A stretch of DNA of 64,000 nt from Gemmatimonadaceae bacterium (GTDB lineage Bacteria > Gemmatimonadota > Gemmatimonadetes > Gemmatimonadales > Gemmatimonadaceae): contig JADZAN010000047.1 of assembly GCA_020852815.1 (NCBI GenBank), forward strand, positions 1-64,000, given 5' to 3'. Both the position numbers and the translations under genes were made by a program. The notes under the pieces were generated by a model. The model ran no database searches. It was not told the origin of the DNA and worked only from the letters and a program-made list of their open reading frames with translations. This document shows, in pieces, positions 1 to 64,000 of this stretch. Position 1 is the first letter of the stretch. Each line of letters starts with the position of its first letter.

Positions 1-329
1 ACCTTGGCACTGTTGTTCTCCGTGGTCCTCCGTGCCTCCGTGCGTCCTCCGTGTTCAAGGGTTTGAGTAGTTGAACTTCGTTGACCGCTCGCCGTACCAG
101 CGCTTTCGCGCGCTTGTCTTTCCGCCCAGCTACAAGACCATTCCACGATGATTCGCAGCAATCCTGGCAGTCGTTGCGATGCTGGTGTTTCCAAGTGCTT
201 TCAACACGGAGGACACACGGAGGAACGGAGGTACACGGGGAAGACCTTGGCACTGCTGTTCTCCGTGGTCCTCCGTGCCTCCGTGTGTCCTCCGTGTTCA
301 AAGGTTTGAGTAGTTGAACTTCATTGACC
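1..329. repeat. Two 86-bp direct repeats with an inverted arm between them
   Basis: Positions 1-86 and 244-329 are the same sequence with about four mismatches. Both are built from the motif CCTCCGTG. Between them, 201-238 is the reverse complement of 263-300 with about three mismatches, so the right half can fold into a long hairpin. No protein-like frame covers the block. It resembles the short palindromic intergenic repeats (REP-like) common in soil bacteria; that label is an inference. The right copy ends 33 bases before the start chosen for the LVIVD gene, so it probably lies in that gene's promoter or leader. Confidence 0.75.
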
Positions 330-361
330 ATACGCCCTCTCGACCACGTCCCAGTCTCCCC

Positions 362-2374
362 ATGCGACCAGCCCATACCCTCCTCCTCATCACTCTCGCC
401 AGCGCCGCGCCCCTCGGCGCCCAGGCTCCCGAGGTCGCGAAGATCGTCGTCGCCCCGACGAAACCCACCATGGTCGCCGGCGACACGTTGCGGCTGAGCG
501 CCCAGGCGCTGGATGCGAGTGGCCAGCCGGTCCCCGGCGTGCGCATACGATTCCAGGCGCAAGGCGGGCGCTTCGAGGGGACGGTAGATACGCTGGGACT
601 CGTCGAGTCGGGCGCGACGGGGACGCTCCCCGTCGTGGCGGTGGCGATCATTCCCGGTGCGCGTCCCAAGGTCGAACGCTTCGAGGTGCGCATGGTCGCC
701 GGCCCCGCGGCTTCGATCACGCCGTCGCACGGCGCGCTCAAGCTTGCCCTGGGACAACGGCTGCGGCTCGGCGCGCAGGTCTTCTCCAAGACCAACGACC
801 TCCGCGCGCAGGACCAGGTCGCGTGGAGCTCGTCCGCGCCTAACGTGGCCCGCGTCGACCAGGATGGGATGGTCACCGGCGCCGCCGCGGGAAAGGCGAC
901 GCTCACGGGAAAGGCCGGCGCCGCCACGGTCAAGGTCCCCGTCGAGGTCGTCGGCGCACAGGTCGCGTCGCTCGAACTCCTCCCCGCGCGCGTCGATGCG
1001 CGGCAGGGAGACGTGCAGCGCTTCCGCGCCACCGCCAGGGACGCGCGGGGCAACACCGTTGCCGGGCTCTCGACCTCATGGTCGTTCTCGCCGGGCGAAG
1101 GCTCCATCGAACAGGACGGGACCTTCACGGCCTACACACCGGGTGAGTACGTCATCACCGCCGTGCAGGGGGCGCGCACCGCACAGGCGGTCGTGCGCGT
1201 CGGCGCGCGCGAGGTCCGCCGAGCGCTCACCGTCGTTGGGCGACTCCCGCGCATGCGCTTCACCACCGAGGAAGTCTGGCTCCATCCCAACGGAAAGGTC
1301 GCCTACCTCGGCTCCGGCGGCGGCGGAGACGTCATGGTGGCCATTGACATCTCCGACCCGTCCAAGCCCGTCATCACCGACTCCATCGTCAGCAACACGC
1401 GCCGAGTCAACGACGTGATGACGACCCCCGACGGGAAGTTCCTCGTCTTCACGCGCGAAGGGGCCAGCGACCGCAAGAACGGGATCGTGATCTGCTCGCT
1501 CGAAGACCCGCTGCACCCCAAGGTCATCTCCGAGTTCACCGAGGGTGTGACCGCCGGCGTTCACTCCGCCTTCATCTTCCAGCAGGAGAAGTACGGGACG
1601 CACATCTACCTCACCAACGACGGCACCGGCGCGCTGCACGTCATCGACATCAACGACCCCTACAAGCCGAAAGAAGTGGCGCAGTGGCGCACCCCGCGCT
1701 CGTTCGGCGATGCCGGGCGCACGCTGCACGACATCGACGTGCAGGGCGGGCTCCTCTACGCCTCGTACTGGAACGACGGGCTGGTGATCCTCGACGTTGG
1801 CAACGGAATGAAGGGGGGCACGCCCAGCAATCCGCAGTTGGTGTCGCAGTACAAGTACGACCTCAACTTCCTCTACCGCGACGTGGAGGCGAGCGGAGGC
1901 CCCGGCTTCATCCGCGGGACGCACACCGCGTGGCGCCACAAGAACTATGTCTTCATTGCCGACGAGGTCTTCCCCAGTGAAGGGGTGAAGGGGGCCAAGG
2001 ATGCCTCGGCCGGGCGTGCGTATGGGAGACTGCAGGTCATCGACGTGAGCGACATGGCCAAGCCGCGCTCGGTCGCCTACTACGAGCCGGAGTTCGGCGG
2101 CGTGCACAACGTCTGGGTCGCCGGCGACACGCTCTACATGGGCGCCTACAACGGCGGCTTCCGCGCCTTCGATATCTCGGGCGAGCTGCGCGGTGACCTG
2201 CGCGCCCAGGGGCGCGAGATCGGCCACCTCAACACCGCCGACATGGATGGGCGCGTGAAGAACACGGCCATGACCTGGGGCGTCGTCGTGAAGAACGGCC
2301 TCGCCTACGTCAACGACATGTACAATGGGCTTTGGATCGTGCGCATCGAGCCGAAGGCGCAGGTTGTGCCGTAG
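362..2374 (+). CDS. Secreted Ig-like (Big_2) plus LVIVD beta-propeller surface protein
   Basis: 670 residues. The start is placed at 362 because an ordinary signal peptide follows (MRPAHTLLLITLASAAP, cleavage near GAQA); in-frame extension to 314 would use a TTG inside the upstream repeat. Residues about 20-290 hold two or three Ig-like folds with the Big_2 pattern (VAWSSSAPNVARVDQDGMV). Residues about 300-665 carry LVIVD repeats, visible as IDISDPSKP, IDINDPYKP and IDVSDMAKP, which form a propeller. Likely exported and surface-exposed; no enzyme motif is seen. It is monocistronic, with a hairpin terminator 36 bases after the stop. The fold assignment is firm; the ligand is unknown. Confidence 0.85.
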   Translation: MRPAHTLLLITLASAAPLGAQAPEVAKIVVAPTKPTMVAGDTLRLSAQALDASGQPVPGVRIRFQAQGGRFEGTVDTLGLVESGATGTLPVVAVAIIPGARPKVERFEVRMVAGPAASITPSHGALKLALGQRLRLGAQVFSKTNDLRAQDQVAWSSSAPNVARVDQDGMVTGAAAGKATLTGKAGAATVKVPVEVVGAQVASLELLPARVDARQGDVQRFRATARDARGNTVAGLSTSWSFSPGEGSIEQDGTFTAYTPGEYVITAVQGARTAQAVVRVGAREVRRALTVVGRLPRMRFTTEEVWLHPNGKVAYLGSGGGGDVMVAIDISDPSKPVITDSIVSNTRRVNDVMTTPDGKFLVFTREGASDRKNGIVICSLEDPLHPKVISEFTEGVTAGVHSAFIFQQEKYGTHIYLTNDGTGALHVIDINDPYKPKEVAQWRTPRSFGDAGRTLHDIDVQGGLLYASYWNDGLVILDVGNGMKGGTPSNPQLVSQYKYDLNFLYRDVEASGGPGFIRGTHTAWRHKNYVFIADEVFPSEGVKGAKDASAGRAYGRLQVIDVSDMAKPRSVAYYEPEFGGVHNVWVAGDTLYMGAYNGGFRAFDISGELRGDLRAQGREIGHLNTADMDGRVKNTAMTWGVVVKNGLAYVNDMYNGLWIVRIEPKAQVVP

Positions 2375-2409
2375 TACGAGAGGACGCCTTCTGCTACGTG
2401 AGAAAGGAG

Positions 2410-2445
2410 AACGCCCGGTCGGGAGGGAGCTTCCGGCCGGGCGTT
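2410..2445 (+). terminator. Hairpin terminator after the LVIVD gene
   Basis: AACGCCCGG (2410-2418) pairs perfectly with CCGGGCGTT (2437-2445) around an 18-base loop, and the following bases are GTTTGCG. It starts 36 bases after the stop codon, where an intrinsic terminator is expected, though the T run is short. Confidence 0.65.
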
Positions 2446-2465
2446 TGCGATTGCTGGAGAAGACG

Positions 2466-2552
2466 AGATGCCTGCCCCAGCGAAGGCTGGGGACGAGAAG
2501 CAGCCCCGGCGAAAGCTGGGGACGAGAAGCCTGCCCCCAGCGAAAGCTGGGG
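2466..2552. repeat. Three tandem copies of a CCCCAGCGAAAGCTGGGG hairpin unit
   Basis: Units at 2475-2492, 2504-2521 and 2535-2552 each form a small hairpin (CCCCAG / CTGGGG around CGAAAG) and are linked by GACGAGAAGC. The same hairpin, next to GAAGACGA repeats, recurs at about 5780-5797 and 36060-36078. The family is therefore dispersed and intergenic, REP-like. The array lies between converging genes and may help end transcription. Confidence 0.8.
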
Positions 2553-2562
2553 ACCCGCCGGA

Positions 2563-3000
2563 CTATCTCCGCTTCGTCGTGATCAGCACTGCCCCCTTGG
2601 GATAGCCGGTGCCGAAGCGCGTCGTGGCGTCGGGGGGGCTCAGGAAGCGAATCTCCTTGATCGAGAGCGCGGCGATGTTCGTCGCCTGGTCTATCGTCCC
2701 GACCAGGATGTCATCCACACGCAGCATGATCGCCACCGGGCCGCCGGCAGACGCTTCGAGCGTCACCGCGCCGCGCCCGCGTAGCATCGCCGGCCGCAGG
2801 CGCTGGATGGCATCGAGCGCATTGGTCGCCCCCGACGCCTCGATCTCATCGCTGAGGATCACGTTGGCGCTCCCGCGCGCGGGGGAGCCGGCCGTTGTCT
2901 TCGGGCCGCCGCCTGACACCGACCCGGCCGCGCTTCCGCCACCGCCACCACACGCTACGCCCAACAGTGCCGCGCCGAGCAGGAGGGTGCCGCGTCGCAT
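2563..3000 (-). CDS. Lipoprotein with a TonB-plug-like module
   Basis: 145 residues. ATG at 3000 is preferred because GAGG lies 8 bases upstream; an ATG at 3006 is too close to it. The N-terminus is a lipoprotein signal (LLGAALLGVAC, then a glycine run). The C-terminal 100 residues resemble the plug domain of TonB-dependent receptors: a start like VILSDEIEASGATNALDAIQ, a middle stretch VRVDD-like, and a closing RFGTGYPKGAVLITTK. No barrel follows, so this is a free-standing plug-like lipoprotein, probably periplasmic or outer-membrane attached. The module recurs at 9347-10087 and 57858-59366. Function unknown. Confidence 0.7.
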   Translation of the reverse strand: MRRGTLLLGAALLGVACGGGGGSAAGSVSGGGPKTTAGSPARGSANVILSDEIEASGATNALDAIQRLRPAMLRGRGAVTLEASAGGPVAIMLRVDDILVGTIDQATNIAALSIKEIRFLSPPDATTRFGTGYPKGAVLITTKRR

Positions 3001-3113
3001 CGTCATATCCTCGTTCGTTGGAGTCGGCCGGCGGCGTGGCGCTGCGCGCACACTCCGGTGACGGCTGCAAGTCGGCTGGAAGCCATCCCACACCTGCTAT
3101 GGCCTCTACGCTC

Positions 3114-4565
3114 TCACCCCAGTGCGCTCAACGCAAGGCTCCGCCCCTCGGCGACAAACGACTCACCGTCGAGTCCGGCCGGCGCGGGGACCCCAAGCGC
3201 CGCCAGCGCACTGGGCATCACATCCACCGTGCGGCGCGGCGGCTGCGCCACCGGGTGGTTCGTGAGCAGCGGGACCAGCATGTGGTCGCGGTGCAGCGCG
3301 CCGTGCGACGATCGATGCGGGATGGGCTCGTAGCGGTCGCGGAAGTCCCACCCCGGCGCCGCCGACACCAGCAGGTCGCCGGCGCGCGCCGCCGTGGCCA
3401 GGTGGGCAATCTGTACGACGCTGTCGGGGTGGTCGCCGTCGATCGTCGCGTCGAACGCCTCGCGCGCCGTGGCGCCGTCCAGCGGCGCGATGCCTAACGG
3501 GTTCCCCTCCAGCGGGTGATACCCGTAGCGCTCCCCCTCCTCCCCCGGCTCCATCGACACCATCGCCCGCCCCCCGGTGCGCGAGCGCACCTCCGCCAGC
3601 CCCGGCGCGTGCGGGAGAATGAGCAGGTCCACCGACTCGCGCGCCAGCAGCGCCTCCGCCACCCCCCGCCAACGCCCCTCCAGCGCCGGCCAGTACGGGC
3701 GCTCGCTGCGCGAGAGTTCCAGGTACACGTGCGCCATCGCGTTCCCGCTCACCATCACCGCCACCTCGTGTCCAGTCCCCAGCGTCCACGGGTGCGCCAG
3801 CGTGCGGAACCCCCACCGCTCCGCAAACAGCACGGCGAGGTCGTCGTGCCGGTGCACGGGCGAGTGTCCGTGATCGCTCACGATCCACAGGTGCAACGAC
3901 TCCCAGCGCCCGGCGCGCTCGGCATCGTGGCGCAGCGCCGCCACCACGGCGTCCAGGTTCCCCATGGCGCGGCGCACCACCGCGGTGTCGTGCCCTCCTG
4001 CATGCGACGCCTTGTCGATTCCCGTGAAGGCCGCGAAGACAAAGTCCGGCTCGTCGCGGCGCACGCGCCGCACCACTTCGGCGCCAATGTCGCGGTCGAT
4101 CGCCAGCCAGCCTCGCACGTCGCCCAGAAAGTGCGTGCGGGCTGCGCGCGCCACGAAACGCGCGCCGCGCCCCAGCCGGTGCACGTTCGGCAACCCGCGC
4201 CCAATCACCGTCAGCGCCCCCAGCGACGAGTCGGCGTACTCGAACAGGGTGGGGGCGCCGGGGTCGAGGTCGCGGTCCACGTGGCGCATCCCCAACCCCA
4301 CGTAGCTCCGCGCATGCGCCATCCACGGCGCAATGCGGCGGGTCCGATCGTACCACCGCAGCCCGGGAAGGCCCACCCCGCCGGGAAAGCGTCCCATGAG
4401 GAAGGGCGTGTACGCCACGCCGGTCACCGACGGCCAGGCGGTCGTCACCGTGTGCATTCCGCCGTCGCTCCGCAGGGCACTGAGATGCGGCAGCGTGCCG
4501 TCGTCCATTAACGCGCGCAGCGTATCGGGACGGGCACCATCGGCGACGAGAATGATGACGGGCAC
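3114..4565 (-). CDS. Type I phosphodiesterase / nucleotide pyrophosphatase family enzyme
   Basis: About 483 residues from a GTG at 4565; the frame stays open upstream to 4682, but the protein-like sequence starts here and no ribosome site settles the choice. It belongs to the alkaline phosphatase superfamily. Metal-site pieces appear in order: VADGARPDTL near the N-terminus, the nucleophile region AWPSVTGVAYTPF, IDKASHAGGHD, VSDHGHSPVHRHDD, and SSHGALHRDHMLVPL near the end. These enzymes cleave phosphodiester or pyrophosphate bonds using two metal ions. There is no clear signal peptide with this start. Divergent from the LOG gene at 4777. Substrate unknown. Confidence 0.85.
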   Translation of the reverse strand: MPVIILVADGARPDTLRALMDDGTLPHLSALRSDGGMHTVTTAWPSVTGVAYTPFLMGRFPGGVGLPGLRWYDRTRRIAPWMAHARSYVGLGMRHVDRDLDPGAPTLFEYADSSLGALTVIGRGLPNVHRLGRGARFVARAARTHFLGDVRGWLAIDRDIGAEVVRRVRRDEPDFVFAAFTGIDKASHAGGHDTAVVRRAMGNLDAVVAALRHDAERAGRWESLHLWIVSDHGHSPVHRHDDLAVLFAERWGFRTLAHPWTLGTGHEVAVMVSGNAMAHVYLELSRSERPYWPALEGRWRGVAEALLARESVDLLILPHAPGLAEVRSRTGGRAMVSMEPGEEGERYGYHPLEGNPLGIAPLDGATAREAFDATIDGDHPDSVVQIAHLATAARAGDLLVSAAPGWDFRDRYEPIPHRSSHGALHRDHMLVPLLTNHPVAQPPRRTVDVMPSALAALGVPAPAGLDGESFVAEGRSLALSALG

Positions 4566-4776
4566 AGCGAGTGACGAGCGCGAAGGCTGTGGAGAGGGGG
4601 AGGGGGGGAGGGAGACCGACGGTTGTTGCGAACGATACGTATCGCCGCTCGGGCAACGCCTGCCATCAGGGCTTGCGATCAACTTCCACGATCAGGGCGT
4701 ACGATCAACGCCTGGGTGCGGGAGAACGATTCCGCCCCATCGTGTGATACGCTAAGCTCCTGCGCGTGTTGCGCGC

Positions 4777-5733
4777 ATGGCGCGCCCAACTGCTCACGAT
4801 CTTAACCGCGAGATGGCCCAGCGTAAGCAACAGCGGCGCCGCGGCGCCCAATCCATCGATCCCGAGCGACTGGCCGACGCCGGCAAGGAAGCGCTGGAGG
4901 GATTGAAGGAGCGCACCGAGATTGGCCACCGGGCCGCGGGGCGGCGCCCGCCGTCGGAGTCGTCCCCCGCCCGCACCAGCGGCGCGCACCGCGTCATTGA
5001 CGACACCATCCGCGACCCGCTCCCGCTCACCGAGGACGCCAAGCTCCTCCAGCCCGTGGTCTCGGGCGAGTCGTTCACGCGCTCCGACCCGTGGCGCGTG
5101 ATGCGCATCCAGAGCGAGTTCGTCGAGGGCTTCGACACGCTGGCCAAGGTGACGAAGGGGGTCACCATCTTCGGCTCGGCGCGCACCGGCCCCGACGATC
5201 CGCAATACCAGGCGGCGCTGGAAACGGCGCGCCTCCTCGCCGAGGCGGGCTTCGCCATCCTCACCGGCGCCGGCCCGGGGATCATGGAGGCGGCCAACAA
5301 GGGAGCCAAGCTCTCGGGCGCCCCCTCCATCGGCTGCAACATCGAGCTCCCGTTCGAGCAGGGAGCCAACCCGTACGTCGATACGCTCATCAACTTCCGC
5401 TACTTCTTCGTGCGGAAGACGATGTTCATCAAGTACTCGAACGCCTTCGTCATCTTCCCCGGCGGCTTCGGGACGCTGGATGAGCTGTTCGAGGCACTCA
5501 CCCTGATCCAGACGGGGAAGATCTACCAGTTCCCCGTGATCCTGTTCGGGACACACTACTGGGCCGGGCTCATTCGCTGGCTCAACTCGCGAGTCCTGGT
5601 GGAGAAGAAGATCTCGCCCGGCGACATGGACCTGCTACTCGTCACCGACGACCCCGAGGAAGCGGCGCAGGCAGTGATTGCCGCATATGGGGCGCAACTC
5701 AGCGCGGCGCGCGCGCGATTGGAGGAACCTTGA
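4777..5733 (+). CDS. LOG-family (lysine decarboxylase-like) nucleotide hydrolase
   Basis: 318 residues. The central Rossmann-like domain has the LOG/TIGR00730 hallmarks: [20 protein letters not shown], and the signature [15 protein letters not shown] near residue 230. LOG proteins release the base from nucleoside 5'-monophosphates (cytokinin ribotides in plants, AMP and others in bacteria), so the old name lysine decarboxylase is misleading. The first 90 residues are basic, disordered-looking and unusual for the family; a start at 4813 (MAQRK) is also possible. The stop codon overlaps the start of the next gene, so the two are probably co-translated. Confidence 0.88.
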
Positions 5734-7031
5734 TCAAGACGCAGAAGACGAGAAGACGAGAAGACAAGAGCGTAGCGAGCGCCCCAGCGAAAGCCGGGGC
5801 CCATGCAGCCGAGGGGCGCAGCCTCGGGCACAAGGCGTCGCGCATCGGGGCGACGGTGAAGCGCGCCTCTGCGTCGGGGCCCAAGTCTTCGCAGAAGAAG
5901 GCGGCCGAGGCGCGGGAGAAGTCGGGGAAGGCGCACACGGCGGGGGCGGCGTCGCGCTTCCTGCGCGGCGGGCGCATCGATCCGCGCAGGATCAACGGGA
6001 AGGAGAAGGTCGTCGACCTCATCGACGGGACGTACCTCGCCTACAACGGCGGGCGGCTCCGCGAGGCGTGCCAGCTCTTCACCGAGAAGATGATCGACCC
6101 CTCCGTCACCATCGGCCTCACCATGACCGGTGCGCTCACGCCGGCCGGGCTGGGGATGGCGGCGGTGATCCCGCTCATCGAGGCGGGTTTCGTCGACTGG
6201 ATCATCTCCACCGGTGCGAATCTCTACCACGACACGCACTTCGGGCTCGGGCTCGCCATGCATCGCGGCAACCCGCAGACCTCGGACGTGATGCTGCGCG
6301 AGGAAGGGGTCGTGCGCATCTACGACATCTTCTTCGACTACGACGTCCTCCTCTCCACCGACGCCTTCTTCCGCGCTGTGGTGCAGGGGCCGGAGTTCCA
6401 GCGCGCCATGTCGAGCGCCGAGTTCCATTGGCTGTGCGGAAAGTACGTGCGCGAGCGCGAGCGCAAGCTCGGAATCGGGCAGAAGTCGCTGCTGAGCGCC
6501 GCCTACAAGTGCGGCGTCCCGATCTACACCTCGTCACCCGGTGATTCGTCGATCGGGATGAACATCGCGGCGCTCTCGCTCGACGGGAACAAGTGCACCA
6601 TCGACCCCAACCTCGACGTGAACGAGACGGCGTCGATCGTCCTCAACGCCAAGCGTACCGGGGGAAAGAGCGCGGTCTGCATCCTGGGTGGCGGTTCGCC
6701 CAAGAACTTCGCGTTGCAGACGGAGCCGCAGATCCAGGAAGTGTTGGGCATCGACGAGAAGGGGCACGACTACTTCCTGCAAATCACCGACGCGCGCCCC
6801 GACACCGGGGGGCTGTCAGGTGCAACGCCGGCCGAGGCGGTGAGCTGGGGAAAGATCGACCCCGATCGCCTCCCCGACGCCGTGGTCTGCTACCTCGACT
6901 CGACGGTCGCGCTCCCGCTCCTCACGTCGTACGCGTTGGCAAAGAAGGCCAAACGCCCGCTGCGCCGCCTGTATGACCAGCGCGAGGCGATGATGGCGCG
7001 CCTGCGCAGCGAGTACGAGAAGACCAGGTAG
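5730..7031 (+). CDS. Deoxyhypusine synthase-family protein
   Basis: 433 residues from a TTG at 5730 with GGAGG 4 bases upstream, overlapping the previous stop. Family features: a nicotinamide-cofactor Rossmann core ([27 protein letters not shown]) and EAVSWGKI, whose Lys375 matches the enzyme-imine lysine of eukaryotic deoxyhypusine synthase (human Lys329). Bacteria lack eIF5A, so a polyamine substrate (homospermidine-type chemistry) is the usual suggestion for bacterial members; that is inference. The first roughly 85 residues are not family-like, and about the first 25 are translated from the dispersed repeat at 5740-5800. The coupling to a LOG enzyme is noteworthy. Confidence 0.85.
5740..5800. 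repeat. GAAGACGA / CCCCAGCGAAAGC repeat inside a coding start
   Basis: Three GAAGACGA-type units are followed by a CCCCAGCGAAAGCCGGGG hairpin, the same composite element found at 35938-36122 and, hairpin only, at 2466-2552. Here it lies just after the TTG start and Shine-Dalgarno sequence of the deoxyhypusine-synthase homologue and stays in frame with it. Confidence 0.75.
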
Positions 7032-7050
7032 CCGCACCGCCCAACGTGCG

Positions 7051-7076
7051 ACGGGGGAGCCGATGGGCTCCCCCGT
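7051..7076. terminator. Bidirectional hairpin terminator between converging genes
   Basis: ACGGGGGAGCC (7051-7061) pairs perfectly with GGCTCCCCCGT (7066-7076) around a 4-base loop. It fills the gap between the synthase homologue on the plus strand and the lipoprotein on the minus strand, so it can serve both. There is no long T run on either side. Confidence 0.7.
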
Positions 7077-7102
7077 GGTCGTCTGCGCCCCGCTCGGCGG
7101 CC

Positions 7103-7561
7103 CTAACGAGAAAAGGTGTAGCGATCGCCCACGACCGACGCCTTCCCGCGCAACAGCGACACCAGGCTGGTCGTGTACGTCCCGGCAAAGAGCGTGTCCG
7201 ACGCCTGCTGCACCAGGGCCAGCGCCGTCCCGCTGCGGTGGAAGGCGCCGCGAATGGTCACCGTTCCGTTGGCCGGCTGCGTCCCGTTTGCCGAGCTGCG
7301 TAGCGCGAGCGAGAAGATGAAGGTCGAGTCGGGGCCGAGTGTCAGCGCCCCCTTCCGCACCTCGACTGTCCGCCCCTCGGAAATGAAGCTCGCGGGGATG
7401 TTGATGTCGTCGGTGGTCGCCAGCGCATAGACCTCCCCGGTACCGGTCACCGGCTCGGGTGACGTGGCGTCGAGGCTCCCGCCGCAGGCAGCGGCAAAGG
7501 CGGCGGCGAAAGCAGCCAGGGCGACGGATGGGACGAACAGGGCGCGATGGAAGGACGGCAT
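7103..7561 (-). CDS. Small predicted lipoprotein, function unknown
   Basis: 152 residues from the ATG at 7561. The N-terminus is a long hydrophobic signal ending in FAAAFAAACGGS, a lipobox with an acceptor cysteine. The remaining 120 residues look beta-rich (TGTGEVYALATTDDINIPA, GALTLGPDSTFIFSLALRS, RGAFHRSGTALALVQ), as in small lipocalin- or Ig-like lipoproteins, but no family is recognised. The stop codon TAG sits inside the recurring GTTAGG hexamer. It converges with the synthase homologue across a shared terminator. Confidence 0.65.
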   Translation of the reverse strand: MPSFHRALFVPSVALAAFAAAFAAACGGSLDATSPEPVTGTGEVYALATTDDINIPASFISEGRTVEVRKGALTLGPDSTFIFSLALRSSANGTQPANGTVTIRGAFHRSGTALALVQQASDTLFAGTYTTSLVSLLRGKASVVGDRYTFSR

Positions 7562-7649
7562 CGAAGTGGAGTTCCGGTCTCGGGGTACAAAGAACAAGCA
7601 AGTGGCCCGGCTTTCTTGCGGCAACCCCGGGGCTGCCGCCGCCAGATCG

Positions 7650-8528
7650 TTAGGCGCCAGCGTCGCGGTCAGCGTCGCCGCCGCCAGCGCCACTCTCGGC
7701 GCGCGCGGCCGGTGCGTCCGCCACGTCGGCTGTGGCCGCCAGGTGCGACGACTCGTGCAGGATGGCGCGCACCAGCGAGGCGCGCGAGTACTCTCCAAAC
7801 GATACATAGTCGGTCGATTCGCGCGCGCCCAGCACCTCGCGCTCGATGCGCGACGGCGGCGCCCCCTCGCGCGCCATCGAGGTCACCCGCGCAATGATCT
7901 CCTCGGTCCAGTCCGCCTTGGCACGCAGCGCTGCGAGTGCATCGGGAAGGAGCCCGCGGTGCGCATCGAAGACGCGCGCCGGCTGCAACGCCAGCACGCG
8001 CCGCAGCGACGCCACGAGCGCGCGCGGCGACTCGTCGTGATGCGCCACGCGCACCTTCACGCCAATGAACAAGTCGCCCGCGAAGAGCGACCCGGTCGTC
8101 CTATCCCACACGACATGATGATCCGCCGAGTGCCCGGGCGTCGCAATCAGCTCCAACCCGTCGACGTCGAGCGGGGTAATGAGAGCGGAGAAGGGAAGAG
8201 GCTGCCCCCAGGTCCACCGCCGGTACACCGGTATCCGCTCGGCGGCACGTGAGCGGGCCAGCGTATCGGCGTGGGCCGCGACCGGAATACCGCGGCGCAC
8301 CACTCGGTCGAGGTTTCCGGCGTGGTCCTCGTGCCAGTGCGTGACCATCACCCCCTGCAACCGCTCGCTGGACAACAGGCGCTCGACGTCGTCCCCTATT
8401 CCGGGGAAGCCGGTGTCGATCATCACGCCGCGCACCAGGAAGGCACTCACCGCGACCCCCACCGTGCGTGAGCGACGAGTCGACATCTCGAGTCGCACGA
8501 CATCGTCGTGGCGGTGTATGCGGATCAT
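7650..8528 (-). CDS. Metallo-beta-lactamase-fold hydrolase
   Basis: 292 residues from the ATG at 8528. The metal-binding set is complete: HWHEDHAGNLD (HxHxDH) near residue 72, TPGHSADH, AGDLFIG with the bridging aspartate, and FDAHRGLL with the last histidine. The layout is that of glyoxalase II-like or general MBL-fold hydrolases with a C-terminal helical extension. Probably cytoplasmic; substrate not predictable. It is transcribed away from greA, and about 210 bases separate the two. The stop TAA lies within a CCTAAC hexamer. Confidence 0.85.
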   Translation of the reverse strand: MIRIHRHDDVVRLEMSTRRSRTVGVAVSAFLVRGVMIDTGFPGIGDDVERLLSSERLQGVMVTHWHEDHAGNLDRVVRRGIPVAAHADTLARSRAAERIPVYRRWTWGQPLPFSALITPLDVDGLELIATPGHSADHHVVWDRTTGSLFAGDLFIGVKVRVAHHDESPRALVASLRRVLALQPARVFDAHRGLLPDALAALRAKADWTEEIIARVTSMAREGAPPSRIEREVLGARESTDYVSFGEYSRASLVRAILHESSHLAATADVADAPAARAESGAGGGDADRDAGA

Positions 8529-8686
8529 GCGCGAAGTGTAGCGGGTGCGTTGCGGAGGTGCGTGCGGCGGTGCGTTGCGGCGGTGCGCGAGTCGATGCGT
8601 GCGTCCCCATCTCCACCCCGCCCCCCGCGCCCCGTCGCCCGAGAATTGAAATCGGTACACGACGCGCTTAGGTTTCATCCAGCGAC

Positions 8687-8727
8687 GCGCCCGGCCACCC
8701 TCAGACGGCCGGGCGCACCCTTTTATT
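8687..8727 (+). terminator. Terminator-like hairpin in the greA leader
   Basis: GCGCCCGGCC (8687-8696) pairs perfectly with GGCCGGGCGC (8707-8716), followed by ACCC and TTTT at 8721-8724. The gene upstream runs the other way, so this structure does not end a known gene. It lies 15-55 bases before the greA ATG and may attenuate greA transcription. The TTTTAT stretch could instead be part of a promoter. Confidence 0.6.
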
Positions 8728-8741
8728 GCCGGTAGGGTCCC

Positions 8742-9218
8742 ATGCTCGAAGCCCTCAAGCACAAACTCGGCGCCGAAGTCGAGAAGCTCCAGCACGAGCT
8801 CAACGTCACGCTCCCCAACGAGATTCGCAAAGCGGTCGAGCTGGGGGACCTGCGCGAGAACTCCGAGTACAAGGCGGCGCTCGAGCGCCAGCAGTTCGTG
8901 CAGGCGCGCCTGGGACAGCTGCGCCAGCGCCTGAGCAAGCTCGCGCAGGTCGACATGTCGATGATCCCGGCCGATCGCGTCGGCCTGGGCTCCAGGGTCA
9001 AGGTCGTGTGCCAGGACACGCAGGTCACCGAGTCGTACACCCTCGTCTTCGGCGACGCCGATCACTTCGACGACGGGCACGTGACCATGTCGTCGCCCAT
9101 CGGGCGTGCGCTCATCAACAAGGCGGTGGGCGAGGTTGCCTTCCTCAAGCTCCCGGCGCGCACGCGCAAGCTCAAGATCATCGAGTTGATCACGATCCAT
9201 CAGGCCGAGGAGCTGTAG
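8742..9218 (+). CDS. greA: Transcription elongation factor GreA
   Basis: 158 residues, the normal size. The N-terminal half is the antiparallel coiled coil that enters the RNA polymerase secondary channel; its tip carries the acidic pair in GDLRENSEYKAA, which supports cleavage of backtracked RNA. The C-terminal half is the FKBP-like domain (GSRVKVVCQD ... SPIGRALINKAVGE). GreA rescues arrested polymerase and lowers promoter-proximal stalling. A weak GGTAGGG ribosome site precedes the ATG. A terminator-like hairpin in the leader suggests attenuation. Confidence 0.95.
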   Translation: MLEALKHKLGAEVEKLQHELNVTLPNEIRKAVELGDLRENSEYKAALERQQFVQARLGQLRQRLSKLAQVDMSMIPADRVGLGSRVKVVCQDTQVTESYTLVFGDADHFDDGHVTMSSPIGRALINKAVGEVAFLKLPARTRKLKIIELITIHQAEEL

Positions 9219-9346
9219 GGTCGAGGCGACACGCCGCCACTCTCGCGGGGTGTCGTCTCGCACCACCTTCGTGGCGCAATTCACCGCATGGCACCCGCGA
9301 CCATTACGCGGGTAGAAGGCGACAGGACCCTCTCGTCAGGAAGACC

Positions 9347-10087
9347 ATGCACGCCCTCGTTCGCATTTCCCTTCTGGCAGGTACGGCGCTCGTGACGGTG
9401 GGAGGCGCCGCGTCGGCGCAGACCATCGATGGGATCATCGTCGTTGGTGCCGACAAGCGCCCCGTGGCCACCACCAAGGTCGCCCTCCTCGACCGGCGCC
9501 AGAACGTCCTCGACACCATCACCACCGACGTCTTCGGCGGCTTCACCTTCACCGCGAAGAAGCCGGGGAAGTACATGCTCCTCGTCAGGCGCAAGGGATA
9601 CTATCCCGTGCTCACCGACGACTTCGACCTCCTCAAGGACGAGACGCGGCGCGACACCATCTACATCACCGGCAAGGCCGCCGAAACGAGCGTGCGCGAC
9701 GCGATCGCGCACGACGTGCGGCGCGTCTTCAACTCCGTCTCCGGGGCCGGGATGCAGCGCTTCCTTGGACCCGACGACATCGAGGAGATGCGCTCCCGCG
9801 CCTTCTCCCTCGGCGATCTCATTCGCGACGGGCGCCTGGCGGGGCTCCAGTGGTACAACCCACCCAGTGGATGCCTCCGCTTTTCCGGCTCCTCGGGGTG
9901 CGCGCAGATCTTCCTCGACGGGCTCCCGGTCTTCGTTCGCGTCGACGCCATCTCGGCCAGCGACATCGAGGCCATAGTCGCGTTGCGCGACATGGAGCTC
10001 GGTGTGGCCGCCACCACACGCGGCAACATGGACAACTCGCGCTACGGCGCGGTCCTGGTCTACACCCGCCGCTTCACGGTGCGCTGA
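9347..10087 (+). CDS. Secreted protein with carboxypeptidase-regulatory-like and TonB-plug-like domains
   Basis: 246 residues with CAGG 6 to 9 bases before the ATG. A signal peptide ends near GGAASAQ. Residues about 24-105 are an Ig-like regulatory domain (IDGIIVVGADKRPVATTKVALLD, DVFGGFTFTAKKPGKYMLLVRRKGY, shown here in pieces) of the kind that precedes plugs in SusC-type receptors. Residues about 115-245 resemble a plug (FLGPDDIEEMRSRAFSLGDLI, then VAATTRGNMDNSRYGAVLVYT). The barrel is absent, so it is a truncated-receptor architecture and not a receptor. Function unknown; followed by a strong terminator. Confidence 0.7.
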   Translation: MHALVRISLLAGTALVTVGGAASAQTIDGIIVVGADKRPVATTKVALLDRRQNVLDTITTDVFGGFTFTAKKPGKYMLLVRRKGYYPVLTDDFDLLKDETRRDTIYITGKAAETSVRDAIAHDVRRVFNSVSGAGMQRFLGPDDIEEMRSRAFSLGDLIRDGRLAGLQWYNPPSGCLRFSGSSGCAQIFLDGLPVFVRVDAISASDIEAIVALRDMELGVAATTRGNMDNSRYGAVLVYTRRFTVR

Positions 10088-10162
10088 TGGCCGACGCACC
10101 GCTCGCGCTCCGTGCGCGGTCCGTGCGGACACCGCCAGCATACCGCTGGTCCCTGCACCACC

Positions 10163-10199
10163 ACGCGCGCCGGAGCTGCAACCTCCGGCGCGCGTTTTC
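10163..10199 (+). terminator. Strong intrinsic terminator
   Basis: ACGCGCGCCGGAG (10163-10175) pairs perfectly with CTCCGGCGCGCGT (10183-10195), loop 7 bases, followed directly by TTTT. It ends the unit of the plug-like secreted protein. Confidence 0.85.
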
Positions 10200-10237
10200 C
10201 GTAGGGGGGCGCAACCCGTCCCGACCGGAGTCCCGCC

Positions 10238-10876
10238 ATGTCCTCCCAGCGCGCTTTCGCCGCCCTCCCGCTCGCCACGCTCCTCGCCGTCGCCGCCTGT
10301 TGGTCGGGGCGCAAGGATCACGAGGCAGCAAGCCGGGACGCGGAGTCGTCGGTTGGTCTCGCCGTCTCGAGCGACTCCGGCATCAGCGTCGATGCCACGC
10401 TGGGCACGGACAAAACGGTGCGTGCCGCCGGGCCGAGCTTCACCGAGGCCAGTGACGGCTCCGTGTCGATGACGTCCACCGACGGCGCCGTCGTCATGTC
10501 GCTGCGCCACGATTCCGTGGTGGTCGCCTTCTCCGATTCGGTGCGCAACAGCGTGAAGGCCGAGATCGACAAGTCGATGAAGGAGGATGCGCGCGACAAG
10601 GACGAGGGCGCGGTGGCCGACCTGATCAAGGGTGTGGTGCAGAAGTCGGTCACCGTCGGGCTGGGCGAGATCCTCAACAAGGCGCGCGGCTTCCAGGTCT
10701 CGTCGCTCAGCGACGTGCGGTACAAGGACGGCGCCATCGAGTTCGACTACGTGAAGGAGCCCACCTGGACCTTCACCGACATGAAGCTCGACAAGCGCCC
10801 CATCCTCGAGTCGTTCCACCCCGCCGATGCCGCGCGCTTTGTGGGGGCCGTGCGCGCGCACCTGCGCAGGTCGTGA
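10238..10876 (+). CDS. Predicted lipoprotein, function unknown
   Basis: 212 residues; GGAG lies about 8 bases before the ATG. The signal LATLLAVAACWSG has a lipobox cysteine. The mature part is low in cysteine and rich in acidic and serine residues. A mid-section repeats short beta-like phrases (SDSGISVDATLGTD, SDGSVSMTSTDGAVVMS), followed by a helical stretch (SVKAEIDKSMKEDARDKD) and a C-terminus ending at an AHLRRS tail. No family recognised. It converges with glpD; the two stop codons share a small hairpin. Confidence 0.65.
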   Translation: MSSQRAFAALPLATLLAVAACWSGRKDHEAASRDAESSVGLAVSSDSGISVDATLGTDKTVRAAGPSFTEASDGSVSMTSTDGAVVMSLRHDSVVVAFSDSVRNSVKAEIDKSMKEDARDKDEGAVADLIKGVVQKSVTVGLGEILNKARGFQVSSLSDVRYKDGAIEFDYVKEPTWTFTDMKLDKRPILESFHPADAARFVGAVRAHLRRS

Positions 10877-10902
10877 CGGCGCGCGCGCCGGACTCGCCGT
10901 CA
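10874..10902. terminator. Hairpin spanning two converging stop codons
   Basis: TGACGGCG (10874-10881) pairs with CGCCGTCA (10895-10902) and covers the stop codons of the lipoprotein gene and glpD. There is no T run, so termination is plausible but unproven. Confidence 0.45.
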
Positions 10903-12630
10903 GCTGCCAATCGAGAAGATCCGCGCGACCTCGCGCTCGTAGCGTACCAGCTCCGCCGTCACCTGCGCCGCGTCCCATCCGAGACGCGGCGCAAGTCGCG
11001 TTGCCAGCCGGCCGGCGGCGGCCACGCCATGGTCGCGCAGCTCGAACGCGAGGTGCGTGCGCCGCAGCAGCACGTCGCCTAACGTCATTGCCATCTCGTG
11101 CGAGAAGGCATAGGCGGCTTCGGCGAGCGTGTACGGGTGCGCGTCGTCCATCCGCTCGCGCAACCAGGGATCCTCGCGCGTGAGCTGCCAGACGTGGCGC
11201 CAGTCGCACCCGTACGCCGCCGCCAGCCGCATGGCGATCGCCTCGTCGCCCACGCCGACCCTCGCATCCGCTTCGGTCGCCGAGAGCGATTGCATCGCCC
11301 CGCCCGGGAGCACCACCTCGCGGTTGGGGCGCCCGGGGCGGTCCTCGAGCCCTAACTGTTGGCAGGCGCGGTCGACCACGTCCTCGGCCATGGCGCGGTA
11401 CGTCGTGAGCTTGCCGCCGGTGACCCACAGCACCCCTTCCGCCCCCTCCGCAATCGTGTGCTCGCGCGACGCGCTCCCCGCCTCGTGGTCGGCAAGCGAT
11501 GCGGCCAGCGGGCGAATCCCGGCCCACGCCGAGATGACGTCGACGTCCCGCAGCATGGCGGCGGGAAAGTTCGCGTTGCACGCGTCGAGCAGGTAGCGCA
11601 CCTCCTCGCGCGTGGCGCGGATCTCGTCGGGGCCTGCCTTCGCCGGCGTCTCCGTCGTCCCGACAATCGCCTGCTCCCCCGCCGGGAGGACGAACATCAC
11701 GCGACCGTCGCTCGGCGCCACGAGGGTGATTGCCGACTCGTTCCCGATGCGCTCGCGCGCCACGGCGATGTGCGTGCCGGCCGAACCGAGAATTGCACGC
11801 GACGGTGCGTCGTCGGCATCGGACGGCGTCGTGGCCGCACGCCCCGTTGGCCCTGGCAACTCCAGCCGCTGCAACGCATCGGTCCACGGCCCCGCCGCGC
11901 TCACGATGCATCGTGCCCGCACCGTCACGTCGCCCCCGCCCACGAGGTCGCGTACGATGGCGCCGGTCACGCGTCCGGTGCCGTGCAGGAGTGCGGTGAC
12001 GGCGGTGTAGTTGACCACCGCGGCGCCGGCCGCCACCGCGCCCAGCGCGTTGGCCAGCGTTAGGCGCGAGTCGTCGGTCGACGCGTCCCAATAGGTGGCG
12101 CCGCCCACGAGCCCCACCGTGGTGAGCGCCGGTTCCCGCGCCATCACCGCCTCGCGCGTGAGGCGACGATGATTGCCGACGTTGCGAAAAAGCGCCAGCG
12201 CGTCGTACAGCGTGAGCCCCGCCAGGAGCTTCCACTGCGCCACCCGCGCCCCCTCGTACACCGGCCAGGTGAACGACAGCGGCCGCACCAGGTGCGGCGC
12301 CAGCCGCAACAGGCGCCGCCGCTCACGGCTCGACTCGAAGACGAGGTGCAGGTGCCCGTGCTCCAGGTAGCGCACCCCGCCGTGCACCAGGCGCGACGAA
12401 CGGCTCGACGTCCCGCTGGCAAAGTCGCCCTTCTCCACCAATGCCACGCGGAGCCCGCGCAGCGCCGCGTCGCGCGCCACCCCGCACCCCACGATCCCGC
12501 CGCCAATGACCAACAGGTCGAATGCTTGCGCACTGGTGTGGGCATTGGACCGCGCGCTCGACGCCGCGAGGGCGCCGAGCGCGCGCGACCGCCAGGCGAA
12601 CGGCAACGCGGCCGCCATGGCGTCGGTCAT
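10900..12630 (-). CDS. glpD: FAD-dependent glycerol-3-phosphate dehydrogenase
   Basis: 576 residues. The FAD-binding motif is LVIGGGIVGCGVARDAALRG near residue 40, followed by the GlpD signature GTSSRSSRLVHGGVRYLE. Downstream come AAGPWTDALQRL, VIVGTTETPAKAGPDEIRAT and the GGKLTTYRAMAED stretch, then the C-terminal helical cap. It oxidises sn-glycerol 3-phosphate to dihydroxyacetone phosphate at the membrane, feeding electrons to quinone. The first 35 residues (MTDAMAAALPFAWRS) are longer than usual and may be over-called. Only 3 bases separate it from the peptidase gene upstream, so the two may share an mRNA. Confidence 0.93.
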   Translation of the reverse strand: MTDAMAAALPFAWRSRALGALAASSARSNAHTSAQAFDLLVIGGGIVGCGVARDAALRGLRVALVEKGDFASGTSSRSSRLVHGGVRYLEHGHLHLVFESSRERRRLLRLAPHLVRPLSFTWPVYEGARVAQWKLLAGLTLYDALALFRNVGNHRRLTREAVMAREPALTTVGLVGGATYWDASTDDSRLTLANALGAVAAGAAVVNYTAVTALLHGTGRVTGAIVRDLVGGGDVTVRARCIVSAAGPWTDALQRLELPGPTGRAATTPSDADDAPSRAILGSAGTHIAVARERIGNESAITLVAPSDGRVMFVLPAGEQAIVGTTETPAKAGPDEIRATREEVRYLLDACNANFPAAMLRDVDVISAWAGIRPLAASLADHEAGSASREHTIAEGAEGVLWVTGGKLTTYRAMAEDVVDRACQQLGLEDRPGRPNREVVLPGGAMQSLSATEADARVGVGDEAIAMRLAAAYGCDWRHVWQLTREDPWLRERMDDAHPYTLAEAAYAFSHEMAMTLGDVLLRRTHLAFELRDHGVAAAGRLATRLAPRLGWDAAQVTAELVRYEREVARIFSIGS

Positions 12631-12633
12631 TGC

Positions 12634-14235
12634 CTAACGCTTTGCCGGCTGCCCGGGCCTCGGCGTCGTGCGGGCGATGAACTGGCGAATGTCCTCGTTC
12701 GACGTCGCCAGGTCTTCCCGCCGCAGGTACATCATGTGTCCCGACCGATATCCCTTCCACATCATCCGGTCCTGCACGCGCCCCGCCGGATCGAGGTTCC
12801 ACATCGAGTACTTCGCGTTGAAGTAGTCGGTGCCGCCGTCGTAGTAGCCCGACTGCACCATCAGGTTGAGGTATGGATTCTCCGACAGCGCCTGCCGCAG
12901 CTGTTCCCCCGTCTGCTCGCCGCTGCGGTTCCACGGGTTCACCGGGCCAAAGAGCCAGTACTGCAGGTCGGTCTTGAACTTGAGTTCCTCGCGCAGGTAG
13001 TGGTTGATGGCCGGGGCGAAGGCGTGGTTCCAGGCGGTGAGCGCGGGGTCGAAGTCGGGAGCGCTCCCCGCATCGGTGCGGTCCAGCCCCTGATAGCGCG
13101 AGTCGAGGCGCCCAACTGTCACGCCGCGCCCGCGCAGCAACTCCTTCCAGAAGAACTGCGTCGGGACGTTCATCGCGTACTCGCCCACGACCTTCTCCGA
13201 CAGTCCGCTATAGCGGGCGAACTGCTTGACCAGCTCCGCGCGCTGCGCCGCCGGGAGCGATCCGCCACGTGCAATGCCCGGGAGGAGCTTGTCGATCGTG
13301 AACGTCTCGACTTCGGGGAGGAGCTGCTCCAGGTCGCGCGACTGCAGGTCGTTAGGCAGCGCCTTGTGGTACCACGCCGTGGCGGCGAAGTACGGCAGCC
13401 GCAACGCCGCCGACGCCGGCCCATCGCGCTCCACACCCAGCCCGGTGGGCGAGACCAGGATCACCCCGTTGAAGAACATCCAGTGCGACGATTGCAGCCG
13501 CGCCACGAGGCCGGCCACGCGCGTCGTCCCGTAGCTCTCGCCGATGAGGTACTTGGGCGACGTCCACCGCCCCTTGCGCGTGACGAAGGCATCGACCCAG
13601 CGCGCCAGGTAACTGATGTCCTCGTTCACCCCGAAGAACTGCTCGCGCCTGGCATCGCCGATGATGCGCGAGAAGCCCGTGTTCACCGGGTCGATGTAGA
13701 CGATGTCGGCGACGTCGAGGATCGAGTTGGGATTGTCCTGCACGCCGTACGGCTGCAACGGATACCCCTCGTCGTCGATGCGCAGCTGCTTGGGCCCGGT
13801 GTAGGCGATGTGCATCCACACCGACGCCGACCCCGGCCCGCCGTTGAACGAGATCACCAGTGGGCGCGCGTCGCGGTTCGCGACGTCGGTGCGCTCGTAG
13901 TACGTGTAGAACATGGAGGCGATCACCGCCCCCTTGTCGTCCCACACCGGCTGCGTCCCGACCGTCACGCGGTACGGAACGGCCTTCCCCTTGATGCTGA
14001 CCGTATCGGCCGAACGAAAGGACGTGTCCGCATAGATGCGCACCCCGGCCGGATCGGCGGGGGGGCGCGGCGTCGCGGCCGCCCCCTGCGCCCCCGCCTG
14101 CGCGGCTGGCGCCCCCTGGCGCTCGGGCGTCCCGCCCTGCGGGGGACGCTGCTGCGCAGGGAGAAGGGGCGCAGCCCCCATCAACGACAGAATGAAGACT
14201 GCAGGTACCGCACGCCGAACCCGAGTTGATTGCAT
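12634..14235 (-). CDS. Secreted S10 family serine carboxypeptidase
   Basis: 533 residues from the ATG at 14235, which gives a signal peptide (AVFILSLMGAAPLLPAQQ) followed by a proline/alanine-rich stretch. Family S10 features: FNGGPGSASVWMH (oxyanion hole), nucleophile Ser234 in GESYGTTR, the acidic region SGYYDGGTDYF and His500 in SGHMMYL. Such enzymes remove C-terminal residues from peptides, here probably in the periplasm or outside the cell. The stop codon lies 3 bases before glpD. Family assignment is secure. Confidence 0.9.
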   Translation of the reverse strand: MQSTRVRRAVPAVFILSLMGAAPLLPAQQRPPQGGTPERQGAPAAQAGAQGAAATPRPPADPAGVRIYADTSFRSADTVSIKGKAVPYRVTVGTQPVWDDKGAVIASMFYTYYERTDVANRDARPLVISFNGGPGSASVWMHIAYTGPKQLRIDDEGYPLQPYGVQDNPNSILDVADIVYIDPVNTGFSRIIGDARREQFFGVNEDISYLARWVDAFVTRKGRWTSPKYLIGESYGTTRVAGLVARLQSSHWMFFNGVILVSPTGLGVERDGPASAALRLPYFAATAWYHKALPNDLQSRDLEQLLPEVETFTIDKLLPGIARGGSLPAAQRAELVKQFARYSGLSEKVVGEYAMNVPTQFFWKELLRGRGVTVGRLDSRYQGLDRTDAGSAPDFDPALTAWNHAFAPAINHYLREELKFKTDLQYWLFGPVNPWNRSGEQTGEQLRQALSENPYLNLMVQSGYYDGGTDYFNAKYSMWNLDPAGRVQDRMMWKGYRSGHMMYLRREDLATSNEDIRQFIARTTPRPGQPAKR

Positions 14236-14421
14236 CGCACGCCAAGGTGTTGGAGAAACCGTCGCATCGACCGGAACGCCACTCGCCCCGGTATGCCTCT
14301 CAACGCAGAGCCGCCCCCCCTTCGCTGACCGAACACTCCCGCCTCCGCGCCGCAGCCCAACGTACTGCGCGAATCCCCCCTGCGCGCGATATTGCCAGAG
14401 GTCGGACCGCGCCTCGCCGGC

Positions 14422-14452
14422 ACTCCCGTCCCCCGTCTCCCGTCTCCCGTCC
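14422..14452. repeat. CTCCCGTC repeat directly upstream of the thiolase
   Basis: Several CTCCCGTC units lie immediately before the thiolase ATG. The same motif forms both arms of an inverted repeat at 36770-36938. It occupies the position of the thiolase ribosome site; no Shine-Dalgarno sequence is visible. The rest of the 222-base gap (14236-14457) between diverging genes shows no other recognisable feature. Confidence 0.6.
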
Positions 14453-14457
14453 GCAGT

Positions 14458-15750
14458 ATGCCCCCTCCCATCGGCCGCCGTGTCGCCATCGTCGCCGGCG
14501 TGCGCACCCCCTTTGCCCGATCGGGGACGGTCCTCAAGTCGCTCTCGGCCATCGACCTGGGCCGCCTCTCGGTGGCCGAGTTGATTCAGCGGACCAATCT
14601 CTCCGGCGACGCGGTCGACGCGCTCGTGTTCGGTACTGTCGTCCCGTCGGTCCTCGCCCCCAACATCGCCCGCGAGGTCTCGCTCATCCCGCACCTCCCC
14701 AAGGGAGTGCAGGCATACTCGGTGAGCCGTGCCTGCGCCAGCGCCAACCAGGCCATCACCGACGCCGCCGACCAGATCGCGTTAGGCCACGCCGACGTCG
14801 TCATTGCCGGCGGCGCCGAGTCACTCTCCAACGTCCCCATCCTCCACTCGCGCGGCTTCTCCGACGCACTCGTCGCCGCGTCGCGCGCCAAGTCATTGGT
14901 ATCGCGCGTGCAGGCGCTGGCCAGGATCCGCCCCCGCGACCTGATCCCCGTCACACCGGCCATCGCCGAGCCCTCCACCGGCGAGACGATGGGGCAGAGT
15001 GCGGAGAAGATGGCCAAGATCAACGCCATCCCGCGTGAGGCACAGGACGCGCTGGCGCTGCGCTCGCACCGCAATGCGCATCGCGGGACGAAGGATGGGC
15101 GCCTGACGAGTGAGATTGCTCCCGTCTGGATCCCGCCGCGCTTCGAGCAGTCGCTCGCCAGCGACAACGGGATTCGTGAGGATTCGTCGCTCGAGGCGCT
15201 GGCCGCACTCAATCCGGTGTTCGACAAGCGCTACGGGAGCGTGACGGCGGGGAACGCCTCACCGCTCACCGACGGTGCCGCCGCGGTCCTCCTCATGAGC
15301 GAGGAGCACGCGAGGGCGACAGGCTACGAACCGATCGCCTTCATTCGCTCGTATGCGTACGCCGCGGTGGATCCGGGGGAGCAGCTCCTCATGGCCCCGG
15401 TGCTCGCTGCCCCCATCGCGCTCGCGCGCGCCGGCCTGACGCTGCGCGACATGGACCTCATCGAGATGCACGAGGCCTTTGCGGCGCAGGTCCTGTCGAA
15501 CATCCAGGGACTTGCCTCGCGCGAGTGGGCGGCGCGCGCCGGCTTCTCCGAGCCCACCGGCGACGTCGACGAGTCGCGCCTCAACGTCATGGGCGGCTCC
15601 ATTGCCATTGGCCACCCCTTTGGCGCCACCGGTGCTCGCATCACCACGACGCTGTGCCACGAACTCGCCCGCCGCGATGGTCAGTTCGGCCTGATGACCG
15701 TCTGCGCCGCCGGCGGGTTGGGCTTCGCCATGGTCGTGGAACGGCCGTGA
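14458..15750 (+). CDS. fadI: Acetyl-CoA acyltransferase (3-ketoacyl-CoA thiolase)
   Basis: 430 residues. Thiolase catalytic residues are all present: acylated Cys93 in SVSRACASANQA, His386 in GHPFGATGAR and Cys416 in VCAAGGLG. Length and sequence style match the FadI/trifunctional-beta branch more than short FadA. It cleaves 3-ketoacyl-CoA with CoA in the last step of beta-oxidation. The start at 14458 follows a CTCCCGTC repeat. The multifunctional enzyme follows after 19 bases, giving the classical two-subunit complex. Confidence 0.93.
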   Translation: MPPPIGRRVAIVAGVRTPFARSGTVLKSLSAIDLGRLSVAELIQRTNLSGDAVDALVFGTVVPSVLAPNIAREVSLIPHLPKGVQAYSVSRACASANQAITDAADQIALGHADVVIAGGAESLSNVPILHSRGFSDALVAASRAKSLVSRVQALARIRPRDLIPVTPAIAEPSTGETMGQSAEKMAKINAIPREAQDALALRSHRNAHRGTKDGRLTSEIAPVWIPPRFEQSLASDNGIREDSSLEALAALNPVFDKRYGSVTAGNASPLTDGAAAVLLMSEEHARATGYEPIAFIRSYAYAAVDPGEQLLMAPVLAAPIALARAGLTLRDMDLIEMHEAFAAQVLSNIQGLASREWAARAGFSEPTGDVDESRLNVMGGSIAIGHPFGATGARITTTLCHELARRDGQFGLMTVCAAGGLGFAMVVERP

Positions 15751-15769
15751 ACAGAGGACCAGACGAATC

Positions 15770-17920
15770 ATGAGCGCGCTATCGCTGAGCGTCGAGGATG
15801 CCATCGCCACCATCACCTTCGACCGCCCGGACGAACCCGTCAACAAGTTCTCCCAGGCGGTGAAGGACGAGTTCCGCGTTGTCTTCGGACAGTTGGAGCG
15901 CGATCAGTCGATCGTCGGCGCCGTCCTCCTCTCGGGGAAGCCCGATTCGTTCATTGCCGGTGCGGACATCGGCGAGTTCCTCTCATGGAGCACGGCGGCG
16001 CAGGCCGAGCAGGCCTCGCGCGATGGTCACGCCCTGCTGGAAACGCTGGAGCAGCTGCGTATCCCCGTCGTTGCGGCGATTCACGGCGCGTGCATGGGGG
16101 GCGGGTTGGAAGCGGCGCTCGCCTGTGCCTATCGCATCGTCTCCGATCACCCGAAGACGGTGCTGGCGCTGCCCGAAGTGCAGCTGGGGATCTTTCCCGG
16201 CGCCGGCGGCACGCAACGCCTTCCGCGCACGGTGGGGTTGCAAGCGGCGCTCGACATGATCCTCTCGGGGAAGAACATCCGCGCCCGCAAGGCGCTGCAG
16301 ATGGGATTGGTGCACGAGATGGTGCATCCGTCCATCCTGCGGCGCATCGCCGTGCAGCGCGCGCGCGAGATCGCCAATGGCACGCGCGATCGCAACCCGC
16401 CGTCGCGCAAGCACGACGCCAAGGCGCTCCTCCTCGACGACAACGCGGTCGGGCGCGCCATCGTCTTTCGCCAGGCGCGCGAGATGACGATGGCGAAGAC
16501 GCGCGGGAACTACCCGGCGCCGCTCGCTGCGCTGGAGGCGGTCGCCGCAGGCTTCCACTACCGGGAGAAGGGGTATCGCGAGGAAGCGCGCCTCTTTGGC
16601 GAGATGGCGATGACGCCGGTGTCGCGCGAGCTGATCGGGATCTTCTTCGCCTCCACCGCCCTCAAGAAGGACAGTGGCGTGGGCGATGCACCCGTGGCGA
16701 CGCAGCCGGTCCGCAAGCTCGGCATCCTCGGCGCCGGCTTCATGGGGGCCGGCATTGCGACTGTTGCCGTGCAGCAGGGGACGCTGGTGCGCCTCAAGGA
16801 CGCCGACCTGGCGCGCGTGGGGAAGGGGCTGGCCGCCATTCGCGAGGTGTTGCGGGACGGCGTCGCGAAGAAGCGCATCACGCGCCTGCAGATGGAACAC
16901 CAGTTGCTCCTGGCGGGAGGAACGCTCGACTATTCCGGCTTTGGCAATGTAGACCTGGTGATCGAGGCCGTCTTCGAGGACCTGCACGTCAAGCAGCAGG
17001 TGGTGCGCGAGGTGGAGGCCGTGATCCCGCCGCACGCGATCGTGGCGTCGAACACCAGCACGATCCCCATCGCCCGCATTGCCGAGGCGTCGCAGCGCCC
17101 GGAGCGCGTCCTCGGGATGCACTTCTTCTCCCCCGTGCACAAGATGCCGCTCCTCGAGGTCATCGTGACGCCGCGAACGGCGCGCGACGTGACGGCAACG
17201 GCGGTGGCATACGGGAAGATGCTGGGAAAGACCGTCATCGTCGTGCAGGATGCGCCGGGCTTCTACGTCAACCGCATCCTTGCCCCCTACCTCAATGAAG
17301 GTGGACGGCTGGTCGACGGCGGCGCCGCCATCGATGCGGTGGACAACGCGATCCTCGACTTCGGCTTCCCCGTTGGCCCGATCACCCTGCTGGATGAGGT
17401 CGGGCTCGACATCGCCGGCAAGTCGGGGGCGATCTTCATCGAGGCCTTTGGCGAGCGACTCGCCCCGTCGTCGACGCTGCGCAAGGTGGTCGAGTCCGGG
17501 CGACTGGGCCGCAAAGGGCGAAAGGGCTTCTACCTCTACGATGCGGAAGGGAAGAAGGGGGGCGTGGACGAGTCGGTCTACGCCTTCACACCCGGCGGTG
17601 CGCAACGCGTCGCGGTCCCGGCGCGGGAAATCCAGGATCGCTGCGTCCTGTCCATGGTGAACGAAGCGGTGCGCTGCCTGGAGGAGGAGATCATCCGTTC
17701 GCCGCGCGACGGCGACATCGGCGCGGTCTTCGGGATCGGCTTTCCACCGTTCCGCGGCGGCCCCTTCCGTTACATCGATGCCGTGGGGGCCGGGCACGTC
17801 GTCGATCGGCTGGAGGAGCTGAATTCCCGCTTTAGTGGGCGATTTGTCCCGGCCGAGTCGCTGGTGCACATGGCGCGCAAGGGCGAGCGCTTTCACCCGC
17901 AGGGAGTTCGTAGCGCCTGA
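15770..17920 (+). CDS. fadJ: Fatty acid oxidation complex alpha subunit (enoyl-CoA hydratase / 3-hydroxyacyl-CoA dehydrogenase)
   Basis: 716 residues, the usual length. Residues about 1-200 are a crotonase domain (GADIGEF oxyanion hole, GACMGGGLEAALACAYRI, PEVQLGIFPGAGGTQRLP with the catalytic glutamates). Residues about 310-490 bind NAD (LGILGAGFMGAGIATVA) and contain HFFSPVHKMPLLEVI with the catalytic histidine; two C-terminal dehydrogenase domains follow (VGLDIAGKSGAIF; GFPPFRGGPFRYID). It hydrates enoyl-CoA and oxidises the 3-hydroxyacyl-CoA, passing product to the thiolase encoded just upstream. Confidence 0.94.
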   Translation: MSALSLSVEDAIATITFDRPDEPVNKFSQAVKDEFRVVFGQLERDQSIVGAVLLSGKPDSFIAGADIGEFLSWSTAAQAEQASRDGHALLETLEQLRIPVVAAIHGACMGGGLEAALACAYRIVSDHPKTVLALPEVQLGIFPGAGGTQRLPRTVGLQAALDMILSGKNIRARKALQMGLVHEMVHPSILRRIAVQRAREIANGTRDRNPPSRKHDAKALLLDDNAVGRAIVFRQAREMTMAKTRGNYPAPLAALEAVAAGFHYREKGYREEARLFGEMAMTPVSRELIGIFFASTALKKDSGVGDAPVATQPVRKLGILGAGFMGAGIATVAVQQGTLVRLKDADLARVGKGLAAIREVLRDGVAKKRITRLQMEHQLLLAGGTLDYSGFGNVDLVIEAVFEDLHVKQQVVREVEAVIPPHAIVASNTSTIPIARIAEASQRPERVLGMHFFSPVHKMPLLEVIVTPRTARDVTATAVAYGKMLGKTVIVVQDAPGFYVNRILAPYLNEGGRLVDGGAAIDAVDNAILDFGFPVGPITLLDEVGLDIAGKSGAIFIEAFGERLAPSSTLRKVVESGRLGRKGRKGFYLYDAEGKKGGVDESVYAFTPGGAQRVAVPAREIQDRCVLSMVNEAVRCLEEEIIRSPRDGDIGAVFGIGFPPFRGGPFRYIDAVGAGHVVDRLEELNSRFSGRFVPAESLVHMARKGERFHPQGVRSA

Positions 17921-18247
17921 GGTCGATGATCGGCGCACCGACGAGCGCGCTTGGTGTTTGTGCGACAGTTGGCCGACGAAACGTGCGCTGTGCGTGAGGC
18001 GCGATGTGACGGTGCGCACAAACGCCTAACGACCCGATGGCGCGCTGTGGTGTACCCTCGCACTTGGGAAGGCGAGTCGTCAGATTGTCTGGGCGCCCCC
18101 TGCCGAATGCACACTCCGAGCGGCGGCACCCCACCGGGGATCGGCGCCGGACGCCCCTCGATTCCGAAGCCGATGAGGCTGTGTAAATCGTTGGGGGACT
18201 GGTAGTTGTACGGTCGGGTCCGGCGACTTGTTACGTGATATTGACCA
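17921..18247. other. 327-base gap before the ECF sigma operon
   Basis: No credible protein, RNA gene or terminator is seen. It should contain the promoter of the sigma-factor operon, but no clear GGAAC-type ECF promoter was found. There is no ribosome site of note before the ATG at 18248. A CCTAAC hexamer lies near 18028. Confidence 0.5.
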
Positions 18248-18817
18248 ATGGCGATTTCGCAGGGTCTTCCATTACAGAGCGACGACGGCGACGCCGAGGT
18301 CGTGGCACGGGTTCTCGCGGGTGATACCGCGGCCTACGCCATCCTCGTCGGACGCTACCGGGCACAGTTCGCGCGCTATGCGACGCGAATGCTCGGGAAT
18401 CGGGAGGATGCGGAGGAGGCGTTGCAGGATGCCTTGCTCCGGGCCTACCGGTCGTTGGCCAAGTGCGATGACCCGGCGCGGTTTGGCTCGTGGCTCTTTC
18501 GCATCCTGGCCAATCGCTGTCGGACGGCAGGGACGCGGCGGGGGCGGCGCGAACGGACGTTCGTGCGGGATGAGGTGGCGCTGCTCGATGCCGCGGAGGA
18601 GCACCCGGAAGCGCAGAATGCGTGGCGTGAGGAGATCCATCGGGCGCTGATGATGCTCGAGGACGACCAGCGCGAGGCATTCCTGCTCAAGCATGTGGAG
18701 GAGCTGGGCTACGAGGAAATGGCGGAACTCACCGGAGTCGGTGTATCCGCGCTCAAGATGCGAGTCAAGCGAGCCTGCGAACGCCTACGGGCGCTGTTGC
18801 AGGAGGTGCAACGGTGA
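18248..18817 (+). CDS. ECF-type RNA polymerase sigma factor
   Basis: 189 residues. Region 2 spans about 30-100 (YRAQFARYATRMLGNREDAE, EALQDALLRAYRSL), including the DAEEALQD acidic helix. Region 4 is at about 125-185 (LEDDQREAFLLKHVEELGY, EEMAELTGVGVSALKMRVKRA helix-turn-helix). It directs polymerase to extracytoplasmic-stress-type promoters. The next gene, overlapping by 4 bases, encodes a membrane protein in the position of an anti-sigma factor. First gene of a five-gene operon ending at 22082. Confidence 0.92.
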   Translation: MAISQGLPLQSDDGDAEVVARVLAGDTAAYAILVGRYRAQFARYATRMLGNREDAEEALQDALLRAYRSLAKCDDPARFGSWLFRILANRCRTAGTRRGRRERTFVRDEVALLDAAEEHPEAQNAWREEIHRALMMLEDDQREAFLLKHVEELGYEEMAELTGVGVSALKMRVKRACERLRALLQEVQR

Positions 18818-19437
18818 TGGTACACGACGACGACTTCGACCCATTCATTGCCGAGATCGCCCGGGAGCTCAAGGCCCCGGTCGGGATCGACGCGCGGTTT
18901 GACCAGCGCGTCATGTCGGCAATCGAGCCGGCGGTCATCCCGATCACGGTGTACCGCTCCAACGGCACGGCGCGGCCGTGGTATCGTCGCACCTTCTCCT
19001 TCTCGGTGTCGCAGGTCGCGGGGATGGCGGCGGCCGCCGCGCTGGTCGGTGTCGTGTCGATGCAGGCCATGAAGTCCGGGCACCAGGCGCCGTCGCCGGT
19101 GACCGTTGCTCCTGGCGGCGAGCTGGCGATGCAACCGGTGGCCAAGGTCACCCGCGATCCCAACGCGCCCGTCCCCATGCAGTTCATCCTCGTCGCACCC
19201 GAAGCGTCCACGGTGGCGCTCGTCGGCGATTTCTCCGACTGGGATGCCACGCGCTTCGCGATGGAGCGCGTCTCGCCGGAAGGGGCCTGGGTGATCACCG
19301 TCCCGCTGGCGCCGGGGCGTTATGAGTACCAGTTCGAGGTCGACGGCAAGCTGCGCATCACCGATCCCACGCGCCCGCAGACGTCGAGCGACTTCGGCTC
19401 GGCCAATTCGGTCGTCACGGTCGAGGCGAGGAACTGA
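18814..19437 (+). CDS. Membrane protein with periplasmic CBM48 domain, putative anti-sigma factor
   Basis: 207 residues from GTG 18814 (AGGAGG 7 bases upstream); ATG 18817 is an alternative. Order: a cytoplasmic segment of about 65 residues, one membrane helix at about 69-88 (VAGMAAAAALVGVVSMQA), then a periplasmic CBM48/AMPK-beta-like domain at about 118-205, with VALVGDFSDWDA and PGRYEYQFEVDG. Position and topology fit an anti-sigma factor that senses a sugar polymer or envelope signal, but no classical zinc-finger (HxxxCxxC) motif is present. The anti-sigma role is inferred from context only. Confidence 0.75.
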   Translation: MMVHDDDFDPFIAEIARELKAPVGIDARFDQRVMSAIEPAVIPITVYRSNGTARPWYRRTFSFSVSQVAGMAAAAALVGVVSMQAMKSGHQAPSPVTVAPGGELAMQPVAKVTRDPNAPVPMQFILVAPEASTVALVGDFSDWDATRFAMERVSPEGAWVITVPLAPGRYEYQFEVDGKLRITDPTRPQTSSDFGSANSVVTVEARN

Positions 19438-19440
19438 GCC

Positions 19441-20226
19441 ATGCGCTCCCTTTTCCGCCTTGCCCTCGTCGCGACCGGCGCGCTCTCGCTCAACGCCTTC
19501 AACTGGCAGGCGAGTGACCCGCGCCTAACGAACCGCCTCGACGCGCAGACGCGCGATGCGGTCGATGCCATCATCGAGAACGCCCGCAAGGCGGGGGTCC
19601 CCACCGAGCCGCTGGTCGACCGCGCGCTGGAAGGGGCGAGCAAGCGGGCACCGGGCGCGCAGATCGTCTCCGTCGTGCGCGGCTGGGCCGACGACCTGCG
19701 CAAGGCACGCCAGGCCCTCGGCCCCGCTTCGCCCGACGCCGAGATCGTCGCCGGGGCGCACGCGCTGCGCAACGGGATCGACGTGCGGCAGCTGGAACGC
19801 CTGCGCGGCACCAAGTCGGGCGTGCGTTACGCCATGGCGCTCGACGTGATGAACTACCTCGTCAACCGCGGAGTCCCGGTCGATACGATCTCGCCCGTCA
19901 TAGTGAACCTCGTCCTCGCCTCGGCGACGGAGGATCAGTTCGCCAAGTTGCGGCAGGATGTGGAGCGCGACATCTCGGGTGGGATGGCGGCATCGACGGC
20001 GGCGTCGCTGCGCGGGCTGGGGCTGGAGCAGCAGGTGGCGGCGGCCTCGAATGCCGCCAATGGCGGGGCTCCGGGGAGCGCGTTACCTTCGGTTCGCGGT
20101 ACCACCCGCGTTGCCGATCCGGCACTCAACCCGACTGCGGTCGGGGCCGTGCAGGGGGCCAACAACGTCTCTGGTGCAGCCGAAGCACCGGCGGCGCCGC
20201 GCGGGAAGCCGAAAAAGCGCCCGTAA
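19441..20226 (+). CDS. Predicted exported helical protein, function unknown
   Basis: 261 residues starting 3 bases after the CBM48 membrane protein. The N-terminus is a short signal-like segment (LFRLALVATGALSLNAF). The middle is helical and charged (LDAQTRDAVDAIIENARKAG, RGWADDLRKARQALG), and the C-terminal third is low-complexity, alanine/glycine rich, ending in GKPKKRP. No family is recognised. It stays in the same operon as the sigma factor and the two CBM48 proteins, so it probably acts with them in the periplasm. Confidence 0.65.
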   Translation: MRSLFRLALVATGALSLNAFNWQASDPRLTNRLDAQTRDAVDAIIENARKAGVPTEPLVDRALEGASKRAPGAQIVSVVRGWADDLRKARQALGPASPDAEIVAGAHALRNGIDVRQLERLRGTKSGVRYAMALDVMNYLVNRGVPVDTISPVIVNLVLASATEDQFAKLRQDVERDISGGMAASTAASLRGLGLEQQVAAASNAANGGAPGSALPSVRGTTRVADPALNPTAVGAVQGANNVSGAAEAPAAPRGKPKKRP

Positions 20227-20256
20227 CCAACCCCACGCCGTATTCCGCGTCATCTC

Positions 20257-21441
20257 GTGCGCGGCGGGGCGCTCTGCCCCGCCGCGCGACTGCTTTTGTG
20301 CCTGCTGACGTCCGCGTATTCGTCGCTGGGTGCCCAGGCCCCGGTGCGCACGCGTGACGTCGGCTTTGCCACCGTCGACTACAGCAACGGGCTGACGTTA
20401 GGCGCGCTCTCCCTTACCGAGACCGTCGCCGTCGACCGCCCCAACGGGTCGCTGTTTGCCACCGGGCTCGTCTCCCTCTTCCACGACGGGCGCTGGTCCA
20501 TGCAGGGTGGGATCACCGGCTCGCGCTTCTCCGCGCCGATTGCCGCTGGCGGGCCGCTGCGGCCGTGGTTCCGCACCGTGCGTGGCGAAGTCTCGCTCAA
20601 CTCCACCAGCACGCTCCAGCAGGGCTTCATGCCCACGTTGCAGCTGCTGGGGCAGGCCCGCGTGCACCTCATCGCCGACGCCTACGCCCTGCGCGGCGGC
20701 GCCGCCCTCACCCGCGCCTTCGACGGCTTCGCCTGGCGCACCACCGTGATGGGCGACGCGGGGGGGTGGGCACGCGTCCGCGGCGCCATCGTTTCCTACA
20801 CCGCCACACCCATGCAGCTGCAATACGGCGACGTCCTGGCCGACCAGGAGGCCGCCATCTCGTTCAGCCGCGGCCGCGTGACCTGGGATGCTTCGTTTGG
20901 GCTGCGCCTGGGCGAGGCGCTGCGCGGGACCGACTCGTGGGGCGCCGTCAACGCCACCTGGCCGCTGCGCGCCGGCGCCCTCGCCACGGCGGGCGTGGGG
21001 AGCTATCCCATCGACCTCATCCAGGGGCTTCCCGGCGGACGCTACGTCGCCCTCGGGATGCGACTCCCCTCCGGTGGACTCGCCGCGCTGCGTGCCCCGC
21101 GCCGCCTCCCCCCTCCCCCTCCCCCGGAGCGCCCCAACCTCCCCATCACCGAACGCCTGTCGCTCGTCATCGGCCCGTCGCTCGACTCGCTCGGCCTGCG
21201 CGAGGTGCGCGTATGGGCGCCGGGTGTCAGGACGGTCGAACTCCTCGGCGACTTCACCGAGTGGATCCCCGTTCCGCTCATTCGCCAGCCCAACGGCGAG
21301 TGGCGCGGCTACTACCACGTGACCCCCGGCGTTCACCGCATCAACCTGCGCCTCGAGCGCACCGAGCTCGATGTTCCGGTCAACCTGGCGCGCGTGAAGG
21401 ACGAGTTCACCGGCGACGTGGGGCTCATCATCGTCCGATGA
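20257..21441 (+). CDS. Exported protein, beta-strand-rich N-terminal region plus C-terminal CBM48 domain
   Basis: 394 residues from a GTG. A signal peptide (RLLLCLLTSAYSSLGAQ) is followed by about 260 residues of alternating polar/aromatic strands (LFATGLVSLFHDGRWSMQGG, FAWRTTVMGDAGGWARVRG) that resemble an outer-membrane barrel. After a proline-rich linker (RRLPPPPPPERP), residues about 295-392 form a CBM48-like domain (VRVWAPGVRTVELLGDFTEW, GEWRGYYHVTPGVHRI). The second CBM48 protein of this operon. It may present the glycan-binding fold at the surface; ligand unknown. Confidence 0.7.
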   Translation: MRGGALCPAARLLLCLLTSAYSSLGAQAPVRTRDVGFATVDYSNGLTLGALSLTETVAVDRPNGSLFATGLVSLFHDGRWSMQGGITGSRFSAPIAAGGPLRPWFRTVRGEVSLNSTSTLQQGFMPTLQLLGQARVHLIADAYALRGGAALTRAFDGFAWRTTVMGDAGGWARVRGAIVSYTATPMQLQYGDVLADQEAAISFSRGRVTWDASFGLRLGEALRGTDSWGAVNATWPLRAGALATAGVGSYPIDLIQGLPGGRYVALGMRLPSGGLAALRAPRRLPPPPPPERPNLPITERLSLVIGPSLDSLGLREVRVWAPGVRTVELLGDFTEWIPVPLIRQPNGEWRGYYHVTPGVHRINLRLERTELDVPVNLARVKDEFTGDVGLIIVR

Positions 21442-22082
21442 GCACCGGGACGGGCCTCTTCGCGGCCATCGTGCGCTGGGTGCGCGAGGCCTCCGGGCTG
21501 GCGCAGGCGGAGCGGATCCGGCTCGGTGCGCACGACCCGTGGCAACGCGTCGACCTCGTCCCGCCGCTGCGAACCTTTGGACCAGGGGCGCGGGACTTCG
21601 CCGACTTCCTGGGGGGCGAGTGCCGCGTGCGCTGCACCACCCCCGTCGCCGTCGGCGAATGGCTGCTCGCCTGCCGCTACGCCGAGGATGCCCACCTGCT
21701 CGACGAGGTGGACCACTGGTTGCACCCGGCGACGTTCGAGCTGCTGCGCGCCGGCGACTGCGAGGACTTCTCGCTCTGGGCATGGCGGCAGTTGCTGGAG
21801 TCGGGATACCGCGCCGCCTTCGTGGTCGGGATGCGCCGCATGCCTAACGCCACCACCGGTCGCCACGCCTGGGTCACCTACCGCGACGACGGCCGGGACT
21901 TCCTCCTCGACGGCGTCGAACGGTCGATCCACCGCATGATCCGCCCGCTCGACGAGGTCCGCGACCTGTACGAGCCGCAGGTTGGCGCCGGCGAAAGGGG
22001 GGACCGCTTCGTCTATGCAGGGCTCTACCGCGAAGCGTGGGGGCGACAGCTCCGCCTGCGCCCTGGTGTCGAGCGCCGATGA
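21438..22082 (+). CDS. Transglutaminase-like cysteine protein
   Basis: 214 residues; ATG overlaps the previous stop as ATGA. The core carries a transglutaminase-type triad: Cys in AGDCEDFSLWAW, His in GRHAWVTY and Asp in DFLLDGVE. There is no signal peptide or membrane segment, so it appears cytoplasmic unless exported otherwise. Bacterial members of this fold are proteases, peptidoglycan-linked enzymes or transamidases. Last gene of the sigma/CBM48 operon, so likely part of that response. Activity not predictable. Confidence 0.75.
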   Translation: MSTGTGLFAAIVRWVREASGLAQAERIRLGAHDPWQRVDLVPPLRTFGPGARDFADFLGGECRVRCTTPVAVGEWLLACRYAEDAHLLDEVDHWLHPATFELLRAGDCEDFSLWAWRQLLESGYRAAFVVGMRRMPNATTGRHAWVTYRDDGRDFLLDGVERSIHRMIRPLDEVRDLYEPQVGAGERGDRFVYAGLYREAWGRQLRLRPGVERR

Positions 22083-22215
22083 GGCGCGGTGCGTAGAGAG
22101 GGGGCACGCGCCGAACGCCGTTCCCGCAAGAGCATTCGGTATATTTCGCCCGCCGACCGGACTCCGCCCCATCCGCGCGGAACACGCCGCCAGGCACCGC
22201 ACTCCTTCACGGCAC

Positions 22216-23151
22216 ATGCTCCGTCAGACGTTCCTCTGGCTCTCCCACCGGCAAGGGATCTTCCGCTTCGTTCGCAACAACGGCGTCGCCCGTCGCTTTG
22301 CCTCGCGCTTCGTGGCGGGTGAGACCATCGACGACGCGATCGCCGCCGTCCGCGCACTCAACGCCAAGCGCATCTCGGCAACGCTCGACCTGCTGGGCGA
22401 AAGCGTCACCAATGCCGCCGAAGCCCGCGCCACCGCCGATCACTACCTCGAACTCCTCGACCGCATCGCCGCCGAGGGGCTCGACTCCAACGTCTCGGTC
22501 AAGCTCACGGCGATGGGGCAGGATATCGCCGACTCGCTGTGCATCGAGAACATCTCCCGCGTCCTCGAGCGCGCGCGCCAGCACCGATCTTTCGTGCGAC
22601 TCGACATGGAGTCGAGTGCCTACACGGAACGCACCCTGCTCCTGTTCGAGGAGCAGCTCTTTCCGCGGTATCCGGAGGAGGTCGGGATCGTGCTCCAGAG
22701 CTATCTCAAGCGCACGGCGGCCGACGTCTCGAATGCGATCGACATCCAGTGCCGCGTGCGCCTGTGCAAGGGCGCGTACAAGGAGCCGCCGACCGTCGCC
22801 TTTCCCGACAAGCGTGACGTCGACAGCAACTACGTGGCCTGCATGAAGCGGCTCATGACGTCGGGGAAGTACCCGGGAATCGCCACGCACGACGAGGCGA
22901 TCATTGCCGCGGCCAAGGCCTACGCAAGGGAAGAAGGGATCGCCCCCGACCGCTTCGAGTTCCAGATGCTCTATGGCGTGCGCCGCGACCTGCAGGACCA
23001 GATCGTGCGCGAGGGATACCGCATGCGCGTGTACGTGCCGTACGGCACGCAGTGGTATCCGTACCTCATGCGCCGCCTGGCCGAGCGCCCGGCCAACCTG
23101 GCCTTCATGACTGGGAGCATCCTCAAGGAAAGCATGAGCGCGAGGCGTTAG
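22216..23151 (+). CDS. Proline dehydrogenase
   Basis: 311 residues, the monofunctional (non-PutA) size. A (beta/alpha)8 FAD enzyme with family signatures SVKLTAMGQDI, FVRLDMESSAYTERTL, CRVRLCKGAYKEP, and near the C-terminus GVRRDLQDQIVREGYRMRVY, with the proline-binding arginine pair in YLMRRLAERP. It oxidises proline to delta1-pyrroline-5-carboxylate and feeds electrons to quinone. No pyrroline-carboxylate dehydrogenase is encoded next to it. The 133 bases upstream probably hold its promoter. Its TAG stop lies in a GTTAGG hexamer. Confidence 0.93.
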   Translation: MLRQTFLWLSHRQGIFRFVRNNGVARRFASRFVAGETIDDAIAAVRALNAKRISATLDLLGESVTNAAEARATADHYLELLDRIAAEGLDSNVSVKLTAMGQDIADSLCIENISRVLERARQHRSFVRLDMESSAYTERTLLLFEEQLFPRYPEEVGIVLQSYLKRTAADVSNAIDIQCRVRLCKGAYKEPPTVAFPDKRDVDSNYVACMKRLMTSGKYPGIATHDEAIIAAAKAYAREEGIAPDRFEFQMLYGVRRDLQDQIVREGYRMRVYVPYGTQWYPYLMRRLAERPANLAFMTGSILKESMSARR

Positions 23152-23153
23152 GC

Positions 23154-23570
23154 ATGGGCGGCCAGTGGCGGCAGCCCGACCACGCGCTCGGCGACGCCAA
23201 CACCATCGGCGGCTACATGCGCGTGCACGCTCGGCCCGCCGCCTTCGAGGGATCGGACGGCCTGTCGTATTCCGTCGCCATCGAGGGCGATGCCACGGGC
23301 GATCCCGCGCGTCCCTTCGGCGCGTATTTCCTCTTCCTGCGCTGGCGCCGCATTGGCGAGCAAGGGGTCGATGGGCACCTGGAGAGCGAGTGCCTCGCCT
23401 GGGGCACCACGGAGCGCGAGGCGTGCGAGGCGCTGGGTGGCTGGCCGTTGTCGGAGGTGCGCGCGGTGCTGGAACAGTCCATCGCCGCGGTCGGCGGCGG
23501 CACGGCGGGGCGCCGCTGGTGGGACGTGATGCAGGACGACGTGCAGGACGACGTGCAGGACGACGCTTGA
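23154..23570 (+). CDS. Small protein, function unknown
   Basis: 138 residues, starting 3 bases after the proline dehydrogenase stop and overlapping the start of rsgA by one base, so it sits in the same run. The body (DGLSYSVAIEGDATGDPARPF, split here as DGLSYSVAIEG and PFGAYFLFLRWRRIGEQG) looks like a small alpha/beta domain. The C-terminus is a threefold VQDD repeat encoded by GACGTGCAG units. No family recognised. Confidence 0.6.
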   Translation: MGGQWRQPDHALGDANTIGGYMRVHARPAAFEGSDGLSYSVAIEGDATGDPARPFGAYFLFLRWRRIGEQGVDGHLESECLAWGTTEREACEALGGWPLSEVRAVLEQSIAAVGGGTAGRRWWDVMQDDVQDDVQDDA

Positions 23571-24490
23571 TGGCCGACGGCGTCCCCGGGACAGTGCTGC
23601 AGGGAACGGGGGGACAGTGGCAGGTGCGGCTGGCCGACGGGTCGACGCGTATCGCCGCGCTGCGCGGTCGCGTGAAGCATGCGGCGGGGAACAAGCTTGC
23701 CGTCGGCGACGAGGTGGCGCTCACGCACGACGCCGCGAGCGATGCGTGGGCGATTCGCGAGATCCTCCCGCGTCGCTCGCAGCTCGTGCGTCGCTCGCCG
23801 TCGGGGCATGGCGAGCGCGTGGTGGTGGCCAACGTGGACCAGGTCGTGGTGGTCTTCGCGATGGTGAAGCCCGCGCCGAACGAGAAGATGCTCGACCGCT
23901 TCCTGGTGATTGCCGAGGCCAACGACATCGCGGCGCGGATCGTGATCAACAAGGCCGACCTGGGCGCGCGGGGCGATGCGGCGGCGCGCTTTGCTCCGTA
24001 CGCCGCGTTGGGCTATCCGTTGCATCTGACGAGCACCGTGACGGGCGAAGGGCTGGCGGCGCTGCACGAGGCGCTGCGCGGGCGCACCTCCGCCCTCAGC
24101 GGGCCCTCCGGCGTGGGGAAGTCGTCGCTGCTGAATGCCCTCTATCCCGGCGTCGACCTGCGCGTCGGCGCCATCAGCGAGTCGGTCAACAAGGGGCGTC
24201 ACACCACGGTGGGAGCGCGCATGCACCCCCTCCCCGACGGCGGCTACGTGGTGGACACGCCGGGGCTGCGCGAGGTGGGGCTGTGGGGGATCGAGGCGCG
24301 CGCCCTCGACCATTGCTTCCCGGAGTTTGTCCCCACCCTCGAACTGTGCCGATTTGCCGACTGCCGCCACCTGGCCGAGCCGGAGTGCGGGGTGCGCACC
24401 GCGCTCGCCGAGGGGCGCATCGCCATCGGGCGCTACGAGTCCTACCTCAAGCTGCGCGAGGAGCTGGAGCAGGCACAGCGCACGCGCTGA
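23570..24490 (+). CDS. rsgA: Ribosome small subunit-dependent GTPase A
   Basis: 306 residues. An N-terminal OB fold is followed by a circularly permuted GTPase: NKAD (G4) precedes SGPSGVGKSSLLNAL (G1) and VDTPGLRE (G3). The C-terminal zinc-binding segment is CRFADCRHLAEPECGV. RsgA assists late maturation of the 30S subunit and releases on GTP hydrolysis. The ATG overlaps the preceding stop by one base (TGATG). Assignment is secure. Confidence 0.94.
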   Translation: MADGVPGTVLQGTGGQWQVRLADGSTRIAALRGRVKHAAGNKLAVGDEVALTHDAASDAWAIREILPRRSQLVRRSPSGHGERVVVANVDQVVVVFAMVKPAPNEKMLDRFLVIAEANDIAARIVINKADLGARGDAAARFAPYAALGYPLHLTSTVTGEGLAALHEALRGRTSALSGPSGVGKSSLLNALYPGVDLRVGAISESVNKGRHTTVGARMHPLPDGGYVVDTPGLREVGLWGIEARALDHCFPEFVPTLELCRFADCRHLAEPECGVRTALAEGRIAIGRYESYLKLREELEQAQRTR

Positions 24491-24496
24491 CGCGCC

Positions 24497-25132
24497 TCAG
24501 GGCGACAGGCGCTCGATGCGCCAGCTGCCGCCGTTTGGGGTGTAGCGCACCCGGTCGTGCAACCGGCTCTCGCGCCCTTGCCAGAACTCGAATTCGTCGG
24601 GGATGACGCGGAACCCGCCCCAGTGCGGCGGCAGCGGGACGTCGCCGTCGGGATACGCCGCGCCCACGCGCTCCACCTCGGCCTCGAGCCAGTCGCGTCC
24701 CGGGATCACCGCGCTCTGCACCGAGGCCCACGCGCCAATGCGTGACCCGAGCGGCCGCGAGGTGAAGTAGGCGACCGATTCCTCCGCCGCGATGCGCTCC
24801 ACCGCGCCGGCAATCCGCACCTGGCGTTCCAGCTCCTTCCAGAAGAAACAGAGCGCCCCCTGTGGGTTGGCCGCCAGCTGCTGCCCCTTGCGCGAGCGAT
24901 AGTCGGTGAAGAAGACGAAGCCGCGGCGGGTGACATCCTTGAGCAGGACCACGCGCGCCGAGGGGCGCCCCTGGGCGTCGGCGGTGGCCAGCGTCATGGC
25001 GTTCGGCTCGAGGACCTCGGCGCGCCGCGCCTCGTCGAACCAGCGGGTGAACTGGGCAACGGGGTCGGCGTCGACGTCGCTGAGGTCGAGCGAGGCCAGG
25101 GTGTATTCGCGTCGCAGGTCGGCAAGGCTCAT
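24497..25132 (-). CDS. pdxH: Pyridoxamine/pyridoxine 5'-phosphate oxidase
   Basis: 211 residues from ATG 25132, which aligns with the usual N-terminus ([20 protein letters not shown]). FMN and substrate-binding stretches are present: [39 protein letters not shown], and the C-terminal [24 protein letters not shown], shown here split as [16 protein letters not shown] and RLHDRVRY. It oxidises pyridoxamine/pyridoxine phosphate to pyridoxal 5'-phosphate. Converges with rsgA after 6 bases. Confidence 0.94.
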
Positions 25133-25169
25133 GGGGACCGTTACGCAGGGGTGAGTCGGGAGGGCGCCG

Positions 25170-27134
25170 TCATCCCACTTCGACCAGGTCGCAGAGGGCG
25201 TCGACGTCATACGGCTTGTTGACCACCACGACCCCCGCCATCGCGGCATCGTCGCCATTTTGCGGGAGCGCGGTGGCATCGCCGGTGGAGATCATGAAGC
25301 GGGTGTTGGCGCAGGACGGCAGTTCGCGCAGCTGGCGGATGAGCTCGAGGCCGTTCATCCCCGGCATGCGGAGGTCGCTGATGACGACGTCGAAGGAGCT
25401 CTGTACCGCCAGCCGCAACGCCTGCGCCCCGTCGCTGGCCGTCATCACGGCGTGGCCGCGCGTGGCGAAGAAGCGCGAGAGGAGGTCGCGAATCACCCCT
25501 TCGTCGTCCACCACGAGGAGGTCGAGCGGGCGCGCGGCGACGCGGCGTCCGGGAGCGGCGCGGCCCGGGCGGATGTCGGGCGGCGTGACCTCCGCCGCCA
25601 GGGGGAGGGTAATGACGAATCGCGTGCAGCTCGCGGGAACGCTCGACACCTCGATCGTCCCGCCATGCGACACGACGATGCTGTGCACCACCGAGAGGCC
25701 GAGTCCCGTCCCTTCACCTTCCCCGCGCGTGCTCCAGAACGGATCCCAGATGTGCGGCAGGTCGTGCACCGGGATACCCGGGCCGTTGTCGGACACCGAG
25801 AGGGTGACCGTGCCATCCACGATGTGCGTGTCCACCTCGAGCTGCGGCTGCCAGGGCCCTGGCGCGGCGCCGCTGTCGAGGCGCGACTGCAGCGCCTGCC
25901 GCGCGTTCACGACCAGGTTCAGCACCACCTGCTCCAGCTGCGCCGGGTCGGCCATCACGTGCGGCGCCCCCTCCGCCAGCTGCACATCGAGCGTGATGCC
26001 GCGCGTTTCCATCGCGTAGTGCTGCGTGTCCAGGATGTACCGCACGATCGCATGAAGGTCCACGCGCACGCGGGAACCGCCTTCCTCGCGGCGGGCGATG
26101 GTGAGCAGGTCCTTCACGATGCGCGCGGCGCGCCGCGCCTCGCGCAGCACCGTCTCCAGCGCCTGGCGGTCGTCGGACGACTGGTCCTTCTTGAGGAGGA
26201 TCTGCGTGTAGCCGGTGATGGCCGCCAGCGGGTTGTTGATCTCGTGCGCCACGCCAGCCAGCGTGCGCCCCAGCGACGCCATTCGCTCGCCCCGCCGCAC
26301 GATCTCCTCCCGGCGCTCGCGTTCGGTGATGTTCTCCGCCAGCCCCTGCAGGAAGCGGATGTGCCCCCCCGCATCGCGCTCCGCCGACATCGTCAGCCGC
26401 AACTTCACCACCTGCCCGTCGGCGCAGCGACAGGGTTGGTCGTACGTGACCTCGCGCGCCCCATCCCCCAACGACGCCATGCAGCGCGTGCGCACCTCGC
26501 CCGCCGGGCACAGCGTGTCGAAGACGTTCGCGCCCAGGAGCGCCGTGGCGTCGGCGTAGCCGAGCATCGCGGCCATGGCGGGGTTCGCGTCGACCAGTGC
26601 CCCGCCCGGCGTGCAGCCAAAGACGCCGAACGTCGCGCGCTCGATGAGGAGACGCGTGCGCCCGGCCGACATCCGCAGGGCATCCACCTGCTGGCGCGTG
26701 TCGTGACGCCTCCCCGTCACGTCGACGATCACGCCACCCACGCCCGCCGGCATCCCCGCGCGGTCGAACATCGCGAAGAAGTGCACCTCGGCCACGCGAA
26801 AGGTCCCGTCCTTCCGGTACATCTTGAGGCGCCCCCCACCTGAACCCTGGTGCCCCGCGTAGAGACACGCCTCGGTGGCACGGCACGCGGCGTGATCGCC
26901 CGCATCCACGAACGAGAGATACGACCGCCCCAGCGACTCGGCGATCGTGAAGCCGCTCTGCACCTCCCACGACGGGCTCAGGTAGACGAGGCGCCCATCC
27001 CGGTCGATGCGCATCAGGACGAGCGGGAGTTCGGCGGTCAGCGCCTCGTCGCTCCACGACGGAAGGCGCGGCGGCGCGCTCCCCGTCGTGCTGTCGGAGG
27101 TGTGCGCGGCGGGGGTGACGTTCGGCGGGGACAT
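25170..27134 (-). CDS. Hybrid sensor histidine kinase (PAS-PAS-HisKA-HATPase-receiver)
   Basis: 654 residues from the ATG at 27134. Two PAS domains occupy about 35-160 and 170-275. The phosphoacceptor is His297 in [11 protein letters not shown], and the ATP-binding domain has N ([10 protein letters not shown]), G1 (SDNGPGI), F (DPFWSTRG) and G2 (GTGLGLSVV) boxes. The C-terminal receiver has its aspartate at 587 ([10 protein letters not shown]). There is no membrane segment, so it senses a cytoplasmic signal. No separate response regulator is nearby. Direct target unknown. Confidence 0.92.
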
Positions 27135-27249
27135 GCCTGGGCACCAGTGGTGACGGGGGGGCGACCCGAACGCGGCCAATCTACATCCGCGTTCATCGCG
27201 GCGGTGTCCGGCTCGCCCCCTCGTCTGCCAGTGGTTATCGTCCGATGGA

Positions 27250-27274
27250 CCTGACGCGGAACCTGACGCGGAAC
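27250..27274. repeat. Tandem 12-base repeat before an ECF sigma gene
   Basis: CCTGACGCGGAA occurs twice in tandem at 27250-27273, followed by a third partial copy. Each copy brings a GGAAC, as in ECF -35 elements, with CGTT at 27284. The spacings (21 and 9 bases) fit poorly, so promoter function is doubtful. The rest of the 172-base gap to the divergent kinase shows nothing else. Confidence 0.4.
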
Positions 27275-27306
27275 CCGACGCCCCGTTCACGGCTAGGTGC
27301 AGACAC

Positions 27307-27940
<634 letters not shown>

Positions 27941-27948
<8 letters not shown>

Positions 27949-28201
27949 CCAGACGCACCGCACCGATTGCACGTCGGCCATGAAGGAGCTGTGGGACTAC
28001 GTGGACTGCGAGCTGACCCCCGACCGGATGGCGGCGGTCAAGCGCCACCTGACGGAGTGCTCGCACTGCCTCCCCCACGCCGAGTTCGCCGAGCGATTCC
28101 TGCACGCGCTGCACGAGACGCGGATCGACTGCAACTGCCCATACGAGGTGCGCGCCAAGGTGATGGCCAGGCTCCGCGAGGCGGGGCTCACGCTGAGTTG
28201 A
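27941..28201 (+). CDS. Zinc-binding anti-sigma factor (ZAS type)
   Basis: 86 residues. The zinc motif is HLTECSHC (HxxxCxxC), with an N-terminal cysteine (RTDC) and further cysteines in RIDCNCPYE. Soluble, no membrane segment, as in RsrA- or ChrR-type regulators that hold the sigma factor until thiols are oxidised or metal is lost. The ATG lies inside the 3' end of the sigma gene (8-base overlap), typical for a sigma/anti-sigma pair. Confidence 0.85.
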
Positions 28202-28227
28202 CGACAATCAGTCCTCACGATCTCACA

Positions 28228-28254
28228 CGGGCCGGTGCCGCGCGCGCCGGCCCG
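28228..28254 (+). terminator. GC-rich hairpin after the anti-sigma gene
   Basis: CGGGCCGG (28228-28235) pairs perfectly with CCGGCCCG (28247-28254). It lies about 27 bases after the anti-sigma stop and before the copper promoter. There is no T run. Confidence 0.4.
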
Positions 28255-28304
28255 CTGTCGTTGGCGCTGGTCGAGCAGGCACGACCCCCTGGCGACTCGC
28301 CCTA

Positions 28305-28354
28305 TTGACATACCCCCCACCCGTATCTAGTCTGCATACCAGTGGGGGGTATAC
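28305..28354 (+). promoter_or_regulatory. Copper operon promoter with CsoR-like palindromes
   Basis: A perfect TTGACA (-35) at 28305-28310 is followed by TACCCCCCAC (28311-28320), which is the exact reverse complement of GTGGGGGGTA (28342-28351). Two shorter dyads fit CsoR-type operators: ATAC..GTAT at 28310-28326 and GCATACC..GGTATAC at 28334-28354. A -10 could be TAGTCT at 28328-28333 (17-base spacing), so both dyads overlap the promoter. CsoR is encoded by the last gene of this operon, so autorepression until copper binds is the simplest reading. Confidence 0.75.
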
Positions 28355-28384
28355 GACCTCCCGGTCACTCCATCGGAGGATGTT

Positions 28385-28594
28385 ATGGAACGGGTCACGC
28401 TGAAGGTCGACGGGATGTCGTGCGGTCACTGCGTCAAGGCGGTACAGACGGCGCTTGCCGGCGTCGACGGGGCGGTCGCGGAGAGCGTGCAGATTGGGCG
28501 GGCCGTTGTCGCCTTCGACGCGGAGAAGACGAGCCTGGGGGCGCTCATCGATGCGGTGCAGGATGCCGGCTACGATGCGGCGCCGGTGACGTGA
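28385..28594 (+). CDS. copZ: CopZ-type copper chaperone (HMA domain)
   Basis: 69 residues, one heavy-metal-associated domain with the metal loop GMSCGHC (CxxC) at about residues 10-16. A GGAGGA ribosome site precedes the ATG. It carries Cu(I) in the cytoplasm and hands it to the copper ATPase encoded two genes on. First gene of the operon, and its stop overlaps the next start. Confidence 0.92.
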   Translation: MERVTLKVDGMSCGHCVKAVQTALAGVDGAVAESVQIGRAVVAFDAEKTSLGALIDAVQDAGYDAAPVT

Positions 28595-28980
28595 ACGGGG
28601 CGGAGTGGGGGGTGCTGCTGGGCGGCATGACCCTCATCGTCCTGATCAACTGGTACTTCTTCTTCTCAACGGGTGAAGGAGCGGTGGCGGCGGTGGCGTC
28701 GACCGGAGTTGCCGAGGTCCCGATCGTGGTGAAGGGGGGCTACTCCCCGGCCACGGTGCGCGTGCCTCGCGGTGCGCGCGTGCGCCTCGTCTTCGACCGG
28801 CAGGAGGAGTCGAGTTGCTCCGAGGAGGTGGTCTTTCCCGATTTCGGGGTGCGCCGCTTTCTCCCGGCCCACGAGAAGACGGTCGTCGAGCTCACCCCGA
28901 ACAAGGCGGGGAGTTACGGCTTCACCTGCGGGATGAGCATGCTGCGCGGGACCCTGGTGGTGGAGGACTCAGCGACATGA
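28591..28980 (+). CDS. Membrane-anchored cupredoxin-like protein
   Basis: 129 residues from GTG 28591, overlapping the copZ stop by 4 bases. A single membrane helix at about 8-27 ([18 protein letters not shown]) is followed by a cupredoxin-like domain: [18 protein letters not shown], split as [10 protein letters not shown], and [14 protein letters not shown]. Candidate copper ligands are Cys/Met in SSCSEEV and CGMSM. The domain faces the periplasm if the topology is standard. Probably a periplasmic copper-binding or transfer protein for this operon; the ligand set is incomplete compared with plastocyanin (the N-terminal histidine is not evident). Confidence 0.75.
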
Positions 28981-31343
28981 CAGCCACGGAACGCGTCGTC
29001 ATTCCCGTGAGCGGGATGACGTGTGCGGCGTGCCAGGGGAGGGTGCAGCGCACGCTGGGGAAGACGGCGGGGGTCGTCGAGGCCAACGTCAACCTGATGA
29101 CCAACAGCGCGACGGTCTCGTTCGACCCGTCGCAGCTGACGGCGCAGGCGATCGTGGACCGCATTCGCGACACGGGCTACGGGGCGGAGCTTCCCGTGCC
29201 GGGGCGGAGCGCGGCGGAGGAGCAGGAGGCGCAGGACAAGGCACGCAGCGCGGAGTTTGTCGAGTTGCGGCACAAGGCCGTCGTGGCTGCTGGCGCCGGC
29301 CTCGTGGCGATGATCGTCTCCATGCCGCTGATGGCGGCCAATGCGCATCTCGGGATGGGGGAGACGAGCGATCCGTTCATGCGCTGGGCGATGCACGTGC
29401 TCGATCCGGCGCTGCGGCGGGTGATGCCGTGGGTGTACGCGATCCCGGCGTCGGTGCTGAGCCACGCCCTGTTGCTCCTGACGGCAATCATCATGGCGTG
29501 GGCGGGGCGCCACTTCTACACGCGGGCGTGGCAGGCCTTCACGCACCGCTCCGCCGACATGAACACGCTCATCGCCATCGGGACCGGGGCCGCCTTCACC
29601 TTCTCGGCGGTGGCGACGCTGGCGCCGGGGTTCTTCGTGAGCCGCGGCGTGGCGCCCGACGTGTACTACGAGGCCGTGATCATCATCATCGCCCTCATCC
29701 TCGTCGGCAATGCGCTCGAGGCGCGGGCCAAGGGGGAGACGTCGTCGGCGTTGCGGAAGCTGATCGACCTGCAGCCGAGGACCGCGCGGCTCGTGCGCGA
29801 TGAGCAGGAGGTCGAGGTGCCGCTGGACGCGGTGCGGAGCGGCGACGTCCTGGCCGTGCGCCCCGGCGAGCGTGTTCCGGTGGACGGGACCGTCGTGAGC
29901 GGCGAGAGCGCCGTCGACGAATCGATGCTGACCGGTGAGTCGATCCCGGTCCCCAAGCGTGTCGGTGACCGCGTGATTGGCGGCTCGGTGAATCGCACCG
30001 GGGCCTTCCGCCTCTCGGCCACCACGTTAGGCGCGGACTCCGTCCTGTCGCGGATCGTGACGCTCATGCGCGATGCGCAGGGGTCGCGGGCCCCCATTCA
30101 GCGCCAGGCAGACCGCATCAGCGGGATCTTTGTCCCCATCGTCCTCTCGATCGCCGTGGCGACGTTCGTCGTGTGGTTCATTGCCAGCGACACGGCGCCG
30201 TTTGTCCGCGCCTTTGCGGCGGCGGTGGCCGTGCTCATCATCGCCTGCCCGTGCGCAATGGGGCTTGCCGTCCCCACCGCCGTGATGGTGGCCACGGGGC
30301 GGGGCGCGCAACTGGGCGTCCTCATCAAGGGGGGCGAGGCGCTGGAGCGCGCGTCGCGCGTGACGACCGTCGTCTTCGACAAGACCGGGACCGTCACCGA
30401 GGGGCGGCCGGTGGTGACCGATGTGCGGCACATCGGCGACGCGGTGAGCGAGACCGGGATGTTGCGCCTGGTGGCGTCGCTCGAGCAGTCGTCGGAGCAC
30501 CCGTTAGGCGAGGCGATCGCGGCGGCGGCCGTGGCGCGGGGGAGCACGCTCGCGCGCGCCGAGGCCTTCGATTCGGTGACGGGGAAGGGGGTGGTGGGGG
30601 TGGTCGACGGCCGGGCCATGGCGGTGGGGAACGCGGCGCTGATGGCCGACTACGCCATCGATGTGGCGCCGCTGCGAGTTGCTGTGGATGATTGGTCGGC
30701 CAACGGGCGCACCCCGGTGTACGTGGCGATCGATGGCGCACTGGCGGGCGCGCTGGCGGTGGCCGACCCGATCAAGGCCACGTCGGCGCGCGCCGTGTCG
30801 GCGTTGCGGGGGATGGGGCTCGAGGTCGTGATGCTGACCGGCGACACGTGGCTGACCGGCGAGGCGATCGCGCGGGAGGCGGGCATTGCGCGTGTCGTGG
30901 CCGATGTGCGTCCCGAGGGGAAGGTGGAGGAGATCCGCCGGCTGCAACGCTCGGGGGGCGTGGTGGCGATGGTGGGCGATGGGATCAACGACGCCCCATC
31001 GCTGGCCCAGGCCGATGTGGGGATCGCGATCGGCACGGGGACCGACATCGCCATCGAGGCAAGCGACATCACCTTGATGCGCGGCGACCCGATGTCGGTG
31101 GTCGATGCGCTGGCGCTGGCGCGCGCCTCGCTTCGCATCATGCGGCAGAACCTGTTTTGGGCCTTCGTCTACAATTCCATCGGGATCCCGGTGGCGGCGG
31201 GGGCGCTGTATCCGTTCCTTCGCATCCTGCTCAGCCCCATCCTCGCGAGCGCGGCGATGGCGATGAGTTCGGTCTCGGTGGTGAGCAACTCGTTGCGCCT
31301 GCGCTCATGGCGCGACCCAGAGGGGAGGACGACCCATGCATGA
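28977..31343 (+). CDS. copA: Copper-translocating P1B-type ATPase
   Basis: 788 residues; ATG 28977 overlaps the cupredoxin stop as ATGA. One N-terminal HMA domain (GMTCAACQG) precedes eight expected membrane helices. The transport motif is CPC (Cys424, Cys426 in [14 protein letters not shown]); phosphorylated Asp468 is in [14 protein letters not shown] lies near residue 320; [20 protein letters not shown] closes the hinge. It exports Cu(I) using ATP. All neighbours (copZ, cupredoxin, csoR) concern copper. Confidence 0.95.
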
Positions 31344-31818
31344 CGCGAACGGGCACGAGGCCTTGGCGCACGGCGCAATGGCGCACGGCGCAATGGCGCC
31401 CGGCGCCGGGGCGGGCGGCGGAGCTGGCGAGGAGGCGAGCGGAGGGACGGGTGGTGAAAGGGGCGCCGAGTCGACGGCGGCGTGCGGATGTGGCTGTGGG
31501 GTGACGCCGGGGGGGGCGGTGGGGGGGGGGCGCAAGGCCGTCGGCGTCGACCCGGCCATCAAGGAGCGCAACCTCAAGCGACTGCGCCGCATCGAGGGAC
31601 AGGTGCGCGGCCTGCAGCGCATGGTGGAGGAGGATCGCTACTGTCCCGAGATCCTGACGCAGATCTCCTCTGTGCACGAGGCGCTGCGCTCCACGGGGCG
31701 CGAGCTGATGCGAAACCACCTGCGCCACTGCGTCACGGCCGCGGTTGCGTCGGGGCCGGAGGGGGCCGAGGCGGCGTACGACGAGCTGATCGAGTTGATG
31801 TACCGTCACGCGCGCTGA
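31336..31818 (+). CDS. csoR: CsoR-family copper-sensing repressor with long N-terminal extension
   Basis: 160 residues overlapping copA by 8 bases. The C-terminal 90 residues are a CsoR/DUF156 four-helix repressor. The Cu(I) ligand set is exact in spacing: Cys103, His128, Cys132 (25 and 4 apart, as in M. tuberculosis CsoR Cys36/His61/Cys65). The first 70 residues are atypical: alanine/glycine/histidine repeats (HGAMAHGAM) and CGCGCG, which could bind metal. The DNA here contains G8 and G10 runs (31509-31516, 31521-31530). Presumed to repress its own operon through the palindromes at 28305-28354. Confidence 0.88.
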
Positions 31819-31830
31819 GGCCCGAAAGAA

Positions 31831-32063
31831 AATTGGGGTCAGGGAAAATTGGGGTCAGAGTCAGCGAGAATTTGGTTCGCTGACTCTGACCCCAATTTTA
31901 GGGCGACCTCAATTTGACGAGGCGCGGCGGCCCCACACGCCCTCCAGGCTATGCCTCGAGCGCGAGCGAACCCTTGATAAGGGTATTGGGATCGTGCGCC
32001 GCGCCCCCCGAACTTGGGGTCAGAGTCAGCGAGAATTTGGTTCGGTGACTCTGACCCCAAGTT
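31831..32063. repeat. Two copies of a palindromic TTGGGGTCAGAGTCA element
   Basis: Copy 1 has a perfect 23-base stem, 31845-31867 with 31877-31899, around a 9-base loop, preceded by an extra AATTGGGGTCAG at 31831-31842. Copy 2 pairs 32011-32028 with 32046-32063. Where copy 1 has AATTGGGG / CCCCAATT, copy 2 has ACTTGGGG / CCCCAAGT, changed on both sides so pairing is kept. The sequence resembles repeats tied to REP-associated Y1 transposases (RAYT); no transposase is in the window. The 111 bases between the copies (31900-32010) show nothing recognisable. Confidence 0.8.
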
Positions 32064-32106
32064 TAGGGCGGCCTCAAATCCGCGTGCTGCTTACCCCCCC
32101 CCCGCG

Positions 32107-32550
32107 TCAGCCCTCGAGCTCGAGCGACCAGTTGATCGGGATGTTGGGATCCAGCGAGTCGCGCACCGAGCAGTACTTGGTCACCGACAACTCGATCGCG
32201 CGCTCCGCATGCACGCGCTCGATCCCGGCACCGGCGATGCGGAAGGCGCAATGGATCCCGACCAGCCGGGCCGGCGTCGCCTGCGCGCGTGCTCCCTCGA
32301 CGTCGACGGTGAGCGTCTGCACCGGCGTGCGACGCTTGGCGAGGATCTCCACCACGTCGATTGAGGTGCAGGCGGCGAGCGCGTTGAGCAGGGAATCGAC
32401 GGGACTGGGCCCCGCCTGCGCGTCGCCGTCGATGCGGTGGGTGACGCCACCGGGGCGCCCGGCCTCGAAGCTCTGCCCACCGGTCCATGTCACGTGCACC
32501 CGGTTGGCCGACTTCACCTCGACGCCGGGGATGGTTGCAATCGAACTCAC
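32107..32550 (-). CDS. OsmC/Ohr-family protein
   Basis: 147 residues from GTG 32550, with a good GGGAGGA 5 bases upstream. The fold is OsmC-like: [20 protein letters not shown] with one conserved cysteine (first 20 residues shown) and KYCSVRDSL with the second. Such proteins reduce organic hydroperoxides or act on related thiol chemistry. The start overlaps the end of the upstream sulfurtransferase gene by 4 bases, so the two are co-translated. Peroxidase activity is inferred from the two cysteines. Confidence 0.85.
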
Positions 32551-33437
32551 GGTTGTCCTCCCATGCGGATCGGGGCGCGCACGGCGTTCCCCCATTCGGT
32601 CCAGCTGCCGTCGTAGTTGCGCACGCCCTGGTAGCCTAACAAGTAGGTCAGGACGAACCAGGTGTGCGAGGATCGCTCGCCGATGCGGCAATAGGCGATG
32701 ACGTCGTCCTGCGGCCGCAGTCCTTGCTCCTGCTCGTAGATCGCGCGCAGGTCATCGGCCGACTTGAAGGAGCCGTCGGCGTACGCAGCGCGTGCCCACG
32801 GGACCGACTTCGCCCCCGGGATGTGCCCGCCGCGCAGCGTCCCTTCCTGCGGATACTCGGGCATGTGCGTCCGTTCTCCCGTGTACTCGGGGGTCGAGCG
32901 AACGTCGACCATCGGCTTCCCCGCCTCGGCGTGCGCGCGCACCTCGTGGATGAAGGCGCGAATGCGCCCGTCGCTTCGCTCTGGCGCGACGTAGTGCGTG
33001 GCGCGGAAGGCCGGGACCACCGTCGACATCTCGCGCCCCTCGATCTCCCACTTGTTGCGCCCACCGTCGAGGATGCGGGTGTTGGTGAAGCCGAAGAGCT
33101 GGAAGACCCAGAACGCGTAGCATGCCCACCAGTTGTTCTTGTCACCGTAGAAGATCACGGTCGTGCTCTCGTCGATCCCTCGCTCGCGCAGCAGCGACTG
33201 GAAGGCATCGCGCGTGACATAGTCGCGCACCACCTGGTCGTTGAGATCGGAATGCCAATCAATCTTCTGCGCGTTAGGGATGTGCCCCAGGTCGTACAGC
33301 AGCACGTCCTCATCGCTCTCGAGGATGCGGAGGTTGGCATCGTACAGATGCTCGGCGAGCCACTCGGTGCTGACGAGCGCCTCGGGGTGGGCATAGCCCT
33401 TGGCCGCGATCGATGCGGCGACGGGAATCGACGTCAT
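32547..33437 (-). CDS. Thiosulfate sulfurtransferase (tandem rhodanese)
   Basis: 296 residues from ATG 33437. Two rhodanese domains: an inactive N-terminal one (about 20-140; [20 protein letters not shown]) and an active C-terminal one (about 165-290) with the catalytic cysteine in [13 protein letters not shown], the CRIGERS loop typical of actinobacterial-type CysA enzymes. It moves sulfane sulfur from thiosulfate to a thiol acceptor. The downstream OsmC gene overlaps it, and the [2Fe-2S] protein at 33554 is divergent, hinting at a sulfur/peroxide group. Confidence 0.92.
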
Positions 33438-33553
33438 GGCAGGTCCTGAAGTCAGCCTGGGGGAATCGCGAACGGTCCTGAGGTGACCCCCAGTGAATAC
33501 CCGCAATGTACCCGGCGTTCCGCCCGGCGGGACGGGGGCGTAGCTTCCCGGAC

Positions 33554-33880
33554 ATGGGACAGTACCGTCATCACGTCTTTGTCTGCTCGTTCGGGAAAAC
33601 GTGCGAGAAGGCCGGCGGCGTCGCGGTCTTCCAGGCGATGAAGCGCGCGGTGCGCGACACGACGCTGGGCGACACGGTTCGCATCAACAAGGCGGGATGC
33701 ATGAATCAGTGTGGCCACGGTCCGATGGTCGTCATCTATCCCGAGGACACCTGGTACGCCGGTGTCGACGAGGACGCCGGGCGTCGGATCGTGCAGCAGC
33801 ACCTCGTGCAGGGACGTGTCGTCGAGTCGTTGCGCTACACGGCGCCGCCCGGCGACAACAAGCTGGTCGACGAGGACTGA
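33554..33880 (+). CDS. Thioredoxin-like [2Fe-2S] ferredoxin
   Basis: 108 residues from ATG 33554 ([12 protein letters not shown]). Four cysteines in the pattern VCSFGKTC ... [10 protein letters not shown] match the thioredoxin-fold [2Fe-2S] ferredoxins (as in the NuoE and Aquifex Fd4 family). Small, soluble electron carrier. It is divergent from the sulfurtransferase across a 116-base gap that should contain both promoters. Partner unknown. Confidence 0.85.
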
Positions 33881-33949
33881 CGGCTCCTTGGCGACCTCGC
33901 GGCGTGCGGTCCCCCGCGTGTCGCATGCGGCTACAGACCGGGAGCTTCC

Positions 33950-35056
33950 ATGACGGTGATCACGCGCGGCACCGCGCACGCGTATCGATTGCTCGACGTC
34001 GGGTACTCGATCTCGTTGGATGCGGCGCTCGACCTGCTCGCCTCGAGTGCGCCGGAGCGCGTGCGCCCGGTGCGCGGGGAGGCGGCGGCGCTGCAGATCG
34101 CCAACCCGCCGGTCTCGGTCATCGTTGGCGGTGAACGCGTGACGGTGGCAGGCAGCGCGTTGGACGCCGAGGTGTCGGCGCGCATCTTCGACTTCGGCGT
34201 GGTATCGCTGTGCCTCCGGCTACAGGCGCCGCGCGCGCTCTCGTGGGACGATTTCGCGGCGTTCGGCAGCGCGATCGACGCCGACACCGGCATTCCCGAG
34301 TTGCTCGAGCACCACGCGCAGCTGCTCTTCCGTCGCATTTCGCCGGCGATCGAGCGCCCGAGCCTGGCGCCGGTGCGCGAGGACTACGTCGTCTTCCGGC
34401 TGCATGAGGTGCGCGGCGACGACGGCGTGCAGCTGGCGAGCGATGCACTGCTGCAGCGGGTCGACGTGGCGCCGCTCCTCCTCAACGAGCGGCGGCCCCT
34501 GTCGCCGCGCACGCGTGACGACCTGCTGCAGCACCGCTTCTCGTATCACACCGACGACCTCGCGCTCCTCACGTGGGACAACGCGCTGATCCTCGATCCC
34601 GCCGAGGGCGTGACCGACGTCGAGTTCATCCTCGAGTTTGCCAACGCGCAGCTGCTGGAGCTGCGCTACTACGACGCCATCCTCGACGCCGAGTTGCCCA
34701 AGCTCTACGACCGTATCGAGGCGGCGCGTGGCAGCCGGCTGCGTCTCTTCTCGCGCCGATTCTCCAACCTGCTGGGCGACATGCAACGCCTCTTTGCCGA
34801 CAGCAACGAGTTGGTGGAGCGGGCGGAGAACGCCATCAAGGTGACGGATGACATGTACCTGGCGCGCATCTACTCGGCGGCGCTGGAGATCTTTCGCGGG
34901 CGGGCGTGGCGCGCCGGCGTGGACCGCAAGCTCACGCTGGTGCGCGACACGTACGAGATGCTGAACGCCGAGGCGCAGGCGGCGCGCGCGGAGGCGCTGG
35001 AAGTGGCGATCGTGGTCCTGATCGTCGCCGAGATCGTGATGGCGATGGTGCGCTGA
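33950..35056 (+). CDS. RMD1/YagE (DUF155)-like protein with C-terminal membrane helix
   Basis: 368 residues. The N-terminal half is beta-rich (GERVTVAGSALDAEVSARIF, FDFGVVSLCLRLQ). The C-terminal half is helical, with VEFILEFANAQLLELRYYDA, a coiled stretch (YDRIEAARGSRLRLFSRRFS) and a final hydrophobic helix (ALEVAIVVLIVAEIVMAMV). This order matches the RMD1/DUF155 family, whose eukaryotic members act in mitochondria; bacterial roles are unclear. Converges with htpX after 38 bases. Family assignment moderate. Confidence 0.6.
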   Translation: MTVITRGTAHAYRLLDVGYSISLDAALDLLASSAPERVRPVRGEAAALQIANPPVSVIVGGERVTVAGSALDAEVSARIFDFGVVSLCLRLQAPRALSWDDFAAFGSAIDADTGIPELLEHHAQLLFRRISPAIERPSLAPVREDYVVFRLHEVRGDDGVQLASDALLQRVDVAPLLLNERRPLSPRTRDDLLQHRFSYHTDDLALLTWDNALILDPAEGVTDVEFILEFANAQLLELRYYDAILDAELPKLYDRIEAARGSRLRLFSRRFSNLLGDMQRLFADSNELVERAENAIKVTDDMYLARIYSAALEIFRGRAWRAGVDRKLTLVRDTYEMLNAEAQAARAEALEVAIVVLIVAEIVMAMVR

Positions 35057-35094
35057 TGACGATGCCTGACGACCGCTTGCACCTGTCGGCGGCG

Positions 35095-35937
35095 CTATGC
35101 CGCCAGCGCGTGCAGCCGCGCCACGCGTTCCTCGGTCGACGGGTGCGTCGAGAAGAGCGACAGCACGCCGCGGCCGTTGAACGCCGAGAGCGGGTTTACC
35201 TGCGCCAGCGGGGCGACGGCGGGGGCCACCTGCATCGGGATGCGATGCGCGGCGCGATCCAGCTTGGTGAGCGCGCTCGCCAGTGCCAGCGGTCGCCCGC
35301 TGATCTCGGCGCCCACCGCGTCGGCCTTGAACTCGCGCTGGCGAGAGATCGCGAACTGGATCAGCGACGCCGCGATCGGGGCGATGAGCGCCATTGCGAG
35401 GGCGCCGATCGGCGAGTCGCCGTCTTCATCGCGTCCGCCCATCAAGGCGCCCCACTGCACCACCATCGCCAGGTTGGAGATTGCCGCGGCCATCGTCGCC
35501 GTGAGCGTCTGCAACAGCATGTCGCGGTTCTTGATGTGCGCCAGTTCGTGGGCGATGACGCCCTCGAGTTCCTCGCGGTTCACCAGCTGCACGATTCCCT
35601 CGGTCACGCACACCACGGCGTGCTCCGGGTCGCGCCCGGTGGCGAAGGCGTTGGGTTGCGCGTGCGGCGCCACGGCCAGCGTCGGCATCGGCAAGCCGGC
35701 GCGCTGCCGCAGCCCGTCGACCATCGCGTACAGCTCGGGCGCTTCGGCGGGGGTGACGACGCGCGCACCATAGGCGCGCAGCACCATCGTCCCCGAGTTC
35801 CAGTACATGAAGAGGTTCATGGCCCCCGCCAGGAGCAAGGCGAGCACCATCCCCGACTGACCGCCCACGGCGCCCCCGATGGCCATGAAGAGGGCGGTCA
35901 TGCCGGCCATCAGGACGAACACTTTGACGTTGTTCAT
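35095..35937 (-). CDS. htpX: HtpX-type membrane zinc metalloprotease (M48)
   Basis: 280 residues. Two N-terminal membrane helices, then the zinc motif VIAHELAHIKNRD near residue 130 with the third ligand in REFKADAVGAE; two more helices lie between them. HtpX degrades misfolded membrane proteins. The translation start abuts the dispersed GAAGACGA repeat: in coding sense the 30 bases before ATG are CTCGTCTT units, with no Shine-Dalgarno sequence. Confidence 0.92.
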   Translation of the reverse strand: MNNVKVFVLMAGMTALFMAIGGAVGGQSGMVLALLLAGAMNLFMYWNSGTMVLRAYGARVVTPAEAPELYAMVDGLRQRAGLPMPTLAVAPHAQPNAFATGRDPEHAVVCVTEGIVQLVNREELEGVIAHELAHIKNRDMLLQTLTATMAAAISNLAMVVQWGALMGGRDEDGDSPIGALAMALIAPIAASLIQFAISRQREFKADAVGAEISGRPLALASALTKLDRAAHRIPMQVAPAVAPLAQVNPLSAFNGRGVLSLFSTHPSTEERVARLHALAA

Positions 35938-36122
35938 GAGAGGACGAGAGGACGAGAAGACGAGAGGACGAGAAGACGAGAAGACGAGGCTGGGAAGCGC
36001 GCGGTGATGCGTCGCGTGCGAGGAGCCGAGAAAGGACTACGGAGCCACAGCGACCCCATCTCCTCCCCAGCCTTCGCTGGGGCCGGCCCCTCGTCCTCTC
36101 GTCTTCTCGTCTTCTCGTCTTC
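35938..36122. repeat. Inverted pair of GAAGACGA repeat arms
   Basis: 35940-35987 consists of GACGAGAAGACGAGAG-type units. 36089-36122 is the opposite strand of the same sequence, so the two arms can pair. Between them lies a CCCCAGCCTTCGCTGGGG hairpin at about 36060-36078. It is the largest copy of the family seen at 2466-2552 and 5740-5800. Bases 36123-36435 hold no supported gene. Confidence 0.8.
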
Positions 36123-36435
36123 CAAAAGAAAAATGGCGGACTCGCGAACTCCCGACGCGCATGCGCCCGGAACCCGAAAGTCTCGCCTGATCCTGATCGG
36201 ACCCCGACCGAACCGTGCCTGGCGTGCGAGTCCTTGTCCGCCGGCAGTCCTGACGATTCGGTCGCGCGGGTTTTCATGCTCCCGCGTGGCTACTCCCCTT
36301 CTGCGGTTAAGAACCCGCGAAGGGGAGTGGAGGTTCCCGACCGGGGGCGCCGGGGGCTAGTTTCCGCCCGCGCCGTGCTTCCCCTCGGTGGCCCCGGCTC
36401 GCCCTCCGAACCCGCGCCCGACCGCATCGCCCGGC

Positions 36436-36765
36436 ATGACCGATCCGTTCAACCCGCGCCGCATGTTCATGGGCGCTGCCAAGAAGTACTTCCTCGATGC
36501 GCTGGAGACGAGTGACGATGCCCGCCGCCCTCCCGCCGTCGACGAGGCCCCTCGCCTGACTCCCCGAGCCATAGAGAGAACCCGCATGTCCCGCTCCCGC
36601 GACCGCATCCTCGCCAACCTCGACGACATGTACCGCGAGGCCTTCGAACGCGCCAAGGCCACCGGCGACGAATCGCAGATGGCGTCGCTCGACTTCGCCT
36701 ATCGACGCGAGCAGCTCTACTTCGAGATTCTGCTCGACGTGCGCGACGCGATGGAGCGGCGGTAG
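36436..36765 (+). CDS. Small protein, function unknown
   Basis: 109 residues from ATG 36436 (MTDPFNPRRMFMGAAKKYFL). The second half is charged and helical (RDRILANLDDMYREAFERAK, SQMASLDFAYRREQLYFEIL). No membrane segment or known family. A shorter start at MSRSRDR (about 36586) would leave 59 residues. The fit of the last 60 residues to a helical bundle is good, so it is probably real. Confidence 0.55.
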   Translation: MTDPFNPRRMFMGAAKKYFLDALETSDDARRPPAVDEAPRLTPRAIERTRMSRSRDRILANLDDMYREAFERAKATGDESQMASLDFAYRREQLYFEILLDVRDAMERR

Positions 36766-36769
36766 GAGA

Positions 36770-36938
36770 GCGGACGGGAGACGGTGGACGGGAGACGGGA
36801 ATGCCGGCGCGAGATGCGCGCCAGCCAAACCCACCACCGCCCCGCGGACCCGCTGCGCATTCTCGCCTGACCGCAGCACCGCGCGCGGCGAAGCCGCGCG
36901 CACTCCCATCTCCCGTCGTCTCCCGTCTCCCGACCCAC
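36770..36938. repeat. Inverted repeat with GGACGGGAGACGG arms
   Basis: Left arm 36772-36800 is GGACGGGAGACGG twice. The right arm at 36911-36937 is its opposite strand (CTCCCGTC units). A perfect hairpin GCGCGCGGC / GCCGCGCGC sits at 36881-36901 between them. The same motif precedes the thiolase at 14422-14452. It occupies the gap between the small protein and the amidohydrolase and includes that gene's leader. Confidence 0.7.
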
Positions 36939-36950
36939 GGCCCAGCTCCC

Positions 36951-38657
36951 ATGCGCTCCATGCTAGCCGCCCTCGCCGCCCTCGCCTCACTCTCCACCGC
37001 CTGCACCATGAAGTCCGACGACTCCAGCGCGGCTGGTTCAAGCGCCGGCGCCCCCGTCACCCTCGCTGTCGTCAACGCCAAGGTCTGGACGGGCGATAGC
37101 AAGCGCCCCTGGGCCGACGCCATCGCCGTGCGCGGCGAGCGCATCGCCGCGGTCGGCTCCAGCGCCGAGATCCGCAAGCTCGCGAAGGCCGCCGAAGTGA
37201 TCGATGCTCAGGGACAGATGGTCGTCCCGGGCTTCATCGACGCCCACGTCCACTTCATTGATGGCGGCTTTCGCCTGTCGTCGGTGCAGCTGCGCGACGC
37301 GAAGACGCCTCAGGAGTTTGTCGCGCGCATCAAGGCCTTTGCGGCGACCGTTCCCAAGGGGACGTGGATCCAGGGGGGCGACTGGGATCACGAGCTGTGG
37401 GGCGGGGAGCTCCCCACGCGCGCCTGGGTCGATTCGGTGACACCCGATCACCCGGTGTGGGTGAATCGCCTCGATGGGCACATGAAGCTCGCCAACAGCG
37501 CGGCGCTCGCGGCGGCCGGGGTTGGCTCGGCGACGAAGGACGTGAGTGGCGGGACGATCGTTCGCCTCGCCAACGGAGAGCCGGCGGGTGTTTTCAAGGA
37601 CAACGCGATGGACCTGATCGACGCGAAGGTCCCCGATGCGCCGGCGGCCCTCGAGGATCGCGCGCTCGACACCGCGATGACCTACGTCGCCTCCCACGGG
37701 GTGACGATGGTGCACAACGTCGGTTCGGCGAACGCCAAGTCCGGCTCGTGGAACGACCTCGTGGTCTTCAGCCGGGCCAGGCAGGCGGGGAAGCTGCGCA
37801 CGCGTATCTACTCGCTCGTCCCGCTCTCCACGTGGCAGATGCTGCGCGATACCGTGGCGGCCAACGGGCGCGGCGACGCGTGGCTCAGGATCGGCGGGCT
37901 GAAGGGCTTCGTCGACGGCTCGTTAGGGTCGCACACCGCGGCAATGCGCGAGCCCTTCACCGATGCGCCCAACGACTCGGGCTTCTTCCTCAACTCGCCG
38001 GACTCGCTCTACGCCTGGATCTCGGGGGCCGACAAGGCCGGGTTGCACGTGGCGGTCCACGCCATCGGCGACCGCGCCATTGCCACGCAGCTCGACATCT
38101 TCGCGCGCGTGGCGAAGGAGAACGGTCCGCGCGACCGCCGCTGGCGCATCGAGCACGCGCAGCACGTGGCCCCCGGCGATTTCCCGCGCTTCGCCGAGTT
38201 AGGGGTGATTGCGTCGATGCAGCCGTATCACGCCATCGACGATGGGCGATGGGCCGACCGGGTCATTGGGACCGAGCGCGCCAAGGGGACCTACGCCTTC
38301 CGCTCGCTCCTCGATGCCAAGGCCACGCTCGCCTTCGGCTCCGACTGGTTCGTGGCCCCGCCCACCCCGCTGGAAGGGATCTACGCCGCGGTCACCCGCC
38401 GCACGCTCGACGACAAGCGGCCGGAGGGGTGGGTCCCCGAGCAGAAGATCACGGTCGAGGAGGCGCTGCGCGCCTACACCGCGGGGAGCGCGTATTCCTC
38501 GTTCGATGACCAGGAGCTGGGCACGCTGCAGCCCGGCAAGCTGGCCGACTTCGTCATCATCGATCGCGACATCACGCGGATCCCCCCGGAAACAATCCGC
38601 GACGCGCGCGTGATGCGCACCTACGTGGGAGGGAAGTCGGTCTTCGTACGGCCGTGA
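36951..38657 (+). CDS. Lipoprotein amidohydrolase (YtcJ-like, amidohydrolase 3)
   Basis: 568 residues from ATG 36951, giving a lipoprotein signal (LAALASLSTACTMKS). The amidohydrolase barrel follows: VVPGFIDAHVHFIDGGF (HxH metal site), WIQGGDWDHELWGG, VHAIGDRAIATQLD, RRWRIEHAQHVAPGDFPRF and AFGSDWFVAPPTPLEG with the last aspartate; ends in the composite beta sandwich (LGTLQPGKLADFVIIDRDI). Such enzymes hydrolyse C-N bonds in amides or ring compounds. Here it is outside the cytoplasm; substrate unknown. Confidence 0.88.
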   Translation: MRSMLAALAALASLSTACTMKSDDSSAAGSSAGAPVTLAVVNAKVWTGDSKRPWADAIAVRGERIAAVGSSAEIRKLAKAAEVIDAQGQMVVPGFIDAHVHFIDGGFRLSSVQLRDAKTPQEFVARIKAFAATVPKGTWIQGGDWDHELWGGELPTRAWVDSVTPDHPVWVNRLDGHMKLANSAALAAAGVGSATKDVSGGTIVRLANGEPAGVFKDNAMDLIDAKVPDAPAALEDRALDTAMTYVASHGVTMVHNVGSANAKSGSWNDLVVFSRARQAGKLRTRIYSLVPLSTWQMLRDTVAANGRGDAWLRIGGLKGFVDGSLGSHTAAMREPFTDAPNDSGFFLNSPDSLYAWISGADKAGLHVAVHAIGDRAIATQLDIFARVAKENGPRDRRWRIEHAQHVAPGDFPRFAELGVIASMQPYHAIDDGRWADRVIGTERAKGTYAFRSLLDAKATLAFGSDWFVAPPTPLEGIYAAVTRRTLDDKRPEGWVPEQKITVEEALRAYTAGSAYSSFDDQELGTLQPGKLADFVIIDRDITRIPPETIRDARVMRTYVGGKSVFVRP

Positions 38658-38700
38658 ATCGCCTGCCACTGGTGTACGACAGGACCTGTGGCGCCGAGCT

Positions 38701-38721
38701 TGGGGGTTCCCCCAGTTATTT
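38701..38721 (+). terminator. Short hairpin after the amidohydrolase
   Basis: TGGGGGTTCCCCCA (38701-38714) forms a compact stem, followed by GTTATTT. It starts 44 bases after the stop codon. Confidence 0.5.
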
Positions 38722-38798
38722 CGTGGCTCGCGCCCGCGTAGAATCGTCTTGAGCGAGAGTTTCCCGCAGTCGCTACGTTCGCACGCCGGAGAATCCCC

Positions 38799-39845
38799 AT
38801 GATGCCTTCGATGCTGTTGGCGATGCCGCTGGTGTCGCTCGCCCTCGTCGCCGCCCCCGCCGGGCGCCTCCTTCCGCCCCGCACGCCGGCCCCCCACGCG
38901 ACCACGATCGCACCGGTTGCGGCTGACGGCTGGCGCTTCCACTGGAAGGTCACGGTCGAATCGGACAAGAAGGAGCGCTCGGCCGCCCAGCCGTCCATGC
39001 AGGTCTCCCTCATCCCGGGCAAGGCCCGCGTCGACTACGAGGGCGAGACCAACGCGCAGCAGCAAGGGATGATGAAGAAGGGAGGCTACATGATCCTCGA
39101 TGCCGAGAACGGCGCCATGATCATGGTCGACCCCAAGGAGAAGAAGGCGGTCATCATGGATCCGTCGGCCCTCAGCGGCGCGATGAACGCCATCGGCGCC
39201 ACCGGGCTGGTCAAGATGGACGTGAAGGACGTCAAGGTGTCGGTCGAGAAGCTGGGCAGCGGGGAGAAGATCCTCGGCTATGCCACCACGCGCTATCGCA
39301 CGACGCGCAGCTACGTCCTCACCGTGTCGGTCATGGGGCGCAAGAACAGCACGACGCACAACTCGACCACCGAGTCGTGGGTCGCGGATCGCTTCATCGA
39401 CGACCGGGCCTTCGAGGCCTGGGCGAAGAACTTCACCAAGGGCTTTGGCGCCGCCACCGGCGATGCCTTCAAGAAGCTCATGGAGGCGGAGGCGGCGAAC
39501 CAGATCCAGGGGATCGTCGTCAAGCAGGTCATGCAGTCCACCGATACCGACGACAAGGGGAACGCCACCACGTCGAAGACGACGATGGAGATGACCGAGC
39601 TGGCCAAGACCTCCTTGGATGCCTCGCTGTTCGAGGTCCCCAAGGGCTACGAAGTCACCGACATGAAGGCGCAGATGGCGGGGTTCGACGCCGAGATGGA
39701 AAAGGCCAAGGCCGAGTGCGAAGCCAAGAATGGCAAGGGGAGCGAGAAGTGCACCGCGGCGGGCGAGGGGAGCGACTCGACGGCGAAGATGAAGCCCAAG
39801 GACGCCGCCAAGAAGGCGCTTCGCGGGATCTTCAAGAAGCCGTGA
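38799..39845 (+). CDS. Exported DUF4412-like protein
   Basis: 348 residues; GGAG lies 8 bases before the ATG. A signal peptide (LAMPLVSLALVAAPAGR) precedes a beta-rich body with WRFHWKVTVESDKKE, RVDYEGETNAQQQGMMKKGG, IMVDPKEKKAVIMDPS and SEEK-like strands, the style of the DUF4412 fold related to LolA/LolB barrels. The C-terminus is lysine/glutamate-rich (EMEKAKAECEAKNGKGSEKC). Probably periplasmic; function unknown. It ends at a strong terminator. Confidence 0.75.
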   Translation: MMPSMLLAMPLVSLALVAAPAGRLLPPRTPAPHATTIAPVAADGWRFHWKVTVESDKKERSAAQPSMQVSLIPGKARVDYEGETNAQQQGMMKKGGYMILDAENGAMIMVDPKEKKAVIMDPSALSGAMNAIGATGLVKMDVKDVKVSVEKLGSGEKILGYATTRYRTTRSYVLTVSVMGRKNSTTHNSTTESWVADRFIDDRAFEAWAKNFTKGFGAATGDAFKKLMEAEAANQIQGIVVKQVMQSTDTDDKGNATTSKTTMEMTELAKTSLDASLFEVPKGYEVTDMKAQMAGFDAEMEKAKAECEAKNGKGSEKCTAAGEGSDSTAKMKPKDAAKKALRGIFKKP

Positions 39846-39889
39846 GCAAGAAGACCTGAACATCGCGCGCCACCGGCGTGCCAACGAAA

Positions 39890-39924
39890 GCGCGGGGCTC
39901 CCAATCGGGAGCCCCGCGCCTTTT
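39890..39924 (+). terminator. Strong intrinsic terminator
   Basis: GCGCGGGGCTCCC (39890-39902) pairs perfectly with GGGAGCCCCGCGC (39907-39919), loop AATC, then CTTTT. It ends the DUF4412-like gene. Confidence 0.88.
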
Positions 39925-39994
39925 CCGTGATACCCTGTGCGATCCGGCGCCTCCGGGCGCCTCTCGGCAGCGGGTTCCCCCGCGTGGGTGCGAC

Positions 39995-40168
39995 CTATCC
40001 GTTCAGGATCAGGATAGTCGCCACGAGGGCCACGCCGATCACGGTCGCCAGAATCAGGCGTCCGCGCGGCGAGATAGCCCCGTTGGGCCGTGCGACGAGG
40101 TGCTCGTTGTGCACTTCCCGCTGCCAGATGGGATGGCGCCGCACTTCGATGTGGGAGATCTGCTGCAT
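39995..40168 (-). CDS. Small membrane protein, 57 residues
   Basis: ATG at 40168 with a strong GGAGGGG 2 to 4 bases upstream. The N-terminal 35 residues are polar with several histidines (QQISHIEVRRHPIWQREVHN); the C-terminus is one membrane helix (RLILATVIGVALVATILILN). No family recognised. The good ribosome site and clean topology support a real gene despite its size. Confidence 0.65.
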   Translation of the reverse strand: MQQISHIEVRRHPIWQREVHNEHLVARPNGAISPRGRLILATVIGVALVATILILNG

Positions 40169-40256
40169 GGCCCCTCCACTGTGAGGGCTCCGAGGTCCGT
40201 ACTTCGCGCGGGCCACCAAGGCCGAAGCGCTTTCCCGATAACTACTTGGAAGGAAC

Positions 40257-40304
40257 GACTCCCCGGCCGACCTGTACACTCGGGGCACCCCGAGGCGAGG
40301 AGTC
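40257..40304 (-). terminator. Nested hairpin downstream of the triple-repeat lipoprotein
   Basis: GACTCC (40257-40262) pairs with GGAGTC (40299-40304); inside lies CTCGGGG / CCCCGAG at 40279-40294. It is 70 bases past the stop of the gene at 40374 on the minus strand. No T run. The remainder of 40169-40373 holds nothing recognisable. Confidence 0.4.
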
Positions 40305-40373
40305 ACTCACCTTCATTGCAAAGCGTGAGCCGCGTCACCAACGCCCCCGGGACGGTGGCGACGTTGCTCCCCG

Positions 40374-41774
40374 CTACTCGAGCACCAGGATGGTGAAGTA
40401 CGTGTCGGCCGGCGCGCCGTCGCCGCGGTTCCAGCACCGCACCGTTGCGTCGAGCGATGAGCCATTCCCTCCGTTAGCCCAACCCGAAACCTGACAGGTG
40501 AACAGGCCGCCGCCGTATGGCGAGACGTGAACGGTCTCCGATGCATTCCCGATCTTGGCCAGCCCCGGGAAGGAGACGACGTAGCTTCCGGTGGCCGCAT
40601 GGGTGATGCGCACCGGCTGCCCCGACGAGGTGCGCTGGTGTTCGAGGCTCGGCGTGTACGTCCCGCCAAGGGCGGTGGCGGGTTCGTTCGACCAGGCGAA
40701 GGCAAAGCGTTTCCCCGCGCGTCCGTTCTCCAGCATGAGGAGTGAGAAGCGCGCGTCGGCCAGGGCGCCGCTCGGCGCGTAGCAGATCACGCTCGCCCAC
40801 ACGTCGCCATTCCAGGACGAGACCTTGCACAGGTCCGACGCACCGCCGTAGGTCGAGACGAAGTAGCTCTGCGGCGTGGGATCGGCCTGCCCGTTGAGCT
40901 GCACCAGGTAGCTCCCCGCCGTCGAGCGCGAGATGCCGACAGCGCTGTCGAAGGAGGAGTAGGTGTTGCCGGGTTCGGGCGCGTAGTGCGCGGCCGCGTC
41001 GCCCGAGACGGTGAAGCCGAGGTGAGACGGGAGCGAGTGCGACCCGACCACGAGCACGGAGAAACGCACGTCGGCGTCGGCGCCGCCAAAGGTGTAGCAC
41101 GACACCGAGACATCGAGGTCGCGTCCGTTGGCGTTGTTGCCCCAGCCGTTCAGGTTGCAGCGTTCGCCGGCGGAGCCGTTGGGGGTCACCAGCACCGTCT
41201 CGCGGAAGGTGCTGTCGACCTTGGCCATCCGTTCGAACGAGACCACGTAATGCCCGGTGGCGAGGTGTGCCACGCGAATGCCGCCGCCCGTCTCGTTGTG
41301 CTGGTACGCCGATGTGGGGGCGTAGCTGTTGCTCGTTGATGCGTCGTGCACCCAGGCGTAGGCAAAGCGGCGCGACTCGGCGGTGAGGCGTACCGGCAGC
41401 TTGGCCGAGGCGCGGGCGATGCCGGCGGTGGCGGTCACCGTCACCGTGCCATGTCCCTGGCCGACGAGCCGCCCGCCAGGCGCAAAGGTGGCCAGCGCCT
41501 CGTTGCCGCTGGTCCAGGTGATGGTCGCCCCGTCCACGGAGCGGCCGGCGCCGTCCCGGGCATCCACCGCCAGCTGCACCGTATCGCCGGCGTAGACGGT
41601 CATCGTCACCGGCTGGATGGCCAGCGTCGCAACGCGGTCATTGATGTCGTCCGGCGAGAGGGCGTTGCCCCCCTCGGCGGCGCACCCGGCCAACGCGACA
41701 AGTGCGCAGGTGCCCATCACCCGCGACGCCTTTTCCCGCAGCGCACTTCCGACTACCGACACAGACTTGGACAT
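40374..41774 (-). CDS. Lipoprotein with one Ig-like domain and three internal repeats
   Basis: 466 residues from ATG 41774 (GGGGGA upstream). A lipoprotein signal (CALVALAGCAAEGG) is followed by a Big_2-like Ig domain (about 45-125; VTMTVYAGDTVQLAVDARDG, ITWTSGNEALATF). Then come three repeats of about 100 residues, each starting FAYAW/LGFTV/FAFAW, passing through ATGxYVVSF and ending VRFSVLVV, ARFSLLML or TYFTILVLE. Each has two conserved cysteines (e.g. ERCNLNGWGN ... SVSCYTF). The repeats match no family I recognise. Exported, probably on the outer membrane. Confidence 0.75.
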   Translation of the reverse strand: MSKSVSVVGSALREKASRVMGTCALVALAGCAAEGGNALSPDDINDRVATLAIQPVTMTVYAGDTVQLAVDARDGAGRSVDGATITWTSGNEALATFAPGGRLVGQGHGTVTVTATAGIARASAKLPVRLTAESRRFAYAWVHDASTSNSYAPTSAYQHNETGGGIRVAHLATGHYVVSFERMAKVDSTFRETVLVTPNGSAGERCNLNGWGNNANGRDLDVSVSCYTFGGADADVRFSVLVVGSHSLPSHLGFTVSGDAAAHYAPEPGNTYSSFDSAVGISRSTAGSYLVQLNGQADPTPQSYFVSTYGGASDLCKVSSWNGDVWASVICYAPSGALADARFSLLMLENGRAGKRFAFAWSNEPATALGGTYTPSLEHQRTSSGQPVRITHAATGSYVVSFPGLAKIGNASETVHVSPYGGGLFTCQVSGWANGGNGSSLDATVRCWNRGDGAPADTYFTILVLE

Positions 41775-41878
41775 GAGTTCCCCCAGCGGACACGATGACT
41801 GCTTCCTGCCCGGGAGTGTCGGCAACTCCGGTACGGGAACTAAACGTCACGCCGCTGCTCGTGACCGTCACGCGCAAA

Positions 41879-41910
41879 GCGGGCCGGCTTCCCCGAGGGA
41901 ACCGGCCCGC
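41879..41910 (-). terminator. Hairpin terminator after the E1 dehydrogenase gene
   Basis: GCGGGCCGG (41879-41887) pairs perfectly with CCGGCCCGC (41902-41910). On the minus strand it lies 22 bases past the E1 stop and is followed by TTTG. It separates E1 from the lipoprotein gene downstream. Confidence 0.7.
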
Positions 41911-41932
41911 CGCGCCTGCTGTGCGCCGTGCT

Positions 41933-44041
<2,109 letters not shown>

Positions 44042-44598
44042 GGGACTCGCGTGAGATGGAGGGTGCGGCAATCGCCGTAATCTACGTCGGCTGCGCGGAC
44101 AACGAAGACTGGGTGTGTCCACCGTTGGCGCCCGCACGGCGGCGGCCAGAATCGCCGGTGCGGCGATGCGCACTCGTCCGAAGTTTCGTCGCGTTCATCA
44201 CTGCCGCGAGGGCCCCACGAGGCGGTTCTGCAAGCTCTTTTCCTTCAGCGTCTTGGCCGCGCTCACCGTGACGGCGCCGGCGTCGGGTCAGAGCCTCGAG
44301 GGCAGGGGATCGAGGCGTGTCGCCGGAGCGCGAAGGGACTTGGCGCCACCGAGCCGGCCGACACGAGCGACACGCCCGAGGGACGTCAACACAACTGTCG
44401 TGTCGAGCTGGTGATATGGTAGGCGCCGGCGGAGTGCAGCGGAGAGCGACGTCGCGCGGGCGCGCCAAGTGGGGCGCGCTCGCCTCGTTCCAGGGGTGCT
44501 TGCCCATCCAACCGGGTGGGGAAACGCGCTGAATTGCCCGTTTAGTTGATGGCACTTCTCCTGCTCAATACGCGCGCGTCACCTCAGGAGCGCCTGCC
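44042..44598. other. 557-base gap, possible small exported ORF
   Basis: It should contain the divergent promoters of E1 and the HIT gene. One plus-strand open frame at 44166-44414 (82 residues) has a signal-peptide-like stretch (LFSFSVLAALTVTAPASGQ) but then low-complexity arginine-rich sequence, so it may be a remnant of an exported protein. No RNA structure recognised. Confidence 0.35.
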
Positions 44599-45081
44599 AT
44601 GTCTCTCCCAACCAAGTCCTGCATCTTCTGCGACCTGATCAATGGGGCGGGAGAAGTCTCGATGTGCTACGAGGACTCCCGGGCGATCGCCTTCATGGAT
44701 GTCCAGCCCGTGAACCTCGGCCATGTGCTCGTCGTGCCGCGCGAGCATTACGAGTCGCTGAGTGACATCCCGCCCGAATTGGCGATGCACCTGTTCGACG
44801 TTGCGCTTCGCTTGTCGCCCGTGGTGCGGCGGCTGCACGGGAGCGACGACCTCAACCTCGTGGTGAACTCCGGAGGCGCCGCGGGACAGAACGTCTTTCA
44901 CTACCACGTGCACCTGATTCCACGCACGGTGGGCGATGGCTTCGACATTCCGCTGCCGTTTGCCGGCTCGACGATGCCCGACCGCACGCTTCTCGACGCG
45001 ATGGCGGCACGGATCATCGCCGAGCTGCGCGACCCGGTGCGCCAGCAGATTGCCCGGCGGCTTTCGTCGATTCGGGTGTGA
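44599..45081 (+). CDS. HIT-family nucleotide hydrolase/transferase
   Basis: 160 residues with AGGAG 8 bases upstream. N-terminal zinc-type cysteines CIFCDLI; nucleotide-binding stretch GHVLVVPREHYESL; the histidine triad is FHYHVHLIPR (HxHxH). HIT proteins cleave or transfer AMP from substrates such as AMP-amides or dinucleoside polyphosphates. Cytoplasmic. A terminator follows 240 bases downstream. Substrate unknown. Confidence 0.92.
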   Translation: MSLPTKSCIFCDLINGAGEVSMCYEDSRAIAFMDVQPVNLGHVLVVPREHYESLSDIPPELAMHLFDVALRLSPVVRRLHGSDDLNLVVNSGGAAGQNVFHYHVHLIPRTVGDGFDIPLPFAGSTMPDRTLLDAMAARIIAELRDPVRQQIARRLSSIRV

Positions 45082-45320
45082 CGAGTGGACGGGGCGGCCG
45101 CGACTGGTGCGTGACCGATGCGTGACGACTGCGCGAGCGCTCGGCGTCCGCTGCTCCCACTTGCGCAATGAATCGTTATGCACCAATAGTATCGTGACGC
45201 GGGTCGCCCGACCCGCTGCATAACGGGAGGGGAATGCCGCGAGTTCGCGACCACGCTCTCTGCGAACCCACTGTGCCGCGACGCTGTTCGCGGCGCCACG
45301 CATCGCCTCCCCCACACACG

Positions 45321-45363
45321 CGACACCCCGCCCCGGACATTCCCGGGCGGGGTGTCGTCTTTT
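45321..45363 (+). terminator. Strong intrinsic terminator between HIT and HNH genes
   Basis: CGACACCCCGCCC (45321-45333) pairs perfectly with GGGCGGGGTGTCG (45345-45357), then TCTTTT. It lies 240 bases after the HIT stop and only 14 before the HNH start, so it could end the former or attenuate the latter. Nothing else is seen in 45082-45320. Confidence 0.8.
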
Positions 45364-45376
45364 CCGGCGAGGTGCA

Positions 45377-45784
45377 ATGTCTCGACGTGGAATGCTCCGG
45401 GTGGTTCATCCTCGAGTGCCGCGCGGCCGTCGCCCCGACGACGCGCGTGCGCGCCAGCTTCACTTCCGCGATGCCAAGCGCGCGCTCAAGCACGCGGCGA
45501 TGCGCGATTGCGGTCGGCGGTGCGTGTACTGCGCCGACCGGCTCGCCCTCGAGGCGGCCACGCTGGACCACGTCTATCCTCTCGCCCGCGGCGGCAACCA
45601 TGCGCCTGGCAACGTCGTCACGGCTTGCGCGCGTTGCAACCGGCTCAAGGGAGACATGCTGCCGCACGAGTTCTTCGCCCGGCATCCCTGGGCGGGGGCC
45701 AACTTTGTGCGGTACGCGCGAGCGGTGCACCGGGCGCTCAAGCGCGGTGCGCGACGGGCGGTGAGCCTGGCGTACGCGGCATGA
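45377..45784 (+). CDS. HNH endonuclease domain protein
   Basis: 135 residues; GAGG 5 bases before the ATG. The HNH zinc finger is complete: RCVYCADRLALEAATLDHVY, then PLARGGNHAPGNVVTACARC and NRLKGDM. Basic at both ends. HNH domains nick or cut DNA in restriction, homing or repair settings. No methylase, intron or phage gene is nearby, so its role is open. Confidence 0.85.
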   Translation: MSRRGMLRVVHPRVPRGRRPDDARARQLHFRDAKRALKHAAMRDCGRRCVYCADRLALEAATLDHVYPLARGGNHAPGNVVTACARCNRLKGDMLPHEFFARHPWAGANFVRYARAVHRALKRGARRAVSLAYAA

Positions 45785-46185
45785 TGCACCCTGAAGCGCC
45801 AGCCGGCTAAGGCGACGATCGTTGCACCTGCGCAACGTCGTGCGAATGGCACGGCGCGCGCGCCACACAGTGATGTCGCAGTCGCGCCCACCTTCGGGGG
45901 CCTCTCGCGCGAGGGCGCGAGGTCGGCAGGGCAGTGCCGGGTGCCTGGTCCAGCGTCGGGTCTCGATTCTGGACGCGATGATATGGCGATATCACCCAGT
46001 TCGTGTCGGAAGAAGTCCTGACCTGAGGGCCCTGGAACTGTGACGCAGGTCGCAAGTGATGCTCGTCTGCCGCTTTCGGCGCCGAGCATCGTCTCGCGAG
46101 CGTCTTTCCGCGCGCGCCCGGTTCAGATGGCACGGGACTTCCTCTCCGGCGACGCAGTTGTGGTGTCTCTCCGAGCAATCCTTGT
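45785..46185. other. 401-base leader region of the giant DUF11 gene
   Basis: No gene is supported. A dyad TGATAT / ATATCA at 45979-45994 could be an operator, and GATGCTCG (46058-46065) pairs with CGAGCATC (46083-46090) as an 8-base stem in the probable leader. No riboswitch class recognised. No Shine-Dalgarno sequence precedes the ATG at 46186. Confidence 0.4.
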
Positions 46186-49100
46186 ATGCGCCTGAACGCA
46201 AATTCCCTCGCCTTCGGGCGGGTTTTCATGCTGTCGTCCGCTGTGGCTCTCGCGGCGACGAGCCCAATCCTCCCGGCGAAGGCGCAAGGCGCTGATGGTG
46301 GCTGGGGAGCGCTGCCGTCGTCGCGTGGCGCGATGCGCGCGTCAACCGGCTACGCGATCGGACGCCCGGCGAACGCTGTGGTTTCGCGAACCCTCGCCGC
46401 CGGCGCCGCGAGCGGCGCCAAGAGCGACGCCACGACCAGCGCCGCGCGGGCCGGGAGCGCCTTCTTCGCGGGGATCGCCGGCAACGTCATCAAGACGGTG
46501 AGCGATCTCAATGGCGGGAACGTCCTTGCCGGCGACGTCCTGGAGTACACGATCACGGTGGCCAATACTGGCCCTGACAGTCTGCGTGGCGTGGTTTTTC
46601 GTGATTTCATGCCGACCGGGACGACCTACGTCGCGGGCTCGATGGTGGTGCTGTCGGGCGCAAATGCGGGGGCCAAGACCGACGCTAGCGGTGACGATCA
46701 GGGGATCTGGGACTCAGGGCTGAAGCGGGTGAGGATCATGCTCGCCACCGGTGCCACATCGGCGGCGGGGGGGACGATGCAGGTGGGTGACGCGACGTCG
46801 GTGCGTTTCCGGACGCGCATCAATGCGGGGACCGCGCCCGGGACGGTCATCTCCAACGAGGCGTCGGTGGTCTATCTCGACCCGATCACCTCAGTCGTGC
46901 GGGAGGTGCACTCGCGCCCGCCGGGCGGAGACCCGTTGGGTGAGCCGACCACGATAACCGTTGGCACTCCGGATCTCTCCATCGCCAAGACGCACGCCGG
47001 GACCTTCTATCGTGGGCAGCCGGCGCAATACACGCTTACAGTCAGTAACGTCGGGACGGCGCCGACGACGGCGGCCATCTCGTTCAGCGACGTCCTCCCG
47101 GCCGGCCTCACGCCCACCGCCGCCGCCGGCGCCGGCTGGAGCTGCACGGTAGTCGCGCAGACCGTCAGCTGCACGCACCCCGGACCCGTGGCGAACGGAG
47201 CCTCACTCCCGGCGGTCACGCTTTCCGTGAACGTCGCGGCCAATGCCGCCGCCAACCTGACCAACACCGCTACCACATCCGGCGGCGGTGAGACCAACAC
47301 CGGCAACAACAGCGCGTCCGACCCGACCGCCATCGCCGATCCGCCGATCGACCTGGCGATCGCGAAGTCGTCGTCGCCCGCGACGTTCTCCGTCGGGAGC
47401 AATGCGACGTATACGCTCAACGTCAGCAACGTCTCGAGCTATGCCACGACGGGGGTCATCACCGTCACCGACGTGCTCCCCGCCGGCCTCACATACGTCT
47501 CGGCCAACGGCACGGGGTGGTCGTGCGCCTTCGCGGCCGGGACGCTGACGTGTACCGCGCCCGGGCCGCTCGCGGGAGGTTCGTCGCTCAACGCCATCAC
47601 GCTGACCGTTGCGGTTGGCGCGGGCGCTGCGCCGTCGGTCGCCAACACGGCAACTGTCGGCACGACGGTGCCCGACGCCGATCCCGCCAACAACACGTCG
47701 ACGGCGACCAATCCTGTCGCCGTTCCCACGCCCGACCTCTCGATTGCCAAGAGCCACAGCGGGAGTTTCGCTGTCGGGAGCACGGGGAGCTTCACGCTCA
47801 CCATCACCAACGCGGGGAACCTCGCCACGGCCGCGACCACGACCGTGACCGACGTGCTCCCCGCCGGCCTCACCTTCGCCTCGGCCTCGTCAGGCACGTT
47901 CACGTGCGCGCATGCGGCGGGGACGGTCAGCTGCACGCGCACGACGCCGATCGCGATCGCCGAGGTCGCGACCATCACGCTCGTCGTCAACGTGACGGCG
48001 GCGGCGCTCCCGGGCGTCACCAATACGGCAACGGTTGCGGTCCCGGGTGACGGGAACAACGCCAACAACAGCGCGTCGGACCCGGTCAGCGTCGTCGCTC
48101 CTGATCTGGCGATTGCCAAGAGCGCGACATCGGCGCTGACGGTGGGCGCGAATGCGACGTACTCGCTCACGGTCTCGAACGTCTCGTCCACGGCGACGAC
48201 GGGGACCATCACGGTGAGCGACGTCCTGCCCGCGGGGCTCACCTTCGTCTCCGCTGCGGGGACGGGGTGGAGCTGCGCCAACGCGGCCGGCACCGTCAGC
48301 TGCACCACTCCGGGGCCGCTGGCGGGTGCTGCCTCGCTCCCGTCGATCACGCTCACCGTTGCGGTGGCGGCGGCGGCGCTGCCGAGTGTCAGCAACACCG
48401 CGAGCGTCTCGACGCCGGGCGATGTGAACAGCGCCAACAACAGCGCAACGGTGAACACGGCGGTATCGCCGGCACCGGTTGTCGACCTGGCCATCACCAA
48501 GAGCCACGTCGGCACGCCGTCGGTTGGGGGGAGCCAGCTCTTCACCATCCAGGTGACCAACGTCGGCACCGCCTCGACGACCGGGGCGATCAGCGTGACC
48601 GACAACCTCCCGGCCGGGCTGACCTTTGTCTCGGGGAATGCCGCAGGCTGGGGCTGCAGTGCGATCGGCCAGGCCGTCAGCTGCACCAGCGGCGGGACCA
48701 TGGCGCCCGGCGCGTCGGTGTCGATTGCCCTCACGGTGGGTGTGGGGGCGGCGGCGGCGCCCGCGGTGACCAACACCGCGCACGTGGCCACCGCCGGCGA
48801 TGCGAATGCGACCAACGACACGGCGAGCGATCCGCTGACCGTGGTCGCGCCCGACCTCACGATTGCCAAGGCGGCCGGTGGGGCGTTCGTGGTCGGGAGC
48901 AATGCGAGCTACACCCTCGACGTGTCCAACGTGGGGACGGGAAGCACGACCGGGGCGATCACCGTCACGGACGTCATCCCCGCCGGGCTCACCTACGTCT
49001 CCGCCAGCGGGACGGGATGGAGCTGTTCCTTCGCTGCGGGCACCGTCAGCTGCACCACGCCGGGGCCGGTGGCCGCGGCGGCCTCGCTCCCGACCATCAC

Positions 49101-52100
49101 CCTCACCGTCACGGTGGGCGCCGGCGCGCAGCCCAGCGTCGTGAACTCGGCGAGCGTTGCCACGCCCAATGACATCGACGCCGGCAACAACAACGCGAGC
49201 GTGACCACGCCGGTCGGCGTCGCGCCCGTGATCGACCTTGCCATCACCAAGTCGCACGTCGGGAACTTCGTCCTTGGCGGCACCGGCAGCTACACCCTGC
49301 TGGTGCGCAATGTCGGGACGATTGCCACCACCGGTGCGATCACCGTCAGCGACAACCTCCCGGCCGGGCTGTCGTTCATCTCGGGGAGCGGGAGCGGCTG
49401 GAGCTGTTCCGCCGCCGGCCAGGCCGTCAGCTGCACCAACGGCGGCCCCATCGCCGCCGGGGCATCGAGCACCATTGCCCTGTCGGTAGCCATCGCGCCG
49501 TCGGCGCCGTCGTCCGTCACCAACACGGCGACCGTGGGCACGCCGGGCGATGCGAATGCCGGCAACAACACGTCGTCCGATCCGACCACGATCGCCAGCG
49601 GCGTCGACCTCGCGATCTCCAAGACCAGTACGTCGCCGATGACGGTGGGGCAGAACGCCCGCTACCTCCTCGACGTGACGAACCTCGGCCCTGGCAGCAC
49701 GACCGGGACTATCACCGTCACCGACATCCTCCCCGCGGGGTTGACCTACGTCTCCGCAGCGGGCACCGGCTTCACGTGCGCGGCTGCCGGGCAGACCGTC
49801 ACGTGCACCGCACCTGGCCCGATGACGGTCGGACAGAGCGTGGGGATCACGCTCACCGTGGCGGTGGAGGGCGCGGCGCTGCCGACCGTGACCAACACGG
49901 CGCGTGTTGCCACGCCGGGCGACATCAACCCGGACAACAACACCAGCAGCGTCTCCACGAGCGTGGCATCGGGGATCGACCTGGCCATCGGCAAGGTGGC
50001 CGGGACGCTCATCACCGGGACCAACGGCACCTTCACGCTCGACGTGCGGAACGTGGGGACCGGGGCCACGACGGGGACCATCACCGTCAGCGACAACTTG
50101 GCCAGTGGCCTCACCTTCGTGAGCGGGACCGGCAGCGGCTTCTCGTGCAGCGCCGCGGGGCAGCTCGTGACGTGCACGCGCGCCACCTCGCTCGCCCCCG
50201 GGCAGTCGGTGAGTCTCGTGCTCACCGTTGCCGTCAGCGCCAGCGCCGGCACCGCGATCGCCAACACGGCAACGGTGTCCACGCCCGGCGACTCCAACCT
50301 TCCGAACAACACTGCCACGGTGGGACCGGTGACAGTGGGGACGCCGGCGCCGGATCTCGCGATCGCCAAGGACGTGAGCGGGACGATCGTGGCCGGTAGC
50401 AATGCGACGTTTGTCATCACCGTCAACAATCTGGGGCAGGGGAGCACGACGGGCCCCATCACCGTCACGGACAACCTCTCGCCGGGGCTCACCTACGGTT
50501 CGGCCGCGGGGGCGGGGTGGAGCTGCCAGGCAGCGGGGCAGCTGGTGACGTGCACCAACCCGGGCCCGCTGGCGCCGGGCGCCACCAGCACGTTGCAGCT
50601 GACCGTGCACGTCGCGCCGGGGCTCACCTCGCTGGCCAACAGCGCGTCGGTGACCACCACCGGCGACGCCAACAGCGGGAACAACACCGCCGGCACCGGG
50701 AGCGTCGACGTTGCCCCGGCGCCGGATCTCGCCATCGCCAAGGTGGCGGTAGGGACGTTCAGCATCGGGCAACCCGCCAGCTACAACCTTACGGTCTCCA
50801 ACGTCGGTGCCGGTGCCACGATCGGGACGATCACGATCACCGACAACCTGCCGCCCTCGCTGCAGTTCGTCTCGGCCACCGGGCCTGGGTGGAGCTGCAG
50901 TGCGGCGGGGCAGCTGGTGACCTGCACCAACCCCGGGCCGATTTCCGCCGGGGCCAGCAGCACCGTCACCCTCACCGTGAGGCCGACGGCGGCCGCCGCG
51001 CCCTCCGTAACCAATACGGCGAGCGTCGCGACGCCCGGCGACACCAACGATGCGAATGACACCGGCTCCGCCACCACGCCGGTGGGCGGGACGGTCGACC
51101 TCGCGCTGGACAAGACCGGTCCTGACAGCGTGACCGTTGGCGCGTCGGCGTCGTACACGCTCGCCGTGCGCAACGTGGGATCGCTCCCCACGACGGGGGT
51201 GATCACCCTCGTCGACACGCTGCCGCCGGGGCTCACCGCCCAGTCGGCGTCGGGGGGCGGCTTCAGCTGCACGATCAACGGCTTGGTGGTCACCTGCACG
51301 CGCTCCAACCCGCCATTGCAGCCGAGCGAGGGGGCAACGGTCACCATCACCGCCCTGGTCACGGCTGCGGCGAGTTCGCCACTCCTCAACCGCGCCTGCG
51401 TCGCCAACGCGCCTGACGCGAACAGCGCCAACAACTGCGATGCCGTCTCGTCCGGCATCGCCGGCGGCTTCGACCTCGTCCTCGTGAAGGATGTCGTCGG
51501 AACGCTGGAGATCGGGAAGCAGGGGCGCTTCACGCTCGACGTGCGCAACGTGGGGGCGGCTCCGGCCGCACCGACGATCAGCGTCGTCGACACGCTGCCG
51601 CCAGGGCTCACCTTCCTCTCCGCCAGCACCAACGACTGGATGTGCGCCGCGGCCGGGCAGGTCGTCACCTGCCTGCGTTCCACCTCGCTGGCGCCGGGTG
51701 CCACGAGCCACATCGACCTCAACGTCAGCGTCTCGGCGCTCGCCGTTCCGTCGGTCACCAACTGCGCCGTCACCGCGGCGCCTGACGAGTCGGGGTCGCG
51801 CCTCAACAACCGCAGTTGCGTGACGGTCCCCGTCGCCAGCCCGGCTTCCATCGACCTCGTCAAGCAGGTGTCCAAGTCGGAAGTGCAGGTCGGCGACGCG
51901 GTCGACTACACCGTGACCGTGACCAATACCGGCGGGCGTGACATCACCGACCTCGTGGTGAGCGATACGCTGCCAGGGGGCTTCCGCTACGAAGCGAAGT
52001 CGGGGCGCCTCGGCAATGCGGCCCTTGCCGATCCCGCCGGCTCGCCAGGCCCGCTGCTCACCTTCACGCTCGGGCGTCTGGCGCGTGGCGCGTCACTCAC

Positions 52101-55100
52101 GCTGTCGTATCGCGTGCGCGTGGGCGCGGGGGCGCGAGCCGGTGTGAACACCAACGTCGCCGTCGCCAGCAGCCCGGGGGGCGGCACCAGGTCGCAGCCC
52201 GGTTACGCCTCGACGCGCGTCCTCGCCGGCCTCTTCCAGGAGCGCGGTGCGATCATCGGCAAGGTCTACACGCAGTGCAACTGCTCGTTCGCGCGCCAGG
52301 ACGCCGGCGAGATCGGCATCCCGGGTGTACGCGTCTACCTGGAGGACGGGTCGTCGGTGGTGACCGACGTGGAAGGGAAGTACTCCTTCTACAACGTCAG
52401 CTCGCGACTCCACGTGGTGAAGGTCGATCGCGCCACCCTCCCCGTGGGCGCCGTCCTCACCCCGTTAGGCAATCGCAACGCGGGCGATGGCTGGTCGCGC
52501 TTTGCCGACGTGAAGGCCGGCGAGTTGCACAAGGCGGACTTCGCCGAGTCGTCGGGGAACGTCGAGGTGATGGAACGGATCCTCGACCGTCGTCGCGGCG
52601 GTGAAGTGAACAACGCGGGCGAACGCGCGGTGCCGTCGTCGTATCCCGCGGCGAGCGTCCTGCCGGTGGCGCAGCCGGCCACCGCGCGCGACACGCTGCG
52701 CGGCGAACCACGTGCGGCCTACGACCTCGCCAACGAGCGCGGGTTGCAGGGCACGTCGATGTATGCCGCGTCGCCGCTCCACCCCAAGGGACCGAGCGGT
52801 GGCGAGACGCGGGCGTATTCGCCGCTCCTCGGCAATCGCACGCTCACCGATCGCAACTCGCAGCTCCCGGTCACCGCGCTGGCGGCGCGCGAGCGTCGCA
52901 CCACGACGCCGGCGGCGCCGGGCCGCCTGGAGGTGAACGTCACCCCCGATGCCATCCCGGCCGACGGACAGACGCTGGTACCGGTGTATGTCCGCGTGGT
53001 CGATGCCGCAGGAGAGCCGGTGAAGGGGACGATCGCGGCCACGCTCGAGTCGTCGCTTGGACGTTGGATCAATGCCAGCGCCCTCGAGGTGGCCAACCAG
53101 GGATTGCAGGTCACGCTGCAGGATGGGCGTGGCGCCTTCTTCCTTACCGCTCCTGGTGAACCGGGGCGCGGAGAGCTGCGTGTCACGACCGACTTCGGCG
53201 ACGTGACGCTTCCGCTCACCTTTGTCCCCTCGGCGCGCCAGCTGACCATGACCGGGTTGCTCAACGCCCGCGTCGACCTGCGCGCGCTCCTCTCGGGCGA
53301 CAACGCCCTGGCCGCCGATGCCGACGGCTTCGAGGAAGCGCTCCGCGACTGGAGCGTGGATCGCAACGACGGCAAGGTGCGCGCGGGTGCGCGCGGGGCG
53401 CTCTTCCTCAAGGGGCGCGTCGCGGGTGACAAGCTGCTCACCCTGGCCTACGACTCCGAGCGCGATCGCGGACGCACGTACTTCCGCGATATCCGCCCGG
53501 ATGAGTTCTATCCGACATACGGCGATGGCGGCTTGCGCGAGTTTGACGGGCAGTCGCGCCGTCGATTCTACGCGCGCCTCGACAACGGGACGTCGTATAC
53601 GCTGTTCGGCGACTTCCAGACCGCGCGCGCCGACGAGCGTCGCATGCTGTCGGCATACGATCGCACCCTCAACGGTGCGGTGCAGCACTTCGACGGCTCG
53701 CGCGGACGGGCCACGCTCTTTGCCAGCCAGGGACGCGGGAGCCAGGTGGTCGATGAGATCGCCGGGCGCGGGATCTCCGGGCCGTACGCGCTCACGCGCT
53801 CCAACGGCCTGATGAACTCCGAGCGTGTCGAGATCGTCGTGCGCGACCGGAACCAGCCGTCGGTGATTCTCTCGCGCACGCCGCTCACGCGCTTCGCCGA
53901 CTACACGATCGAGCCGCTCACCGGACGCCTCCTCCTCCGCAACCCGGTGCCAAGTGCCGACGCCAACCTCAACCCGGTCTCCATCCGCGTCACGTATGAG
54001 ACAGAGTCGGCCGGTGAGAAGTTCTGGGTGTACGGCGGCGATGCCTCGCTCCGCCTGACGAGTCGATTCGAGGTGGGCGGCAATTATGCCCGCGATGAGA
54101 ACCCGTTGCAGCTCACGTCGATGGCGGGGCTCAACGCCACGGCGAAGCTGGCGAGCGGGACGTACCTGATGGGCGAGTGGGCGCGCACCGACGTTGCCAA
54201 CGTCGTCGGGACCGCCTCGCGCATGGAGCTGCGACATCAGTCCGACCGCATCGAGGGGAGGGCGTACGCGGCGCACAGCGACGCGGAATTCAACAACGCC
54301 TCGTCCACGTTCCATGGCGGGCGCACCGAGTTCGGCGGACGCTTCACGGCGCGCCTCGACAGCACCACGCGCCTGGTGGGCGAGGCGCTGCACACCGAGG
54401 ACGAGGTGCGCGGTGCCTCGCGCAAGGGGATGCTCCTCGCGCTCGAGCGCCAGCTCAACCGTGCGTGGCGCGCCGAGTTCGGCTATCGCTACGCGAAGGA
54501 AGACGGGAGCGTGTCGCCGGGGCAGTCGGCGCTCGTCCCCGTGGACCGTGACGTGAGCGCGCTGCGCGGGCGCCTGACGTGGACGCTGCCGCAGCAGACG
54601 CGGAGCGCGCTGTTCGCCGAGTACGAGCAGGACGTGCGCGACGCCTCGCACCGCGGTGCGTTAGGCGGCGAGTACCTCCTGTCCAACCGTGCACGCCTCT
54701 ATGGGCGCCACGAGTGGCTGACCGGGGTCGAGGGGGCGTACGCCACCAACCTTGGCACCACGCAGCAGTACACCGTGTTCGGCATCGACGCCGACTACCT
54801 CAAGAACACGCGCATGTTCAGCGAGTACCGTGCGCGCGATGCGTACAGCGGGCGCGATGCCGAGGCGTCGATCGGATTGCGCAACCGGTGGGCGTTGGGG
54901 CCGGGGCTCATCGTCAACACGAGCTTCGAGCGTGTCTCGCCGCTGTTTGCCGGGACGCCGAACAATGCGCTCGGGACGCAGGGCGACGCGCTGGCCGTGA
55001 CCGGCGGCGTCGAGTGGACCAGGCCGTCGCTGTGGAAGAGCACCGCGCGCCTCGAGTTCCGCAATGCCGACACCGGCGACAACATGCTCGCCTCGTTTGG

Positions 55101-55755
55101 GTACGCGAGGAAGCTCACGCGTGACTGGACGTTCCTCGGCCGCACGCTGTGGGACGTGGCCGACGCGCAGAACAACCAGACTCGCGGCTGGTCGCAGGTT
55201 GGCTTTGCCTGGCGCGAGACCGACCGCAATCGCTGGAACGCGGTGATGCGCTACGAGCACAAGCTCGAGCACAACGGGGCGCTGGCCTCGACGCCGCAGA
55301 ACGAGACCATGGCGCACATCCTGGCGGGGCTCGTCAACCTGCAGGCCACCGATCGCCTGACGCTCTCCGGTCGGTATGCGGCCAAGTCGGCGCGTGACGT
55401 GGTGGGGGTGACGTCGACGCGGAGCACCTCGCAGCTCTTCATGGGGCGCGGCATTCTCGACCTCACGAAGCGTGTCGACGCGGGGGTGATCGGTTCGCTG
55501 CTTGCGACCGATGGTCTCTCGTCGCGCCAGTACGGACTCGGTGGGGAGCTGGGCCTCATCGTGATGAAGAACCTTCGCATCGCCGGCGGCTACAACCTGT
55601 TCGGCTTCACCGACAAGGACCTCAACACCTTCGGCACCACCCGCAAGGGGGCGTACCTCGAACTCGGCTTCAAGTTCGACGAGTCGCTGTTCGGGCTCGG
55701 CGCGACTCCCGCGCCGTGCGAGACTGCCTGCCGTACCGGGGGGAAGGACGAATGA
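46186..55755 (+). CDS. Giant exported DUF11-repeat protein with barrel-like C-terminus
   Basis: 3189 residues. A signal peptide (VFMLSSAVALAATSPILPAK) is followed by about 15 DUF11 repeats from residue 98 to 2010, each about 124 residues, starting near 98, 263, 386, 516, 640, 766, 888, 1016, 1139, 1264, 1388, 1513, 1636, 1761 and 1888. Each begins DLAIxK and contains a cysteine pair (WSC...VxCT). Then come an SdrD_B-like domain (2024-2095; GIPGVRVYLEDGSSVVTDVE), an invasin-like Ig domain (2248-2345) and an 830-residue beta-strand-rich region resembling an outer-membrane barrel (to 3189, ending CETACRTGGKDE). Likely a surface filament or adhesin; overlaps the OmpA gene. Confidence 0.8.
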   Translation: MRLNANSLAFGRVFMLSSAVALAATSPILPAKAQGADGGWGALPSSRGAMRASTGYAIGRPANAVVSRTLAAGAASGAKSDATTSAARAGSAFFAGIAGNVIKTVSDLNGGNVLAGDVLEYTITVANTGPDSLRGVVFRDFMPTGTTYVAGSMVVLSGANAGAKTDASGDDQGIWDSGLKRVRIMLATGATSAAGGTMQVGDATSVRFRTRINAGTAPGTVISNEASVVYLDPITSVVREVHSRPPGGDPLGEPTTITVGTPDLSIAKTHAGTFYRGQPAQYTLTVSNVGTAPTTAAISFSDVLPAGLTPTAAAGAGWSCTVVAQTVSCTHPGPVANGASLPAVTLSVNVAANAAANLTNTATTSGGGETNTGNNSASDPTAIADPPIDLAIAKSSSPATFSVGSNATYTLNVSNVSSYATTGVITVTDVLPAGLTYVSANGTGWSCAFAAGTLTCTAPGPLAGGSSLNAITLTVAVGAGAAPSVANTATVGTTVPDADPANNTSTATNPVAVPTPDLSIAKSHSGSFAVGSTGSFTLTITNAGNLATAATTTVTDVLPAGLTFASASSGTFTCAHAAGTVSCTRTTPIAIAEVATITLVVNVTAAALPGVTNTATVAVPGDGNNANNSASDPVSVVAPDLAIAKSATSALTVGANATYSLTVSNVSSTATTGTITVSDVLPAGLTFVSAAGTGWSCANAAGTVSCTTPGPLAGAASLPSITLTVAVAAAALPSVSNTASVSTPGDVNSANNSATVNTAVSPAPVVDLAITKSHVGTPSVGGSQLFTIQVTNVGTASTTGAISVTDNLPAGLTFVSGNAAGWGCSAIGQAVSCTSGGTMAPGASVSIALTVGVGAAAAPAVTNTAHVATAGDANATNDTASDPLTVVAPDLTIAKAAGGAFVVGSNASYTLDVSNVGTGSTTGAITVTDVIPAGLTYVSASGTGWSCSFAAGTVSCTTPGPVAAAASLPTITLTVTVGAGAQPSVVNSASVATPNDIDAGNNNASVTTPVGVAPVIDLAITKSHVGNFVLGGTGSYTLLVRNVGTIATTGAITVSDNLPAGLSFISGSGSGWSCSAAGQAVSCTNGGPIAAGASSTIALSVAIAPSAPSSVTNTATVGTPGDANAGNNTSSDPTTIASGVDLAISKTSTSPMTVGQNARYLLDVTNLGPGSTTGTITVTDILPAGLTYVSAAGTGFTCAAAGQTVTCTAPGPMTVGQSVGITLTVAVEGAALPTVTNTARVATPGDINPDNNTSSVSTSVASGIDLAIGKVAGTLITGTNGTFTLDVRNVGTGATTGTITVSDNLASGLTFVSGTGSGFSCSAAGQLVTCTRATSLAPGQSVSLVLTVAVSASAGTAIANTATVSTPGDSNLPNNTATVGPVTVGTPAPDLAIAKDVSGTIVAGSNATFVITVNNLGQGSTTGPITVTDNLSPGLTYGSAAGAGWSCQAAGQLVTCTNPGPLAPGATSTLQLTVHVAPGLTSLANSASVTTTGDANSGNNTAGTGSVDVAPAPDLAIAKVAVGTFSIGQPASYNLTVSNVGAGATIGTITITDNLPPSLQFVSATGPGWSCSAAGQLVTCTNPGPISAGASSTVTLTVRPTAAAAPSVTNTASVATPGDTNDANDTGSATTPVGGTVDLALDKTGPDSVTVGASASYTLAVRNVGSLPTTGVITLVDTLPPGLTAQSASGGGFSCTINGLVVTCTRSNPPLQPSEGATVTITALVTAAASSPLLNRACVANAPDANSANNCDAVSSGIAGGFDLVLVKDVVGTLEIGKQGRFTLDVRNVGAAPAAPTISVVDTLPPGLTFLSASTNDWMCAAAGQVVTCLRSTSLAPGATSHIDLNVSVSALAVPSVTNCAVTAAPDESGSRLNNRSCVTVPVASPASIDLVKQVSKSEVQVGDAVDYTVTVTNTGGRDITDLVVSDTLPGGFRYEAKSGRLGNAALADPAGSPGPLLTFTLGRLARGASLTLSYRVRVGAGARAGVNTNVAVASSPGGGTRSQPGYASTRVLAGLFQERGAIIGKVYTQCNCSFARQDAGEIGIPGVRVYLEDGSSVVTDVEGKYSFYNVSSRLHVVKVDRATLPVGAVLTPLGNRNAGDGWSRFADVKAGELHKADFAESSGNVEVMERILDRRRGGEVNNAGERAVPSSYPAASVLPVAQPATARDTLRGEPRAAYDLANERGLQGTSMYAASPLHPKGPSGGETRAYSPLLGNRTLTDRNSQLPVTALAARERRTTTPAAPGRLEVNVTPDAIPADGQTLVPVYVRVVDAAGEPVKGTIAATLESSLGRWINASALEVANQGLQVTLQDGRGAFFLTAPGEPGRGELRVTTDFGDVTLPLTFVPSARQLTMTGLLNARVDLRALLSGDNALAADADGFEEALRDWSVDRNDGKVRAGARGALFLKGRVAGDKLLTLAYDSERDRGRTYFRDIRPDEFYPTYGDGGLREFDGQSRRRFYARLDNGTSYTLFGDFQTARADERRMLSAYDRTLNGAVQHFDGSRGRATLFASQGRGSQVVDEIAGRGISGPYALTRSNGLMNSERVEIVVRDRNQPSVILSRTPLTRFADYTIEPLTGRLLLRNPVPSADANLNPVSIRVTYETESAGEKFWVYGGDASLRLTSRFEVGGNYARDENPLQLTSMAGLNATAKLASGTYLMGEWARTDVANVVGTASRMELRHQSDRIEGRAYAAHSDAEFNNASSTFHGGRTEFGGRFTARLDSTTRLVGEALHTEDEVRGASRKGMLLALERQLNRAWRAEFGYRYAKEDGSVSPGQSALVPVDRDVSALRGRLTWTLPQQTRSALFAEYEQDVRDASHRGALGGEYLLSNRARLYGRHEWLTGVEGAYATNLGTTQQYTVFGIDADYLKNTRMFSEYRARDAYSGRDAEASIGLRNRWALGPGLIVNTSFERVSPLFAGTPNNALGTQGDALAVTGGVEWTRPSLWKSTARLEFRNADTGDNMLASFGYARKLTRDWTFLGRTLWDVADAQNNQTRGWSQVGFAWRETDRNRWNAVMRYEHKLEHNGALASTPQNETMAHILAGLVNLQATDRLTLSGRYAAKSARDVVGVTSTRSTSQLFMGRGILDLTKRVDAGVIGSLLATDGLSSRQYGLGGELGLIVMKNLRIAGGYNLFGFTDKDLNTFGTTRKGAYLELGFKFDESLFGLGATPAPCETACRTGGKDE

Positions 55756-56786
55756 GCATGACCTACCTGCGCCGTGCGCCTCGGGCGTGGCAGGCGCTTG
55801 CCGCGCTGAGCGTGGGCGCGACGCTCGCGGCCTGCGCGCACGCGCCTGCCGCGGGCGCACGCCTGCCGTCAGCTGCACCGTTGACGCCGGTGTCGGCACG
55901 CATCACCGATGAGGCGATCGCCCGTGATCTTGCCACCATCGCCGCGCACGAGCGTCAGGTGCTGACGCTCGCGTCGGCCGCGCCGGGGTCGCCGTCGCGG
56001 TTCCGCCTGGCGCGGCGCGCGCTCCAGTACCTGGCGCTGGCGCGTGCCGCCTACGAGCGCAACGATCGCTCGACCTTTCCCGACGATGCCCTGGCGTGGG
56101 CGCGGGCTGACATCGACGTGTTGTCACGCGACGCGGCAGCCACCGAGCCGTCGTCGGCGGTCCCCGTTCCCGTCGCAGCAATCGCGTCGCACGCCTTCCT
56201 GGGCGGCGCAGCGTGTCGCGTGGAGCCGGTGTCCGCGTACACCGCTGCACTCGATGGTTTGGAAAAGGCGCTGGTCGTTCCCGAGCGACCGGCACCGGTT
56301 CCGGTGGAAGACCGGCCGCTCCCGCCGCGCCCCGCCGCGCGGTGCGAGGGGCCGGAACGCCTCACCGGGGTTCCCGGGATGGTGCACTTCGCGCTCGACC
56401 GCTCGATCCTCTCGCCGGCCACGCGCGAGGTGCTCGATCGCGCGGCCGCCGCGCTGGCGCCCTACCCGGGCGTCCGCGTGCGCCTGTCGGGACACACCGA
56501 CGTGCGAGCCAGCGAGGCGTACAACCAGGCACTCTCCGAGCGGCGCGTCAACGCGGTGCGTGACTACCTGGCGTCGCGCGGCGTCGCGGTCGAGCGCCTG
56601 GAGTCGTCGGCGCGGGGCGAGGCGCAGCCGCTGGTTGGTGGATCGCTCGCACGCGACCACGCCCGCAACCGTCGCGTGGAGCTTCGCTACGTGCTCTGCG
56701 ACGGGAGCGAGGTCCCGCTGGACGAGGAACTCTCCGACCTGCAGCTCGAGGCACGCCGCAAGCGGGTCATCCCCCGCGAGAAGTAG
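55752..56786 (+). CDS. OmpA-family peptidoglycan-binding lipoprotein
   Basis: 344 residues; ATG 55752 overlaps the giant gene's stop as ATGA. A lipoprotein signal (ALSVGATLAACAHAP) and a helical middle lead to an OmpA C-terminal domain at about 210-335: VHFALDRSILSPATREVLD, RLSGHTDVRASEAYNQALSE, ERRVNAVRDYLASRGVAVER, split in use. It anchors the outer membrane to peptidoglycan. Coupling to the giant DUF11 protein suggests it anchors or assembles that protein. A terminator follows. Confidence 0.87.
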   Translation: MSMTYLRRAPRAWQALAALSVGATLAACAHAPAAGARLPSAAPLTPVSARITDEAIARDLATIAAHERQVLTLASAAPGSPSRFRLARRALQYLALARAAYERNDRSTFPDDALAWARADIDVLSRDAAATEPSSAVPVPVAAIASHAFLGGAACRVEPVSAYTAALDGLEKALVVPERPAPVPVEDRPLPPRPAARCEGPERLTGVPGMVHFALDRSILSPATREVLDRAAAALAPYPGVRVRLSGHTDVRASEAYNQALSERRVNAVRDYLASRGVAVERLESSARGEAQPLVGGSLARDHARNRRVELRYVLCDGSEVPLDEELSDLQLEARRKRVIPREK

Positions 56787-56813
56787 GCAAGCCATCGCGG
56801 AGATTGCCGCCTG

Positions 56814-56858
56814 ACGACGAGGCCCCCGCATCCGTACTGGGTGCGGGGGCCTCGTCGT
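56814..56858. terminator. Strong bidirectional terminator
   Basis: ACGACGAGGCCCCCGCA (56814-56830) pairs perfectly with TGCGGGGGCCTCGTCGT (56842-56858). It lies between the OmpA gene and the converging gene at 56877 and can serve both. Confidence 0.85.
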
Positions 56859-56876
56859 CTCGTCAGCTGCACTCGG

Positions 56877-57311
56877 CTATTCCTTGCGCACGAACGACAC
56901 CTGCGCCATGATCGCCGATCGCTCGCCACAGCCATCCTCCACCGGGGCCAGGCGCACCGTCTTGCCATCGTCGGAGATCGTGAGCTTGTACTTCGCCGTG
57001 CCTGGACACATGAGCGACCCCTCCAGGTCATTCCACGTCAGGTGCTCGCCCTCGTAGGCCATGCGCGAGCGCGTCATCATCATCCCGCCTTGCTCGATCA
57101 CCATGATCGAGTCGCCTTCGAAGCGGGCGGTGAACACCGAGACGTCCATGCCGCCGGAGAAGTTCTGGTCGGCGACGACCTGATAAGTCCCGGGAGCGAT
57201 GCGGCGAGGCGCGGCCGCCTGCGCGGACGCGATGGATCCAACAGCGCTCACGGCGGCGGCGGCGCCAACAACGAGGATCGTGATGGCGAGACGGCGAAGG
57301 CGAGGAATCAT
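56877..57311 (-). CDS. Exported protein, function unknown
   Basis: 144 residues from ATG 57311. A signal peptide (LAITILVVGAAAAVSAVGS, ending near SAQAAAP) precedes a small beta-rich domain: APGTYQVVADQNFSGGMDVS, FEGDSIMVIEQGGMMMTRSR, YKLTISDDGKTVRLAPVED. Two cysteines (MCPGT, GCGER) could pair. The style is of small lipocalin-like stress proteins; no family recognised. It diverges from blaI. Confidence 0.65.
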   Translation of the reverse strand: MIPRLRRLAITILVVGAAAAVSAVGSIASAQAAAPRRIAPGTYQVVADQNFSGGMDVSVFTARFEGDSIMVIEQGGMMMTRSRMAYEGEHLTWNDLEGSLMCPGTAKYKLTISDDGKTVRLAPVEDGCGERSAIMAQVSFVRKE

Positions 57312-57406
57312 GAAGACGGTGCCCGTGAAGGGTTGCAGCTCCGGCGCGCGGGAGGCGCGCGACAACTATACATCGCAAGCGGCCGCTCCGCCCCGCCACT
57401 GAGCGA

Positions 57407-57468
57407 CAACTAAAGAACTAGTTGACAGTCCGCCCGGCATGCGCCATTTTCTACGAGACTTCTAGTAG
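57407..57468 (+). promoter_or_regulatory. Promoter and BlaI-type operators of the blaI-M56 operon
   Basis: CAACTA (57407-57412) / TAGTTG (57419-57424) is a perfect dyad overlapping TTGACA (57422-57427), a consensus -35. Downstream, CTACGAG / CTAGTAG (57451-57468, one mismatch) is a second dyad with the CTAC..GTAG pattern of BlaI-family operators. No good -10 is visible. Two dyads fit autoregulation by the BlaI-like repressor encoded next. Confidence 0.6.
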
Positions 57469-57477
57469 GAGACTGAC

Positions 57478-57861
57478 GTGGACGAGATCGTCTTCACGGG
57501 ACGCGAACTGGACGTGATGGCCGTGCTGTGGGCCCGAGGGCCGAGCACGGTCGCCGAGGTGCGCGACAGCCTTGACGATGACCTCGCGTACACCACCGTC
57601 CTCACCGTGCTGCGCACGCTGGAATCGAAGGGGCACGTGACGCACGATCCCGAAGGGAAGGCGCATCGCTACTCCGCGCAGGTGGCGCGCGATGCGGCGG
57701 GGCGCTCCGCGTTGGGGCGCATCGTCGACAAGATCTTCGGTGGGTCGCGCGAACTCCTGCTGGCGCAACTCGTCGGCGAACGGGAGGTCGACGAGGCCGA
57801 ACTCAAGCGGCTCCGGCGAGTCCTCAACGAGCGGCTGAAGGACAGCGGGGGGGGCCGATGA
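57478..57861 (+). CDS. BlaI/MecI/CopY-family winged-helix repressor
   Basis: 127 residues from GTG 57478 (AGGAGA 5 to 10 bases upstream). Winged helix at residues 3-75 (FTGRELDVMAVLWARGPSTV, AYTTVLTVLRTLESKGHV), then a C-terminal dimerisation helix pair (EAELKRLRRVLNERLKDSGG). Usually represses its own operon until its partner M56 peptidase is activated. The stop overlaps the M56 start (ATGA), the classical pair. Confidence 0.92.
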   Translation: MDEIVFTGRELDVMAVLWARGPSTVAEVRDSLDDDLAYTTVLTVLRTLESKGHVTHDPEGKAHRYSAQVARDAAGRSALGRIVDKIFGGSRELLLAQLVGEREVDEAELKRLRRVLNERLKDSGGGR

Positions 57862-59366
57862 TCGGCGCATGGATGGCGTATGCGATCCTGGTTGGCGCAT
57901 GCGCGACGGCTGCGGCACTGGCCCTGGAGCCGCTCGCCGCCGCGCGGGGACTCCCTCGCCGAGCCGCCTGGCTGGCCGCGCTCGCCGCCGCGCTGCTCGT
58001 CCCGCTGGCGGTGGCGATTCGCCCCGTTGCTGCTGGCGGTGGCCCCTCGGGCGCGTTGCTGCTCCCCGCAGTTGGAGGCGCCGCCACTGGTGCCCTCCCC
58101 GCCGCGGCGACGATCGATTGGGACCGCTGGCTCCTCGTGGCGTGGGCCGTGGCTTCACTCGGCGTCCTCGCCTCCCTGGCGTCGAGCGCGATCGCGCTCT
58201 GGCGCTCCACTGCGCGCGCTCGCTCCGCCATGGTCGATGGCGCGCGCGTCGCGCTCACGGCCGAGACGGGCCCCGGTGCACTCGGCTTCGGCGCGACACG
58301 CATCGTCATGCCCGAGGCGCTGATGTCGCTCGATCCCACGCGTCGCGCGCTGCTGGTGCGCCACGAACGCGAGCACGTGCTCGCTGGCGACCCGCACCTG
58401 CTGCTGGCGTCGCTCGTCGCGGTGGCGCTCCTGCCATGGAATCCCGCGCTCTGGTTCATTGCGCGCCGCCTGCGAGTGGCGCTCGAACTCGACTGCGACG
58501 CGCGGGTGCTGGCGTCGGGCGGCGATGTGCGCGCCTATGGCGAGTTGCTCCTGACGGTCGCGGCCGCGCGACGCCCGCCACGGCTGGCGGCGTACCTGGC
58601 GTTCGCCGCCGCCCCCTCTCCCCTCGAAAAGAGGATCCGTGCCATGTCCAATGCCCGTCGTTCACTTGCTCCCATGCGCCAACTCTCGTTAGGACTGGTG
58701 GCCGTCGCGGCCGTCGTGACCGCGTGCGAGACGCGGCGCCCAGAACCGGTCGCCCCCGTCCCATCGTTCTCGGTTTCCAATGGGAAGGCGACCGCTTCCC
58801 CGGCAACCAGCGCCACCGCCAGCGACTCGGCCCGGCGACAACTGGGCACCGAGATCCGCGAGCGCGTTCCCGCGCCCACGCTCAACGGCAACGCCAACGA
58901 TCCGCTGCTGATCGTCTACGATGCCGACGGAAACACCGTGCTCTCCGGACGGCTGGGGGCGCGCGACGCGAACGGCAAGACGATCCTCGACTCGATTCCG
59001 GTTCCCGCCGAGCAGATCGCCTCGGTCGACGTGATCAAGTCGGGGGCGATGCTCCCGCCAGAAGCACGCGGGGGATTGATCAAGGTCGTGCTGAAGCGTG
59101 AGGCGGGGCCGTTCAGGCGCACGGCCACAGCGCCGACCACCGACATGCTCGTGATCATCCGCGACAGCGACGGGAAGGAGCTGTACCGCGATCAGCTATC
59201 GACGCCGGATGCGAAGGGCGCGCCCGGGATGCTGGACAAGCTTCCGGTGGACCAGGCGTCGATTGCCACGGTCGACGTGATCAAGTCACCGGCCGATCGA
59301 GCAGCGGGGCGCGCCGAGGTGCGCATCACGCTCAAGCCCGGGCAGGGGCTCACCGCGAAGCGTTAG
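57858..59366 (+). CDS. M56 (BlaR1-type) membrane metallopeptidase with two plug-like modules
   Basis: 502 residues. Three or four membrane helices surround the zinc motif RHEREHVLAGDPH (near 170) with the distal acidic site LELDCDARV. A further helix (LSLGLVAVAAVVTACE) leads outside. Two tandem TonB-plug-like modules follow (about 340-415 and 425-500), recognisable as IASVDVIKSGAM ... LIKVVLKR and IATVDVIKSPAD ... EVRITLK. A penicillin-sensing domain is absent. The likely function is signal-triggered cleavage of the BlaI repressor, with the plug modules as the sensor. That sensor role is inferred. Confidence 0.85.
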   Translation: MIGAWMAYAILVGACATAAALALEPLAAARGLPRRAAWLAALAAALLVPLAVAIRPVAAGGGPSGALLLPAVGGAATGALPAAATIDWDRWLLVAWAVASLGVLASLASSAIALWRSTARARSAMVDGARVALTAETGPGALGFGATRIVMPEALMSLDPTRRALLVRHEREHVLAGDPHLLLASLVAVALLPWNPALWFIARRLRVALELDCDARVLASGGDVRAYGELLLTVAAARRPPRLAAYLAFAAAPSPLEKRIRAMSNARRSLAPMRQLSLGLVAVAAVVTACETRRPEPVAPVPSFSVSNGKATASPATSATASDSARRQLGTEIRERVPAPTLNGNANDPLLIVYDADGNTVLSGRLGARDANGKTILDSIPVPAEQIASVDVIKSGAMLPPEARGGLIKVVLKREAGPFRRTATAPTTDMLVIIRDSDGKELYRDQLSTPDAKGAPGMLDKLPVDQASIATVDVIKSPADRAAGRAEVRITLKPGQGLTAKR

Positions 59367-59737
59367 GCGCTGGCCGGACCGGGCGTGAACAAGGCGTCGC
59401 CCACCACTCGCACCGCGAGCACAAGTCCGGTGGGCGATGCGACGTCGCTCATGATGTCGATATGCGACGTCTCGACCAGCGCACCGTCGCTGGCGTAGAG
59501 CGCGAGGGCGAGCGTGTCGCGCGCCTTGCGGTAGCGCTCGCGCTGCTCGTCCGAGGCCCCGTGATCGCCCACGGGGAGGAGGGCGAAGATCGGCTCGACG
59601 AGCTCCCAGCCGAGCCCGGGGCGGAAGGTTCCGCGCATCGTGCCGTGCGTGCCGTCGCGCGTGGCGAGGTCGGAGCGGCCGACGATGACGTCGCGGAGCT
59701 TGAGGACGAAGGTCACGTGGCGGTTCCCGGTCGGCAC
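59363..59737 (-). CDS. Small protein coupled to NAD synthetase, function unknown
   Basis: 124 residues from GTG 59737, starting 4 bases after the nadE stop, so probably co-translated. An alternative GTG lies at 59716. Sequence begins TFVLKLRDVIVGRSDLATRD and is beta-rich, with EPIFALLPVGDHGASDEQRE and ALVETSHIDIMSDVASP. No family recognised; no signal peptide. Its TAA stop shares a TTA trinucleotide with the opposing M56 stop. Confidence 0.55.
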   Translation of the reverse strand: MPTGNRHVTFVLKLRDVIVGRSDLATRDGTHGTMRGTFRPGLGWELVEPIFALLPVGDHGASDEQRERYRKARDTLALALYASDGALVETSHIDIMSDVASPTGLVLAVRVVGDALFTPGPASA

Positions 59738-59741
59738 GCCG

Positions 59742-61706
59742 TCAGTAGTCGACCGGGCGCAGGTATGACTCGCCAATCGCCGTTTGCGTGAGCATGGCGA
59801 CCGTGGGGAGCTTCCGCTTCCAGTGCGTTCCATCGAGCCGTCGGCGCACGAGTGCCACCTCGACTTCGTCAAAGCCGCGCGCGACGAGGTCCGACGCGCT
59901 GTAACCGGCAACGAGCCAGTTGAGGATCACGTCGGCGCGCGCGTAACTGATGCCGAAATCTCCCTCGTCGGTCTGCCCCGTGATGAGGTCGGCCGATGCG
60001 GGCTTGCTGATGATGACCTCGGGGACGCCGAGGTGGCGCGCGAGGGCCCAGACCTGCGTCTTGAACAGGTCGCCGAGCGGGTTGATGGGAGGTGAGTCGT
60101 CGGCGTGCCAGGTGAAGTAGCCAAACAGGCGCTCGGTCTTGTTCCCCGTGCCTAACGGGACGCCGCGCAACGCCGCCGACTGGTCGAAGAGGGCGATCAT
60201 GCGCACGCGCGCCATCACGTTGCCGCGGCGCGTGCCATCGGCGTCGGGCTCGAGCGCCAGGTAGCCGTCTACCGCGCCGGAGATGTCGAGCGTGCGTGAC
60301 GGGATGCCGAGCGCGTCGACGACGAGTTGTGCGTGCTCCAGCGATTCCGGGCTCGAGGTCCGGAAGGGGAGGCGGAGCCCGAGGACGTGCTCGGCGCCTA
60401 ACGCGCGGGCGGCCAGAAAGGCGGTGACGGCGGAATCGACGCCGCCGGAGACACCGACGACCGCCTTGGTGAAGCCGCGGCGCGCCATCTCGTCGCGGAT
60501 GAAGCGGGTCAGCCAGGCCTCGACCAGCGGGGCGTTGATGGCGAGTGGTGGCGGGCCGCCACCCACATGCGCGCCTGTGCCGTGGTGAGCGGCGGCGCCG
60601 GGGGGCGCGGAAGCGCCGGGGGGCGCGGAAGCGCCGGAAGCGCCGAAGGCGGAACTGGGCGCGGGCGCCGACTCTGCCGCGGAAATGATACGGACCGCGG
60701 TGAAATGGTGAGGGTGGGGGGTGGGGGTGGGGTGAATGTTTGTTGTCGGGGGGGGGGCCCCGCGCCCCCCCTCATCCCTCTCGTGCGCCGCCAGCGCCGC
60801 TCTCTCGCCGCGCTCCGCCGCCGCCAGCGACCGCTGCAAGTGCGGGAGCACCGTGCGCAGGTCGGCCAGCAGCGGCGCGTCGGCGCGCGCCCGCCCGATA
60901 TCCCCCAGGTCGAGCGAGGTGAGAAGGACCGCCTCCTCCCACTCCGGGCCGCGCACGCGCAGGTCGCCGGCCGGACCAAGCACCGCCGAGCAGCCGGCGA
61001 ACACCTTCCCCCCTTCGCTTCCCACGAGGTTGGCGAGCGATACGTACACGCCATGCTCCTCGGCGATCTCGCGAATGAGGCGCTCCCACCGCGCCACCGT
61101 CGCCGGGCCGGGATGCCCATCGTCGCGCGGGTGGATGCCACGCGCCGGCGCGGCCGCCGACACGAAGATCACCTCGGCGTCATCGAGGGCCACGATGGTG
61201 CCGGCCAGCGAATGCCAGGCGTCTTCGCAAATGAGGATTGCCGCGCGTCCCCAGGGCGTATCGAAGGCGCGGATCTCGTGCCCGCGCTCCACGAATCGCT
61301 CCTCGTCGAACAGCCCGTAGGTCGGGAGGAAGGACTTGCGGTGCACGTGCAGGACGCGCGGCGCCCCCTCCCCCAGCCGGATGTATGCTGCCGAGTTGTA
61401 GAGCGTGCCGCGAAAGCGCTCGTAGAATCCCACCACCACGTCGATGATGCGAAGCGCGCCGCGCACCGAGGCGCCGTACGCGCGGTCGAGATCCGCCGCC
61501 AGCGTCCCGGCCGTCACCGCCACATCACGAACACCGCCCTCCACGAAGTAGCCCGACAGCACGGTCTCGGGGAAGTGGACCACCTGTGGTCGCGCGTCGG
61601 CGTCGGCGAGTTGGGCGAGCAGGGCGCCGAGGCGCTCGAGGTTCCCCTGATAGTCGCCCTTGCGTGGGTGCAACTGGGCGACGGCGATGGTCACGGTGCG
61701 CGGCAT
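59742..61706 (-). CDS. nadE: Glutamine-hydrolysing NAD+ synthase
   Basis: 654 residues from ATG 61706. N-terminal nitrilase-fold glutaminase (about 1-270) with the Glu-Lys-Cys set: HFPETVLSGYFVEGG, HRKSFLPTYGLFDEERF and ILICEDAWHS. C-terminal synthetase (about 395-650) with the pyrophosphatase loop VGVSGGVDSAVTAFL. It amidates deamido-NAD with ATP and glutamine-derived ammonia. The linker between them is low-complexity (GASGASAPPGASAPPG) with a G10 run at 60748-60757 in the plus-strand DNA. Length otherwise usual. Confidence 0.93.
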   Translation of the reverse strand: MPRTVTIAVAQLHPRKGDYQGNLERLGALLAQLADADARPQVVHFPETVLSGYFVEGGVRDVAVTAGTLAADLDRAYGASVRGALRIIDVVVGFYERFRGTLYNSAAYIRLGEGAPRVLHVHRKSFLPTYGLFDEERFVERGHEIRAFDTPWGRAAILICEDAWHSLAGTIVALDDAEVIFVSAAAPARGIHPRDDGHPGPATVARWERLIREIAEEHGVYVSLANLVGSEGGKVFAGCSAVLGPAGDLRVRGPEWEEAVLLTSLDLGDIGRARADAPLLADLRTVLPHLQRSLAAAERGERAALAAHERDEGGRGAPPPTTNIHPTPTPHPHHFTAVRIISAAESAPAPSSAFGASGASAPPGASAPPGAAAHHGTGAHVGGGPPPLAINAPLVEAWLTRFIRDEMARRGFTKAVVGVSGGVDSAVTAFLAARALGAEHVLGLRLPFRTSSPESLEHAQLVVDALGIPSRTLDISGAVDGYLALEPDADGTRRGNVMARVRMIALFDQSAALRGVPLGTGNKTERLFGYFTWHADDSPPINPLGDLFKTQVWALARHLGVPEVIISKPASADLITGQTDEGDFGISYARADVILNWLVAGYSASDLVARGFDEVEVALVRRRLDGTHWKRKLPTVAMLTQTAIGESYLRPVDY

Positions 61707-61845
61707 GGTGCGAAAGCTGGCGGCCAACGGCGCGTAGGGCAACGCTGGTGACCTGCCGCACAGCCGAGCACGAGGCGAAACAGCTGGTCGCGCTGGGGTA
61801 TTAGCTTCCGCCCGCCCTCGCCTGCCAGTCGCGCCATTGACGGTG

Positions 61846-63948
61846 ATGCACGTCCTCGCTCCCGTGAACCCGACCCTTCGCACATTGCCGCTCGTCATGC
61901 ATGCCCGCGCGACGATGAGGCGCGCCGGCGCTCGACTCATCGTGCCGCTCGTCGTCTCGCTGGCGTGGCCGCTGGCGTCGGTGGGCGGGCAGCAGGGGGG
62001 TGCCGTGCAGAACTCCACGGGCGAGGCGTGGCAGATCGTGACGATGCCGCAGTCGTCGCAGGTGCTGGCGCGCGACGGCTCGCTCATTGGGGAGATCGGG
62101 CGGCAGTGGCGCACGGTGGTGGCGCTGCGCACGCTCCCGCGCTACGTGGCGCAGGCCTTCGTGGCCGTCGAGGACCAGCGTTTCTACCAGCACGACGGAG
62201 TGGATCTCGTGGGCGTGGCCGGGGCGCTCAAGGATGCCTTGGGTGGAAGGCTGCGCGGCGCGAGCACCATCACGCAGCAGCTGGTGGGCAACATGCATCC
62301 CGACCTCATCGACCGGACCGATCGTACGCCGATGCGGAAGTTGCGCGAGCAGGCGGCGGCCCGGGAGATGGAGCGGCACTACTCGAAGGAGCAGATCCTC
62401 GAGGCGTATCTCAACTTCATCCACTTCGGATCGCGCTACTACGGGATCGAGTCGGCGGCGCGTCACTACTTCGGAAAGCCGGCCGCGCGCCTCACGCTGG
62501 TCGAGGCGGCAACGCTCGCCGCGCTCCCCAAGGGGCCTGCACTGTACGATCCCGTGCGCCACCCCGATCGTGCGCGCGCGCGCCGTGACCTCGTGCTCTC
62601 GCTCATGGCGCAGCAGAAGTACATCACCACCGCGCAGGCAAACGCTGCGCAGCGCGAGCCGGTGGTGACCGCGCCCGACGGGGGACTCGACGCCGCGGCC
62701 CCCTACGTGGTGGATGTGGTGCGCGTGCAGGCCGAGCGTGCCGGCGTCAAGCTGGCCGACGGCGGCTTTCGCATCACGACGACGCTCGATCCCGTCATCC
62801 AGCGCGCGGCCGACGAGGCGCTGCGCCAGGGGTTGGCCGATGTCGAGTCGCGCCCGGGCTACGGCCACGCGACCTTTGCCAACCGGCCCAAGGGGAGCAC
62901 CGACTACCTGCAGGGCGCGGTCGTGGCGCTCGATCCCTTCACCGGCGACGTGCGCGCGCTCGTGGGCGGGCGCGACTACATCGAGTCGCCGTACAACCGC
63001 GCCGTGAACGGGATGCGGCAGCCGGGGTCGGCCTTCAAGCCGGTCGTCTACGCCACCGCCATCGCCGACTCGCTCCCCGCCAACACCATCGTGGCCGACA
63101 CCGCGCTGGCGATCCCGCTCCCCAACCGCTCCCCCTACCGGCCGGAGAACGCCGACGGCGAGTTCCTCGGCGCGCTCACCATGCGCGAGGCGCTGGCGCG
63201 CTCACGCAACCCGGTCGCCGTGCAGCTGGCGATGCAGGCGGGAATGGATTCGGTGATCGCCATGGCACGCTCACTCGGCATTTCGTCGTTTATCGCGCCG
63301 TATCCGTCCAGCGCCATTGGTGCGTCGGTCGTGCAGCCGCTCGACCTCGTGGCCGCCTATGCGACGTTCGCCAACCTGGGGCGGCGCGTGGAGCCGCGCT
63401 TCATCGATCGCGTCGAGGACCGCACCGGGAAGATCGTCTGGCAGCAGCGCCCAAACGCCGGGCAGCAGACGCTGGACCCCAAGGTCGCCTTCATCGTGCG
63501 CGACATGATGCGCGACGCCGTCGAGCGGGGGACGGCGACGTCGGTGCGACGCTTCGTGCCGTCGTCGGTGCCCGTGGCGGGAAAGACCGGGACCACCAAC
63601 GACAACGCCGACGTCTGGTTTGTCGGGATGACGCCCGACCTGGTCGCCGGCGTCTGGCTGGGCTTCGACAAGCCGACCCCGATCGCGCGCGGCGCCGCGG
63701 GGGGCTCGCTGGCTGCCCCCATCTTCGGGCGCCTCGTGCAGCAGGCCGGCGTTGGGCGGGGCGGCGTACCCTGGCTCCCCCCCGAGGGGCTCGTGGTGGC
63801 CGAACTCGACCGCGTGACCGGACAGGTCGCTACCGTCGATACGCCGGCCGACCGGCGCTACGCCGAGTACTTCATTCCCGGCACCGAGCCCCCCATCCTG
63901 CGCATGGACGCCTGGCGCATCCTCCGCTTAGGGCCAATCGTGCACTGA
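61846..63948 (+). CDS. Class A penicillin-binding protein (glycosyltransferase-transpeptidase)
   Basis: 700 residues from ATG 61846; a start at 61915 would place the anchor at the N-terminus and is also likely, while TTG 61837 extends it. Anchor helix RLIVPLVVSLAWPLASVGG. GT51 glycosyltransferase at about 75-240 (EDQRFYQHDGVDL, GASTITQQLVGN). Transpeptidase from about 320 with SxxK (GSAFKPVV), SRN (ARSRNPVAV) and KTGT (AGKTGTTNDNADVWF). It builds and cross-links peptidoglycan. Divergent from nadE. Confidence 0.94.
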   Translation: MHVLAPVNPTLRTLPLVMHARATMRRAGARLIVPLVVSLAWPLASVGGQQGGAVQNSTGEAWQIVTMPQSSQVLARDGSLIGEIGRQWRTVVALRTLPRYVAQAFVAVEDQRFYQHDGVDLVGVAGALKDALGGRLRGASTITQQLVGNMHPDLIDRTDRTPMRKLREQAAAREMERHYSKEQILEAYLNFIHFGSRYYGIESAARHYFGKPAARLTLVEAATLAALPKGPALYDPVRHPDRARARRDLVLSLMAQQKYITTAQANAAQREPVVTAPDGGLDAAAPYVVDVVRVQAERAGVKLADGGFRITTTLDPVIQRAADEALRQGLADVESRPGYGHATFANRPKGSTDYLQGAVVALDPFTGDVRALVGGRDYIESPYNRAVNGMRQPGSAFKPVVYATAIADSLPANTIVADTALAIPLPNRSPYRPENADGEFLGALTMREALARSRNPVAVQLAMQAGMDSVIAMARSLGISSFIAPYPSSAIGASVVQPLDLVAAYATFANLGRRVEPRFIDRVEDRTGKIVWQQRPNAGQQTLDPKVAFIVRDMMRDAVERGTATSVRRFVPSSVPVAGKTGTTNDNADVWFVGMTPDLVAGVWLGFDKPTPIARGAAGGSLAAPIFGRLVQQAGVGRGGVPWLPPEGLVVAELDRVTGQVATVDTPADRRYAEYFIPGTEPPILRMDAWRILRLGPIVH

Positions 63949-63954
63949 AGAACA

Positions 63955-63986
63955 AGCGCGCCGCGCGCTCCAGCGTGCGGCGCGCT
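63955..63986 (+). terminator. Hairpin after the penicillin-binding protein gene
   Basis: AGCGCGCCGC (63955-63964) pairs perfectly with GCGGCGCGCT (63977-63986), 7 bases after the stop. No T run follows. Confidence 0.6.
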
Positions 63987-64000
63987 GGCCCACGCGCGGT

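Follow-up and report, generated by a model that had tools for sequence, protein, structure and literature searches.

A conserved hairpin with an offset U-run in the greA leader of Gemmatimonadaceae, a likely attenuator of the GraL kind

In Escherichia coli the leader of greA yields short terminated RNAs (GraL). In one study of this system the GraL hairpin was placed at +19 to +48, catalytically active GreA was found to repress greA through GraL, and GraL was found to act in trans also (PMC6829880). The same source reports GreA-dependent autoregulation in vivo only, and not in vitro, invokes an unknown extra factor, and includes mutants of GreA residues D41 and E44. Attenuators in greA and rnk leaders have been described by Naville and Gautheret with a clear antiterminator in each case (PMC2965389); the available sections of that paper do not name Gemmatimonadota, and no report of a greA leader in Gemmatimonadota was found in the open-licence literature. 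The kind of element described below is known; its lineage, sequence and offset U-run are new here.

The analysed DNA (the window) was a stretch of 64,000 nt from Gemmatimonadaceae bacterium GCA_020852815.1 (contig JADZAN010000047.1, positions 1-64,000, forward strand). The greA gene, coding for a transcript cleavage factor of RNA polymerase of 158 amino acids, lies at 8742-9218 on the + strand, and its product matched NCBIfam TIGR01462 (E 5.5e-32; 110.9 bits, below the curated cut-off of 139) and the Pfam GreA/GreB domain PF01272 (56.9 bits, above the cut-off of 26.9). The GDLRENSEY motif is retained, and D36 and E39, which presumably correspond to D41 and E44 of the E. coli protein, were invariant among 16 aligned relatives. 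By protein search GreA was present in 55 of 60 relatives. The protein was missing from G027 and from two genomes of one genus (G001 and G002, 74% and 99% complete, respectively), the latter two having no match to the GreA/GreB Pfam family either; these absences may reflect an assembly gap or a real loss. The 5' neighbour of greA is a divergent metallo-hydrolase-like ORF on the - strand (family matches under their cut-offs), and the nearest + strand gene further upstream is a homospermidine-biosynthesis-like ORF (568.8 bits, above cut-off) that stops at 7031. With the minus-strand ORF lying between, this agrees with the sequence-only reading, according to which no gene on the same strand ends at the hairpin. 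Elsewhere in the window, two long palindromes (31845-31899 and 32014-32060) sharing TTGGGGTCAGAGTCAG in inverted pairs look like a REP-type doublet; they lie behind ORFs which we take to be copper-ATPase-like and CsoR-like.

The greA leader holds an inverted repeat (8687-8696/8707-8716) with arms of 10 nt that are 100% complementary and a loop of 10 nt, forming a stem-loop on the + strand (8687-8716, gCGCCCGGCC-loop-GGCCGGGCGc) that is further marked by family conservation, compensatory changes and an excess of G-U over A-C pairs. It is followed by a spacer, ACCC (8717-8720), and by a U-run, TTTT (8721-8724), and the greA ATG (8742) lies 25 nt past the stem end. The perfect 10-base stem and TTTT first read before the ATG were thus borne out by the sequence and by the inverted-repeat search. 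The stem energy was -23.2 kcal/mol, and folding of the 80-nt leader only modestly beat that of shuffled sequences (z -1.55; 12 of 200 shuffles equally good). In an Rfam search of the window nothing reached gathering score, the best sub-threshold match having 15.7 bits against a required 45; Rfam families likewise include short hairpin RNAs, but the greA-leader element had no match among them at that score.

What places the hairpin above chance is its conservation rather than its folding energy. A strong hairpin followed by TTT was present in 92 of 100 distinct greA leaders of the family, compared with 39 of 1,000 dinucleotide shuffles and 12 of 100 opposite strands, the definition being 7 or more stem positions, no more than one of them mismatched, an energy of -14 kcal/mol or lower, and TTT within 8 nt. 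The 100 leaders were drawn from 32 loci of one set and 78 of the 80 of another (two being without a leader), with identical ones merged. When oriented, almost all family members showed a near-identical stem 5' of greA. Eight leaders failed the criterion (L016, L018, L028, L075, L106, L130, L133 and L136), among which L018 and L136 kept the hairpin with an A-C mismatch and L130 had a stem without a T-run. A second draw comprised 99 genomes of the family, belonging to 35 genera; greA was found in 90 of them and its leader could be examined in 89 (in G108 it runs off the contig). Among the covariance-model matches listed, the greA leader was the best of its genome in at least 72 of these 89 and a lower or tied match in at least 4, and inspection of the remaining leaders by eye gave 6 more with hairpin and T-run, one with the hairpin only (G105) and 6 with neither (G008, G009, G064, G085, G102 and G103). 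The total with hairpin and T-run in this draw was 82 of 89, a count that is not independent of the 92 of 100 since many genomes were common to both sets. Conservation of the hairpin before greA in relatives, which had been put forward as a check, was accordingly found in both draws.

The presence of the hairpin varied with the gene upstream of greA. It was found in 47 of 48 leaders with a divergent neighbour, in 25 of 25 behind a codirectional gene of homospermidine type, in 6 of 11 behind a gene that we assume to be of LOG type, in 12 of 14 with other neighbours and in 2 of 2 on short contigs. In four of the five leaders that lack it behind this LOG-type gene, the match to that gene ended just 39-104 nt before greA, which suggests cotranscription with greA. 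The hairpin is mostly missing if another gene ends a short way upstream of greA, and this pattern links it to the promoter of greA itself. These counts bear on an alternative in which the hairpin terminates an upstream transcript at its 3' end, or acts as a roadblock insulating greA from read-through. Such a role would be in keeping with some other families of the class, in which a hairpin and T-run lie between an apparent tRNA gene and greA, and with other model matches in family genomes, which are often 3' of genes. However, no codirectional gene end is nearby either here or in the 47 hairpin leaders with a divergent neighbour, the predicted greA promoter lies in between, and the hairpin is mostly lost precisely where a codirectional gene ends closest to greA. 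A terminator of the upstream gene was rejected on neighbour orientation, and the alternative as a whole appears highly improbable.

Selection on the stem was assessed in an alignment of 93 family elements (sense matches only), taken from matches of a model that included the T-run. The ten stem pairs formed in 96.3% of cells, and changes on both sides of a pair were seen in 16 cells, a number reached by none of 500 shuffles. An A-C opposition on one strand would be a G-U pair on the other; G-U cells numbered 56 and A-C cells 13, 8 of the latter at the loop-closing pair. Counting label changes on a GreA tree, a fairer measure than the cell-count statistic, which ignores descent, gave 37 for G-U against 10 for A-C (34 against 4 without the apical pair) and about 11 changes between Watson-Crick types. 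The large excess of G-U over A-C indicates that selection acts on the folded RNA of the greA strand. Loop length ranged from 2 to 11 nt across the alignment.

The U-run was examined in 82 leaders picked by the core CGCCCG...CGGGCG alone, a choice that drops leaders with changed cores; the 93 of 93 with TTT in the alignment were set aside, as the model behind it already included the T-run. TTT was present within 10 nt of the core in 82 of 82 leaders; for the three stretches that follow, the counts were 14 of 79, 3 of 41 and 2 of 17. Its distance from CGGGCG had a median of 6 nt and a standard deviation of 0.73, while the distance from the U-run to the ATG had a standard deviation of 14.7 in the same 82 leaders; the U-run therefore belongs to the hairpin, being fixed relative to the stem and not to the ATG. 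These properties also decide against two readings that do not involve termination, namely that the stem is a palindromic DNA operator or that the U-run is a standby site for ribosomal protein S1. The stem is indeed a DNA palindrome close to both promoter and start codon, but a loop varying from 2 to 11 nt is unlike that of operators and the asymmetry of G-U over A-C needs RNA, and the operator was rejected on both grounds; the S1 site was rejected because the U-run follows the position of the stem. Taken together, the two readings are extremely unlikely.

By classical measures the hairpin is a weak terminator, as the U-run is short and offset by 4 nt. T was the commonest base 4-9 nt past the stem in 92 leaders, and the gap between stem and TTTT was 4 nt here and had a median of 4 in 74 leaders, against a median of 2 for other terminators of the same loci (7 cases only; Mann-Whitney p 0.037). 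In a canonical intrinsic terminator the U-tract directly follows a GC-rich stem, which is not the arrangement of the greA leader, and it was not listed by a strict terminator scan, in which 5 or more T are required in an 8-base stretch that begins 0-2 after the stem. A d'Aubenton-Carafa-type score was above zero in 17 of 92 leaders and not above zero in 75, with -33 for this leader. E. coli GraL, used as a positive control (stem at +19 to +47 from P1, 7 T after 1 nt), scored about 0, and by this measure the present hairpin is the weaker of the two. A pause signal of the his type (a pyrimidine followed by G, about 11 nt past the stem) is found here, with no clear column signal across the family.

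The top-scoring site in the leader under a hand-made sigma70-like matrix was TTGAAA, a 17-nt spacer and TAGGTT (8646-8674, + strand), a predicted housekeeping-type promoter of greA. The best sigma70-like site was placed with the end of its -10 box 8-20 nt upstream of the stem core in 66 of 91 family leaders, compared with 494 of 1,820 shuffles, and was elsewhere in the other 25; the spacer was 17 nt in 55 of the 66, among which TTGAAA-17-TAGGTT scored highest. A generic promoter scan (at least 9 of 12 matches) did not list 8646-8674. Stem-aligned leaders were enriched in A+T around -22 to -13 and again around -45 to -37, and purines were favoured at -9. Transcription is predicted to start at 8681-8682 on the + strand, about 7 nt downstream of the predicted -10 box, the base itself being uncertain, since the purine position at -9 from CGCCCG (91 leaders) falls here on 8679, 2 nt further upstream, which is a C. 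An RNA with the predicted start would reach the stem after about 6 nt, and if it ended in the U-run its length would be about 44 nt. A greA transcript beginning downstream of 8720 would have refuted the sequence-only reading; judged by the sequence, the best promoter-like site is upstream of the hairpin. From the predicted -10 box to the greA ATG there is no ATG or GTG and one TTG (8726), so no leader peptide is apparent in this genome. An ATG or GTG was found just 5' of the stem in 32 of 92 family leaders, so a leader peptide may occur elsewhere in the family.

A stem this close to the predicted 5' end could instead be a stabilising hairpin guarding the greA mRNA from 5'-end-dependent decay, with no role in termination. 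About 6 nt from the end is where such stems act, and the low terminator scores would fit; yet the fixed distance of the U-run in all 82 core-bearing leaders is left unexplained, as are the fixed letters of the stem, and we regard this account as quite unlikely. The stem letters were held, and drift is seen in the loop and in the remainder of the leader. Judged from the alignment, this fixity goes beyond pairing needs, and termination alone does not appear to explain it; it may be the mark of recognition by the polymerase or a factor, or of a trans-acting role. For the latter, a small RNA of about 44 nt that acts in trans would be the main product, and read-through into greA would be secondary. 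Near-invariance of the stem letters across the family beyond pairing needs speaks for this, and so does the action of E. coli GraL in trans (PMC6829880); but conservation is lacking in the loop and 5' tail, through which such RNAs usually pair, a GC-rich stem makes a poor seed, and the strict element is single-copy in the genome, at greA. Such an RNA is very unlikely to be the main product.

The 5.38-Mb genome contains a single copy of the exact stem, and a looser stem motif with T-run is also single-copy; weaker covariance-model matches exist elsewhere in the genome (second best 33.5 bits against 41.4). Of 20 places matched by the model in family genomes and inspected, three were greA leaders and many others were hairpins after ORFs, gene calls at these places being mechanical and made from third-position G+C. 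A generic terminator repeat of the genome was rejected on this basis, the strict motif occurring once only and the other matches being different hairpins, many of them 3' of genes. One further match (L227:1504-1550) lies about 22 nt 5' of an ORF that looks like, and which we take to be, hisG, and is possibly a his leader hairpin.

Outside the family the hairpin was patchy, being present in 11 of 27, 0 of 6, 5 of 20, 4 of 5 and 1 of 5 greA leaders by group in other families of the order or class, with different stem sequences. In the group with none, one family of the order (L043, L046 and L048-L051), a TAGGAT-like -10 box lies a few bases 5' of the greA ATG, and the greA messages therefore look leaderless. 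In another family (L270-L272, L278 and L287) greA lies 3' of the end of an apparent tRNA gene, and the four hairpins with T-run among its five leaders fall between the two.

Set against E. coli GraL, the locus shows a divergent upstream gene, a promoter, a hairpin near the RNA 5' end, a U-run and greA in the same order. A terminator-like hairpin with a U-run lies between the predicted greA promoter and the start codon, and it is conserved with greA across species, as the definition of a GraL-like element has it. The stem sequence is, however, unrelated to that of GraL, in which 7 T begin 1 nt past the stem and the start codon follows about 100 nt on, compared with 4 T after 4 nt and an ATG 25 nt past the stem here. 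The suggestion of a GraL-like attenuator made in the sequence-only reading holds in that a conserved hairpin downstream of a promoter-like site makes it the best explanation, and is weakened by the short, offset U-run and the weak terminator score. The hairpin is likely to be a promoter-proximal partial terminator or pause site (attenuator) of the GraL kind.

For such an attenuator, RNA polymerase would start about 6 nt upstream of the hairpin, and the GC-rich hairpin would fold as soon as it is made, with the polymerase then on the U-run 5-8 nt downstream. A fraction of the complexes would release the RNA of about 44 nt, and the rest would read through into greA. The greA leaders of PMC2965389 have an antiterminator, whereas here the hairpin would be preceded by no more than about 6 nt, given the predicted start. 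By inspection, so little RNA would leave no room for an antiterminator, and with no leader peptide apparent in this genome, control would pass through the polymerase and its factors. If termination is adjusted, the signal would most likely be the state of the polymerase: pausing, backtracking, or bound GreA or other factors. GreA acting at the leader would give negative feedback on greA itself; control of the leader by GreA is a plausible conjecture from the present analysis, though one we hold with less than even confidence. A more specific form, in which GreA activity is sensed directly by the combination of fixed stem letters and a U-run 5-6 nt behind the core, is unlikely. The strong, GC-rich upstream portion of the RNA-DNA hybrid would then prevent plain release, and the weak rU-dA end would make the polymerase backtrack by a few bases. 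The backtracked polymerase would be a GreA substrate, cleavage by GreA would pick release or read-through with no other RNA structure involved, and the stem sequence would be read by the polymerase or a bound factor.

Through incomplete termination, the hairpin probably limits the output of GreA in Gemmatimonadaceae, as is the case in E. coli. Even there, the way in which GreA limits its own synthesis is unsolved (PMC6829880). A version in another phylum that is minimal and very conserved, and in which the hairpin has hardly any RNA ahead of it, would offer a natural reduced test system, and it suggests that a partial terminator before greA is a recurrent solution.
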